Shown piece after piece: positions 1 through 64,000 of a DNA stretch of 64,000 nucleotides (its first letter is position 1; the number at the start of each line of letters is the position of its first letter). This DNA comes from Prostheceraeus crozeri (taxonomy: Eukaryota; Platyhelminthes; Polycladida; Euryleptidae). A model generated the notes under the pieces. It worked only from the letters and a program-made list of their open reading frames with translations, was not told the DNA's origin and did not search any database. The DNA lies in contig CAJQUW010003174.1 in NCBI GenBank assembly GCA_907163375.1, forward strand, positions 496,001 to 560,000, given 5' to 3'. Made by a program: the position numbers and the translations under genes.

Positions 1-1013
1 TTTGAAAGCTAAGAGTGAGACAAATTCACTGAAAGAATCGGCTTGTTCCTATCTGTCTTCGTTTAGATGTGAGACGCCATTTAAGATTTTGGGACATTGG
101 CGAAAAACGACAGAGTTAGAATTGGGACGTTTTGGGCTGTAGCTTCAAAACGAAGCATCGGATTGGAAAACGGATTTCAGATTTGGAATCAGCGTGAAAT
201 TCTCTATCTGTATGGTGAGTTTCAAGTCAATCGGCGAGAAAAATTTTCGCTGACTCCCCCCCCCCTCTGGACAGCTCGCTTCGATTTTGGCTTCCAGTGG
301 ACGGATTTTGTCGTGACATAGCTCGTTTGAAAGCTAAGAGTGAGACAAATTCACTGAAAGAATCGGCTTGTTCCTATCTGTCTTCGTTTAGATGTGAGAC
401 GCCATTTAAGATTTTGGGACATTGGCGAAAAACGACAGAGTTAGAATTTGGGACGTTTTGGGCTTTAGCGCCAAAACGAAGGCTCGGATGGGAAAAAGGA
501 TTTCAGATTTGGAATCAGCGTGAAATTCTTTATCTGTATGGTGAGTTTCAAGGCAATCGGCGAGAAAAAATTTTCAACATTTTTCGAAAAAACGACAGAG
601 TTAGAATTTTTGCGATGGCTGCCTACTGTAGAGCCAAAACGAAGCATCGGATGGGAAAACGGAGGCCAGATTCGGATTCAGAGTCAAATTCTACATGGAA
701 ATGGTGTATTTCCAGCTCAATCGGAGAGAAAAAATTTTCGCTGACTCCCCCCCCCTCTGGACAGCTTGCTTCGATTTTGGCTTCCAGTGGACGGATTTTG
801 TCGTGCGATAGCTCGTTTGAAAGCTAAGAGTGAGACAAATTCAGTGAAAGAATCGGCTTGTTCCTATCTGTCTTCGTTTAGATGTGAGACGCCATTTAAG
901 ATTTTGGGACATTGGCGAAAAACGACAGAGTTAGAATTTGGGACGTTTTGGGCTGTAGCTTCAAAACGAAGCATCGGATGGGAAAACGGAGGCCAGATTT
1001 GGAATCAGCTTGA
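1..1013 (+). repeat. Left terminal inverted repeat: tandem array (truncated)
   Basis: Tandem copies of a repeat marked by TTTGAAAGCTAAGAG at 1, 326 and 816, i.e. spacings of 325 and 490 bases. The long unit contains an extra ~165-base segment with the GCGATGGCTGCCTACTGTAG stretch. Each unit carries a C8-10 run followed by TCTGGACAGCT. The same units occur in reverse complement at 20947-23950. The array stops near 1013, just before the CCAAT/TATA promoter. Open frames across it are by-products of the repeat. Confidence 0.9.
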
Positions 1014-1022
1014 TGTTATTGT

Positions 1023-1070
1023 CCAATGAGGATCATCATCCAATGAGAATCAAGCATTTCTTTATAAATA
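1023..1070 (+). promoter_or_regulatory. Left early promoter: two CCAAT boxes and TATA box
   Basis: CCAATGAG occurs twice, at 1023 and 1040, followed by TATAAATA at 1063-1070. The gaps are 12 bases between the CCAAT boxes and 18 bases from the second to the TATA box. The same gaps occur on the minus strand at 17375-17328, in front of the polymerase gene. Transcription should start near 1090-1100 and run into the ATG at 1169. It lies immediately inside the terminal repeat. Confidence 0.75.
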
Positions 1071-1168
1071 GCGAGCCTTCCACAGTGAGAATCATTCCAT
1101 CGTTGAATCACACGAGTGACGGACGCACATTTTCTCTCTCTAGTTCCCTGTTCTATTATCCAACTAAA

Positions 1169-1944
1169 ATGGTAAGTCGCTACTTTCCTCCCTCTCCTCC
1201 CTTGAACGTAAACTTAATACAATCTTTTTTCATTTTCAGGCATCTACTCCATCTGCTGCACTAGTAGGACAAAATGGCGGTCAAACGTTACAAGGTTCGC
1301 TACGGTCAGATCATCTACAACTGAGGCCAGTGGAAGAAACAACCAAGGTACATAATCCTACACCGCTACAGCGTAAATTTAAACAAGTCTTGCGTTATGA
1401 CGATCATAGCGTAGTACTCCAAACGGGAATGCTCCCTTCCACGGATGTCAAGATAATGCGCAATCAGTATGGGGACTACATACTGATCCCCGTGAGTCCG
1501 TACATTCGCCACCAACTTGATATTATTGAGGAGTATGTGACATTAAATATGGACATTCCTACTCCTCTTGCTCAAGAGTGGAAGGCGAGAGATGACAAGG
1601 ATACTCCCTATAGAAAGATTTGGGATGGTAATCACATTTGCCTACCGGTATCACATTGGTGTACTTACTATAAGAAGGAGGGAGATCATTCAATACCCAT
1701 CAGATGTGATGAGCTCGGAGAAGGTACTTGGGATATCCTTTTCAAAGTGAATGGGCTATATTATGGTCGACACAAGGATAATAAAATAGCCTCTCTCTCC
1801 ATGCATATGGAATCCATCCTATATATTCCAAAACCACCCAACGTGGACGACATAATTGATCAAATCCTTAACAGCAGTGGTACGAAGCGCAAGTCGGAGA
1901 AGAATGCTACATCAAAACGCAAATCAAAGAAGGAGAATTACTAG
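1169..1944 (+). CDS. Conserved unknown Polinton protein, spliced at its first codon
   Basis: Predicted exons are 1169-1171 (only the ATG) and 1240-1944, separated by a 68-base intron with GTAAGT donor at 1172 and TTTTCAG acceptor ending at 1239. Exon 2 is open from 1240 with no upstream ATG in frame, which is why the spliced start is chosen; the product would be about 235 residues. The body is beta-rich, with a well-marked segment around GEGTWDILFKVNGLYYG and then ASLSMHMESILYIP, and a Lys/Ser-rich basic tail suited to nuclear entry or nucleic-acid binding. I recall similar proteins beside exonuclease genes in other Polintons but know no proven function; an ssDNA-binding role is only a guess. 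It is the first gene behind the left early promoter. Confidence 0.72.
1172..1239 (+). other. Intron directly after the start codon (left early transcript)
   Basis: ATG|GTAAGT at 1169-1177 and a pyrimidine-rich TTTTTTCATTTTCAG|GCATCT acceptor ending at 1239. The downstream frame continues without stops. A second acceptor with the same style, CGTTTTAG|GCTTCT, ends at 2137 in front of the exonuclease frame, so this one-codon first exon could also be joined to that gene. Confidence 0.7.
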
Positions 1945-1978
1945 TCCTTTCCTAACTCTACCCTATGACAATTCGCTT

Positions 1979-2104
1979 ATGTGCTTTGAGTGTCGTAGAC
2001 GTGGTCTTATTAGATACATTTTACTTCTTCGTTGCCATCATATCATTTGTGTATTTTGTCGTGAAAAGCATCGATGTAATTCTTCATTTTGTAATATGTT
2101 ATAG
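1979..2104 (+). CDS. Small Cys/His-rich RING-like protein
   Basis: ORF of 41 codons starting at the ATG at 1979. It contains a CxxC pair near the start (CFEC), then CHH-x2-C-x2-C (CHHIICVFC) and two further Cys, the spacing of a compact RING or RING-like zinc site. Possible role as a ubiquitin ligase or an adaptor. It sits 34 bases after the preceding gene and before the exonuclease gene. It lacks its own obvious promoter and may be a degraded or partial gene; the cysteine pattern is the only support. Confidence 0.4.
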   Translation: MCFECRRRGLIRYILLLRCHHIICVFCREKHRCNSSFCNML

Positions 2105-2137
2105 AACGCTTTCTTAGATGTGTAATTTCCGTTTTAG

Positions 2138-2686
2138 GCTTCTATCATCATTTTTATGGATTGTGAGGGTGAACCTGTACAGGAGCTCAGTGCTATTGCT
2201 ATGAACAATTGGACATATCAGATTGTTAGTGTCTATCATCAACATGCCAACTGCGATCCCAATGTTGATCAATGGGCGAGAAAACACATTCATGGACTTA
2301 ATCTGAAATATTTGCAAGACTATGGCTTTTCTTGTGAGAGTGCTCTTCTTATTGACTTTAAACGATGGTTAGCTGCTTTCAATGTTATACGCATCTTTTG
2401 TAATAATCCTGGTAAGGAGAGGAAAGTATTTCCCAATCTAATCATTGATGATATTTTGCTCCCGCCTTGGGATAGTAGAGTGAATCAACATTATCATGAA
2501 GTCACGAAACGTTTTAAGGATTTGTGTGTTCCTATTTTGTCTGTTCGTTGTAGTAGCTACGTTCATAACCAATGCTTCTTTCCTCCTTACCTCAACACTG
2601 CCAAAGTCCTGTATGGTTATCATTGCTCGCTGTATGATAGTTATCAGCTGTATCTATTTTATCTCTTTCAAACCATTGATTTATAA
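2138..2686 (+). CDS. DEDD-type exonuclease-like protein
   Basis: Open frame with an N-terminal MDCEGE (acidic D-x-E of an Exo I-like motif), a mid-protein HIHGLN segment, an NNPGKE segment that could hold a second acidic-motif region, and a C-terminal HCSLYDSYQLYLF stretch providing the H...D pair expected of a DEDDh 3'-5' exonuclease. About 176 residues if started at the ATG at 2156. A splice acceptor TTTTAG|GCTTCT ends at 2137 and the frame is open from 2138, so the natural start may be the one-codon exon at 1169-1171. AATAAA follows at 2710. A nuclease of this type would fit proofreading or end-processing during element replication. Family assignment is from motif layout only. Confidence 0.6.
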   Translation, partial: ASIIIFMDCEGEPVQELSAIAMNNWTYQIVSVYHQHANCDPNVDQWARKHIHGLNLKYLQDYGFSCESALLIDFKRWLAAFNVIRIFCNNPGKERKVFPNLIIDDILLPPWDSRVNQHYHEVTKRFKDLCVPILSVRCSSYVHNQCFFPPYLNTAKVLYGYHCSLYDSYQLYLFYLFQTIDL

Positions 2687-2709
2687 TGCATGCTTGTTAC
2701 CGTTATTCA

Positions 2710-2715
2710 ATAAAT
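2710..2715 (+). terminator. Poly(A) signal AATAAA
   Basis: AATAAA 23 bases after the stop codon of the exonuclease-like gene; probable 3' end of the left early transcript. Confidence 0.5.
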
Positions 2716-2773
2716 GTTACTATGAGAAGAGTTGTTGTTTTCATGCAATGGATGGGTTAGATAAAGGGCGATC

Positions 2774-3186
2774 ATGTCTTTCTCAAACGACTGCGGAACA
2801 TTACGTTTTCATAGGCAAAGTTTAAAAGGAGCTGTTCAAGATTATGTGATAAAATTTTCATAAAGATGAGACCGACATCGAAGCAGTGGTCGATGATGCT
2901 AGCACTCTATTTCTAGAGTTAATGAATACATTCTCTGATAGCATTATCATGGCGCGATTAGTTGCGAAAATTAAGTTTAGTCATTTTGGAAAGGAAGAGG
3001 TGGAAAGTCGCTCTTTCCATTTTGCTTCTTATTCAATGGAAGTGGTAGATCACCCCCAAGAATTTTTTTAAAAGACATATGATAAAAATTGCTGAACGTC
3101 TTAACGCATTTAACCATCATGGTAGCAGTCTAGTGATTGAAGCGATTTCAGATATTCACATTCAACTTTCCATAAAGAAAAATTGA
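2774..3186 (+). pseudogene. Conserved small protein with two frame changes
   Basis: One gene spread over three frames: from the ATG at 2774 to about 2858, then about 2859-3068, then to the TGA at 3184-3186. The breaks fall in a run of four T (2855-2858) and a run of seven T (3063-3069), so either slippage mutations or assembly errors explain them. The last part has the pattern FNHHGSSLVIEAISDIHI, which resembles a segment of the polymerase N-terminal region of this same element (FNQRDSALIF..). An imperfect ATGCAAT at 2743 lies 31 bases upstream of the start, the spacing seen for the ATGCAAA motif elsewhere. Function unknown. Confidence 0.5.
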
Positions 3187-3188
3187 AA

Positions 3189-3512
3189 ATGCAGTGGTAC
3201 TTGATTGTAGCACAACTGGTTTTCGAGCTATGTCTGCTCACTCTCGAAGTATATTCCTTCTGTACATGCGTCTATTATTTAGAAAAGGCTAGCAAATTCA
3301 TATCTTCAAAAAGACTTGCTATAGACATCAGTAACGGTGAAACTATGTGTTGCGATGTATGTAAGCGAAAGGATGGAAATGAAAAGCGCATCTTCAAGAG
3401 ATGTAAGCATGCTTTTTGTCAACGCTGTTTCATACGTAATTGCATTCAACTTTGCCAATGTAACCACTGTGACATTGCTCATTTCGAGTGTCACTTATGT
3501 CGCAATAGTTAG
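3189..3512 (+). CDS. RING-finger protein with hydrophobic N-terminus
   Basis: ORF of about 107 residues from the ATG at 3189. The first ~45 residues are strongly hydrophobic (possible membrane anchor); residues ~53-105 form a RING pattern: CDVC, then CKHAFCQRC, then CQCNHC and CHLC. RING proteins are usually E3 ubiquitin ligases; in a virus-like element this would fit modulation of host proteins. It follows directly on the broken small gene and precedes the morphogenesis block. The hydrophobic part could also be read-through of a decayed region, so the true start is uncertain. Confidence 0.6.
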   Translation: MQWYLIVAQLVFELCLLTLEVYSFCTCVYYLEKASKFISSKRLAIDISNGETMCCDVCKRKDGNEKRIFKRCKHAFCQRCFIRNCIQLCQCNHCDIAHFECHLCRNS

Positions 3513-3517
3513 TACCT

Positions 3518-3525
3518 ATGCAAAT
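3518..3525 (+). promoter_or_regulatory. ATGCAAAT motif upstream of the first basic protein gene
   Basis: ATGCAAAT, the classical octamer bound by POU-domain factors, 46 bases before the ATG at 3564. One of six copies placed 29-46 bases upstream of genes in this element. Confidence 0.5.
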
Positions 3526-3563
3526 GTGGTAAAGATAGGTTTTAGCAAAGACTAACACGGAAA

Positions 3564-3920
3564 ATGGCGAAACGTAAAATGACGAAACGTAAAAGTCAAA
3601 AGTTTTCTTCAGCCATTCAAGCTCTCCGACGAATGAAAGCAAATCAGCGATACAATGCTATACGACATGCTAACGATAAATTCATTTGTGAAATTATTTC
3701 TCATGTGAGGAAGTTGAGGACGAAGAAATTAGCGCCAAAACAACGAAAGTTACTTAAGCGATATGCTACGAAATTGCGTTTCATCTCCAATCCTAAAGTC
3801 GCCCTTCAAAGAAAGAGGAAAACTCTAACACAAAAGGGCGGTTTCCTTTCAGCAATACTTCCAATGATAGCTCCTGCCGTGGGCAACCTATTGGGAAATA
3901 TCTTTGGCTCTAAGCGTTAA
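3564..3920 (+). CDS. Small basic structural protein with Q-K-G-G motif
   Basis: 118 residues, very rich in Lys/Arg (about residues 1-88), ending in a hydrophobic, Gly/Ala/Pro-containing amphipathic segment that begins right after QKGG (GGFLSAILPMIAP..). Proteins with this design recur in Polintons near the ATPase and are likely minor capsid or DNA-condensing core proteins, analogous in layout to small adenoviral core/minor proteins. The Q-K-G-G is a candidate site for the element's adenain-like protease, since the second basic protein (6568-7023) has Q-R-G-G followed by a similar segment. First gene behind its own ATGCAAAT motif. Confidence 0.65.
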   Translation: MAKRKMTKRKSQKFSSAIQALRRMKANQRYNAIRHANDKFICEIISHVRKLRTKKLAPKQRKLLKRYATKLRFISNPKVALQRKRKTLTQKGGFLSAILPMIAPAVGNLLGNIFGSKR

Positions 3921-3922
3921 TT

Positions 3923-3930
3923 ATGCAAAT
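3923..3930 (+). promoter_or_regulatory. ATGCAAAT motif upstream of the ATPase gene
   Basis: ATGCAAAT preceded by T, 29 bases before the ATG at 3952 and only two bases after the stop of the previous gene. Confidence 0.5.
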
Positions 3931-3951
3931 GTTGAGTCTCAAAGTAATAAA

Positions 3952-4569
3952 ATGGATTTCAGACTTCAATGTGATAAAGTTCTGACTGTATCAGGTCCAT
4001 CTCATGCAGGTAAAACTGTTTTCACGCTGAATTTATTGGATAAAAGAAGGGAGTTGTTTAAGGAACCTATCAATCGAGTGATTTGGTGTTATGGTATTTA
4101 TCAACCGTCGCTGTTTCAGGAATTGCAAAGTCGCAACTTTATTCGACATGAAGGAATTATTCCAGTGGATAAACTTCAGTCTAATGATGTTGTTGTATTG
4201 GATGATTTATTAAAAGAAAGTAAGAATTCAAAAGATGTTACAGATATGTTCACTCGCGCAGCACACCATAAAAGGTGTTTTATCATCTATATTACACAAA
4301 ATTTGTTTCCTGATGGAAAAGAAGCTCGTACACGAAACCTGAATACACACTATTATGCTATTTTCAAGAATCCGCGAGATAAAAGTCAATTTGAAATTTT
4401 AGCGCGACAAGTTGCACCCAGAGGATCAAAAGCCTTAATTGAAATTTTTCAAGCAGCTACTGAAAAACCATACGGTTACTTATTCATTGACTTTACGCAA
4501 GAGTGTCCGGAAGAATTTAGATTTCGAAGTGATATTTTGAAAACTCCCATGATTATCTACAAACTATGA
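3952..4569 (+). CDS. FtsK/HerA-type DNA-packaging ATPase
   Basis: 205 residues from the ATG at 3952, the first ATG in this frame. Walker A GPSHAGKT at residues 15-22, Walker B VVVLDD at 80-85, and a YITQN segment at 113-117 where this family has its sensor/arginine-finger region. Length and motif spacing match the A32-like packaging ATPases of Polintons and related double-jelly-roll viruses, which pump DNA into the capsid. Its stop overlaps the next start (ATGA at 4566-4569). Frame intact, all ATP-binding residues present. Confidence 0.9.
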   Translation: MDFRLQCDKVLTVSGPSHAGKTVFTLNLLDKRRELFKEPINRVIWCYGIYQPSLFQELQSRNFIRHEGIIPVDKLQSNDVVVLDDLLKESKNSKDVTDMFTRAAHHKRCFIIYITQNLFPDGKEARTRNLNTHYYAIFKNPRDKSQFEILARQVAPRGSKALIEIFQAATEKPYGYLFIDFTQECPEEFRFRSDILKTPMIIYKL

Positions 4570-5258
4570 GTTCTTATTCTCGCATGATTGTTATTCCTCA
4601 GGATGAATATGTACAATTGACTGCCATGCAGCAAGTAAAGCAACCTCTTGCAAATCAAATGTATAGGAAAGAAATAGATTATCAGCAAAATGTTCACATC
4701 AAAGATCCACATCGTGCTGTATTATTACAATCGGAAACTGTTGAGCAATTGAAAAACTTGAAGAATAAGATGCGTGACTCTGTATCGACTGCTACACCTT
4801 TAGCATCTCGCGCACATGCCATATCTCTTTTCAACAGTATTGAACCCCATCTCAATGTAAATGATAGAGGAGAAATCATTACAGATGAAAATAAAGTGAT
4901 TGATGCTTCACGTTATGAAGACTTGATTCAGTATGCGACACGTAGAAAGCGCCGTCAGGGCTATGTTCCACCTGGTTGGTCATACTTTCTTAAACTATTG
5001 AAAAAGCATAATGTGCCAAAATTTGCTTTAAATAATGAGACATTGAAAGAACTTGATTCAACAGTGGCTACTACTCCAATGCTTCAGGCGATGAAAATGC
5101 CAACAAATTGGTTTAAGACGTCACCTGCTACATCCCCTCCCACACTCACTAAGCAAACAAGAGGAAGAACTCGACGTAGATCTACATCGCCACTAAAACT
5201 GGTAAAAGGAAAACGTAAAACAGCTCCTCCTAGGAAATACATGTTCTCAGACTATTAA
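4566..5258 (+). CDS. Conserved Polinton protein of unknown function
   Basis: 230 residues, starting inside the ATPase stop (ATGA overlap), so probably made by reinitiation from the same mRNA. N-terminus begins with a short MIVIPQDEY stretch, then a helical, charged middle; around residues 118-160 is a conserved-looking block (DLIQYATRRKRRQG..PPGW) and the C-terminus is Arg/Lys/Ser/Pro-rich. I recognise the arrangement as typical of Polintons between ATPase and integrase or capsid genes but know no function. A nuclear or particle-associated DNA-binding role is possible because of the basic tail. Confidence 0.6.
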   Translation: MSSYSRMIVIPQDEYVQLTAMQQVKQPLANQMYRKEIDYQQNVHIKDPHRAVLLQSETVEQLKNLKNKMRDSVSTATPLASRAHAISLFNSIEPHLNVNDRGEIITDENKVIDASRYEDLIQYATRRKRRQGYVPPGWSYFLKLLKKHNVPKFALNNETLKELDSTVATTPMLQAMKMPTNWFKTSPATSPPTLTKQTRGRTRRRSTSPLKLVKGKRKTAPPRKYMFSDY

Positions 5259-5259
5259 T

Positions 5260-5475
5260 ATGAAGCAGATGTGTTGCTTGCCATGTAATGAGCCGCCAGA
5301 GGTGAATGTCGTTGTCACTTGCACTTGCTGCGCCAGCTCTCATAATGAAACCCCTAAGCAATGTGAACACGATCGCAAAACCGCTAAAGCTAAATGCTGC
5401 AGTTGTTGTAAATGTAGAAAGGCAAGAAAACAAAAAGATGAGAAGGAGGAAAAAGAGTCAGCCGTCATCGACTGA
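5260..5475 (+). CDS. Cysteine-rich small protein overlapping the integrase
   Basis: 71 codons from the ATG at 5260, one base after the previous stop (TAATATG). It has about a dozen cysteines in clusters (MCCLPC, CTCCASS, CCSCCKC), then a Lys/Glu-rich tail. The final 38 bases overlap the integrase start proposed at 5438 in another frame. The alternative integrase start at 5306 would give a low-complexity leader of Ala/Leu/Val that looks like a shifted reading of this Cys-rich frame, so I favour the Cys-rich ORF as the real gene here. Metal-binding or disulfide-rich role unknown. Confidence 0.45.
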   Translation: MKQMCCLPCNEPPEVNVVVTCTCCASSHNETPKQCEHDRKTAKAKCCSCCKCRKARKQKDEKEEKESAVID

Positions 5476-6526
5476 ACGTTTGAAGTCAATCTATTATGAT
5501 GTAAAACATCCGGCAGGATTTGCATCTATCAAGAAATTATCAAAAGCGAGTGGTCTTCCACAATCACAAGTGAAACGATGGTTAAAGGGTCAGGCTACCT
5601 ATACACTCCACAAACAAGCGAAAAAGAAGTACCGCACCCGCCATTATATTGTTCATGACATCGATGAACAGTGGCAAGCAGATTTGTGCGATGTTGCCTC
5701 CATTTCAAAACATAACTCGGGCAATAATTTTATTTTAACCGTCATTGATATTTTCTCGCGTTATGCGTGGGCTCAACCTTTAAAAACTAAAGAAGGGAAA
5801 GGAGTAGCAAAAGCATTCCAAACAATTTTTCGAGAAGGTCGCATTCCAAAAAGAATTCAGAGTGATCAAGGAAAAGAGTTTGAAAATCAGCATGTGACAA
5901 GATTATTTGAGAGGCATGACATTGAGTTGTTTAGTGTAAAGAGCGCTTATAAAGCTGCACTCGTTGAACGTTTTAATCGCACATTAAAAAATCGCTTGTG
6001 GCGACATTTTACTGCCAACTTGACACAAAATTGGACAAAGGTTCTACAAGATACACTCCATGCCTACAATCACTCTATCCATCGTTCTATTGGACTCAGA
6101 CCAGTAGATGTAAATGCTGACAATGTAGATAAAGTGCGCGAATCATTCCAACGTAAACGCACTCATGTGAAAAGTGATGTGAAAATTGGCGATAAAGTTC
6201 GTATCTCAAAAGTGAAAAGTGTTTTTGCTAAAGGGTACCTCCCGAATTGGACAGAGGAGGTATTTACAGTATCAAGGATTAATCAAAAAGACTCTCCGAC
6301 CACCTACAAGTTGAAAGATTACGATAATGAAGAAATTGAGGGTAGCTTTTACCGCGATGAGATTGAGGTAGTCACTGAAAGTGAAACATATTTGGTAGAG
6401 AAAATCATTCGATGTAAAAAACGGCAAGGTGAAGAATGGTGTCTTGTTAAATGGACTGGTTATCCTTCAAGTATGAACTCTTGGATGCGTCGTGCCGACA
6501 TCTTTCATCTAAGTGATCGACAGTGA
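5438..6526 (+). CDS. Retrovirus-type (rve) integrase with C-terminal chromodomain
   Basis: Integrates the element DNA into the host chromosome. From the ATG at 5438 the protein is 362 residues. The catalytic core carries D82 (QADLCD), D143 (SDQGKEFEN) and E177 (LVERFNRTLK), the DDE triad with the expected ~33-residue D-E spacing. An SH3-like segment with GDKVRIS follows near 251-257, and residues ~315-358 form a chromodomain (YLVEKIIRCKKRQGEEWCLV), suggesting targeting to modified histones. A start at 5306 is possible but would add an unlikely leader. Frame intact. It closes the ATPase-headed gene cluster. Confidence 0.93.
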   Translation: MRRRKKSQPSSTERLKSIYYDVKHPAGFASIKKLSKASGLPQSQVKRWLKGQATYTLHKQAKKKYRTRHYIVHDIDEQWQADLCDVASISKHNSGNNFILTVIDIFSRYAWAQPLKTKEGKGVAKAFQTIFREGRIPKRIQSDQGKEFENQHVTRLFERHDIELFSVKSAYKAALVERFNRTLKNRLWRHFTANLTQNWTKVLQDTLHAYNHSIHRSIGLRPVDVNADNVDKVRESFQRKRTHVKSDVKIGDKVRISKVKSVFAKGYLPNWTEEVFTVSRINQKDSPTTYKLKDYDNEEIEGSFYRDEIEVVTESETYLVEKIIRCKKRQGEEWCLVKWTGYPSSMNSWMRRADIFHLSDRQ

Positions 6527-6529
6527 TTC

Positions 6530-6537
6530 ATGCAAAG
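6530..6537 (+). promoter_or_regulatory. ATGCAAAG motif upstream of the capsid cluster
   Basis: ATGCAAAG 38 bases before the ATG at 6568, heading the basic protein, capsid and protease genes. The short gap also contains AACTAAC and TTTAG, which could serve as a branch point and acceptor, so a spliced leader is not excluded. Confidence 0.5.
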
Positions 6538-6567
6538 TTGTAACTAACAATGTTTAGGGTTTGAGCT

Positions 6568-7023
6568 ATGAATCCAACTGCCTCATTTTATTCACGACCC
6601 TCCTATGTAAGTGGCGGAGGACAAATTTACATCGGTGCTCGCCGCCAACGTGGAGGTAGCATACTTGGTGCACTGAAATCTGTTGTAGCACCTCTCATAT
6701 CCAATGTCGGTAGATCTTTAAAACGAAATGTTTTAAGTAATGCCGTTGGCTTTGCTGGTGATGTTGCTAGTGATCTTTCCAGAGGTAGAAGTTTTAAGAG
6801 CAGTTTGTTGAATCGTGGGAAGGAACGCGGTTTAAAAACATTGAAGCAGACCATTGCTGGTGTTACTCAAGGAAAGAAATCACCTAAACGAATGAATAAA
6901 GGAAGGAGGAAACATCGCGGAGCTGGTAAGGTGCGATCTTCAGTCAAAAGGCATTCACGCAAACGTCGCAGAGGCTCTAATCATTCATCAGGCGCTAAAC
7001 GACGACGCTGCTATAACTTCTAA
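6568..7023 (+). CDS. Second basic minor structural protein with Q-R-G-G motif
   Basis: 151 residues. N-terminal region rich in Gly/Ser/Tyr, then RQRGG followed by an amphipathic helix-like stretch (SILGALKSVVAPLIS), a Lys/Ser/Gly middle, and a strongly Arg/Lys/His-rich C-terminus. The QRGG-plus-amphipathic-segment design parallels the 3564-3920 protein (positional matches at A, AP and N). By analogy with adenovirus minor proteins processed by adenain, it may be cleaved at the Gly-Gly and either condense DNA or disrupt membranes; this is inference. Two bases separate its stop from the capsid gene start. Confidence 0.65.
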   Translation: MNPTASFYSRPSYVSGGGQIYIGARRQRGGSILGALKSVVAPLISNVGRSLKRNVLSNAVGFAGDVASDLSRGRSFKSSLLNRGKERGLKTLKQTIAGVTQGKKSPKRMNKGRRKHRGAGKVRSSVKRHSRKRRRGSNHSSGAKRRRCYNF

Positions 7024-7025
7024 TC

Positions 7026-8303
7026 ATGGAGTGTAAAACTTCCGGTTTTTGTTTGTTCGATCAACAAGCCATACAGACAGATATTCTTAGTTCAAGTATT
7101 GTAGATTATCATCCTCGAACAGCTGAGAATGCTGGCCCCATTGAATTTGTTATTCCTGGTGGTAGTGATGACTACATAGATTTGAGTTATGCGATGCTTG
7201 ATTTGAGGTTTAGAATTCAGCAAGCAGATGGAACTGCTATTGACGATGCACATAAAGTTGGACTGAACAATTTACCATTGACTACATTACTTCGCGATGT
7301 TTCTCTAACGATTGGAGAGCAGCAGGTGGAAGGTGGTCAAAGCGATTATCCCTATAAATCATATTTCAATCATGTATCACAGTTTCATCCAGCAGCACAA
7401 AAAAGTCATATGGAAGCCATGGGATGGTACAGAGATGAAGCAGGAAAATTTGATGTTGAAACAAACAGTGGCTTTGTAAAGCGATCTGCTATGATTAAAG
7501 ATAGTAGAGTATGTCAGCTATATGGTCCGCTGAATTTAGACTTCTTTAGACAGTCAAAGTTTTTACTCTGTAATACCAGCATGCGACTCAAGCTGACATT
7601 GAATAAGCCTGAATTTGCGCTGAATGCATTTGCTAAAGTTGACAATTTTAGAATTCATGTGGAAGATATTGCACTTTACATTCGTCGAGTAGTACCGAAT
7701 CCAAGTGTCATTAGAGGGCATGCTGAAGGTCTTAACCGCCAAAATGCCATTTACCCCGTTCAGCATACAAAGCTTCTCACCTTTACAATTCCGAAAGATC
7801 AAAAGAGTTTCATGAAAGATGGCCTCTTTCCATCGGAAGCACCGAAGCTCCTCATGGTGGCAATGGTTGAAAATGATGCATTTAATGGTAATATAAAGAA
7901 GAATCCTTTCAATTTTAAACACAATCAGTTAAGTGAAATTGCTTTACGTGTAAATGGTGTGAGTCATCCTGGTCCACCCTACAAACCAGATTTTGCTTCG
8001 GATCAATTTATGCGCAGTTATGTTGATTTTATGGATGTCTTTGGCTTTTACAATACGGATGACACCAACGGACTGACTATGAAAGAGTTTAAGAGTGGAT
8101 ATACTATTTATGCATTTGATTTGACTGCTGACAGCGATATTAGTGCACCCTATCGTCAAGCGAACGTGCCTCATAATATTCGTTTGGATTTGACGTTCAA
8201 AAGAACACTACCTGAGACGATCAATGTATTAATTTATGCAGTCTTCGATTCAAATATTGAAATTACAAAGTATCGTGACGTGATTCTTCAGTATAATCGT
8301 TAA
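7026..8303 (+). CDS. Capsid protein, F54H12.2-like family (probable major capsid)
   Basis: 425 residues, intact. The opening (TSGFCLFDQQ...) and blocks such as GPIEFVIPGGSDDYIDL, DYPYKSYF and NDAFNG..KNPFNFKH mark the F54H12.2-like family found in Polinton copies of many invertebrates. Length and predicted beta-rich composition suit a double-jelly-roll shell protein, and the gene lies directly in front of the protease, as hexon does in adenovirus, so I call it probable major capsid protein; a minor capsid role is the alternative. Its stop overlaps the protease start by one base (TAATG). Confidence 0.8.
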   Translation: MECKTSGFCLFDQQAIQTDILSSSIVDYHPRTAENAGPIEFVIPGGSDDYIDLSYAMLDLRFRIQQADGTAIDDAHKVGLNNLPLTTLLRDVSLTIGEQQVEGGQSDYPYKSYFNHVSQFHPAAQKSHMEAMGWYRDEAGKFDVETNSGFVKRSAMIKDSRVCQLYGPLNLDFFRQSKFLLCNTSMRLKLTLNKPEFALNAFAKVDNFRIHVEDIALYIRRVVPNPSVIRGHAEGLNRQNAIYPVQHTKLLTFTIPKDQKSFMKDGLFPSEAPKLLMVAMVENDAFNGNIKKNPFNFKHNQLSEIALRVNGVSHPGPPYKPDFASDQFMRSYVDFMDVFGFYNTDDTNGLTMKEFKSGYTIYAFDLTADSDISAPYRQANVPHNIRLDLTFKRTLPETINVLIYAVFDSNIEITKYRDVILQYNR

Positions 8304-8764
8304 TGAGTTGGTTGACTGCTGACGATATTAAGACTAAAGTGCAGCGTAATGCAGACGAAGCGACGTTGAAAGCTTTCGATAATGTCTATTCACTCGATAC
8401 CTTACCACCTGCAGTAAATCACTATCCCATCTTTATTGTGCTAAACACTCATTCACAGAATTTAGGCGGTGAGCATTGGAAAGCGATCTTTATTGGAGAA
8501 GACCGACGTGGTGAACTATTTGACTCTCTTGCTCAACCTCCAAATATACCAACACAGCAGTGGTTGAGAAAACATACGCGTCAATATCAGCGAAATGAAC
8601 GCATACTACAACATCCACTTTCATCAACGTGTGGTGCTTTTGTACTGTACTTCATCTTAAAACGTTTACATGTATCTCGATTTGCATCTGTTATTCAAAA
8701 CTTTTCATGTAATCCATCCTCTAATGAAAAAATGATTTGTAAGTTCTATCATGATTTGAAATAA
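8303..8764 (+). CDS. Adenain-like cysteine maturation protease
   Basis: 153 residues. Catalytic elements are visible in adenain order: H58 in GGEHWKAIF, D74 in ELFDSLA, oxyanion Gln (Q103) in ILQHPL, and C110 in STCGAFVLYF. This C5/Ulp1-fold protease cleaves capsid and core precursors during particle maturation. It starts in the stop of the capsid gene (TAATG) and ends with a TAA that is part of an AATAAA signal, so it is the last gene of that mRNA. Intact. Candidate substrates are the two basic proteins with Q-K/R-G-G. Confidence 0.9.
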   Translation: MSWLTADDIKTKVQRNADEATLKAFDNVYSLDTLPPAVNHYPIFIVLNTHSQNLGGEHWKAIFIGEDRRGELFDSLAQPPNIPTQQWLRKHTRQYQRNERILQHPLSSTCGAFVLYFILKRLHVSRFASVIQNFSCNPSSNEKMICKFYHDLK

Positions 8765-8795
8765 AAACATCATGTTGGAAAAATTGTTTTTTATT
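8760..8795. terminator. Back-to-back poly(A) signals between convergent genes
   Basis: AATAAA on the plus strand at 8760-8765 includes the protease stop codon; AATAAA on the minus strand at 8795-8790 includes the stop of the TBP/PC4-like gene. Only 24 bases separate the two signals. Confidence 0.65.
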
Positions 8796-9657
8796 TTACA
8801 ATCCGCTGGGTACGTACATACTCAATGAGATAGTCTAGGATCATATTTGCTTGTACATGAGATTTTAGTCCAGTAATGATCACTTTACTATTATGAAAGA
8901 TTGCCACATGCACAGGTAACCAACAACTAATGAGAGCTGCAGGAAAAAGTTCGGGTTCATAACACAAACTGTAACTGCTGGTACGAATCTTCAAAAATGA
9001 TAGACTGTCACTCAATTGAGTAGAGATCACCATATTGTCCACAGTCAGATTCGACATCACACACCTCTCCCTCTTCCATATCCGACGTAGTAGTCTTTGT
9101 AGCTCTAAGCGCATTGACTGCGCCGATGAATGAGAAAGGGCGCCGAGAATCTGTACAGTCCCATTTGGAAGAGTTGAAGATTCCGTGAATTGTTCATCTT
9201 CACCACTAACATTTGAGGACGGCCCGGGTAATACTTGCTGTTTGGAAGCTGTTGGTGTAATGTTGTGAGATCGATTTTGGTGTAGAGTCTGAAGCGACGG
9301 AGAATGTTGACGATGGTGTAGCGATGGCGCTTCATGATGAAAGAATGAGTAAATTGAGCGATGTACCTTCCTTTTATACTTTTCCCAACTACCTTGATGA
9401 AATGTGAAGTTAGTATGAAGTTGGGAATGATAGAGTTGAATTCGCCGATTGTTGACGCGCAGCCAGATGCGATTTCCAATACGTGAATGTCTTTTCATAT
9501 AGAAGTATTTCAAGTCCTTCATGATATGATGTAGAGATTGAAAATGACGATAAGATAAAGCAAACTCTCTTCTCACATTTCCAGTTGAATCTTTGAAATA
9601 GACGTTTCGATCATGATCCGTTTCAATACGTTGTAGGGAATCTAATTTCCAACTCAT
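8791..9657 (-). CDS. PC4-like plus TBP-like fusion protein
   Basis: 288 residues. Residues ~5-105 contain two PC4 (transcriptional coactivator p15)-like units, each with a short beta region ending in a basic/aromatic block and a helix (..ALSYRHFQSLHHIM.. and ..FTFHQGSWEKYKRKVH..). Residues ~109-160 are a Ser/His/Pro-rich linker. Residues ~162-193 match the end of the first TATA-binding-protein repeat (NGTVQILGA, then a helix), and ~200-288 match the second repeat, with YEPELFPAALI at 233-243 and SKVIITGLKS at 257-266. The two phenylalanines that kink DNA in TBP repeat 2 have counterparts F238 and F254. The N-terminal half of TBP repeat 1 is missing. Likely role: element-encoded promoter recognition factor in the nucleus. 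It lies behind an ATGCAAAT motif, 22 bases downstream of a PC4-like paralogue. Confidence 0.75.
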   Translation of the reverse strand: MSWKLDSLQRIETDHDRNVYFKDSTGNVRREFALSYRHFQSLHHIMKDLKYFYMKRHSRIGNRIWLRVNNRRIQLYHSQLHTNFTFHQGSWEKYKRKVHRSIYSFFHHEAPSLHHRQHSPSLQTLHQNRSHNITPTASKQQVLPGPSSNVSGEDEQFTESSTLPNGTVQILGALSHSSAQSMRLELQRLLRRIWKRERCVMSNLTVDNMVISTQLSDSLSFLKIRTSSYSLCYEPELFPAALISCWLPVHVAIFHNSKVIITGLKSHVQANMILDYLIEYVRTQRIVK

Positions 9658-9679
9658 GATGTGTGGTAGTCATGTCTGA

Positions 9680-10036
9680 TTAAGATTTGCATAGTAGGGC
9701 GATGAACTCACGACGAATAAATGTCATGATGGAGCGATGTATGTATCTTCTATACTTCTCCCAATTGTATTTGCGAAATGAGAAACAGTTTGCGGAATGA
9801 GAATGGTAGATTTGAATTTCATTTCTGTAATGTTGAAGCCAAACTTGATCACCCAAGGAGATGAATCTTAATGTTTCAAAATATTCCAAATCCCTCATGA
9901 TATCATTGAGGTTGACAAATTGTCGCCATGTTAATGTAATTCCTCTTGATGTATGACCATGAGAATTTTTGAAATGTACGTTTCCATCACGATCAACTCT
10001 GATATATTGTAGAGAGTCCAAAATCCAAGTCTTCAT
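9680..10036 (-). CDS. PC4-like protein, paralogue of the N-terminus of its neighbour
   Basis: 118 residues from the ATG at 10036; a longer start would need TTG. It aligns along its whole length with residues 1-105 of the TBP-fusion gene downstream (LDSLQ, GNVHFK versus RNVYFK, WEKYRRYIHRSI versus WEKYKRKVHRSI), so one arose from the other by tandem duplication. Two PC4-like units are suggested by the repeated pattern of beta hairpin, R-G-I-T-L or F-x-F, and a helix. PC4 proteins bind single-stranded and melted promoter DNA, dimerise and assist RNA polymerase II. It is divergent from the gene at 10072, with only 35 bases between start codons. Confidence 0.6.
   Translation of the reverse strand: MKTWILDSLQYIRVDRDGNVHFKNSHGHTSRGITLTWRQFVNLNDIMRDLEYFETLRFISLGDQVWLQHYRNEIQIYHSHSANCFSFRKYNWEKYRRYIHRSIMTFIRREFIALLCKS
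9685..9692 (-). promoter_or_regulatory. ATGCAAAT motif upstream of the TBP/PC4-like gene
   Basis: Minus-strand ATGCAAAT, 35 bases before the ATG at 9657. It lies within the 3' end of the PC4-like gene. Confidence 0.5.
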
Positions 10037-10042
10037 GATGTT

Positions 10043-10050
10043 ATGCAAAG
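10043..10050 (+). promoter_or_regulatory. ATGCAAAG motif and TA-rich box in a divergent promoter
   Basis: ATGCAAAG 29 bases before the ATG at 10072, with ATATAAAA at 10064-10071 touching the start codon. The 35-base gap to the divergent PC4-like gene must also hold that gene's promoter. Confidence 0.45.
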
Positions 10051-10071
10051 TTGCAGATTAGCAATATAAAA

Positions 10072-11461
10072 ATGTCGTTTTATCATATTTTGCTTAGCAA
10101 TGCGGCTACAAAGAGATTTACTAGTAATCGAGCCGCACTCTTTTCTACTCCCATTGATCATGCACAACAGCTAAATGGGAAGTGGGTGTCACTCAACTTG
10201 TTTATAGCAACTGTGTCTATACTTTTGATCATGAGGTGATGACTATTAATATGAGGCGTACAGCTGCTTATCAATGTGAAAAGGGGTGCCGAGTATACAT
10301 TCCACAGTGGCCAAAGAAAGATCTCTTATCATGTAAAAAGTTTATATATGATTTCTTGAATAAAGCGTGTAAACATATTGTCCAATTTACTCCGCACAAT
10401 GATGATTATAATTATGTACATCATGTAGTTGAGAAAGATTGGATTGTTGGTTTAAGTCCAAGTTTAAGAAATGATTTAGGCTACCTCGCTAGCGCCTTAA
10501 CAAGCTATGATAATTTTAACGTTAATTACCACATAAGTGGTCATAAACAGTTAATATATCGAGAGGAAGCTTATTATGTAGATCTTATTCCAAGAAATGA
10601 GAAGACGTTGGTGAAGAAGATTGTGATTAAGCCAAGAAAGACAAACATGACTCCTGAAACATTATTGAAGAAATTTAATTATCTCCTTCGAGTTGATGGT
10701 AAACAAGTGGCAACATTGACTTATATTAAATCATCTAATCATATTGCAATAAGCAAATTAAATGATGATGATCTAGTATTAGTTTGTTCAAAAGATTTTC
10801 ATCAGTTCTTACGACATCGTTCTGCAGCTGTTCATGGAAAATCTGATATGCAACATTTACCATGTGAAAGGTCAAATCAATTTGATACAGAATGGGCCGT
10901 ATCTTTATACAGAAAGTGTGTAGAGCCTTTTGGTGGTTTCTTACATGAAACAAGAGTGTTGATGCCTCGCATTATTACTTCGGTTAAATTGGTTGTAGAT
11001 TATTTAAATGAAGTGATTAATGAGCAACATATTTCATTTTCTGAAAAAGAAGGTACTTTGTCTCTCACTATAAATGGAAAAGGTATTGAACTAATTATGG
11101 ATAAAACTCTAATGGACATTTTGGTTTTGATCAAAATATCTTTAAAAGTGGTACTGTAACCAAAGCTAGCGCAGACATGTCGCTATCGCGTCGTATTAAC
11201 TATTTTCAGATATATTCCAATATTGGTGAAGATGTACGTGTGGGAGATGTTGAAGCTCCATTGCTAGCAATGATACCATACCAGCCAAAAAGCTGCAGTA
11301 TTTTATCTGAGCATACTTTCAAGAAAGTGCATTATACAAAGCTGAAATCAAACTACATCCCACAAATTGATATTGCCATTTATGATGATGCTGGTGCGTT
11401 GATTCCTTTTCATAAAGATGCTGTGACAAGTATTACACTCCATTTCCGAATGAAGAGTTAA
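10072..11461 (+). pseudogene. Polinton conserved protein A (capsid-associated?), two frame breaks
   Basis: About 460 residues over three frames. The first ~35 codons (10072-10178) carry the SFYHILLSNA start typical of a widespread Polinton protein family; the frame changes near 10175-10185, runs open to about 11118, then changes again to the frame ending at 11461. The C-terminus (IYDDAGALIPF..SITLHFR) is the hallmark end of this family. Paralogue of the next gene. Function is not established to my knowledge; a structural or attachment role is plausible from its conservation and place next to particle genes. Most of the gene is open, so decay is recent or the breaks are sequence errors. Confidence 0.65.
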
Positions 11462-11468
11462 TGCAAAA
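11461..11468 (+). promoter_or_regulatory. ATGCAAAA motif upstream of protein B
   Basis: ATGCAAAA directly after the stop codon of protein A, 40 bases before the ATG at 11501. Supports 11501 rather than the earlier in-frame ATG at 11471 as the start. Confidence 0.45.
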
Positions 11469-11500
11469 GTATGCTAATATATTTTTCCAATGTGAATAAT

Positions 11501-13014
11501 ATGGAAAGTGAAAATAAGGACTCGTTTCTAATCTACTTGCCCAGTAATGCTTCTATGAATAAATTTCCCAAAAATAAACCATCAGACTATCGAGTAGAAT
11601 TAAATCGGCCACTGCATTTAGAAGGTGAATGGGAGGTTGGCGTTTCTAGTATTTGCTATGATAGCAATATTCAGAATGTGAATGATTTGGAAGAAATGAT
11701 ATTGACTCCTCGCACCCATGATGGAATAACGATGAATAATGCATTTCAGTTCCCATACAATTTAACATCAGATGGAAAGTGGAACTATGAATGGATTCAG
11801 ATAAAATCAGATTCTTATGGTCCATTTGGAGAAAATTATTAAGGCATTCAACAGTGGTAATACTTCCATCATGAAGAATAAAAATCAGAAAGCTTATGAG
11901 TTTACTATCTATCATTGGAGTGGGAGACAGTTCCTCCGCTTTCATTCTTTTACTAAAGGTCTTACGCTGAGGTTGGATAGTGAATTCTATCCACATCTTG
12001 GTTTTGGTCATGGACTACATCTAACGTCAATTGCTACTGCAAATGTTAAAAAAGTTTATTCAAATCGAATCAACAAATTTCATATAGATTTAAAATATTT
12101 GATGAAGATGTTGTAGAATGCGAAGAACGCATCATTTTGAAAAAGCGTGGTGTTCAACCTTTATCACTTATTGAGTTAGTAAAACGATGGAATGAGACTG
12201 TGGGTAAGAAGTATGGAGAGAAAATTATGGCGGACAAAAATAAGTTGGTTATTCAGAAATATAATGACAAACTTACAGTTTATTTCTCTCCAACCTTGCG
12301 TCATTTTGTAAGACATTATACGCCTATTATTGGAAGCGGTGTGGTGTATGGTTCTCATGAATATCACACTAAAGCTGATTCAGTTAATGATGAATGGTGG
12401 TGGACATCTATGGCGATCGCATCAAGAAAATTTACCAGTCTTATGAAGAATCTAAAGTTGCTATCAATATAATGCCGCGTCTATATCATACAGTTGAAAG
12501 CTTCATTCATGTAGTAAATCCTTATATACAACAGAAGTTGAAGCATGTGATGAAAAGTAAATATGATGTAAAGACACACCACATTTCGTTTTCAATTGAA
12601 AATCAACGCGTTGTTCTGAAACTGGGTGATGACATTCAATGTCAATTGAGTAAAAATTTGAAAAAACTCTTTGGCTTTTCAATGCTACAAACTGTGTTTG
12701 CTGCTGCGCATACGATTGGTATAGAAACACCAATGACACTTGATAAACATGAACAGCACCTTTACATTCAAAGTGATTTGATTTTACCTATTTCTGTTGG
12801 CGAGAAAAAAGAATACATTTTACGTGATTTCATTCATGATAAAGACGCTTCATATGGAATAGTCGAGAAGATGTTTGAATCTATTTTCTATCATCCCGTC
12901 GTCAAACAAACTATACCCTCTATTGCTATCAAAATTACCAATGGTTTACAAGAGTGCATCCATGTGAAAGATACTAAATCCCTCGTAACTTTAGTGTTTC
13001 GGAAAACAAAGTGA
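11501..13014 (+). pseudogene. Polinton conserved protein B, paralogue of A, several frame breaks
   Basis: About 500 residues spread over four frames: 11501-~11835, ~11836-~12112, ~12113-~12400 and ~12400-13014. N-terminus (SFLIYLPSNAS, then GEWEVGV) and C-terminus (SLVTLVFRK) match the same family as the gene at 10072-11461. Shared internal landmarks with A are a MPR.. segment, an HISFS stretch and a GF motif about 110 residues before the end. The two probably arose by tandem duplication and may form a hetero-oligomer; this is inference. AATAAA follows at 13038. Confidence 0.62.
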
Positions 13015-13029
13015 AGTCATTGTGATATG

Positions 13030-13043
13030 TTTATTGAAATAAA
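13030..13043. terminator. Overlapping poly(A) signals of protein B and polymerase genes
   Basis: Minus-strand AATAAA at 13035-13030 for the polymerase gene and plus-strand AATAAA at 13038-13043 for protein B, two bases apart, in the short convergent gap. Confidence 0.55.
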
Positions 13044-13192
13044 AATATGTATATGAAAAAGTCTTTTCACAGATATAGGGGAATGGGCTGACTGTAGGCA
13101 TATATTCACAAGGAAGAAACGATCTCATGCGATACATAAAACAACCATGTATATCTACAAAAAGCAACATCAAAATACTGAGTTAAAGTTGA

Positions 13193-16100
13193 TTATGTCA
13201 ATACATCTCCTGAATGTGGTAGCGTGAGTTTTATTCTTTTGGGTGGAGGTATGTTTGTGTCAGGATGTCCATGTGGAAGAGATGTGTTATGTCCTATCCA
13301 ACACCTCTTATCCTCCCATGCTGAAAGTGCTCGTTTCTTGAACGTGTACGTTTTCACAGTATGAACTTGAGATTTTAAGATTGTCATATTGACAAACGTT
13401 ATAGTTTTATTTTTATAGGCCTTCTTATAGGACCGATGTTTCATTTTATGAACAATGGATTTTGATATACCTTTAGCACGCTTAATACTATCTGCACATT
13501 CTTTTAGTTTCATGGAATACATTTTAGGACGGAGGAGAATCATTTCATCTATTTCCTTTCCTGCTGTTTCATCCTTAAAACAACCAAGTTTGGCTTTATT
13601 CTGTATGGAATAGAGTGGATGAGTGGGATTGTAGTTAGATGTGTCGAAATATTTTCTAATGACTTGCCTACTTCATTAAAATTTAAATCTTTTTGAGTGG
13701 TAATTCCTAAAAAGAAACTATCTGTATCACCACCCAGCAAGCGAACCTCTTTTACGAGAGGGCATGGTTTTAATATTTTGTAGAAGAGTTGATACATTTC
13801 AAGCTTGGAATAATCTAAAACGGCTTGCCCAATATAGATGGGTTTGCACAACTCAACTTCTGATTTAATCATTTTAACACCTACAAGATCCTCATCGATG
13901 ATGTCTCTATCAATGAAAAGAGGTGATGAGGTCAATTTGTGATATTTTTGTTCATCAACGACTAGTTTGTAATTCATACGTTTTCTAACATCCTCCATGG
14001 TCTTTCCGAATAGACTATTATTCTTATATTTATAAAAATCCTTTTCAAAATTATTTTGGGCGAGTGCACGTTTTTGACTGTTACTATCTATGTAGGGTTT
14101 GAGGAAGGCTTTCTGTCTAAATTTGATAATGCGGTGAACTGACTTTAGAAGCATGCCCATTTCTAAATAGAATTTTAATATGCAGAAGTGTACGAGATAA
14201 TTGTTCTTATCATATTGGTGAGTAAAAGTTTGCGGCATGGTTTGTACCTTGGCTGTCCACACTCTGTTAAGTTATTATGAAATTGTGACATGAATGGTGA
14301 AAACATATCTTCAGTCACTTCGCCAGATTCAGGTGCGAGTGGGAAATCAGCAGTTTATTTTTAATGCTATTTGGATAAATCAAATCCACTTCAAAATAAT
14401 ATCCCCAATCACCTTCATCTGGAATCTTCAGTATGTTTGAAGGGTTGGAGTAATACTCAAGCTCATCTTGATTTAACCAACTAAACTCGGAATGAGGTAG
14501 TGGTTTAGACAGTGAACTGCCATATAAATTATTTTGGTCATAGTACTTTAGGTGGATATGATCATCACCTACTGTTTCAGATTTTATATGATGTTTATTT
14601 ACAAATGTGAGACCACCGCGTATTCCGCGCTCAAATATATTATACATCTCCCGGTCTTGTAAGAGATGAATGGTCTCACCAGTCATTTTAAAGGCTGATT
14701 TAAAGGACATGGCTGGTAGACTGACAAAGTGGATAGGATCTAATTTGTCTTCTTCTAATGCCACTCGTCGAAATTCCTGAAAGACATCAGCCAGCAAAAT
14801 GACATCTAATTCTAAGTAAGCGATCATATAATCGCCAAACGTTTTACAATTAAATTTTAACCATGCCTCTTGAGCATGTCATCATAGTCCTCTACTGGAC
14901 AATCTTCACCCGTCAAATCGTTTTTTGAATTTGTCAATGGAAGGAAGGGTTGTTTCATTTAGTTTAGACATTGAGCTAAAATACGCATAAGAAAGACTCC
15001 TTTGCGAGTGATTATTTCATCCGTTAAGTTTGGATAGTGTTTCTTCAAAGTTTGACTATGGGAAGAAACTTGAGATTACGAACGAGAGAAGCTAGTGACG
15101 CTGACATGAATTGAAATGAATCTAAAAATTTTATTTCGAAGAAGACTGTCTTATTTTCTTTAGTTTTATCTACTGGTACTTTTGCTGTCATTGCCATGAA
15201 TTTTTCTCTCGTTTGTGCTATTACATTAAACTGCCACGATTTCATCTGGCTCAACCCTCCTTTTATGAGCATATGACTGTCATAGCCCTTAAAGTTATGA
15301 AAAATGACGGGTAGTACACGACGTCCAACCTAAGTGAAAAGTTACATTTGGAGCAGAGTGCGTTTCTAAATTTACCAGTGATGTGATCATGATCACGCAC
15401 TTTCTTAATTTTATCGTCATCAAACGTTTTATGACATTTAGGACAGGATGTGCAACTTTCAAATTTTTGTTTGTCTTCATCTGACATATGTAGTGACTTA
15501 CGCTGCAATTGGAATCATATGATGTTGAAATTTAGCAGCTTTATCGAGAAATTCTAGAAATTTTGAAATGCAATCTTCACCTTGCCAAGTATGCATTTTG
15601 TTTTGTCTATTCCTAAAGTGGTCATGCCATACTTCATAGCAGGATATGGCTGCTGCTTTGTGGATGATATCATCAATGTAGCATTCTATGTCTGCGTAAA
15701 TGACACGCAGGGGACTTAATTCGTCACCATTATCCCTATGTGAAAATATTTTATCTTTGGGCATGCGTTCCATTTGTAATTTACCTCGCTTGCACCATTC
15801 ATAGTGAGTTTCAAATTTATCTTTACTCCAAAAGGAGCGGATGCAGCGGTCGCATACAAAATGTTCACCTCTTTTAGAGTGCCCCAAGTGAGTGTACAAG
15901 CGAGAGATTTTGGGAATACCACAGTAGTGCCATTCCTCGCTATCATCTTGTTTTTACTAATAAGAGTTGACTACACGTTCATAACAAGTTGAACGTGAAT
16001 TATAGCGAGCACCCTTCAACCCCTTCTCCCACACGTGAACGACAATTTTAATCTTATTATGTTTTTCGAACGTTTCTACATCTTTGATTTTCATGTTGTT

Positions 16101-17161
16101 ACTATCACAACCTTCAAAGTCTAGTTCATCCTCCCACTGTCTATAGCTATAGGTATGATTTCGATTCGCGTTGATATCATTATAGCGAAGGATGGATAGG
16201 ACTGCATATTTGAAACACTGTGATTTACAATCGACATTGATGACAGCTTTCTTATTATACAACGTTTTTGGTAGTCTAAATGTACCTCGAGCTGCATGAC
16301 TTTCTAATAGTGAAATTTTGAATATGGCTGAGTCCACGCCATCAAAAATGAGAGCGCTGTCGCGTTGATTGAATTTATCTACATTTGATTTTAAACATTG
16401 AATGTGAAAATTTAGCCAAGACTCGCAGTCTACAACTTCGGTTGCGGAAGAGGAAGGAACATGAAACTGTATTCTCTCCGTCACTTGACCCGTTTGAAAA
16501 TCTATCTTAATATATTTTAGTTTGAGGTAGATGAGGGCCTTCATTCTAAAATTGTCTAAATTGTTGAAGAGCGCTTCGATAATGTTAGAATTTTGAAGGA
16601 GCCACTCAGGAAAATCTACTATTTGAGTATTGGACTCCATGCAGTAGTCGCGTACTAAATTATTGTGTGAAACATTAATGAGGGAGATGGTAGAGGTACC
16701 GTTGGTGTAGTGATCATTTGCATGCGTGTGTTGAAGTCTGTGCGAAGATCGCTGAAAGTGACTATCAAAAGAAAGAGGGCACAAATCGCAAGGAAAGGAA
16801 TGTCATCGTCAGAATCAACTTCACCTCCGGAGATTGACGCCGCTTTGCGTTGACACACACGTTGTTTGATGTGTCGAAGGAGACTGTGCTTCCTTGTAAA
16901 CATATGTCCGCAGTCGGCACATTCCCACTCGTTGCCTTGTCGCGAGAGTCCTGAGCTGGAACTCACATCACCTGAAAGAGAAATCATTCTATCATCTCTG
17001 TTCAAGTCTCAGTGTATTGTTACAACCTACCTTGACTCAACGACTCTAAACTTTCCTCGAGAAAGGAGGGCGTTGGTGATGAAGTTGATGCCTGAAATTG
17101 AGGAAAATGCTATTAGCCACACGTTTGAGGGAGATGAGTGAAGAAATTTTCAACTTACCAT
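13193..17161 (-). pseudogene. Protein-primed DNA polymerase B, spliced 5' end, broken frame
   Basis: Replicates the element by protein priming. Predicted 5' exons on the minus strand: 17161-17159 (ATG only), 17091-17031, and 16971 onward, with GTAAG/GTAGG donors and TTTCAG acceptors; phases agree. The N-terminus has two C2H2/C2HC zinc-finger-like sites (near 16930-16860 and 16800-16730) and a third Cys/His site near 15860. Exonuclease motif I (YADIECY, ~15690), a CxxC/HDH zinc ribbon (~15460-15340), Exo III-like YLELDVILLADVF (~14820), polymerase motif A-like YYDQNNLYG (~14550), motif B NSLFGKTME (~14010) and motif C GGDTDSFF (~13730) are all present. At least eight frame changes occur, near 16795, 15955, 15505, 15310, between 15045 and 14830, 14345, 14262 and 13665. 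The copy cannot encode one continuous polymerase as it stands. Confidence 0.88.
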
Positions 17162-17327
17162 TTCAATGAAATCAAGTTTAAGGTTGATACTTCAGTCAAA
17201 TAATACGTCTCAAATTTGGAATTCACTAGAGAGCAGTTCACTTGTACACCTCAAATATAGAATTCGCTAGAGAACACTTCACTTATACGTCTCAAAGACA
17301 GAGTGAAATGATACGGATGTCACTTTG

Positions 17328-17375
17328 CTTATATACTTTCATATTCATCATTCATTGGATGTTCATTCTGATTGG
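17328..17375 (-). promoter_or_regulatory. Right early promoter of the polymerase gene (likely bidirectional)
   Basis: On the minus strand, CCAAT at 17375-17371 and 17358-17354, then TATATAAG at 17335-17328. Gaps are 12 and 18 bases, the same as in the left early promoter. The gene at 17433 starts in the opposite direction, with TATA-like TGTATACT at 17382-17389, so the CCAAT pair probably serves both directions. Confidence 0.72.
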
Positions 17376-17432
17376 CTGCTTGTGTATACTTCAGAATTAG
17401 AAAACATTTCAAAGTCATTATTCACAGTCAAC

Positions 17433-17870
17433 ATGACAAGTCCTCCAACAACACCAAATACCGCAGTGGAGTTCTCCTCTCCATGTACATCAGCAAAGGT
17501 GCTCGTTACACCAAATGCACCAAGAAAGGCGAAGGTGGAGAAGACATACGATCTGGACAATATACGAAAGTTATCATTATCGGAGGATGATGAAGAGGAG
17601 TTGCCCGACCTAACAGGCATACGGTGGAAATATTTACAATATGACGCCGAAGGGGTGATGGAGATGACCAGCAAGTCGCACTTGCATCAAATATGGGAGT
17701 GGTACACCCCTAACTCCCAACCGCGAACCGTGGCGGAGTGGGCGTACATTGAGAAAGTGAGGCTCGCAGTGGAAGAACGATTGAAACAAGTGAACTGTTT
17801 TTGTGATCTATGTGAAGTCAGACTCTGGGACGATATTGACGATGAAGACCTTTTGAAATACATGCCATAA
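17433..17870 (+). CDS. Unknown acidic protein, 145 residues
   Basis: Starts at the ATG at 17433 (GTCAACATGACA). The first ~45 residues are Ser/Thr/Pro-rich and end in a basic stretch (PRKAKVEK); then an acidic run SEDDEEELPD at about 50-59; a Trp-rich middle (IRWKYLQYD, IWEWYTP, EWAYI) and a C-terminal CFCDLC pair followed by WDDIDDEDLL. Domain not recognised. The acidic patch and C-terminal degron- or activator-like segment would fit a regulatory protein made early, since the promoter is shared with the polymerase gene. Its TAA stop overlaps an AATAAA signal. It could be replaced by host-interaction genes in other elements, but that is a guess. Confidence 0.6.
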   Translation: MTSPPTTPNTAVEFSSPCTSAKVLVTPNAPRKAKVEKTYDLDNIRKLSLSEDDEEELPDLTGIRWKYLQYDAEGVMEMTSKSHLHQIWEWYTPNSQPRTVAEWAYIEKVRLAVEERLKQVNCFCDLCEVRLWDDIDDEDLLKYMP

Positions 17871-17882
17871 TAAATTTTTATT
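17869..17882. terminator. Back-to-back poly(A) signals
   Basis: Plus-strand AATAAA at 17869-17874 overlaps the stop of the 145-residue gene. Minus-strand AATAAA at 17882-17877 could serve the leftward coiled-coil gene, giving it a long 3' UTR of about 730 bases. Confidence 0.5.
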
Positions 17883-18615
17883 TCGTATTATCTTTGCTTT
17901 CATACTGACTTACTTGAATGGGGCTTCACTGGATGATTTAACCATGTATACTTTTTCATTTGGAAATAGTAGCACGCTTAGTCTAACTTGCAAATCTTAT
18001 AACATTTCATATGGACGATGATGATAGATAAAATAGTGTTAAATAAAATTAAGATAGCTTACATGATTCTGGGATAGCAATCGACTGCGATCCATGTGTA
18101 AAGAGCTTGTTAGACTACGGAAGAGAGAAGTGTGTTATGTTGCGTGTGGCGCGTGAGTGTCCTCCCATTTCATTCCATTCATCAATTCGTCTCATTGATA
18201 GAGACAGGTAGAACTCATGGTTCTCATAACGTATGCAATGGAAAGTTTTAGGCAACCTTCGACAGTTGGCTAAATGTCGCCCTGGCGCGAATGCATACTA
18301 CGTTGAGACAGAGGCAATCACTTGCAAACATGACGCAGAGAGGTTTAACAAGATTGACCATTGCCGAATGTCCCTTGCGGTATACATAGCTACGGGTTTC
18401 ACCGCCGCCCTTTACAGGAACGCCCGTCGAAAGGAAGTATTACACCGAACTTCATTTGCAACGTTCAAGTTGACTGATAGCAGATTCAACTTAATGATAG
18501 TATTCGCCAGTCCGAAGACTGCCCAGGGCAAACCGCGAGGAGGTTCTATCATGTCTTGCCCCATGGTGGCCCTTAAGAGAGCCGATGGTTCGTTCTCGGG
18601 GTGTGTGGTAGGGAC
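17883..18615. other. Stretch without a supported gene
   Basis: About 730 bases, probably the 3' untranslated region of the leftward coiled-coil gene. A rightward open frame at 18233-18718 runs through its second half and antisense to the last coding exon; it has no recognisable motif and no promoter or poly(A) signal, so I do not call it. Confidence 0.4.
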
Positions 18616-19788
18616 TCAGGCTTGCTGTTTCGACTGCGGCTCCGGCAACGGGGCGGGTGGTCGCTTCTCTTGGATGTCTGTAAAGAAAGAAGTAGTGAGT
18701 TATCATCTTACATTTTAATTTAGTCATTTTTACTTACAGATCTTCTCGGACGCTTCCTCATAAAGGAAATTCGAGATCGGATCACGATGATCGAAGGTGA
18801 AGTGTAGACACTCCACCCCTTTCTTCACCCGAGAGTAGCATTTCTCCCCTCTTCCACGCTCGTACAAGAGAGGAGTTTCTGCTACTCTCCCCTTTCTAAT
18901 AGGGATGTGCAGACGACTGGAACGCACCCTTCGATCGCGATCCACCAGCTGCGCCGAACGGTGCAGCTCGTGGTTCGTCTCGACAACCTTAGCCATCTGC
19001 ACACGGAGTCTCTCCACTTCCTCCTTCAACCTTCGTATCTCCTTCTCCCTACTTTCCCTCTCTGCTAGCAAAGCCTCTTCTCTGGCTTTCCCCTCGAGAG
19101 TCTTGAGCCTCTCCTGCTCCAACTCGCCATCCCGCTCGCTTAATCTCTCCTTCACCTTCTTCATCTCTCCGGCCACGTTCTTTAGGTCCTCATACTTTGC
19201 CTTGTATGAGAAGGCCTCCTCCTTCAACTTCTCCGCCTCTTTCTTTAATCTATCCCGTTCGGCGATCACCGGCGGGCGCTTGACAAAATTGCGACATTGT
19301 GTTGCAATTCCACTTGCAGTTACGGCTGTAGGGGTCTCGCGATCGAGGTCGACGTCCTCGATAAGTTGCGACTGTAGCTCTCCCTCCTCCTCCTCACTAT
19401 CGCTGCTGGTCAGCGAACTCTCGCTACTAAGCGAGGATACAGCGGCAATCGCTTCAATGGCGGATTGTAGCTCAGTGGCCTCAGTGGTGAAAAGTGAACT
19501 CCGTTCTTGCTCGTTGGCAGATTGTAGCTCCAAAGAACGGAGCTCAGTGGCGAAGAGTGAACTCCGTTCTTCTTCGCCTACTTCGCCTGTTTGACACTCG
19601 CTGTGTTGTGAGTGCCAATCCTCCAGCCGCTCACTTAAGCGACTGACTTTGTGGGCTCCGCAATAGTAGCGAGCGACCCCTATCTGTTTCTTGTTAGTAC
19701 AAGCGTGCTTCTTGAAGGCGTCAGCTCGGAATACCTTCCGGCATTGACACAGTTTGAAACTGGTCTTCATATTATTGTATTTCGGCAT
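18616..19788 (-). CDS. Coiled-coil protein with N-terminal zinc site, spliced
   Basis: Two coding exons on the minus strand: 19788-18738 and 18677-18616, with a 60-base intron (GTAAGT donor at 18737, TTTACAG acceptor ending at 18678); without splicing the frame ends at 18728-18730. Product about 370 residues. Residues ~13-32 have CQC..H.C spacing of a C2H2/BED-like zinc site and a second Cys/His cluster follows to ~65. Then a Ser/Glu-rich region with a duplicated ERSSLF-TE..ELQSA block, an acidic stretch (SDSEEEEGE), and a Lys/Glu/Arg coiled coil at ~175-280. Base composition is clearly more GC-rich than the core genes, suggesting separate origin. An upstream 5' exon near 20821 is likely. Function unknown; scaffold or host-interaction roles are possible. 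Confidence 0.65.
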
Positions 19789-19790
19789 TT

Positions 19791-20820
19791 CTGAAGCGAA
19801 AAAACGGAAAACAATGATTTTACACTTAGTGAGGAATGATAGATTTGAGTATAGTGAGTGGCACTCGATCCCGTCGACAGCCCGAAGGCCTTGTACTGAT
19901 CACTAGGGAAGTGAGAGATCTTCCCCGATACCCGCTATTTACAGCTGAAGACATCATTGTTACTGCCCCGAAGTGGTAACAGCAACGCCGAGTCAAAGGT
20001 AGTGAACAGTAGCTGGGATCTAACCCCTCAAAGCTGCCTTAGACTTAGTTAAATTTGAAATCTGATAGCAGATTTGAACTTAGCATACTTGAAAACCTTG
20101 AGGAAACATCCCAAGTTATTGCTTTGATCAGCTTGATAGCAAGCCGTAGAGTGCTTGATTCACCAGCGTTTTGCAATGGAGATGTTTAGAGGCCACCCAT
20201 GACAAGATAGCTAAGACTCAACCGATTGGCGTTCAAAGTGCTACGTTGAGAGCTGTGTCAAATGCCCAACATGAGTTGCCCCAGCGGTTACGGTCTCAAA
20301 TATGACACATTCCCTTGCCACACTTATCACTACGGCATCGTCCGCCGTCCCGAAGGAACACCCTGTCAGTGGAATATTACAGCAAAACTCTCCGTGTCTT
20401 GCTCGCTTTCAGTGAAAAGCCGCTTATAGCATGAGAAGACTGGCTCAGACATCATTAAAAATGCTTTCATTGACTTCAGCAGGGTCGAAAACCCCAGAAA
20501 ACCTCCAAAACTAGTGAATTTAAATTTTTCAACTTTTTAGCACTACTAATGAAATTTTATAAGTAGTCCATCACTTAGGGCAGGTCAATAGCGACCGAAC
20601 CTTTTTTGAATCAAGTCAAACGGACTTGTAGAAGCAAAGTTACAAGCCTTTAAAGTTTTGGAGTCTTTTATGGCCTGGAGACGAAGGCCATCTCCTGGCG
20701 AACCTCTAAGTCTGACGCCTTAGCTGATATCAGCAATGAAATTTTCTAAGTCGGTTTCTTACAGAAACTCGGGATTTGGAATGTCCGAAGCTATCATCGG
20801 AGCTCAGAGAGACGACTTAC
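19791..20820 (-). other. Predicted 5' UTR intron of the coiled-coil gene; no gene seen
   Basis: Between a minus-strand donor AACG|GTAAGTCG at 20821/20820 and the acceptor TTTTTTCGCTTCAG ending at 19791, two bases before the ATG. I see no coding frame with recognisable features in this 1-kb stretch, which has intermediate GC content. Confidence 0.45.
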
Positions 20821-20901
20821 CGTTGGCAATCTCTCGTCTGAATGACAAGTCTCTGTCGGTTCCCAGCTTATATAGTGTGTGGCGATCAGCTGATGACGTA
20901 A
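20821..20901 (-). promoter_or_regulatory. Promoter of the coiled-coil gene next to the right inverted repeat
   Basis: Minus-strand TATATAAG at 20874-20867, an upstream CRE-like TTACGTCA at 20901-20894 and an E-box CAGCTG at 20892-20887. A splice donor GTAAGT follows at 20820, giving a very short noncoding first exon. No CCAAT pair is present, unlike the two early promoters. Confidence 0.5.
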
Positions 20902-20946
20902 TACCCATCATCCAAACACTAAAAATCCCGTCTATCTCCGGTTCTA

Positions 20947-23900
20947 GTGCTCCGATTGAGCTGGAAATACACCATTTCTATGTAGAATTTGACGCTAAAT
21001 CCGAATCTGGCCTCCGTTTTCCCATCCGAGCCTTCGTTTTGGTGCTACAGCCCAAAACGTCCCAAATTCTAACTCTGTCGTTTTTCGACAATGTCCCAAA
21101 ATCTTAAATGGCGTCTCACATCTAAACGAAGACAGATAGGAACAAGCCGATTCTTTCACTGAATTTGTCTCACTCTTAGCTTTCAAACGAGCTATGTCAC
21201 GACAAAATCCGTCCACTGGAAGCCAAAATCGAAGCAAGCTGTCCAGAGGGGGGGGACGTCAGCGAAACTTTTTCTCTCCGATTGACTTGAAACTCACCAT
21301 ACAGATAGAGAATTTCACGCTGATTCCAAATCTGAAATCCGTTTTCCCATCCGAGCCTTCGTTTTGGCGCTACAGCCCAAAACGTCCCAAATTCTAACTC
21401 TGTCGTTTTTCGACAATGTCCCAAAATCTTAAATGGCGTCTCACATCTAAACGAAGACAGATAGGAACAAGCCGATTCTTTCACTGAATTTGTCTCACTC
21501 TTAGCTTTCAAACGAGCTATAGCACGACAAAATCCGTCCACTGGAAGCCAAAATCGAAGCAAGCTGTCCAGAGGGGGGGGGAGTCAGCGAAAATTTTTTC
21601 TCTCCGATTGAGCTGGAAATATACCATTTCCATGTAGAATTTGACGCTGAATCCGAATCTGGCCTCCGTTTTCCCATCCGATGCTTCGTTTTGGCTCTAC
21701 AGTAGGCAGCCATCGCAAAAATTCTAACTCTGTCATTTTTTCGAAAAATGTTGAAAATTTTTTCTCGCCGATTGCCTTGAAACTCACCATACAGATAGAG
21801 AATTTCACGCTGATTCCAAATCTGAAATCCGTTTTCCCATCCGAGCCTTCGTTTTGGCGCTACAGCCCAAAACGTCCCAAATTCTAACTCTGTCGTTTTT
21901 CGCCAATGTCCCAAAATCTTAAATGGCGTCTCACATCTAAACGAAGACAGATAGGAACAAGCCGATTCTTTCACTGAATTTGTCTCACTCTTAGCTTTCA
22001 AACGAGCTATGTCACGACAAAATCCGTCCACTGGAAGCCAAAATCGAAGCAAGCTGTCCAGAGGGGGGGGGACGTCAGCGAAACTTTTTCTCGCCGATTG
22101 ACTTGAAACTCACCATACAGATAGAGAATTTCACGCTGATTCCAAATCTGAAATCCGTTTTCCCATCCGAGCCTTCGTTTTGGCGCTACAGCCCAAAACG
22201 TCCCAAATTCTAACTCTGTCGTTTTTCGACAATGTCCCAAAATCTTAAATGGCGTCTCACATCTAAACGAAGACAGATAGGAACAAGCCGATTCTTTCAC
22301 TGAATTTGTCTCACTCTTAGCTTTCAAACGAGCTATGGCACGACAAAATCCGTCCACTGGAAGCCAAAATCGAAGCAAGCTGTCCAGAGGGGGGGGGAGT
22401 CAGCGAAAATTTTTTCTCTCCGATTGAGCTGGAAATATACCATTTCCATGTAGAATTTGACGCTGAATCCGAATCTGGCCTCCGTTTTCCCATCCGATGC
22501 TTCGTTTTGGCTCTACAGTAGGCAGCCATCGCAAAAATTCTAACTCTGTCTTTTTTTCGAAAAATGTTGAAAATTTTTTCTCGCCGATTGCCTTGAAACT
22601 CACCATACAGATAGAGAATTTCACGCTGATTCCAAATCTGAAATCCGTTTTCCCATCCGAGCCTTCGTTTTGGCGCTACAGCCCAAAACGTCCCAAATTC
22701 TAACTCTGTCGTTTTTCGACAATGTCCCAAAATCTTAAATGGCGTCTCACATCTAAACGAAGACAGATAGGAACAAGCCGATTCTTTCACTGAATTTGTC
22801 TCACTCTTAGCTTTCAAACGAGCTATGGCACGACAAAATCCGTCCACTGGAAGCCAAAATCGAAGCTAGCTCTCCCGAGGGGGGGACGTCAGCGAAATTT
22901 TTTCTCTCCGATTGACTTGAAACTCACCATGCCGATAGAGAATTTCACGCTGATTCCAAATCTGAAATCCGTTTTCCCATCCGAGCCTTCGTTTTGGCGC
23001 TACAGCCCAAAACGTCCCAAATTCTAACTCTGTCGTTTTTCGACAATGTCCCAAAATCTTAAATGGCGTCTCACATCTAAACGAAGACAGATAGGAACAA
23101 GCCGATTCTTTCACTGAATTTGTCTCACTCTTAGCTTTCAAACGAGCTATGGCACGACAAAATCCGTCCACTGGAAGCCAAAATCGAAGCAAGCTGTCCA
23201 GAGGGGGGGGGAGTCAGCGAAAATTTTTTCTCTCCGATTGAGCTGGAAATATACCATTTCCATGTAGAATTTGACGCTGAATCCGAATCTGGCCTCCGTT
23301 TTCCCATCCGATGCTTCGTTTTGGCTGTACAGTAGGCAGCCATCGCAAAAATTCTAACTCTGTCATTTTTTCGAAAAATGTTGAAAATTTTTTCTCGCCG
23401 ATTGCCTTGAAACTCACCATACAGATAAAGAATTTCACGCTGATTCCAAATCTGAAATCCGTTTTCCCATCCGAGCCTTCGTTTTGAAGCTACAGCCCAA
23501 AACGTCCCAAATTCTAACTCTGTCGTTTTTTCACCAATGTCCCAAAATCTTAAATGGCGTCTCACATCTAAACGAAGACAGATAGGAACAAGCCGATTCT
23601 TTCACTGAATTTGTCTCACTCTTAGCTTTCAAACGAGCTATGGCACGACAAAATCCGTCCACTGGAAGCCAAAATCGAAGCAAGCTGTCCAGGGGGGGGG
23701 GAGTCAGCGAAAATTTTTTCTCTCCGATGGCGTTCAAATTCACCATACCGATGCAGAATTTCACGCTGAATCCGAATCTGGCCTCCGTTTTCTCATCCGA
23801 TGCTTCGTTTGGGCGCTACACACCAAAACGTGCCAAATTTTAACTCTGCCAAAATTTTGAAGAAACATTTTTTCTCGCCGATTGACTTCAAATTCACCAT

Positions 23901-23950
23901 ACCGATGCGGAATTTTACGCTGATCACGAATCTAAAGTCCGTTTCACCAT
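20947..23950 (-). repeat. Right terminal inverted repeat: 815-base higher-order tandem array
   Basis: The marker CTTTCAAACGAGCT recurs with its TTT at 21181, 21506, 21996, 22322, 22812, 23136 and 23627: spacings 325, 490, 326, 490, 324, 491. Short and long units alternate strictly, giving three 815-base composite repeats. Copies are nearly identical. Each unit has a G8-10 run followed by (A)CGTCAGCG or AGTCAGCG. Reverse complement of the left array. The array's inner end extends about 50 bases further than the left one. Small open frames are repeated by-products. Confidence 0.92.
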
Positions 23951-23955
23951 TCCAT

Positions 23956-24032
23956 CACGCCAACCTAGACGGTCGCCCACGTCAACCTAGACGGTCGCCC
24001 ACGTCAACCTAGGCGGTCGGCCACGTCAACCC
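23956..24032 (+). repeat. 22-base tandem repeat near the right tip
   Basis: Three and a half copies of a 22-base unit beginning CACG(C/T)CAACCTAGACGGTCG, at 23956, 23978, 24000 and 24022. Confidence 0.85.
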
Positions 24033-24076
24033 ATACGAGACCAACACATCCGAGTCTCACACTCTGTCGTTTTCGA

Positions 24077-24213
24077 GGGGGGGGGAGGGGGAGGGGGGGG
24101 AGTCAGCGAACATGTTGTCAACGGGAACCCACCTGGCCGGCACACCACGACAGACCACAACCTCTGTCGTTCCAGAGGGGGGAGGGGGAGGGGAGGGGGA
24201 GGGGAGGGGGGGG
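24077..24213 (+). repeat. Long G-tracts, potential G-quadruplexes
   Basis: Two blocks of G4-G9 runs separated by single A (24077-24100 and 24177-24213), each followed by AGTCAGCG or ACGTCAGCG, the same boundary sequence found after the G-run in every terminal-repeat unit. Confidence 0.75.
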
Positions 24214-24249
24214 ACGTCAGCGATGGCGGCCATCTTGCGCTATCCAGAA

Positions 24250-24275
24250 GTGGAGTTTTACTTACTACTGATAGG
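24250..24275. other. Predicted right end of the element
   Basis: The outward end read on the minus strand begins AGTAGTAAGTAAAACTCC from 24269. A six-base target duplication would start at 24270 (GATAGG). Placement rests on the AG terminus rule and on loss of repeat similarity; the left end needed for proof is outside the window. Confidence 0.45.
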
Positions 24276-27200
24276 GTCGAACCTAAGACTTTTGAAATAG
24301 GCACACTCTGCATTCTTGTGAACGATAAGCACGAAAGAAATGAGAGTGGATAAATGAAAACTCGGCCACATGGAAGAAAGGCTCCGTGCCTAATGTGCTT
24401 CCGAGCATGAACAAGGATCGTTAATTTTTTTATTTGTAGAGAGCGTGTATTAACTAAAGTGATATTCCTTTGTTGTTGAAAAGTCGAGGACGAATCCGAA
24501 TTGATGCCGAATCCAAAGTTTACTCCCGCCTAATATCAGTTGCCGCAATAGGTTTTTTAATTCATGCTCTTGCATTTCCTCTAGTTTCAACTTATGAGGC
24601 CAAATAACCTGAAGCATATTGTGTCTCAGTGACATGTACATGTATTTGTTGAGATCGACATAATTTTTGCTTGGAGGGGAGTTTGGGCGACTTATTGTCG
24701 CATTTTTACTGTGATCATCCGACACGCTCGACTTACGTTTTCGCGACTTTCATTTTTAGCGCTTCATTTGGTTGATTTTGGTTCACTAGAACGTCTTATT
24801 CATGCTTTATTTTGAAAGTAACCAACTTTTCTTCTGAAAATGAAGATGGTTTGGCTTTTATGGCTACCAGACAGCACTCACCTGGAAGCGGTCGCCTGAA
24901 TGATTTGTTACCCATTGTCTTACATACTGGAACTTCTCATATTAAGCTTGTTTTTTAATTCTACTTACAGATGTCCTGGACAATAGTAGCTCTGAAACAC
25001 CCCAAACATAAGGGATGATTCGTAACTGCGATCAAAACTTACAGGGTTTAATACTGGACGAGGCAACATGCAATCAACACTGCCGCGTCCAGTATTAGCT
25101 CCTGTCAACTTTGATCGCAGTACAACGATCCATTATGTTCGGGTTGTTTCAGAGAGTATTTACAGAGTTTTATCTATGATTTTAACATTCGTGTTTATTT
25201 TAAACCACTTTGTAAATTATATTCTTTTTTTCGCATTTCTAAAGATCCTGACTCGTCTGAGTTGACTAGTGCAATTGTTTACCAATTAAATTGTCTTGAC
25301 TGTGACTTTGTTTATAGTATGTCAGACGAAGAATAGTTTGAAGTCTCATGTTTCCCAACATAGTGCCGTTTTGCTACAACTGAATAAGTCCGCACCTACG
25401 GAGCACTCCATCAATTCCTCTCATCACATCGACTGGACCAACCCTACTATACTGCATCGACAGTCTGATTGGAGAAGAAAGTTGCTTTTAGAAGCATGGT
25501 GCCAAGTACAAGACGTTGATATGTGATCACAATTCCACTGTATCACTGACTGTCTAATTTTTCATTTCATCGCATGTACCTGGCGATGCTGGCCACTCGG
25601 CTGGTGAAAATTTGTGCCTTTTAATAAACACATATTTGGGTTGAACTTTAATTCTTCGCAATAATGGGAAGGACTTTTCTCCTTGCTGTGTCGTGACTGC
25701 GTCACTACTTCGTTTTCAACGTCATTATTCATCTTAACAACGAAGTCATTCACCGATTATCATTGGCTGTTCATTGACTTGATAGAAACGCTTGGGATTC
25801 TCATTACATTAAATGAGTGTTGAAATTTCAAAGCCCCAAAGGAATGCACGGATCAATGCATCGGCTGCACAGTGAAAGGATGTACACCGAACATGACTAA
25901 TGCCGCTGGTGTGGAAAATATTCGTTCACCGGAGATATTCGCCTTTGGAATCCTTTAAAGCTTTAAATCTACTCGTATGTCAGAACATGTTCACATTTAC
26001 GTAAATAGAAATTTAGGGGAACGTTTCCGGACAATCATGGATGCGAAAATGTTGGAGAAAATGAAAATGATTGCACCAATCAATCATCTTATATTCAAAA
26101 AGTTACTTCGGATGTCATTGTTTCTATATATCTCTTGCTTCTGCCATTCTACTTTCAATCTAGGCTATATGCACGTGCAATATCTAGCAAGTTGTTACAT
26201 TTTATGCTTTTCATAGAGTAGTCATTATCCTACATTTATAACTGCTCGACAAACAATGATGGTATTTGGAAATGTAGTTATTAAAAATTGAATTATCAGA
26301 ATTGTGTTAGCTAAATATATGTATATGGATAAATGAAAATTGCGATAGTTGTGGAATAGAAGTAAAAATTCACTTTACTTGCTTATACAATATAGTCTAT
26401 TTTAGGAATATCTCTTGATCATGTATGCCCGACCAACATGACATATTTAGTATTCTGAGCAATTTGGTAATAGAATGAAGGGCAGAAAGCTCATCTAATG
26501 AAGATGAGCAGGATTCCGAGTCCGATGATGAGGAGGGTGGAAACAGTGAGAACTGCTTTTCGTGACATCGATCTTCTCTACGTACCTGCTTTATTGCTAT
26601 TGTCAACGTTAACGCGCGTTAACTATTGTTAACGCGTGAAACATGCATCCCCTGATGACAGCTCGTCTCAATGGGACCGCATCATGTTAACTGTCATGTA
26701 CCAAGTTCATTATATCGGTAGATGTCTGTGACCAATGCGATTTCTGTCGAATATAATCTATATTCTAGGTATTCTAGTTTCACGACATAACGCAAATGCA
26801 TTTGGATCAATAAAATATACGCAAGAATTAAAGCCCAGTCGGTGGAGTGATAAACGTTGGCAAGACGCAAAGCACTGTCGGAGAGGATGGAAAACGTTGA
26901 CAGGACTCAAAGTGCAGTAGGAGAAAATCATAGCCGTTGTCAAGTTTCAAGGCACTGTCAGTGAGGATGATTTTGATCCAAATTGATGTTTGATTCATGA
27001 AGAGGAAATCGATTAAGTGTCACATGTTGGTTTGCACGATCATTTATTGCTTCACTGCTACCACTTCTACATGCAGGAACACAGCATACCGTCATTTCCG
27101 GTTGTGAGCACTCGCTGCCTGAGACAGAAGCGACCCGAGTGAAGATTTCGGTGCAGGAACTATTAGCAAGTGTGTTGACTAGCTGACACCGTCCTTCCCA

Positions 27201-28317
27201 CATAGGAGAGTCTTATATAGTAGAGCTTTAGTAAAGTCTTAGCTGGGAACATAAAGATTTATTCAGATCGTGTAATCCGACAAAACCAGCTGCATAATGA
27301 CTCTCTGAATTACCCTCGTGTCGCATGATTTATTGTTAGTGATATTTCGTCATATTAATACTAGAGAGACGACGTTTTGCTACTCTGCAATCAATGAGTT
27401 CGATCCAATTTTATAGTAATCAAACACAAATCAAAGCTTTCTCAATGAAAATTTGTATCAAGTGAAGTGAAGCCAACCGGTACTGCATCATCCCGTTCCT
27501 CGTCACTCAGATTCTTTTTTAGACCTCTACATTACATGGGAGTATCCTTCAGTCATTCATCAGAACATGTCATTTTACACGTACCATCGTGCTTGTTCTC
27601 TTTCCAATGTAGAAATATTCGATCATTTCAATTGATCCGTTTCGTAAGAGTTTCGCTAGTCCCCTCCATTTCGTGAAGAATTGAGATGAGAGGTGAGTTA
27701 GACGGTGCATTTACCTTTACCAGATGACGTACCAGATTTAGCATGTTTGCTCTCATGAACATTTTCATTTTTGTTCCTGCGTACTCAATGCTGTCCTCAA
27801 AGTCTGTGAACCTTTGAAGCTTGAATGAAGCGTGTACTATGAAAAAGATGTCACGTCAGATATGAACTTGTGTGCTACACAAAGCGTCAATACCTCCCCA
27901 TAGGCTTCAAAGGTAGTAAAATTGACCAATTTTGATTGAACAATGTAACAATTTGCTAGCCCACAGGGCCAAAGAATCGACGTTGTCACGGCGGCGATCT
28001 TAGTGGATTTTAAAGATAAGTTTTCGTTCACTGTTAGAGGCAGAGCTCGAAGCGGCCCGGGCATTGGGCCCAAGGAGTCGATTGGAGAGCCAGTTCAACT
28101 TTTATCATAACAGCTGCAGCAATAAGCCAATTACAGCCGTCGATAAAGAAATTGGAAAGACATAAAGAAAAGGTGTAAAACACAAGTGCTTAAGTTCAAG
28201 TCATTCGACAAAGCAGAAAGGACAACGCCAAAAGGAAGCGGTGCCATTCACAAAGAGATTCTCATTGCACATACAATTTGCTAAATCACAACATCTTGGT
28301 ATGAAATCTTGCTTTCG
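24276..28317. other. Host DNA, no gene recognised
   Basis: AT-rich host sequence. Contains one ~170-base inverted repeat (24988-25157), a short palindrome GTTAACGCGCGTTAAC near 26606, and scattered open frames under 100 codons without recognisable domains. The minus-strand frame at 24450-24725 (91 codons) has no identifiable motif. Confidence 0.5.
24988..25157. repeat. MITE-like inverted repeat
   Basis: Arms of about 70 bases starting CTCTGAAACA and containing CTGCGATCAAA and TAATACTGGACG, inverted around a ~25-base centre. Confidence 0.7.
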
Positions 28318-29212
28318 CTACAAGAGAAGACTCTTTTTCTTTGGAGCAAATAACACACTATGTCTGATGATCCTCACTGGGATATTGAAATATGGAGACG
28401 AAGTGACATACGGGCAATTCACTTCACCACGCACAACTCTGTGGAAAAATAATATATCCGTAACTTTGCGTCGCGTTTCAAGCGTAGTCAAATTAATTTT
28501 TGTACACAAGCTTTCATAATTATCTGAACAGTAACGGAAATTACTGACAAAACAAAGCTGTTTCACAAATCGTTTTTGAACACCTTCCAGTTTGCTGACC
28601 GAACATTTTAAGTCAGTAGACCAAAATGATGAACAATAATGAAGAACGAATATGCACATTGAACAAAACTTTTAGGCCATGTACATCAGTTGAGGATTTC
28701 ACGACTCTTTTGGCAAATCCTAACATCCGATATGCTCTCTTTACAATCATACCTACGAGTATATGAGCATTAAATGACAAATTAGAGGAAAAAATCACTC
28801 CAAGATCGTTTATCTCCTTAACATGACGCAGGAAACCATTGCTGAGCACATAATCAAAACTGACATGGCGGTTACGTTTCAAAGAAAAATCAATGAAGTA
28901 ACACTTTCTTAGGCTAAGCTTCAGTAACCATTTAGAACACCACAGTACAAGAGTATTTAGGTCACATTGTAACTCGAAACAAACATTCAAAGAATCTATA
29001 CGTTTGAATACTTTAACATCATCAGCAATTAACAAGCATTCGCCAGACTGAAAACATGTAGGGATGTCGTTGATGTACATAAGAAACAGTGAGGGTCCCA
29101 AAATAGATCCCTGAGGAACACCAGGAGAGAGTGGAACCCAAACTGACATTTCATCACTAATGATAACTCTTTGATGATAGCGATTCTCAAGATAGCTTTT
29201 GAGGCAGTTCAA
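28318..29212 (-). pseudogene. LINE reverse transcriptase fragment
   Basis: Two adjacent minus-strand frames. The upstream one carries PGVPQGSILGPSLFLMYIND and ADDVKVF, motifs of a non-LTR reverse transcriptase (the catalytic box reads IADD). The downstream one has the typical post-RT region (YCSSFWSTDLK..LEGVQKRF..NLTTLETRR). Endonuclease and N-terminal RT parts are absent and the frame is interrupted near 28620, so this is a dead 5'-truncated copy, probably of the jockey/CR1 type. Confidence 0.85.
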
Positions 29213-31752
29213 AACAGAAAGATAAGTTTCAAGATAAGAAACTTTTCACAAAATGACCTCACTTTTCAAATAGTTTTTCTGTCTCCAGTGCAACTAATTT
29301 TCCACGCCTTAACCTAAATATAATCTACAGCAATGACAGCTATCGGCAAATCAAATAAGATCCAAATTATTTGCGATGGACAAATACGTTAAACATGTAC
29401 AACATGTGAAATAAAACAAATGAAAATTAAGTGTATTTAATGTTCAAAAATTCATCCTATTGCTCAACAGTTATCAATTGACTTACAAATGGTACATAGG
29501 CCCTAAAGCATTCGATCAAGTAATAAACAATTAGATTTTTAAGGCAATTACACTCAACTATCGTAATTGATGTCTTCATTAATGATGATAAGGTACGTAA
29601 GACGATACAATTTCTCATCCGACCGGGCCTTATATTTTAGAGTCGCTGCGGGCCATGGCCGAAAAAAGCGGCCCCGACTCTACCTCTGGATAGAGGAATC
29701 AATATTCTCCATTTTTTTCTTATAATAATTATTCAAATCAAAGATGTTTCGTAATTTACACGCTGTTCTCATTTTCAAATATCCTCATTCACAAATTGCG
29801 ATCCGTGGAAATCAAGGAAAGCACCACTGAAACTTTTGATTGGGAAATCTGATATTTTGTAACTGAAGTCCGCTAACGTGCGGATAACACACATACTAAA
29901 ATATAAAAATTATTTGTATTTAAAAAATGTAAGACAATTTTACTGAAAATAATGAATCCGAAAATGTAGGGGAGTACGTACTCGTCACGCGCTGAAGAAA
30001 ATACAACGAAAAGATGCAAACACAATTCAATGCAGTTTCTAGTTCCTTTTTAATCCAACTTACATTCATAAAAGACAGATTTCGAGCTTCTTACAATGAA
30101 AGTTAAGAAGTCCTTTGAAGGGCAGGTATTAAATAATCTTCTTTGACTGTAAAGTTAAGAAGGAAACAGAAGCTTACTTTCACAATGTAACATTTGTCTG
30201 CTCTAAAATAAACATACGCCCGTATGCGCATACTAAATTTGAATTCGATCTATTTATAGCCAAGTTCACTGAAATTTGGTCAGACGACTGTTCAGAAGAT
30301 TGTTAGACGTTGAATGAAGGAGAAAATATGTAATTCTCTGACTTTTCTTGATTGACAGTTTCGTCCTTACAGCCGTTGTCATTAAACAAGAGACTTCCTA
30401 GCCTTTATCAGCATATGTCACCGTTTTGCGTCTATCCATTACTAACATAAGGTCACTACCGGTGCAGATTAGAAAAGCGGATGACAACTTCCTCAGTGAG
30501 CTTGTCATAATCTTCTAATTATTCGTCAATTTGCGTTATCGATTATTTTTCAAGCTTTTGAAAGTAGCATAGATTATGATCCTCATTACATTCCTGCAAT
30601 GTCTTAGAGAACTTTGCCGAATCAGGTCATGACATCGGGCAAGGAGAGATTTGGTCCCCTCCTCAGCTTCTAAAGCATGCCTAGTTCCGTATCAGGTGAA
30701 ATTCAATTTGCAAAATCTTCTATATTTGTTAACTTTCTAATAGTGGTAATGATTTCTTCTCGCTTGGTCATCCATGCACTGTAAATGACAATTCAAAATG
30801 AATGGAATTCAAAATATCGAAGGAGACAAAGGTCACAAAGACACAATGTGCCATTACTTGATTGCCTGTTACAGACTGCTCTCTCCAACCTGTCATTATA
30901 GTCATTATCATCATTGAATAATCATGTACGCATATGTACGCATTTTTGTAATAAAATGCAAGAAATTCACGCATTAACATGTACCTTTCCAGGACTCACA
31001 CTTATGGATGAAGTGCATTGAAGCGCTTGAAAAGATGCGAATATATGCTGTGCACTATTGGCCTACTCAAATGCGATCCATAGACAGTTATCATAAAGGT
31101 GATCATGTGGTAGGTGTTAGACTTTAGATTTCGATATAGGACATGGACAACACTGGGTTACAAAAAAAACTTTTTTTTTTGAACTCATCATAACAATGCT
31201 AATAATCATACTTAAATTTCAAGTGCTTGATTCGCGATAGGATGAAATTGGAGAAAATAGATGCACAACTTCCAATGCAGAAGAAATTGATCTTATAATA
31301 TCTTTTTATTTCATAAAAATGCTACGTGGCGCAGCAATCGATTGCAAGAAGCATGTGAGAGACGCCATAGAACATTAAGTCGATTGACTAAGCAGCGCTC
31401 ACACAGAAAAATTCTGCATGGCAAAATTTCTTTATTTAAAAATTAATGAACATTCTAATATTTGGATAAAAAATTCAGATATTTTATATGAGACTGTATC
31501 TCATGGTGATCAACATCAATCACATTTTCTGGAAGAAGTTCACTTTCTTCAGCACTTGTGAAAAGAGTAGTAAGCATTATGTGTTTCCAACTGATCCAGA
31601 TAAGGTTCACTCAGGATCTGTCCTTTTCAAATTTAAGTTAGTTTCAGAATTCTAATTATCTGAGTACAAATGACAAGGAGATGATGGCGTCACAACTTCC
31701 TGTATCTGTATTGGCTAAATAATTCTCCTTCAGTGCAACATACAGATGATTA
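29213..31752. other. Host DNA, no gene recognised
   Basis: AT-rich, no coding frame above about 70 codons with recognisable content. Near 31151 is an isolated copy of the transposon end CACTGGGTTACAAA, without a matching right end nearby. Confidence 0.5.
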
Positions 31753-34397
31753 CACTGGGTTACAAAAAAACTTTTTGAAAATAATCAGAAGTTTTTCAAC
31801 TGATTTGGGACCATTTTCCTCCACTAACTCTGAATATGGCATCCATTTAACTCAATCAGGTCAAGTTTTCATGCTAATCATATTTTGAGAAATTAGATTT
31901 TCTGGCTTAATATATCACATTTTGTGAAGTCATTTGTTATTTTAAGAACCCTTCTCACCCCAAAATGGATAAGTAGAAAAAATATACGCTATAAAAGAAT
32001 GTATTGAATTGGTATCACAAAATTTAATTTCACTTATTTGTATAAAAGTTATTGACAAAGGATAAGATAAATACATGTAGGCCTACTTGCACATGCAATC
32101 TGGGTTGAAAGTCGCAATTGTAAAAAAGTCAGGGCATAAATTTCCGTATTTTGCAGTTCCTTGAATGCTCAGCTGCAGGGATGTCTCTCTTTAGATTTCA
32201 GCAGTAATCAGCCATCATAACTGCATCCCAGCGTCCATGATACCTTGTCTCCGTCACCTTTATGTCTTGATGGAATCTCTCCCCTTGTTCATCGCTCACA
32301 GATCCCAGATTCTGAGGAAACCGATCCATGTGTGAGAAAATGTAATGCATTTTGATACTCATGTTGCATCCAAGGATTCTGAAAGCAGTCAACATACTTG
32401 AGACTAGCTCTGCATAGTTTGTGGCCTTTTTATTGCCAAGGAAGTTCTTCACTACCAGAACAAATGCTCTCCATGTCTGCAGCTCCACATCGTTCATTGA
32501 ATTTTCAAACTCAGTATCTCTGATTAGCTGTCGGATTTGAGGACTATCAAAAATGTCAGCTTTCAATTTCTCTATGGTCAATCCTGGAAAAGCATGGCAC
32601 AAGTATGTAAAGCAGGCACCATCCTTGTCCAGAGTTTTAGTGAATTGCTTCATGAAGCCGAGTTTGATGTGCAGCGGAGGGAAGAGTATCCTGTCTCTGC
32701 TTACCAGGGAGTCGTTGATAACGTTCGTTGCTCTACATGGCACCAATTCTTCGCGGATTGGCCAGATTTTTCTAGTGTAGTGATGAGCAGTGTCTCTGCT
32801 ATCCCACATGCACAGGAAGCATGGATACTTGGTATGGCCTGACTGCTGTCCCAACAAAAAATTCAATTCACCATTTTCAAGTCAACACAAATTAGCCACT
32901 GATGCTGATCATAACGTATTTTCTCCAGCACGCACTTCACTGCTTCATAGTTCTCTTTCAATGTAGGCGAGTGAGCAAGTGGTACGAAGGCAAACTGATT
33001 GCCATTGTGAAGAAGAACACATTTCAGAGATCGCTTGCTGCTGTCTATGAATAGTCTCCAATCTTTGGGTTCGTACCGTGGCATTCCAAGCTTGAACATT
33101 AGCTGAGCAATATCTGTGCAGTACACCAAGTCATTCTCTTTAAAGAAAAAATGAAGGAACTCTTCATGTCTATTGCGATAGAAAGTGACACGAGCACTGT
33201 TAGATATAAGATTCTTTTCCTTCAATCTGGATGCCAATAGCTCGGCGGAGGACTTTGATAATCTGAGATCGCGAACTAGATCATTTAGCTCATTTTGGGA
33301 AAAAAGGATGTGGAGCAGCATCGTGAAAATCCAGTTGTTGCTCTTCTACATGTTCAGCAGCACTGGAGGAATCGTCGTCACTGATGTCAGGAAGTTTTCC
33401 AAAAATAGGTTCCGGAATTTCATCACAATGAGCTACAGGACGACGTGCCGATTCAATATTAGGATACTTCAGTCTGCTTCGGTTCTTTCTGTTGATCCCA
33501 GTCACATCAATAGCACAGAAATAGCAGTCATTGACATGGTTTCTCGGTTCCCTCCACATCATAGGAATACCAAATTTCAAGCAACTCTTCCTGCCTTTAG
33601 TCCACAGACGCAGATACTCGGTGCATAACTTGCATACCATGTGTGGAGGCCAAGCTTTATCCTGGTCACCAAGTTTAATTCCAAAATATGATTGATAGGC
33701 ACGTTTTATGAAGCTTGTTACTTGATTCCTGTCAGATAAAAGGGTATATTCACCACAAATATATCAGAAAACGTCAGGCCTGTATTTGCAAGATCTTCTG
33801 GTTGAAATCATCCTTCAGCTGCAAAATGCGAATGTGTTATTCAATATTCACTGACAACATTCATTAAATATGATGACAAGGATAAAAACAGCATATGACT
33901 CTTCGATTGAAATAGAAATTGATCTGAAAGCTTGCCTTCATTCGCTGAATTGATTGACAAAGTGCAGCAAAGAACTCGCACCTAGACTGGTTGAAAATCC
34001 TCTAACAGAGTGAATGAACAAACGTCCATCAGAGTGCAAAAATATCATAGAAATGTCATAAGCGATGAATTCAACAAGGTGTTTGAGCAGTGGAAACATT
34101 GATGGTGAATTGCATATTTTCAGATGGGAAGCATTTTAGATGATCAGATGTGACGCAAAGATCTTCAGAAACTGCATTTTTAGTCTAAAAAAATGGCCAC
34201 ATGAACGTAAGAAAATACCGGTACATGAGAAGCTCTAGATCATCGTATAGGCGAAAACTTGAAAAACCCAAAATGTAGCTTAGTTTAAAAAGTTGACCTG
34301 ATTGAGCAAATCTGAGGTGATTTTTGAAATCAACTCACTTGATTTACCAGAAATGAGCTAAAAACACTCAGACTATTTTTTTCTTTGTTGACCAGTG
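31753..34397 (-). mobile_element. DNA transposon with CACTGG ends
   Basis: Starts CACTGGGTTACAAA at 31753 and ends TTTGTTGACCAGTG at 34397, flanked on both sides by TA, a likely target duplication. A subterminal block CTCAATCAGGTCAA lies about 95 bases inside each end in inverted orientation (31851 and ~34306). The CACTG-type ends resemble the CACTA/Mirage/Chapaev group, where Mirage duplicates TA. Inside is one broken minus-strand gene. A single left-end relative occurs at 31151. Confidence 0.6.
32198..33775 (-). pseudogene. Transposon-borne protein family, broken
   Basis: Three consecutive minus-strand segments of one protein: ~33775-33290, 33321-32863 and ~32870-32198. Landmarks are a Cys pair and WREPRNH..DCYFC, SSKRSLKCVLLHNGN, PCFLCMWDSRD, PPLHIKLG and SDEQGERFHQDI. 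I recognise this as a widespread, poorly characterised animal protein family usually found in many copies. Breaks: a stop replacing a Cys codon near 33765, frame changes near 33300, and one at about 32865 next to a TGAAT duplication. Its position inside matched terminal repeats suggests it is, or was, the transposase. Confidence 0.65.
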
Positions 34398-35226
34398 TAA
34401 TATATCCAAATCGAACCATGCTAAGTTTGCGAATGCACCAAAGTCATGACCCACGGAAGTATAGGCAGTGACAACAGTTAACATATGGCCGACAGCGACA
34501 ACGATAAAATCGTGACGACACTTTATTTTCTCGTTGAGTTCTATTGTTCACATTGCAACTGTTTATCGCTGAGAAAATCAGGTTAACGTGAACAACAGTT
34601 ATTTTCCAAAGAGTTCAAGACAGAGCAAAAGTATCAGGACTCTCTCGGTAAAACGTTTATTGGTTGATCACTTTGAGTTAAAATTAAAAGAAAGACAGGG
34701 CCTTTGGCGTCCAGCGCCTTCTATCGGTCGATGTAAATGTGCGTTTGCAAGCATTGTGTATTCCTTAGCGTGTCAATTGTAAGATTATTTCACATCTTGA
34801 ATAGCTTCACTGCATAGGATAATTCACTTATACTCGGAGGAGACCCCATCTCGCTGTTGTTCGAGTAAAAATAAAAAACGAACTCGTTTCTTAGCGCTTT
34901 CGATACACTCAGCACATCATCTTGAGAGAAATTGATATAAACTGGGATAATTCATGTAAGACGTCTAACTAAAAATGAAAGATGGATTTAAATACAAACT
35001 AAGAACTACTACCAGAACATTTGACATTGGATCGTGGATAATTGTTTAATTAGTCAACAGAGCGCGATAATTTGATTGACACTGTTTGTATGTGGATAGT
35101 CTTCATTGATCAGCAGGTTGTGAGACAATGTCTACCAGCAACTCTTTTAAAAGCGATCTGAGTTCTCAAGAATGTCTCCTCCCTGCAGTGATAGGGCCAA
35201 CCCGGGCTCCGCCTACAGGGCTAAGG

Positions 35227-35402
35227 CCTCAGCCACACTGCGAACTTTTCCAAGCGTTTCCGAGCAAAGTGTTTTGCAGCAAATATAAAGTCATCATTGC
35301 CGCAGTTGCAGACTGCCACACTGCGAGCAGAGCAAACCTAAGCGATTGATAGCTTGAGGAAATGCGTTTGCTCGCCTTTGCTTTGCTTTCAGTGTGGCTG
35401 AG
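35227..35402. repeat. MITE with CCTCAGCCACACTG ends
   Basis: Perfect 14-base terminal inverted repeats CCTCAGCCACACTG (35227-35240) and its complement (35389-35402), followed inward by imperfect repeats of GCGAA/TTTGC type. About 176 bases, no coding capacity. Confidence 0.8.
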
Positions 35403-37204
35403 GGGTAACACATTGACTTTAAAATAAAATATTTTCTGACTTCCTAGAAGCTCACTAATGAGCACATAAAGTACATCATGGTGAAGTTTATCAGTCAGAC
35501 GGTCGTCAAAGTACATGAATGTTTACACAGACAGCTATCACAGAAAATCAGAATTTATGATCACTGAAAACAATATTTCTTCACAATGAGGATTCAGGCA
35601 GAAAGCATTTGATTCATTAGGAATGACGTAGAATGAACTGACGTGTAACTGTCAATCTGTCATTGTATGTTTGTTTTTGTCTGTACATCACACATTCATG
35701 AAGTTGAGGGAATGAGAGGAATGTTAGTTCAACAAAACTTGATTTATTCTAATCAAGAAGGTGAAGATGAAGGTCATGAATACTTTGCCTGTGCATCCCA
35801 AGATACAAGGTGGGCAAAAAACGAATCAAATAAGAGACGCAAACTTGAGAACAGACAAGATGACATTTGGTTTTCAAGCAACAGTATCCTGTCTGGTTGT
35901 GGCAATCAGTGAATGCCCTTTCGTCCTGACTGTAAATTGTAAGTTATTAACATCAGTTTAAAACTGAATTTTAGAATGAAAAGGACAGCACAAATGAATG
36001 CTGAAGATATAGAACGGAGATGCATATTGAAGATGTACAATGCGAAGCTGCGGACACGTCTTGTTATGACAGCAGGGCAGAAAGGGTGCCTTATCAGGTG
36101 CTTGGTAAAGACTTCTGATTATTAAACCAATGAATTAATGAACAAGACACCGCATTATAGGTAATGCTTTGATATTTGACATAAACCATCCATTATGACA
36201 GGAATTCGGTTTAGGGTACTTAAAGATACCAAATTGGAGCACAAAATTTGATTTTTTTTCTCTGAGATTTCGATGATATACAAATAAGATTGAGAATTAA
36301 GTAGTTGCGTTGTACAAAAATATTATTTCAAAATTTTTACCGAAGAATCTATAGCAGTTGCTCATCCAAAATACATCTGACTTGGGATCCACTGCCTGTT
36401 GCAAAAAACTGACGGCAGTTCTTGTTAAACCATTATGAGCAGTACTTGAAGTACGAGTATATTGCTGTTATTCATGCAATGATAGCATAGAATCATCCGT
36501 GCATGATTGAAAATGAAAATTATAACCTTATTTGCTAGTTTATCTATTGAAGGCCGAAGAAGAAAACCTCGCTCCGCCAGAGATGCGACGTTTTGGTTGT
36601 CTGCTGCATCTGAGAGACTTTTACCGCTTTTAAGAACTTTAACTTACTGAACAAGCTTTTTATTTGGATTTTCATTATAAGTTGCATCTTTTATTATTTT
36701 GTATTATTTATCAGTAATATTCTATCTAATTTTTTATTTATTATTTAACCTTGAAGTCACTTCCGTGATGAAAGACCCTTAATTATCGAAAGGAATTCCA
36801 AAGGAAAGAAATGAAACAAACATATTTGCACCAGTCAATGGTCTATGAATGATTTGAGTTGATTAACATGTTCAACTTTGCTAGAAAATGGCAAATATTC
36901 TCCATTTTCAAACGGTATTTTCAAAGGTGAAACTTTTGATTATCCCATGGCCAGATTTGATAGAATTTTATGTTGTTGACAGCAATATCTGGAAGTCAAA
37001 AGTCACAAAATAATGCATGTAGAGTCGCAGCAATTACATGTTTAAAGTTTTGGAGAAATATTAAGAAATTCCACGAACACCGCCTCCGTCACACTATAAA
37101 GGGGTTAAGACAGCTACTACAATTGTCGAAACTAGTAGATGATTTAATTGAATACCTGTGCAATCCCTTGATATATGGATTATTTTGCTTAACAGTTTAG
37201 ATCA

Positions 37205-37258
37205 TAACATGCGTGTGTGTGTGTGTGCCAGTGCGAGTGCGTGTGCGTGTGTGCATGC
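37205..37258. repeat. GT-rich microsatellite
   Basis: Imperfect (GT)n run interrupted by CCAGTGCGAGTGC. Confidence 0.8.
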
Positions 37259-38199
37259 ATAATGAGTCGTGGAAAAGCAGAGAGATTGCAGCGATTCATA
37301 TTATTCTCGTGAATTAATTTAATGCAGACCATTCATGTCCTGAGACAGCTCTCAATTCATTTTGTTTTGCGACGTAAATCTTTGTAGTCTGTCAAACATT
37401 GTATCTTCGCATGAGATAACAAATAGCTTCGATGCAGAGCTCAAGAGACTCAGTTGCAGATAATTAGAAAGTTGTGATAAAAGTTCTTTTCTCATAAAGA
37501 AGGAAATTTTAAGGAACATGCTGTTGTGTCATTGTCTCAAAGTCAACGTACATTGCCAATGTATATTTCCTTGAATTTGTATAAGTTGATCATTTGGCTG
37601 TAGAAACAGGCATTTTAATCAAAAAAACAAACTACGCAAAATTGATCACTGACAAAAGAAAACTCAACTGGACATAAAAGCAACATTCTTCGTGTTCATT
37701 AATCAGCAAAGGCTTCAAATAAAAAATGCCGCCACATTTTTTCACTTCCTCTAGATGATTTATCAGTCGAACAATCTTATAATGAATATTCAGAGCGATC
37801 AAGAGAACATCGGCTGCGGACAATATTCTCAATCACTGTTGCAATCAGACAGAGTTGAAATTGAAAAGTCCGTCATAACGAAGCAGATTACAATGTGTGT
37901 TCACAAGTAACGCGGCTTGTAATGTATTCTCGTTAGCACAGGGTTCAAGAAAGAAGAGAAAAAAATACATGTTCTACACTTTTAAATGAATAAGAGCTAT
38001 AAGAATGATAACTCCCATAACAAATGAGATCTTCAACATAACAAAATGACTTTGAACGAGTAGCGGGCGCGATTCGACTTTCGTGCGATTCTGAATCGTG
38101 CGACTCAGTGCACCGACTAAAAAGCCCTTCAAATTAATGTAGGCTGCAATTCCTTTCGCAGCAGATAGATGTACCAACTGCCTAGAGTTGTGGGCCGGT

Positions 38200-38680
38200 G
38201 ATCCTCTTCAGGTATTCTTTTATTGTATGCTCCCATGTTTTCATTTGTCCTCCTCTGCGTTTCTTCCAGTTCGTCTGGATGGTCGGGCCTAGTTGGTCGT
38301 GGATCAATACTCCCTCCAGTCTTCTAGCCGCATGCCCGAACCATGATAGTCGTCTTTAAGGAGAATAGCAGGTATTCTTGTTAATTGATATTTTTGTCGA
38401 ATACGATGCATTGGGATTCGGTCTGATCGGCGATGGCGAGTAATTCTACGGATAAAATCATTGTCAAACACCTCTAATCGTCTCTCACTTTCTTTGGTTA
38501 GGGACCAAGTCTCGCAGGCGTACAGCAGAATTGAGTAAGTAACAGCCTGATAGATCCTACTTTTTGTTATAAGTGCTATTTCCCGTTTATCCCACAATGA
38601 TTTCCACAGATAGATTTCCACTTGTTTAGTCTCATGCAAGGGCTCTAGTAGAGAGAACTGTCGAAGATGATTCATTTTGT
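38200..38680 (-). pseudogene. LINE 3' fragment (post-RT region)
   Basis: Minus-strand frame 38675-38304 with ILLYACETWSLTKESERRLE and FIRRITRHRRSDRI, the C-terminal region characteristic of many animal LINEs, continuing as LEDWREY-like residues and then decaying. No RT core in the window. Confidence 0.8.
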
Positions 38681-38768
38681 TTGTCTTCTTTTGAAGATAA
38701 TCCTTGTAGTTCTCTCAGAAGTTTTAAAAATGTGATTTAATTGTGTGTTAATTCCTTAAATGTGAGTG

Positions 38769-39440
38769 AGCATTCATTTTGTACCGTAAGTGTGGCCAAG
38801 TGAAGAAGGTGCTAGCTCGTCTCCACCACAGACTTGGATCAGGCGAGTGCGGTCGGGGAATCCAGGGTGTTGGTGTTAATATTCGATATGATACGACAGA
38901 CCTTTAGTTGTCAATCTACTGTGTGACGTAGTCGTATTACATGCAGATACGCTGTCTCGCTACAATATAAATGTTGGTAGCATTCTGTCAATAGTTGTCA
39001 TAGTAGGACAATGATTGTCGATATCACTTAGAGATGACTACTGCCTTCATTCGCATTCCTTTTGTACCGTCAGCGTGGCCTAGTGAAGAAGATGCGAGCT
39101 TGTCACCACCGCGGGCTTAGGTTCGATTCCTTGGTCAGGCGAATGCGGTCGGGGAATCAAGGGTGTTGGTGTGTTTTATTGATTTAATCGTTGTCATTCT
39201 CTAGATACTCAATGTGCTACGTCAAACCTTTGTTGTCAATCTACTGTGTGGTGGCATTCTGTCAATAATAATAGGACAATGAGTGTCGATATCACTTAGA
39301 GATGACTACTGCCTTCACTCGCATTCATTTTGTACCGTCAGCGTGGTCTAGTGAAGAAGATGCGAGCTTGTCACCACCGCGGGCTTAGGTTCGATTCCTG
39401 GATGAGGCGAGTGCGGTCGTATATCCTGGGTGTTGGTGTT
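38769..39440 (+). repeat. Three tandem copies of a tRNA-like SINE unit
   Basis: Copies start near 38777, 39061 and 39328 (TTTGTACCGT...). The second copy has a pol III A box TGGCCTAGTG at 39076 and B box GGTTCGATTCC at 39120, 44 bases apart as in a true tRNA, and a CTTGTCAC segment like the anticodon loop of tRNA-Asp. The first copy has a damaged B box. Copies share the same 3' tail (GTGTTGGTGTT...) and the second and third share the flank GATATCACTTAGAGATGACTACTGCC. Confidence 0.6.
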
Positions 39441-40576
39441 TTATTGATTTAATCGTTGTCATTCTCTGGATATTCCAATGCTTTGACCCGTATTTCAGGA
39501 ATGTTATGCTCATTGTATTTGCACCTTGATTTAATAAAATACCAAAATCTGCAAAGTATCATTCCGAATGGGAAATTGATGAGAGGTGAATGATCGACCA
39601 TCAGGAAATCAAAACACTTAAAATTTGACATTTAATGCAGTAGACTTCTTAAACCGTTTAATATGTCTCCATCCTCATCCTCAACATCACGATAGAGAAT
39701 ATCCTCACAAATTTAATTGGAAAGCTTAATTAGGGTATTTGAAATATGATTGGATCAAACAAGCAAATTGATTAGATTATATTTAATATCGTTTTCATAA
39801 TATTTACTTCGCATAACAATGACGTGAGAATGTGACGCAATGGAGGGTTTATTTTCTCTTTCATTCTTAGCCAGGTTGGAATCACGACTCGGTGAAACTT
39901 TTCTAATTGAAATGCTTTCTTATAAAGCAGAAATGCAGTAAATTTTCTAATTTCATTGATCAACCTTATTTTAGAGCCCTTTCATGCTTTTCTAGATATG
40001 TCTCTTCAATGCATCCATCATACATTGTAAACCGTAGACCGACAATTATCCAACAAAATTACTGACAAAATCAACCGACGATATCCTGCGATATCCGACG
40101 AATTTGTAGGTTCTCCAGCGACATCGAAACAGATGCTTTGTATGCAAAAAACAAAAGCTGTTGAATATTGATTGTTTTTTTCGATTAGTGATTGCTTGAC
40201 TTTTGGGCAATATGTATTATCGTGTGGCAAACCCATGATTTATTTTGTAATAATTTAATTACCTACATTTTTGATAAAATTTAAGGTATAATTCATTGCT
40301 ATTCATTTTGTCGCTTTTTGTCAGATATTATCAAACTCCCTTCCTATCTCCACTATGTTGAACTATGCGTTCTACATTTTCTAATGTAGAACGGAATTTC
40401 TATGAATCAAAATACATGTAATCCAATGGGCTACCGTGCTACATTTTTTTACCCTACAATGCACCCAAATTGCAAGTAAGCTTAGATGATATCTTGGGTA
40501 TAGATAATAAGGCTACACCTCATGCAAATGCCAGTTAAATATCGGTTCACTTGAAATTCAAATGAAGGAAATGCAC

Positions 40577-40622
40577 ATAGAAGTAGATAATAGTACTTTC
40601 TATGGTATTGTTAATTTCTATG
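40577..40622. repeat. Short dispersed repeat, second copy at 52825
   Basis: ATAGAAGTAGATAATAG, then CTTTCTATGGTATT and TTAATTTCTATG; nearly the same sequence is at 52825-52872. The ends (CATAGAA/TTCTATG) are inverted. Confidence 0.6.
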
Positions 40623-40764
40623 GAAATGCATGACATCAATATTGGATAGGCTATCTACTAGGACTTTGGATGCCATGGAAAGCCAACCACGTTTGTGTTC
40701 TTAGCAGATTGTCTATATCGTCACTGGTCCATAGAGTTCATTGACATTTCTTGATCGTTTGATA

Positions 40765-40872
40765 ATAGTGATATAACTACTCCATCTGTACTACCATAGA
40801 AAGATGTAGCACTCGGCTTCGCCTCGTGCTACATTTTCTGTGGTAGTACAGATGTCGTAGTTATATCACTAT
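40765..40872. repeat. Hairpin element
   Basis: Arms of about 45 bases: ATAGTGATATAACTAC..ATCTGTACTACCA..GATGTAGCAC inverted around a CTCGGCTTCGCCTCG loop. Confidence 0.8.
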
Positions 40873-42055
40873 AATGTATGTGCACAGTGGCAATCATCCT
40901 ACAGGAACTAACAATGACCGACAAAATAGATTTTGTGGGATAAATGTCTGTCAATTGTCAGTCAACGGTTTACAGTGTAGGAGTCCAACTTCTTGACTGC
41001 TATTAAATCGCATGACATCTTTTCAAGAATTTGGTGTTAATTGACTTTCCTTATGTAAAGTGCTCATAGATCATTCACAAATAACACTTGTACAGCAATG
41101 GTTAGCATTTTCCTTTTCAAATTGCTGCACACTTTTAAAGACAATAACCCAGCGATACTCACGACGATATCTCTAGCCCTCCATAACAAATGCAAGTTAC
41201 GAAGTCTGAAGTTGAGAGATTCATGTTGTAGCAATATTTCAGGCATTATTGCCTTTCTCAGCTATAATGTTCAGATCCCAAACTGTGATATCGGATGTCT
41301 AGGTCAATGTCCTAGAAAATCACTGTACATGAGAAATTAAATTTTTTAATTCTTTATTTCAGCACAAAGATCAGACAGATGAAATGAATATCCTGAATGA
41401 AAAACCATACCCGCTATTGTTAATAAGCGCATTGCCGGAAGATCGGTTTAATATTTGCAAAATGTGTATAAATGTCTCAAAAATTTTGAATTCAAATTGT
41501 GCATTGAAGTCTACATGTATTCTATTGTTGTTCTTGAAATGCTGACGGTCACAAGCTGAGCAAAGCTCATGGACAGGATTGTTTCTTTGAGCGTCATGTA
41601 AATTTTAATTTGAATTCAGATGAAGCAGGAAACTATCTCCATTTCAAGTGTACAAATAGCAAAATTGCATCGTGAAGAAATGGCTGGCATGATTGATAAT
41701 TTCAGTTATCTCAGTTGAACTGGCAAATTGCCACTTATCAGTCTTTCGGAGGTCAAGCAAATTGATAATACGATTCAAAATATTCGCCGGTCTGGCTTGT
41801 TAGTTGATGTAATCAAGTTCCTTAAAAATTCTTTATTTCATCAGCTGACAAGATTAGACAAGCGAAATAAAAATTTCAATCGAACTATAAGCTGCATCGT
41901 TCGTCGAAAGGATACTTTACACATTTTCAGTTACAACAGTATGAATGATGTTTCCATTTGTCGACTTCACCCCAGAAAGAGGCTAACAAAGACGTGACTG
42001 CATAAGACTGAAACAATGACTAAAACAACTTCTTCACAACAGTGGCCTTGAGGCT

Positions 42056-42331
42056 GGTTTCCAATGGGTCGCGCGTCGTACGCCGTAACACCGTCTTCCA
42101 CAATAGCGTGCTCTGATTGGACAATGTTTCACGCAGCTGCGCTTCAACTTGTAAGACAGTTTCCAATCAATGTCTGCTGATTTACCGTGCGTGTCACCCT
42201 TGCGAAGTCACGTGTAATGCAGCGCCATGAACTTCCAGTGTTCTTGTCGCAAGAAAAAGGGAAAACAATTGTGACGTCAGATTTCACGCGACAGCGCAGA
42301 CGGTGATGCGGCATACGACCCATTGGAAACC
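42056..42331. repeat. MITE with GGTTTCCAATGGGTCG ends
   Basis: Inverted ends GGTTTCCAATGGGTCG (42056) and its complement (ending 42331), extending imperfectly inward (GTCGTACGCCG versus GTCGTATGCCG). About 276 bases. Confidence 0.75.
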
Positions 42332-42790
42332 ACCTTCTAGAGGTCCGTCAGTCTGTGAATGATATCAAAGGACGAGAACGGACATGCAAGTTGAAAACGG
42401 TTTTCCACCATTAACTCATTGACTGTAAAGGTGTGAAGGTTTCCACTTTTTGCAGGCATTTTTTGTGATAACTTTTTTAGCGCATGCATGAATCTATCAT
42501 AATGATCATCAATTAGAAGTCGGAATTTTCGAAAACTGGACATACCATGTAGGCATCTACCGGTCCTTATCTAAAAAATTCCAAAGATTGGTGACAAGGC
42601 ATCTGCACAAAGGCTTCAGACAGTGTCTGAATTTTCAAGTTGAAAATTAGATAGTGTCTGGACAGCGTACATGTATTTCAATCTCTACAACCACCAGTAG
42701 ACAAGAGTAGAGACTATTGAAGCAATCCATTTATTTCAATGATTTGGCTTGAGTATGGCGGTTGAGCAAAGAAATATCATCTTCTTCGCC

Positions 42791-43117
42791 TTATCCCGCG
42801 GGGTCGGCGAGGCGGCAGGCATGTCTCCATTTTGATTGATCAATGGTGTCATCCTCCTTCACCTGGGCTCCACGTAGATCTTCATTGATGGTGTCCTTCC
42901 ATCGTTTCTTGGGTCTCCCGAGTGGCCGCGTGCCTGGCGCCTCCAGCTGCATTGTGGTTTGCACAACGGAGCGCGCCGGAGCACGGGCGACGTGTCCAAA
43001 CCAGCGGAGCCTGTTCTCGCGTAATTTCTCATGGATGCCCGCCACACCAAAACAGCTCCTGACTTCCTCTCTTTGCACATGGTCCAACAGCGTCAGTCCC
43101 AGCGAGAATCGTAGCAT
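42791..43117 (-). pseudogene. LINE C-terminal fragment
   Basis: Minus-strand frame with LRENRLRWFGHVARAP and RPLGRPKKRWKDTINEDLR, the end of the ORF2 protein of many animal LINEs. More GC-rich than its surroundings. No RT core present. Confidence 0.85.
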
Positions 43118-43699
43118 GCGCCGCGGTGCAAATAAAAATCCACTTCATTAACATCAGCAACAATATCACTCTTCTGGCAAATAATTGGTTAGTCAAATTT
43201 TAACTATTTCTGAAATCATGAAATAGCAACCCAACATCGCTATACTACTTATTAAATATCTGTGCGTTGTCAATAATGAATCAGTTTTTGCCGCTAAGCA
43301 GTTAGCATGCACATCAGCACTAAAAAATAAACATCATCATAAAAAAATTCAATAAAACTTAGCGAATTTAATTTCTAAGATTATGTTATAGTATTTCAAC
43401 CTTACTATACTACTTATAAAATGCATCTATTGATGCTAAGTAAACAGCAACACTTGATCTACCACTTCAACAGATTTAAGGACAATTCAGAATAGTTATT
43501 GAAGTGCTATGACCATAAATAGATATTTAGAAAACATGTAAAGATATAAAGAGAGGCCCCTTTTGAATATCGGCCTTTTAAAAAATCTTAGGATTAAATA
43601 TTTTTCGTTTTGTTAGTTATATAATCCAGGAGGATCAGGAATCACGGGACAACAGGTTTAGCGTATGGTATATTTTTTTATCTAAATGATGAATTGGGG

Positions 43700-43765
43700 A
43701 CACCGTGGCGCATCTCCTTGACGTGAAGCGCACGGTCATGAGGTTCTGGGTTCGCCCAGCATTCG
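43700..43765 (+). repeat. Possible tRNA-like SINE head
   Basis: TGGCGCATCT at 43706 and GGTTCGCCC at 43749, 43 bases apart, resemble pol III A and B boxes; the B box departs from consensus. Single copy seen. Confidence 0.3.
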
Positions 43766-44671
43766 CTAGCATGCATCGCTGTTGGTCGCACCACCGTCTT
43801 GTAAACTTTTCATTTATGCGATAGAAATGCAGAGCACATTATTTACAAATAGAGCACTATTTCGGCTTTACTGTATGTAGATGTAGATCTTGGCAAAATT
43901 AAATCAACCATTCAGGGGCTGTCGATGAAAGTGCTTTTCATATAGGCCTACATTGAATCAGTTTCATCACATGCAGACTAACAAATAATGACAGCGTGTT
44001 GTTCTCATTATACACTAACATTTAGATCCCCCTTTAACAACCTTTACATTAAAAACTATAAATCCATCTTTAGAATCCTCTTTCAGGAGAAAATGTACAG
44101 ACACCTCAATCTCGACAAAGACATTCACTTCAAAGTGAGCAACTCATTTGTGTAAACAACTTTTCCTATTTTTAGCTCTCAACGCTTTCCAGATGAGCTT
44201 CCATGTCTGCTGTCTTAACATTTTACCATGCAGACAGCAGACTGAGATGGATAGCAATCAGGCGGTATGTCTCCGGTTCTCAGAGTCATTTACAGGATTT
44301 AGGATCTCTTTTCAATATTGGCTTTTAATCAAACAGCAGGAAGTTAGTCCTCCTTGCTCTAAATGCACTGTTAGTGCATCAGCTTTATTTGAATGAAATC
44401 CCTCGGGATAGATCACAAAATGAAGCTTTCATGTAAGTATTGAAGATTATAATGAAAATGAATGAGAGTCAATGTTGATAATCATCAACTGACAATAATT
44501 TGCAATTCATCAAAGTTTATTCAAGATGTATTTGCTGATTAATAAGTTGAAAATTGGTTATTGAGACTTTGCGAGGACCCCTGCCAGTTGCATCAGCAGT
44601 CTCCGGACCGTCATATGGCCTATTGTATATGTCTATATACAATAACAGTGATGTCAATTCACTTTGCTTCA

Positions 44672-44717
44672 TAAGTACTATTTCGTTTACCGACATTGTG
44701 AAAGCGATAGTGAAAAT
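44672..44717 (+). repeat. Dispersed repeat, second copy at 46119-46164
   Basis: TAAGTACTAT(T/C)TCG(T/C)TTACCGACATTG(T/C)GAAAGCGATAGTGAAAAT in both places, with weaker similarity outside. Confidence 0.55.
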
Positions 44718-45437
44718 TTTAGAGAGCTCTCGTTATCGTTATCGCTATATATTTATATACTTGTATTTATTCATTACAGTATCCTTCCCCTCATTTGTAT
44801 ATATTTTAAGCTATGTAAATATCTATGTTTCTGATACTTCTCTGTTTATCCATAGATATATGCAAGACTTTAGGTTGTTATTTGAATTTGTACCATCAGT
44901 GTAATTTTCATTCCCTGAAGATGAAAGCTATCGACTTCCGAAGCGTCGGAGTTTTGATTGAATGGTACTCAAAAATCGTATTTAAGTTTTGCAATCAAGA
45001 GACCAAATTATTTTATCGTGACGTAAAAAAATCTTATTTAAAATTATCAAAAATAGATTGCGACATTAGTTTTTTGTGATTCATGCTTCATATATACTAC
45101 AATTCCTATTTTCTTGCGTTGTATAATGCCTTTATTTTGAAGATATCGAACAGCAAAGGCCTGTCGAAGCCCTGGTTTGCACAGAGAATCATTGCACCAA
45201 CGGCTACAATAAATGCGCGTGCATGACGTTTCCTTCGGGAGTTGAATAGGTCTAGAAGATAAAGTGATCACTCCTTGGTCTTCCAGTCAAAACAATTACA
45301 CCCGTTTCCACGAAGCAAGAAAGAAGAGTTCACGAAAGAGATGGCAGCCAGCCAATCCGCAGTGGCAAGCCTACGCGTTATCATCACATCATCGTACCCG
45401 CGCGGTTCTCGGCACGGAATAGAATAGAACCGACGTT

Positions 45438-45470
45438 CCCCTGCGTGTCGTAAGAGGCGACTAAAAGGGG
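45438..45470 (+). repeat. GC-rich hairpin motif inside a repeat
   Basis: CCCCTGCGTGTCG-TAAGAGG-CGACTAAAAGGGG can fold with GTCG/CGAC and CCCCT/AGGGG stems. The core GTCGTAAGAGGCGACTAA recurs in animal SINE/LINE tails as I recall; here only one copy is seen. Confidence 0.35.
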
Positions 45471-46235
45471 CCTTTTGCCACGGCAGCTTTGGTGTTGGCA
45501 GTGCAATTTCCTATTCTCATTGCCTTATTTGTTTACTGGGTGTGCCGCTTTGCATTATCTTGATGCGAAGCCTCCCATCCGCTGCACTCTGAGCCGGACA
45601 ATCTTGATCCTCAGTGGCTATGTTGTTGATGTTACGGGAGATCCTGACAGCCGAATCTTAACTGTTGGGAAATATGCTCTTTGAGCTTCCTCCTCTGTGG
45701 CATATCTGACTACAGGCCTTGTCCAAGGTCCACTCAGTGATGGCCCCCGACATTGGGCCATTGGGCTTACTGCCTCTCCCGGTTAGTGCTGCTCCCCTTG
45801 TGTGAACAGCTTTCTCATTGGAGTGGCATTACCCCGGCGGTGGCATCGAAATGGTCATTTCCTCCGCAAGGCACTCCTATGCAGCAGTAGGTATTTACAT
45901 GTATTTGTTTACTGGGCGTGCCTCTTTGTACTATCTTGAATTCTATCTACTGTAGAATTCTATCTACTGTACCTAAAGTACCTATGATGCGTGACGCTTC
46001 AGATTGAAATGCTGTCAGAAATAGATCACTTGCATGAGTACAGGCCCACTGCGCGTGTGAAACTTGTACAGTTTGTCGCATTGCGAGAGTTGCTGTGATG
46101 ACGATTCAGTTTTCTTTGTAAGTACTATCTCGCTTACCGACATTGCGAAAGCGATAGTGAAAATGCTAGAAATCTATAGTCATCGTTTTATCCACATGCG
46201 TAATGCTATGCTTTTCATTGGTGATTCATGCCCCA

Positions 46236-46950
46236 ACCTAGTTCGGCAGCCAGAACGAGGCCGAAAGTGAGACAGAATGATGTGCACCCTATGCCTACTA
46301 CAAGTCGGCGCGTCTGCCGAGTTCTAGTGAGTTCCTCTTCTTGTCAGACACGATCAAGGAAAAACACACGTAAATCCAATGGGATGAGACGCAGATCACA
46401 GTTTGTGGCTAAAATGACATTTTCTTTGTTTTCTCTGATTAAACGAAAAGCATTAAGCCCAGAGTCATAATTTTTGACATGGAATGTCTTCAGGTCGTTA
46501 CCTATGATGTGCATCTGCTATTATCATACATCTGATCGGCAATGTATGTGAGAATGTGGTTGAATGTGGATAAAGCTACTCAAAATGTTTGTGTTTGCCG
46601 ACAATAAGAGGCTCGCCAAGCCTAAATGTGTTTAGCTTCATAGACAGGGGTGCATGAAGATGAAAGGAAATAACCTGAAGACATTCCATGCCAAAAATTA
46701 TGACTCTGGGGTTAGCACTTTTCGTCTAATCAGAGAAAACATAGAACATTTCATTTTAACCAAAAACTGCAATCTCCGTCCTATTGGATTTACATGTGTT
46801 TTTCTTTGATCCTGTCTGACAAGAAGAGGAACTCACTAGAACTCGGCAGCCGTGCCGATTCGTAGTAGGCATATGGTGTGCATCATTCTGTGAAAGTCTC
46901 ACTTTCGGCCTCGTTCCCTGCAGAAACTCGTTCTGGCTGCCGGACTATCA
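46236..46950. repeat. Foldback element, ~280-base arms
   Basis: Left arm CGGCAGCCAGAACGAGGCCGAAAG.. (46244 on) is complementary to the right arm ending ..CTCGTTCTGGCTGCCGG at 46942. Both arms include GTAGGC, CTTCTTGTCAGACA and GACATTCCATGCC/TGGAATGTC. Right end CCGGACTATC resembles that of the foldback at 56029-56456. Confidence 0.8.
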
Positions 46951-49454
46951 GCTTCAGATAACAATCTATTTATATAGCTAAAAGCCAGGAGAGACCACAC
47001 ATAAGCAGTGTCAGATGGTGACTAACAGATCTCTGACACATTATTGCACATCTATTACATGTAGTTCCAACCAAATGTTGCGCGCAGAGCTTTCTTCAAT
47101 TAGAAAACGTTTATTTTATTCTCTGGTTTCAAAGACTCCTCTTCATGGCAGTTTGTAGGAAGAATAATTTCGCTTTCCGCATCAGATGCCATGTAACAAG
47201 CGGAGCCTTCAAAATGTATCATGATGCTAGAATTTCGCATCACTATATTTACTTGGTATGATTGTGATTTATGATCATAATCAAAAGGTGTATGACACGG
47301 AGAGAGGCGATTATTCGTTTCTTTGTTGGCGTAATAGACCGGCATGATTTTTTTATGATAAAGCCACTTTACAGCTAGCAAGTGAAGGAATACGGCAACA
47401 TGATGGCGTTTTGGCTATCACTGAATTTCACCTAAAAATTCATCACCAACAAAGTTTCTGTGCACACTTTATGGTTAACCGCTAAGATGGGATTCTTTCA
47501 GAAATTGATAACTGTTAGACTGCTATAGAGTTAGCGCAAGTTATAAGGTCATAAATGTACCTTATAGAATTCTTTGACAACTCTTTTTCTTGAATACTTT
47601 CAGCTGCATGACGATGCTTTGATGATGTAAGCTTTGTTTGATTGACAACCCCTCAGAGGATTATTCATAATTCCACGATTTGATGAAGACCATTAAAAAG
47701 ACTAGGACGGCATTACACAAGTGATTGTCGCGCACCAAAATTCTAGGAAGGCTTTAGTGATCTTCCTCACATATTAATGATTCTCTTTTAATTGATAACA
47801 AGTCACAAAACAGACATGCCAATTTACAAGTGCTACATATTTCTTCTCCACCTGATTTACAGATGAATTCATGAAGAGTCCTTGCAAAAACACAATTAGC
47901 TAATAGATCATTTGTTCGTATTTTTCAAGTATAACATGCATGCTTTATCAATTACTCAAGCAATAAACATGAAAGAATGCGGTGTTGATAGTTTAAAGAA
48001 ATTATCAAAGAATTGTCTTGAAGATTAACTTTGCGACTATTCTACGATTTTAAGTGTGTTCAGACACGTACCAATTGCGTAAAGAATAATATCTATTGTG
48101 GGAAAGTTGGATTACACTTTAATCGATGGCTCTTATATAATACATCCATTTATTTATTGTAGTGCTCGTCAAGCAGTAAATATTCAGTTATCAGTCAATT
48201 CGGCTGACATTGCAAAGAGAAGACATTCCTTTCATTTATATAAAAAGAAGATTCTGTTCATTGCTTGATTCTATCAAAGCAATGGTTAGTTCAAGTAACG
48301 ACTGTTATAGCAAACATTTCGTGTTGATAGAACTGAAGACTGAGGGATGAACAGCTCTTTGATTCAAGAACCGATCGCGAACGAATTGTCGCAACTACTT
48401 GTTTGATATATATTCAAGTAATGAATCAAATAGGTTTTAAAATGGTTGCGGCTTTGCTTAACACGATGCTTACGTGTTTGTTGAGTTCACATCATCATTC
48501 ACCCGGTACATGCACGCACTGCAGATTTTACAGTGTCAACTACTTTTATTGATATTTCACAGTAAGGTCATTATAAAAGCGACATCAAATTTGATCATCT
48601 GCTTTGTTAAATAATCACTGAAATTATCTTGCGCACCATTTATGGTATTGAGAACACTTATGCACATGTGCCAGTTAATAAAGTTGTCAATTTATTGTTT
48701 TCCTTATCGATACAAAAAAACAGTTTAATTGACAATCGCTATCTATTATCGACATAGAAATCTGTCGAATTTTCGTCAGCGCTGAAAAAAATGAAACAAA
48801 CGAGCACCCACCTCTGGTAAGGGTCAAGCACAGAATTAGATTGCTTAATCGCATCACTTTGCTAGAAGTGCAAACTGATTCAAACAGATGGCACATGCAG
48901 GAACTTAATAAGTGGACAAAAAGAAATTTTTAATGCCTTACAGAGATAGGAAATATAGTCGTGTGTTGCTTACGGATTGCTCTGAATTCCTCCAAAATGC
49001 TCCGATCGCCACGACTCATTCAGATTCGAAGAATTCAGATCAGTGCGCAAAAGTTTTCTCGATAATGTTGGGCCCTCCGATAATTTTTTAAAAAATTTGG
49101 CAAGCGCATGAAAACACGTTTACAAACTTCTCTGTAGAACTTGACATCGTCTGTGTCTCTTTGCAGTGTGATCCGGTTGATAACAGTCACTGAAACTTTG
49201 CACAATTTGGCGTGTTTACTGTTGAACTGGCTGCACATTGTTCGATTGCTATGGTATTTAGTCAGGAGATTGTGTCATTTCATTTACGTTACATTTTCCA
49301 ATGCTTCCCTTCTAGTCAAACGGAAGAAGAGACGACCTGTCTAATTCTGTGGGGTCAAGGGTTCCTGCATGTGTTTCCCATGGCAGATGTCAAGGTCTGC
49401 CGACGAAAATTGACAGGAAGCCACACTTGTTATTTACATACTGAGACTTGAACA
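46951..49454. other. Host DNA, no gene recognised
   Basis: No open frame with recognisable domains. The 93-codon minus-strand frame at 47100-47381 has no motif I know. Confidence 0.5.
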
Positions 49455-49855
49455 AATTAAGTACGAACGTTTCTTGGCAGCCGTAGACACCCTGCATGGA
49501 CTTTACAGTACGGCTCGGAATGGTCCAAGCTAGCCCAAGGTAGTTTAAAATATCTAGAATGACTCAACAAGCCAAAGAGCTGCACAACAAGCTGTTCTAC
49601 GCTTTTTATTCTGGCTTAGCCGCGCGGCAAATCACAAAGATTGCAGTGTCAGTTCGCCTGGGCAAACCGGTAGAATAGAAAGATCTCATCAGCCTTAAAC
49701 AAATAAGCAGTTTGTTGTGCAGTCCTTCAGCTTGTCCAGCCATTCTAGATATTTTAAGTTAGCTTAGGCCATTCCGAGCCGTACTGATGAGCCCTTGCAG
49801 GGTGAAGCGCAGCATCTACGGCTGCCGAGGAATTGGTGTGCTTAAATTGTTCAAG
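49455..49855. repeat. Foldback element
   Basis: Inverted arms with GGCAGCCGTAGA, CAGTACGGCTCGGAATGG and TATCTAGAATG in the same order (left ~49470-49600, right ~49700-49850 reversed). A partial relative (CCATTCCGAGCCGTGCTGA) is at 54037. Confidence 0.7.
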
Positions 49856-52800
49856 CATGAGGATTTTCCTCTATTCTGTGCCTACCTTGCAATCTTTATG
49901 ATGATATTATATTATATCTAGTACCAGAAACAAAATATGTACATATGCATGTGCAATCACAAAACTCCGCAAGATGATTGATAGCCTTCTTTATGATATT
50001 ATCAGCAAAATATGACCTCATACATCACCTACGGTTTTATGGGAATAGAAGTTCATATCCAAGAAGTTGCATCATAAAAGTAATGCATCCCATGACTACC
50101 AATATAGCACTCGGCTACCGACATTTCCCGGTCGCTACGTTTGATATTCGTTTGTCTTTATAAAGCCGCTGTTGTAATATGCAGCATAACAATTATGACA
50201 GTTTGCTCGCATTAAATTTATAGCCATTACTCACACATTTCGGAGTCATCTACAAGTAAGAGATTGCAGCCTGTGGGAATACATGTAGGCCTACTCAGGA
50301 CAACAATTAACAAATATTAATTTATAAACTGAATACCAGCATTGCTATAGGACTATATCGGCAAATATTGTAGCACGTTGAAGCTCTGCCGCCGAGCATC
50401 TCTTTCCGGGTACAAATATGAAGGAAATTTTGCAGACCATACAAAATCGACAGTTTTCAAATTTCATTACCTTGACGTTTTTGATGGCGATTTTTTGACC
50501 TTGAAGAACTTCACGGCGTGATGAATTGTTTTAAGGAGCATTATGTAGATTTGCGAATCATAATAAGCTTCGGTTTGAAAGGATCATCGACAAATGCGAC
50601 GAGGAGTGAACGGTTTCCAGGTATCATTATGTCACAAAAATGATGCTGCAAAAATGGTTCTTCCTGCAACTCACTTTCTTGCCGGAAAATGAATGAGGTT
50701 TGAGGCCACCTCTAACTGCATTTCGATGTTTCAAGCACCAGAAGACTCTGCTCTGATCATCACTGATCAACTTTAGTAAAATCTAAACCCAGAAGATATT
50801 TCTAGCTAGGAAGGTAGACCACCCTTCAAACGCCTTACGTTTTTGATCGAATACTGTGATATTCAGTCTTGAGAGCTAATCATCTTGAAATCGATGTGAT
50901 CCATCTTTTCTCATCGCTAAATTTAGCTTCTTTGTCATTATGTTCTAACCATGTCTTTCAATGAATCCAAAATACATCGAATACTCACCCTCCACAGATT
51001 AAGACTTCACTTCAGCTTTGGAAGAGATGGATGCCGTGAAGTAACCGCTAGACACTATCGTACCTGTAATATCAAGAAGACGACTTTTAAACATGAGATG
51101 ACATAATTGCCATAACGTTCACTGTCTTCAGGATATTTTGTCATTAATACTTTCTGCATATGTCACCAATTAATAATGTTTTGATAAATGCGCATTTATC
51201 TCCTACTGAAAAGCTGTAGTATCTTTTTCCTCACAATTGTCAACGCTTAATGCATGAGCAGTGTAACTGAGTGATGTCAGTTTTAAGAAATCACTAAAGT
51301 GCAAGAGCGAGGGTCGAGAATGACAAAAGAAGGACAAGATAATATCACCTTAATGCATTGTGAAAAATAGTGACTTTCTTTCCTAGCACTCAAACTAATT
51401 TTCAAATTGTACTTTAATTAAACAATTCAGCATTATTTATCTCCCCTACTAATACCCCAAGTGCCCGAATAAGCATGGAACTAATCCAATCAGTACCAAA
51501 CTAAGAAGCATCATTCTTGGGGACATTGATGACACAAACATGAAATCTGACGTCAGCAAAATAAGTTATTGTCAAGTTATCCGATGCTTTATGCTGATGT
51601 GATATCTAGAAAGTGCAACAGTCTGAGAAACATTATTTCTTTCATCCCATTATCTCATGGTACTAGAAACGCAAGTGCATAAGTCAAATCTTGTATAACT
51701 TGCAATCATTCAAATGTTTACGAATGATCGATATGAAACAAAGAAACTTTTTGTCATCACTAAAGAATACACATCGAATGAAAACATATTTGAAATCTAA
51801 ACAATATTAATAATGCTACCACATCTCGAACTCGACTTATAGCCATTGTTTTAAAGCATTGAATTCATCATACCTCTGGAAGGAGTCTAGTTACTCAGCA
51901 GCACGTCCCTTCATCTGATGTGATATACAGAATGATACTTCATAATTTGGTGGAGATTGAATCAATTCCACGAATGTTAGCGCGCTCTGGTAGGAGGGAG
52001 AGATAAAACAGAAGTATGCATGTTCATTCCAGTCCTTCATACAGCTGGGGCGGGCAACGTGCGGCCGCTTGATATAACGCACTTGCGATGGTTAGCTATG
52101 TACCTGTACAGTGATGCTACTCGTGTTTTCAAAATTTCTTCCAAGGGGAGAAAATACAACTGCAAGCAAATTTTTCCGTCAATCTGCGAAGAACAAAATT
52201 CGAATTAATAAGATAAACTTAAATTCAGCAGATCATCACTTGGTGACTTTAACCAAAAATACATCAGGAGAGACGGATTTCCAAATCTTCGTACATTCGC
52301 TGCAAAGCGGATGGCATTGTTTGGATCTGCGTATGTTTGCGAGCAGCTTTTCTCGCGTCTTAGCTTCATGAAGTCGGTCCCCTTCTCTATCCACCCTTAC
52401 TGACGATAATTTAGAAAATGGACCTAAGGTCGCACCTTCTTCCTTCATACCAGACGTTAGTGATGCCAGTGGAACATTTTCCGTAAATATTTTTTCATAG
52501 ACTTTACCAAAATTTTCCACTTTTGGAAAATTTTGAATTGTTTGGCGATTGCTGCTTTTTTCCTCAAATCAATGTTTTGCAAGCTTCATAGTCGTTCGCA
52601 AAGACTGCAATTTGACATTAACATGGATTTTGAGGCAGCAATACAGGACATTTGAGGGCTCGTAAGCGCCTAAAAATGTCCTGCATTGTTGCCCGAAAAA
52701 ATCTATGCTAATACTATTGTGCGTGATTGAAATGATCGGTGTGTAATTGTGCGTCGGGCAGCAATTCTATGAATACACATGTAGCTATGCGCTAACTGAG

Positions 52801-55800
52801 ATTTCTTAAATATCTTTCACATGCATAGAAGTAGATAATAGTGGACTTTCTATGGTATTATTAATTTCTATGTTCACATGCATAGGTACAGATATCATCA
52901 TTACGGGATACATTGTCTACTTATATTTCTAAATCTATGGAACGATAATATAGGAATAATCGCAGTTTGTACATTGCTGCCTGCTGTAGCAATGTGCATC
53001 ACCCGGCCGTCATTTTTACTGCTAAGATCATAGACTTCTATGACTGTACTCGCTTTTGTAATGGATTTTTTATTCTAACCAACCTTCATGCTCAAAATGA
53101 TGAATATTTTAGTTCATTATTTACCTAGTCTCGAGGAGCGGCATCGTTTCACCGCTAGATAAGTCTACTGAAACTTTGACCCACGAAGTTTATCGGGCCC
53201 TTGATGGGGTCCGCGACTATGAAAAATTTGTCCACTCCTGTTATAGAGCGTCACATTCTATCTTAATTGCATGTACAGTTTTCAACTTACATTTTAACGC
53301 TATACATAGGTTTATAAGAGACTGTAATACGTTGTTGACATTCTTCTCTGGAATCAAACATGCACTGTAGTAGCCAGAAAGATCATCGTGATTCCTTGCA
53401 AAATCGAAAGTTCAGCAGTTCAAATAATGCCGACTACAAGGTCGGGGGCACGCATAATCTGACCCTCATAATGCTGGCTAATTTGTGCAATCAATAGCAG
53501 CAACGGAAACTTCTTTAATAGGTAATCGAATTGCACACACGTCATTTGTAAAGTATAGAGTTTTATTCAAGGCTTTCAGTTTGGGCTGATTCACATTTTT
53601 GTTAGTCTCTTATTTATTTGAATAAACAGTTATTGTGTAGACGTTGCCTTACTGCAAACATTCATCGCCATCGGAAGAGATAAGTATCACGCATATCTTA
53701 CAGAAAATATGATTTCTACCAATCAGCAGACAAAAGCAATACATGATCCCAGAATATTTCTCTATAATTGGACGAACAAAAATGTTGAAATCATCTCGTG
53801 AAGCATCGCTTGATATCAAAAGGACGATTGTTCCGTTTTTAGAATGCTGCCGTGAGCGCTTACTCGATTATCAAAGACTAGCGTACTCGAAGATTTGTTT
53901 TGACAGCCTACAGCTCCAGATTTGGAAAAAGAGAAAATTACTGACGTCTGCAGTAGCATAATTGTTTTTCACTATAAAAGTGCGCTTGGAATAGCAGCAA
54001 CTGGTGTGGAGGTAATAGATGTTGCAAACTATCTTGTACCATTCCGAGCCGTGCTGACAGTGATTGTGCTCCTGATACTCCTGAGAGTCCTTGTATAGGA
54101 ACCAGTGTCTTCTGCAGCGGTGCATGAAGTCTGAGGCTATTTCTCAATTTTTCCAAATAAGATGAAAAATAATTGAGTTGCATCTTCAGTCAGAAAATGG
54201 CAGCTGAATTCCATGCATTGTCATCATTGCAACCAACAAAAGTAATTACTTTAGTGCGCAATTATTGATGCCACTTGTGATCAATTGTCAAATGCAGTCA
54301 GCAACCCCTCCATACACCTGCTCGAAGACCCACTGAGTTATGCTTGAATAATCAGATATCATATTTCAAGATTCTCTTTTCCTGTTCAGAATAAAGGCAT
54401 ATGAGATTTCATAATGTTGATATACATCAGCTACAGTATATACACCAACCAGCCTAGAACGAAAGGAATCTTAACATAACCCTGGCATATAATTTTCATC
54501 ACCAAAACGGATATATGAAAATCGATGGAAGTACAGTAATTCATCTCTTTCTTGGCAAAGTAAACCGAATGAAATTATGGAATAGAACAAATGAATTACT
54601 GACTATCCGGATTGGGATGACATCATATATAATTTAATCGTGCATACTTCATAAGCATCAACTTTTGAATTAATAAATGGACATTGGAACATATAAAAAT
54701 ATAATATATAATAAATATAATATATAATTATAGGACATTGGAACCTATAAAAAAATTGAGTAAAATACATAATTCAACTTCGATTGAAAAAGCAACACAT
54801 TTATTTCTTTTTCCTTTCAAAGGTTTCGAAAGAGACATCCTATACATTCTTTAATTAGTCGAAAGCCTTCTAAATATGCACAGATATATTGCAATTTAGA
54901 ATAAGGAAAATTGTGAATGAATTTCAAGATTTGCGCAAATCTGCAGAAATATACCATCGTGACATTGCCGCGATAGAAGTCATACATAATAAATAAGCAT
55001 TCCCGGTCGACAAAGCATCGGTTTTTAGTCTTCGTGTCTGAACGGAATGTGAAGAAATGAATTTTATGTTATACTCGAAACAGCAGTAAAATGTCTATCA
55101 AGTTTAATTGCATGAATTCTACCAAGAGCAAATCAAATTTAGCGCAGAAGAAATCATTTGGAGATTGAGATTCACAGGAGGACATTGAGATTTGCAACAA
55201 ATTCAGTCAATTCTGATTGTTTTCTGCAGTCTAAGTTTTATGATGATCTGAAGAATTAGGTGAGTGAATCGGACACTTCTAATGTGTCGGAGAGTTATTT
55301 GAGTGTTGGGATTGAATTATCCATGCTACACTCGAATCACTGTTCAGCATGAATATTTGCAAAAGGGTAGAAATATTTGACTACACAGTTATACTGTAGT
55401 GCAAATTCTATTCGACAATGTTATTTGCTTGATTTTATTCTTATATTCACGTGTGGTGAAAAATAATTTAAATTTCTACAATCTCAATATCAAGTTCCTC
55501 GGGTATATTTTTTCATGTCTAATATGAAAATTAGTGATGATAATGCACACCACACGTACTAAGGAAACTACTTGTTTGGATGCTAGCAAAGCTAGCGTGT
55601 TGCATACAGCTACTGAAGCTTTGTACTCGTATAATAAAAATGGAAAATCTGTAAACACTAGTCAGTCGAGTATGTGACACGATATCAGACACAACATTAT
55701 TTCATAGTAAGAATTGCTGAGACTAAGACAATTGGTCAATGTATATATTGTTTGTTTTAAAAAATGCAAAATTATGCACAGATTTCTACTTTTCATGTTA

Positions 55801-56028
55801 AGGTGACAAGAGGATGTCATGAATGACTGGACTGCATGATAAATACAGTGATGCATAACAATGCTAAGATCTCGAGGCCATAGGCCGAGCATTTTCAAAA
55901 GCATGAAATATAAATTATTGTTAAATGAAATAAAATCAAATCAACCATTTTTGTCACACAATATCAAGAAATGTGCATGAAGTTTCCAAGAGATCCCGCT
56001 GTTGAAATTAGGGTTGAAGTTTATTATT
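49856..56028. other. Host DNA, no gene recognised
   Basis: AT-rich; contains the second copy of the 40577 repeat (52825-52872), a partial foldback relative near 54037 and an (AATAT)-rich stretch near 54695-54735. No recognisable exon. Confidence 0.5.
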
Positions 56029-56456
56029 AGTCCGGAAGCTACCGTGACCTTGTGTAGGGGACGAGATAGTACATAAAACTTTCACATAGTGTAGTACACG
56101 TACACCTCTAACCTACTGCAAAACTTCGCGTCTGCCGGATCAGATTATTTGCTTTTCAGAAATAGAGAGGATTACAAAATCCTCTGTATTTCCAATGGTA
56201 AAATTGTGACATTTAAGGTGTTGGTATTTTGTTGAAATGGTTGGCAAAAGCTCGAAAAAATGGAGTCAACACCTTTGATGTCACAATTTTACCATTGGAA
56301 ATACAGAGGATCTTGTAACCCTCTCTATTTTTGAAAACCAAATGATCTGATCCGGCTGACGCGAAGTTTTGCAGTAGGTTAGAGGCATACTATGCAATGT
56401 GAAAGTTTTATGTACTACCTCGTTCCGTGCACAAGTTCGCGCTAGCTCCCGGACTA
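56029..56456. repeat. Foldback element, ~190-base arms
   Basis: AGTCCGGAAGCTA at 56029 and its counterpart TAGCTCCCGGACTAT at the right end; arms share AGTACATAAAACTTTCACAT, CCTACTGCAAAACTTCGCG, AATACAGAGGAT and CACAATTTTACCATTGG in inverted order. Spacer about 60 bases. Confidence 0.8.
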
Positions 56457-57087
56457 TATCTGTCAATCAGCTATCCGTAACCAAAAAATCGGGCTATTCT
56501 TCGTTTTGGTAATGCCGAAAGCAAGTTATCACTAAAGCTGTGTAAATTTGTAGGCATCTTTCACCTGTTGATGCTTTTTTAGGATCTTTCCTTTGACCAA
56601 TCAAAAGGAAAACAACAGAAAGATTTGCCAAGTGTTTATTCACAAAAAGTTAGTGATCTTTGTTGTATTATCTCTTAGAATTGCAAGATACGCGTTTCTT
56701 GAAATTTTGTGACCAACACGGAGAAATCTATAGTTCGACAAAAAAATTGGTTGTGTATGATACGAATAAACTAAGCTAAGAATTCAAAAATGTCAAACAT
56801 AACACAGTCATCGAATGATAGCATAGAATGAATCGAAAGTAGCCGATGTTGTTATTATTATTTTATTTCCCAAATTTTCGCCTACACAGGCAGCGTCAGG
56901 GGATAAAAGGAATTTATGTTTACTAATATCAAACGATTTTGAAAAATATTGTTAGTAAGATATCAAGGTTTCAGTAAGTAAATAAAATCCATAGAAGTAT
57001 TGATATATGAAGTGCATAGATGTAATAATTACATAGATGTCATAGATGTAAAAATTACTCATGGTATAGAGAATGTTATCTGATAAT

Positions 57088-58359
57088 TCATATAAAAAGG
57101 AATTGTTTATATTGTTCACGTTCTTCTCTCGAGTTAATTTTCGGTTGTAGCTTGTTGATCCACACTGCTTCACGTAGTCTGATGTTAGTATTGTCGTGTT
57201 CTTGTGTTGTTACTTCTGTTGTTATGTGGTTACTGTTGCATAATTTCAAATGTTTATGTATTGATGATGCTTTTTGAGTAACGTGCTCTTTAATTCTGGT
57301 ATGCAGTAGTCTGATGGTACTCCCAATATAAAATTTTTGACATTTTGAACAAGTTATTTTATAAATCACATTTTGTCTGAAACAAGTTCGTTGTTGTTTA
57401 TGGGACAATTAGTGAGTTGACATGTTTTGTTGGTTGTGATTTTCTTTTGTAATACATTCCTCAGATTTTTTGAACGTTGTGCAAGTCCAACATTCAGTTG
57501 TTCTTGTTGGAATATTCTCTTTATATTCTGGTTCATTCGATCCGAAATGAATGGTAATTTCAGATAACATTTCTTCTTGTTCATGTTATTTTCATTTTTC
57601 TTATTTCGTCGTCGTTTTTTCGAAGCTTGAATGAATTTTTCTGGATAATCGTTCAATCGTAACACTTCATCGAAATTTTGTAGATGACTTTCGGCTATGG
57701 ATTTGTTCGAGCATCGTTCTTCAATTCTGTTTCGTTCATTATGGATAACTGCCAGCTTAGTGGATGCAGATATATTGGACTTGAAGTTAATGAAAATATC
57801 TCTTTTGGCTGTTTTCTTGTAGAAGTTAAAGATTGGTTCATTGGAGCTCGTCGTAATTGTAAAGTCTAAAAGACTCAAAGTATTGTTATCATTTGGTAGT
57901 TCAATTTCGAATTGAATGTTCGGAAATTATGCATTAATCTGTTAATACGAAAGAGTCATCAACATATCGTTTAAATATCCATATATTGTTGATACTTTGT
58001 AAAGCTCTCTTTTCTATGTTGTCCATGAATAGAATTGCTAATATCGGTGATAAAGATGAGCCCATTGGTAAGCCTTTGACTTGCTTGTATATTTCGTTTT
58101 CGTATGTAAAATATGTGTTATCTAAAATTACTTTGAGAAGGCTTATGATTGCTTGAAGAGGAATATTTCTGAGGTTGTTAATTCCTTGTTGTAGAAGAAT
58201 GTTGTTTACTTGAAAGATAGCTCCTTCAATTTGGATGGAAGGATACATCGAAATCACATCATAACTGCACGGATACGTAAAGTTGTCGTTATAATTGGAA
58301 GAAATAAAATGAATCAATTCTTGACTGTTCTTTAGATGAGCTTCTACTGTTGATAACAA
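57088..58359 (-). pseudogene. Penelope-like RT and GIY-YIG endonuclease, truncated
   Basis: From the upstream side: RT core with SYDVISMYPSIQ, GLPMGSSLSPILAILF and the catalytic YVDDSF (58359-57934); a linker/thumb region (57878-57366); and a C-terminal GIY-YIG nuclease with YKITCSKCQKFYIGST, R and EH (57408-57088) ending in a typical LREAVWI..KINSREE tail. This RT-then-GIY-YIG order is that of Penelope-like elements. The frame changes near 57930 and near 57390; the 5' part of RT is missing. Confidence 0.85.
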
Positions 58360-58906
58360 ACTTCTACAAGAAAACAGCCAAAAGAGATATTTTCATTAAC
58401 TTCAAGTCCAATATATCTGCATCCACTAAGCTGGCAGTTATCCATAATGAACGAAACAGAATTGAAGAACGATGCTCGAACAAATCCATAGCCGAAAGTC
58501 ATCTACAAAATTTCGATGAAGTGTTACGATTGAACGATTATCCAGAAAAATTCATTCAAGCTTCGAAAAACGACGACGAAATAAGAAAAATGAAAATAAC
58601 ATGAACAAGAAGAAATGTTATCTGAAATTACCATTCATTTCGGATCGAATGAACCAGAATATAAAGAGAATATTCCAACAAGAACAACTGAATGTTGGAC
58701 TTGCACAACGTTCGAAAACTCTGAGGAATGTATTACAAAAGAAAATCACAACCAACAAAACATGTCAACTCACTAATTGTCCCATAAACAACAACGAACT
58801 TTGTTTCAGACAAAATGTGATTTATAAAATAACTTGTTCAAAATGTCAAAAATTTTATATTGGGAGTACCATCAGACTACTGCATACCACAATTAAAGAG
58901 CACGAG
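58345..58906 (+). pseudogene. Inverted partial copy of the Penelope-like ORF
   Basis: Encodes the same thumb and start of the GIY-YIG domain as the minus-strand copy, with one fewer A in an A run near 58568 that shifts the frame, and one extra T near 58801. Similarity ends abruptly at GAGCACG (58906). Confidence 0.8.
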
Positions 58907-60894
58907 GTTATTATGACAAATAATGACCGAAGAAATCTATGCATTATCTGTTATAAAGCATGACTTTTTCCATAGAAGTCTGCACCAGGTTAATAATTTC
59001 CATCCAGGAAAATCATTACCTGCTTCATGGAACTTATTAACCTGTAGACATAGAAAGCCTTACAATGTCATGCATTATACCATAGACTTCTCATTATACC
59101 ATTATGCATAGAGAAATTTAGAAGTCTATGCATTGTGCCATGACTTTAGAAGTCTATGCAACATCATGGAAATCGGAATGAGTAATCAACTATCAGAGAT
59201 TTCACTGTTCAGGATACTTTGACATCACTACGTTGCAATAATCACCACGAAGGCATGAAAGCGGTTGAAAATTACAGGTCCTGGGTCGGACAGAGCTTGA
59301 AAATTAAAAAACATGCGCGCAGGACTACACCCTCACTCCACTGGTTTAAGAACTAGTTCTCAGGAAACGGATTTCAAAGACTTCGCTTTCTCCTTCTTCA
59401 ACATGGGAAGGAAAATTCTTGTCAAGTTATTATAAATCAAATTCTATCGCTATCTATCTTAAAGACATGTCATTCATGTTGTTCCCGAAAGTCAAGTCAT
59501 TAACAAAATCTTATTTCAAATTAGTGATGAGAAAATCTCAAGGGATTCGATGAATATTTTCAAAGTTTGCAAACAAACTGTCATCGAGAGATTAGTTGAA
59601 AAGAAAGTGTTCGTGCGGGAGCCTGACGAGGTCAATCTTCTATTTGTCTATAAATCAGAGATGTCTATCTTTATTCACAACGTTAGACATTACTTCTCTA
59701 AGAAATGCAAAGTCAGCGATAATGACATACTTTGAGTTATAGACAAAGATTTACTGAAATACTTTATCTGAAATATCAGTCAATGATAGCATGAATCGTA
59801 ATGCTTTAATGATAAACAAAAGTTAAGCAACAAATCATTCTGCTGAATAAGTAGAATCAAGTTTTTCAAATGATGGATATGACTATGCACATTGTAGTGC
59901 TCCTAGAGATGTAGCTCAAACTCTAATGCACTAATTTTCAAAGAAGTTTATGCAGTGATATCCGGCATTCGTATTTGCTTTCATTTTGTCTATCAGTGAA
60001 TCAATGACAGATATGTGGACCCCTTTTACAAATTCTTAGTTTACGTGCTTAAATCTATTTCAAATCATTGGGAACGTTGATTTTTAATAAAACAATGATG
60101 TTTGCGCGATACAACTAATCCTTTGCGTGTCTTTCAGCCTTCTCAGTAAACACATGCAAAAATGTGGTGTTTTGAAATTCAGTGACATCTAGCACAGCAT
60201 CAGTTGTACTAAGAGTCAATTTTACGATGTTTGCTGTCGCCGTATAACCTCAGATAGTAAATTTTAATGAAATTGAGTTATCACATGCAGTATAGCCCTT
60301 ACATTTGGCCATTTTTTCAAATTTATCCATACTCATCGGAAATAGGCATGAACTGAGCCATAATTGCTGCATTAAAGACCCTCAAAACAGCTGTGGAGAT
60401 CTCAAACTCATCAATTACTGCTGTGAATACTTCGTCAACACTCTGTTTTTAGTGTTGAACTGTGAATATAATGATAGCTTTCATTTTGGACATTGATTTA
60501 TGCTGATTTGCTCATGTAGACCAACCAGTCATGCACGATCATGTGCGAAAACAAAATATTCACATTTTGCGATCTTCTAACATAACGCACATGCACGAGC
60601 ATGATGTAAACATTGAATAAATGAATTTCACTCATTATGCACCATCGTGGACATGCACAAAATCATTTTTCATCTGATAGTAAATATTTTGTTATGGGAA
60701 TTTCTACACCCTCTGAGACCTGGCCTATCTACCATACTTCTACTGATTCAATTGAAATGAAACAACACATGCAGATTCACTGTCAAAAATTATGATTTTA
60801 CATGGGCATGAGCGGTTGATGCATTCCCAGCACAGAAAGTAAAATAGAAAAATACGGCTACGGAGTCCACTGGACCCCTCAGGTCCCTGAGGGT
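58907..60894. other. Host DNA, no gene recognised
   Basis: Begins with several copies of a TAGAAGTCTATGCA-type short repeat (58970-59165), partly inverted. The rest shows no recognisable exon. Confidence 0.45.
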
Positions 60895-61367
60895 TAATGC
60901 CGTCTGAGATTCGCATCCGCCCTCATATTACCGCACATCGACGATGGTATCTGCACATGGGGTTTTAGGAATGAAAAACAGTCCATTCGGATAAACAGAC
61001 TGCTCGGCAAAATAGTGAGACTTATTCTGAATGGGAATTTGATAGATAACATACCCCTGTCACATATGCCTGTGAAAATGCGATGGCTACCTATAAACAT
61101 CGAGCAAGGTTCAAGACTAGTGTAATGGTCTACGAAGCTGCACATGGTATGGCCCCGGAATATTTGAAGGAATGGTTATCGATTCATCGTCCATCACGCA
61201 CTTTGCGGTCTGCAAAAAGCAAATTACTTGGAAGGTCGTCATTTTCTGCTGTGACTACAACCATCTACAATAACTTGCTTGACGAAATCCGTCAATCAGA
61301 GTCACTGAAAGCCTTCAAGAAAGCTTCTTTTAACTTTTATTATAATTACTTTTTGAATGACGTGTAG
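60895..61367 (+). pseudogene. LINE C-terminal fragment
   Basis: Two plus-strand frames: 60895-~61100 (SALILPHIDDGICTWG.., RINRLLGKIVRLI) and 61083-61367 (VYEAAHGMAPEYLKEW, RTLRSAKSKLL, IYNNLLDEIRQS..FKKA). This is the post-RT tail of CR1/L2-like or related LINEs. Frame change near 61100. Confidence 0.75.
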
Positions 61368-64000
61368 AAGTCATTGATGTCTTATCCTCCCTTTCTTGTG
61401 AAGCTGCAATAAATGAATTATTAATGTCATTACTACTTTGAACATATATCCAAACTTTAGTAATGATATTAATATCTTTTTCTGTTGAAACTCTGTATAG
61501 TAGAAGCTTAGTTAATTAATGATAAAACTCCTAGATTAAATCAAACCCTAGGTCTTAAGGGTAAATCTCATTTCTTCAGAGTTTTCGAATGATTGCTATT
61601 GTTTTCCTTGAATCGTTGCTTGTCATTGTCAGTGTATTGACTTATCATGTCTATCCTCCAATTTATTGATATATAATTCTTGTTGCTCGATCTATCGAAA
61701 AAAGGATCCTTCTTAATGTGTTTCGAGCATAAATAATGTTACTATTAGGCTGCTATCATTATTTGATTTGTCAGAATAGATACGGTAATGTCAAGAGGGA
61801 CGTTATCGAAGAATTTGATTTTTGCTGGTGGTTACTGGGTACGCATTCTGATTTTATTTTGACATAACGAAACCGTTGACCATCGGGTCATTGGGATAAT
61901 TGAAGTTATTGATATCAAAACATTGGCTTAAGAAAATATGATGTGGTACATTTTACACAGCAATTTTCTGCAAGGAATAGTTGCTGTAAGGGCTCTTGAA
62001 AATGTGCACTCAGCAAGTGTGAGGTAGAGGACATATTATGTTTTGTGATCTACAAATACTATTTTGATTGCGATCATCAACAATGTTGACAGACGGCAAC
62101 ATAAAAATCCTAATTTTGGATGACATATAACCACACCTATGCCAATTCGCCTCCCCTGTCGCACTTTTATCATGGTCGCCGAAACAACTAGCCATTCATT
62201 CTACGTTTTCGTAACTTTTAATTCTAAATTTCTACCAAAAAAAACATCCGTCAAATATGATTCAGTGGAAAGTCAAGCATATTAGGCTACCTATTTTGAA
62301 AAGCACTCTTTTCGATGGGCTGGATTTTCGCTTCTTTCTGTATATATTTGTCGTGATAGCTTTCAACAGAACGGAATTTTTACATCAGTGCAGCTATTTT
62401 CATAAATATGAGTAGGTCTATTATGCATTACGTCACAATCAGGCATTATAGCCTCGCATACTTCAGACAAGGTTGGAACTTGGACCTCGGGTTTCAGCTT
62501 GGCCTTGGGTGACTTCGGATGCTGTAACCAAGGCTTCAAAAACTTGGGTCGTGAAAACAAACTTTGCCCAAGTTTTAAACATTGCCTGCGGTAAGTATTT
62601 TCTAAATTTTGATATGCGACCAGCCATTTGAATAAAACAGAAATAATATACTCTTAATTCATAGCGTCAGCGAAACTTCTATATGATATTGTGATTGGCA
62701 TGTACACAAGCTTGAATTAAAGCAATTATTGTACGACAGATAGAAGTCGACAATTGATAATGCTATTTTCGCCAGTTTCTAATTCACAAACGCGTCATTT
62801 TTCAGTGCATTAAGGACGAATCCTTGCATCCACTATTCTCTTGACACTGAACACTGTTTAACAAAGTTTTAACATTTCATAGACCTTAATATGCTTGTAG
62901 GTAAATAAGTGCTTGAACGTAAGGTACCTAGGTGCGACATAATGCAAATATTAGCAAAGTATGGCAGGCTTAAAGGATCCATAGGAGAAGACAAGTTGTT
63001 CGTTATATTTTTAAGCCAAATGCAAAAATTTAGAATAAGTATGTGGGCTAAATTTTTCACATGTCAACGGGATAGGTAGACATAATTTGATAGTACTAAA
63101 TGTAACATAGGCATTCATGATAGCATGTCGTATTGGTCGGCAGCAGGGTTCGGAGACGGCAGCGGTAGTCGACAGAAAATGCCACAGCTCCGTCTCCAAC
63201 TTGAAGCTTTATATGCATTTGACTTCCATCATTTTGCGCGAAAAGGTGATATTCATTTTGAATGTGTAGCCGAAACGGATGTGTGGTCGTTACAGACTTC
63301 CCGCAACATGCTGGCCTTCATCTCCTCTAAACACATGACCTACTGCGAATCATTAATCAGGATTTTAAAGGAGATTGCAGTAGGATTTTTCTTCAAAAAA
63401 AACAATGATTTAAAGAATAATTCAAGAATGAAAGGATTAAGCAAATGGGGTGGATTCCACTCTATTCCAGCATGTAGCACAAGTAAAATAATTTCCGAAG
63501 CACAAGGGTTGAATCTCATGGTATATGATACTTTTTGCAGCTTCCAAGTCGATGTTGCAAATATTCCAATGCGCAAATGCAACGGCTGTGGAGGAACGTA
63601 AGAACTCAAGTCATTTAGGAATTAATCCTTATCTTGGATTAAATGCAAACAATCATTATTGCGTTTTCTCTCTGCATCCTTCGGTCGCAGAATGCTCAGA
63701 TTCCTGTTTACCTTCTTTTTCTAAATTTAGTGCTCTTGTTAGAAGTTGAATAACATTTCGAGAGAGAATCAACATATCCTCGCATGACTCCCTTCAGCAT
63801 GTCACTCAATACCTAAATTCCAAATGGCATTTCTAAATAATTGTTTTTTGATTGTTTTTCTTCTATGAGAATTGATGAATGGAAAGAAAATCCTCCAAAG
63901 ATTTGGCGATTATTTCTAACTGAAAGAGCTATTCATACAGAGACAAGGAATCTGCTGACGTGGGTGTAAAGACTCAGTAAAGAAAACTTATTCCTAATGA
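61368..64000. other. Host DNA, no gene recognised
   Basis: The longest frame (63125-63601, 158 codons) has no recognisable domain, no obvious splice context and several low-complexity stretches, so I do not call it a gene. Confidence 0.45.

Follow-up and report, generated by a model that had tools for sequence, protein, structure and literature searches.

Results

A Polinton carries a pair of overlapping genes

In this study, we analysed a window of 64,000 nt from Prostheceraeus crozeri. A Polinton (Maverick) of roughly 24 kb occupies positions 1 to 24002, its left end lying outside the window. This identification follows from the presence of long inverted repeats with tandem units, a chromodomain integrase (PF00665 and PF00385), a weak protease match and pieces of a type B DNA polymerase (PF03175). 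The features of the element are as follows.

1..1063, + strand: left terminal inverted repeat with internal tandem units, from inverted-repeat comparison; left end cut by the window
5306..6526, + strand: retrovirus-type integrase with chromodomain (Polinton INT); PF00665 and PF00385 exceed the cut-off
8303..8764, + strand: Ulp1/adenovirus-type cysteine protease-like ORF (Polinton PRO); PF02902 at 19.2 bits, cut-off 20.7; PF00770 weak
8791..9335, − strand: gene B, complete two-repeat TBP-like protein; front in ORF 9105-9479, back in ORF 8791-9657; broken here
9008..9335, − strand: two-frame coding stretch of 328 nt (329 nt in intact copies), shared by the gene A tail and repeat 1 of gene B
9008..9657, − strand: gene A, PUR-like (PC4-related) protein with disordered tail; ATG at 9657, stop at 9008 in another frame; broken here
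9160..9180, − strand: rough site (near 9,17x) where both frames switch, giving an apparent fusion
9371..9378, − strand: TATAAAAG TATA box from the motif scan, lying within gene A, 43 nt ahead of the gene B start codon
9680..10048, − strand: relative of the gene A PUR-like domain that lacks the tail, about 118 aa counted from the ATG, directly upstream of gene A
13193..17005, − strand: type B DNA polymerase region, ORF pieces in several frames; PF03175 at 36.5 bits, in 14318-14827 only
20924..24002, − strand: right terminal inverted repeat with internal tandem units, from inverted-repeat comparison

The tandem units of the terminal repeats measure roughly 163/325 bp, and the longest arm pair is ~97% alike. 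The 425-aa ORF at 7026-8303 (+) gave no match in the Pfam or PDB sequence search and occupies what we take to be the position of the Polinton capsid protein. A 352-aa charged ORF with no above-cut-off Pfam match (18730-19788, −) lies in a GC-richer patch close to the right repeat. No RNA polymerase turned up among those ORFs that were scanned with Pfam. Given that the polymerase region is broken into pieces across several frames, the window copy looks worn. The host flank contains reverse transcriptase and GIY-YIG pieces (57091-58359, −, and 28616-29212, −), a combination that we presume to be typical of Penelope elements.

The 288-aa reading frame joins parts of two genes

An earlier note on this DNA had described an ORF at 8791-9657 (−) as a single PC4-TBP fusion protein, and this 288-aa ORF is indeed present and open. 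Searching a protein database with the whole ORF yielded seven homologues (P0001-P0007), which were then aligned. P0001-P0003 (216-222 aa) match the first part of the ORF and then have a different tail; P0001 is 99% identical over that part (57% of the 288-aa ORF) before its unlike tail begins. P0004-P0007 (177-202 aa) are complete TBP-like proteins that include the front half of repeat 1. Both complements are found in the window in other frames. The P0001 tail is matched letter for letter, from KWDCTD to SIE, by the stop-to-stop frame 9008-9193, and the first half of repeat 1, which had been thought missing, lies in ORF 9105-9479 (−), beginning with MKRHRYTIV at the ATG at 9335. Gene A pairs the start at 9657 with the stop at 9008, gene B pairs the start at 9335 with the stop at 8791, and past the break the earlier frame of gene A continues as gene B. 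One frame break in the overlap therefore damages both genes and makes the joined ORF appear.

None of the 140 database proteins fetched, of which 20 match the gene A profile and 120 the TBP profile, matches both. It is almost certain that the locus holds two overlapping genes that breaks have joined. The single fusion protein is contradicted by the P0001 tail in another window frame, by the 140 proteins and by the many lesions from which such joins arise (see below); the suggestion that it might dimerise presupposed that repeat 1 lacks its first half, which is present.

Gene B encodes a TBP-family protein

Residues 204-280 of the 288-aa ORF score 32.7 bits with PF00352 (cut-off 22.9), and the ORF matches TBP chains in the PDB with E-values down to 1.2e-11, which bears out the C-terminal TBP repeat 2 proposed earlier; the reading of NGTVQILGA as the end of repeat 1 and the presence of both repeat 2 phenylalanines were likewise correct. 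The relative P0005 scores 80.7 bits with PF00352, all 30 relatives match it at E≤0.1, and in the fold of P0005 two direct repeats form one saddle. The gene B protein is a stand-alone member of the TBP family with the TBP fold. The search for TBP relatives listed 229.

Compared with eukaryotic and archaeal TBPs (PF00352), gene B is about 19-28% identical to the solved structures and has no N-terminal domain, and its repeat 1 has an invariant GRP, a proline replacing the first kinking phenylalanine, and LG for TG. At the positions that we take to be the DNA-kinking sites of TBP, F77, F152 and F168 are invariant in 30/30 relatives and the fourth is an invariant proline, P61. The relatives therefore do not have all four kinking phenylalanines of a canonical TATA-kinking TBP, and gene B is filed in the TBP family rather than as a canonical TBP because only three of these positions are F. 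The E-x-E residues of repeat 2, presumably the TFIIB contact, are also invariant in 30/30 relatives.

Gene A is predicted to encode a PUR-like protein

In the structure model of P0001, the gene A domain consists of two beta-beta-beta-beta-alpha units packed like repeats I-II of Pur-alpha. The predicted fold is PUR-like and PC4-related, more like PUR than like PC4. The tandem PC4-like region of the earlier note stands in so far as residues 1-108 lie in this two-unit domain, but there is no PC4 profile match and the modelled fold is nearer to PUR. None of the 19 proteins scanned matches a PUR or PC4 profile in Pfam, and no such match appeared in the PDB sequence search; our claim is therefore one of PUR-like fold and not of family membership. 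Unlike the PUR domain of Pur-alpha and the Whirly and PC4 ssDNA-binding proteins, to which it has no sequence match, gene A has an extra disordered tail overprinted on a TBP gene. What survives of the original proposal is that this Polinton encodes a TBP-family protein beside a PC4-like one that is by fold more PUR-like. The tail-less relative upstream of gene A looks like a local duplication.

The overlap is conserved and both genes are under selection

We compared copies of the main family, in four pairs, with those of a subfamily that diverges by about 12%. dN/dS was 0.19-0.28 in the A-only part and 0.23-0.24 in the B-only part, demonstrating purifying selection on both genes. Within the overlap it was 0.18-0.19 read as B and 0.69-1.06 read as A, the latter indicating that the gene A tail is weakly constrained. 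A fifth pair, taken within the family, differed too little to be informative (0.32 in the A-only part, 0.85 in the B-only part, and in the overlap 0.23 as B and 2.48 as A). Per-base differences were fewer in the overlap (6-8%) than outside it (about 13-15%), and the third frame contains 9-10 stops.

The database has 14 full-length gene A proteins and six further matches of 84-147 aa. Of the 27 TBP residues that are most conserved in the overlap, 25-27 are encodable for each of the 14 in the adjacent frame, in the expected register; 2000 shuffles per tail gave means of about 6 and a maximum of 16, and registers off by 1-3 gave a maximum of 10. When each of the 14 proteins was paired with its best partner among 120 TBPs, the jointly encodable runs spanned 16-51 residues, against at most 8 in 320 shuffled-TBP controls; two short gene A fragments gave runs of 7 and 5. 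If synonymous codons are drawn at random along 109 TBP codons, 0 to 0.03% of trials keep the gene A frame open. From the TBP side, 21 of 119 TBP-family proteins of 150-245 aa have 30 or more residues up to their first conserved Asn, and the protein sequences indicate that, in the other frame, these extra residues resemble the last part of the gene A domain. With the best-scoring of 25 registers chosen for the real proteins and for the 500 shuffles alike, 20 of the 21 gave p≤0.004 and P0119 gave p=0.026.

A TATA box precedes gene B

The strong TATA boxes that had been put forward as an element-wide target were not borne out: the window contains 36 copies of TATAWAWR where 31.4 +/- 7.6 were expected (28 of 100 shuffles have as many), 12 of them in its first 24 kb. 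Among 18 starts tested, only that of gene B has the motif within 60 nt. In 6/6 copies examined, from two subfamilies, TATAAAAG or TATATAAG occupies this site, a stretch that also codes for gene A. As the chance of TATAWAWR 25-60 nt upstream of a random position is 0.0095, and this was one of 18 starts, the box is suggestive; its conservation just before gene B suggests that the gene has its own promoter. No other shared promoter motif stood out.

As to expression, DNA binding and partners, we infer that the element TBP would sit on element promoters, kinking DNA mainly via its canonical second repeat, and that its conserved E-x-E residues would recruit TFIIB and RNA polymerase II of the host; the PUR-like protein may bind single-stranded promoter or replication DNA. 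On balance, we lean towards such a transcription role for the gene pair. A role in which the TBP-like protein starts no transcription but serves to bend DNA during replication, integration or packaging, or lures away the partners of host TBP as a decoy, would fit the loss of one kinking phenylalanine from repeat 1 and the lack of TATA box enrichment in the element; it is rather unlikely given that the repeat 2 E-x-E residues and three of the four kinking phenylalanines are invariant in 30/30 relatives.

Intact and joined copies in the genome

The gene pair was sought throughout the 2.05-Gb assembly (14,165 contigs). P0001 as query gave at least 150 places, all those listed having gene A open at 99-100% identity, and P0004 gave at least 150, all those listed having the TBP in one open frame. 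In 25 of the 36 loci examined, both genes are open in the same copy with a one-base shift and a 329-nt overlap. Four loci (L085, L086, L088 and L089) have another break, which places the front of gene A and the complete TBP in one 292-codon frame, another accidental joined form; in the other seven, the motif search detected just one of the two frames. The element is very abundant (at least 135-150 places per query; 11,638-23,264 first-look candidates), and the 99-100% identity of many copies in gene A indicates that it spread recently.

The joined ORF as query gave at least 135 places, 89-100% identical and most without a stop, in a listing that ranks joined copies first by design. The search for the fusion in other copies, which the earlier note had proposed, thus finds open joined frames, but the 68 of the 135 listed places that were examined display 24 classes of length change at differing sites in the overlap. 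The break of the window is common to 18 of the 68 (window included). For 16 of the 18, the closest copy is another with this break, and three show no difference across the compared positions, so the window-type broken form has been copied along. Mean differences are 1.2% within the window-break copies, 1.5% between them and intact copies, and 1.5% among intact copies, arguing against a deep separate lineage.

Length errors happen in repeats and some lesion sites recur, so that the break might be a base-calling or assembly error in a copy that is really intact. This is improbable, as 17 other fetched copies, several nearly identical to one another, have the same break, and the polymerase region of the window copy is also in pieces. 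A true PUR/PC4-TBP fusion, made and used with half of repeat 1 lost and spread by the window-break copies as a functional variant, would account for the open 288-aa ORF, for the long and mostly stop-free joined frames at so many places and for a shared break in copies some of which are identical over 879 nt. We regard it as very improbable: the joined frames stem from separate lesion classes in a listing that favours them by design, separate open genes are abundant and under purifying selection, no joined protein is among those fetched from the database, and the joined product is without half a TBP repeat. Programmed ribosomal frameshifting, for which the two long overlapping frames on one strand speak and which would yield the fusion as a minor product of intact elements, is the least probable, since that product too would be without half a TBP repeat.

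Discussion

Our preferred reading is that of two separate genes whose overlap is prone to accidental joining. It is very probable that this is a gene pair on a high-copy Polinton, in which a frame break imitates a 'PC4-TBP fusion' here and other breaks do so elsewhere; that the TBP serves element promoters is somewhat more likely than not. More tentatively, we may be looking at a widespread, recently active Polinton lineage with a promoter-recognition set of its own, consisting of a TBP whose repeat 1 is rewritten and a PUR-like partner with a tail overprinted on the TBP gene, which together could redirect host RNA polymerase II to element promoters unlike host TATA boxes.

Viral TBPs are already known from giant viruses, mirusviruses and herpesviruses, and gene B is a variant in a Polinton. 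Giant viruses (Nucleocytoviricota) and mirusviruses likewise encode TBP-fold proteins (BFVD matches); their genomes are large, whereas gene B belongs to an element about 24 kb long and shares part of its DNA with a PUR-like gene. In the accessible part of one report, a mirusvirus TBP cluster is present in 59% of mirusvirus genomes and 0% of Nucleocytoviricota (PMC10132985), and an excerpt of another states that the TBP and other factors of a giant algal virus are likely to act on host RNA polymerase (PMC12085832). Herpesvirus TBP mimics of the KSHV ORF24 type are described, in the portion of the source available, as viral TBP-like factors steering host RNA polymerase II (PMC12529657). The working proposed for the Polinton TBP resembles this description; the Polinton protein itself is a plain two-repeat TBP. 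In the literature searched, whose scope left out most subscription journals, we found no description of a TBP in Polintons. The accessible text of PMC10675990, PMC11464507, PMC12220804, PMC10328495, PMC10132985, PMC12085832, PMC7786948, PMC4602308 and PMC11640650 describes none, that of PMC4028283 contains no TATA, TBP or transcription term, and that of PMC11071308 and PMC10120064 does not mention the terms looked for.

In summary, breaks in overlapping frames can repeatedly mimic a striking gene fusion, and the 329 nt shared by the two genes clearly exemplify overprinting on a family for whose relatives structures have been solved. The gene B family is small enough for biochemical testing. 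Polintons are generally placed near the root of many eukaryotic DNA viruses, and, to our knowledge, little is known of how their genes are switched on. That a Polinton has a TBP gene, conserved and under selection, shows that small elements too, and not giant viruses alone, can bring a general transcription factor.
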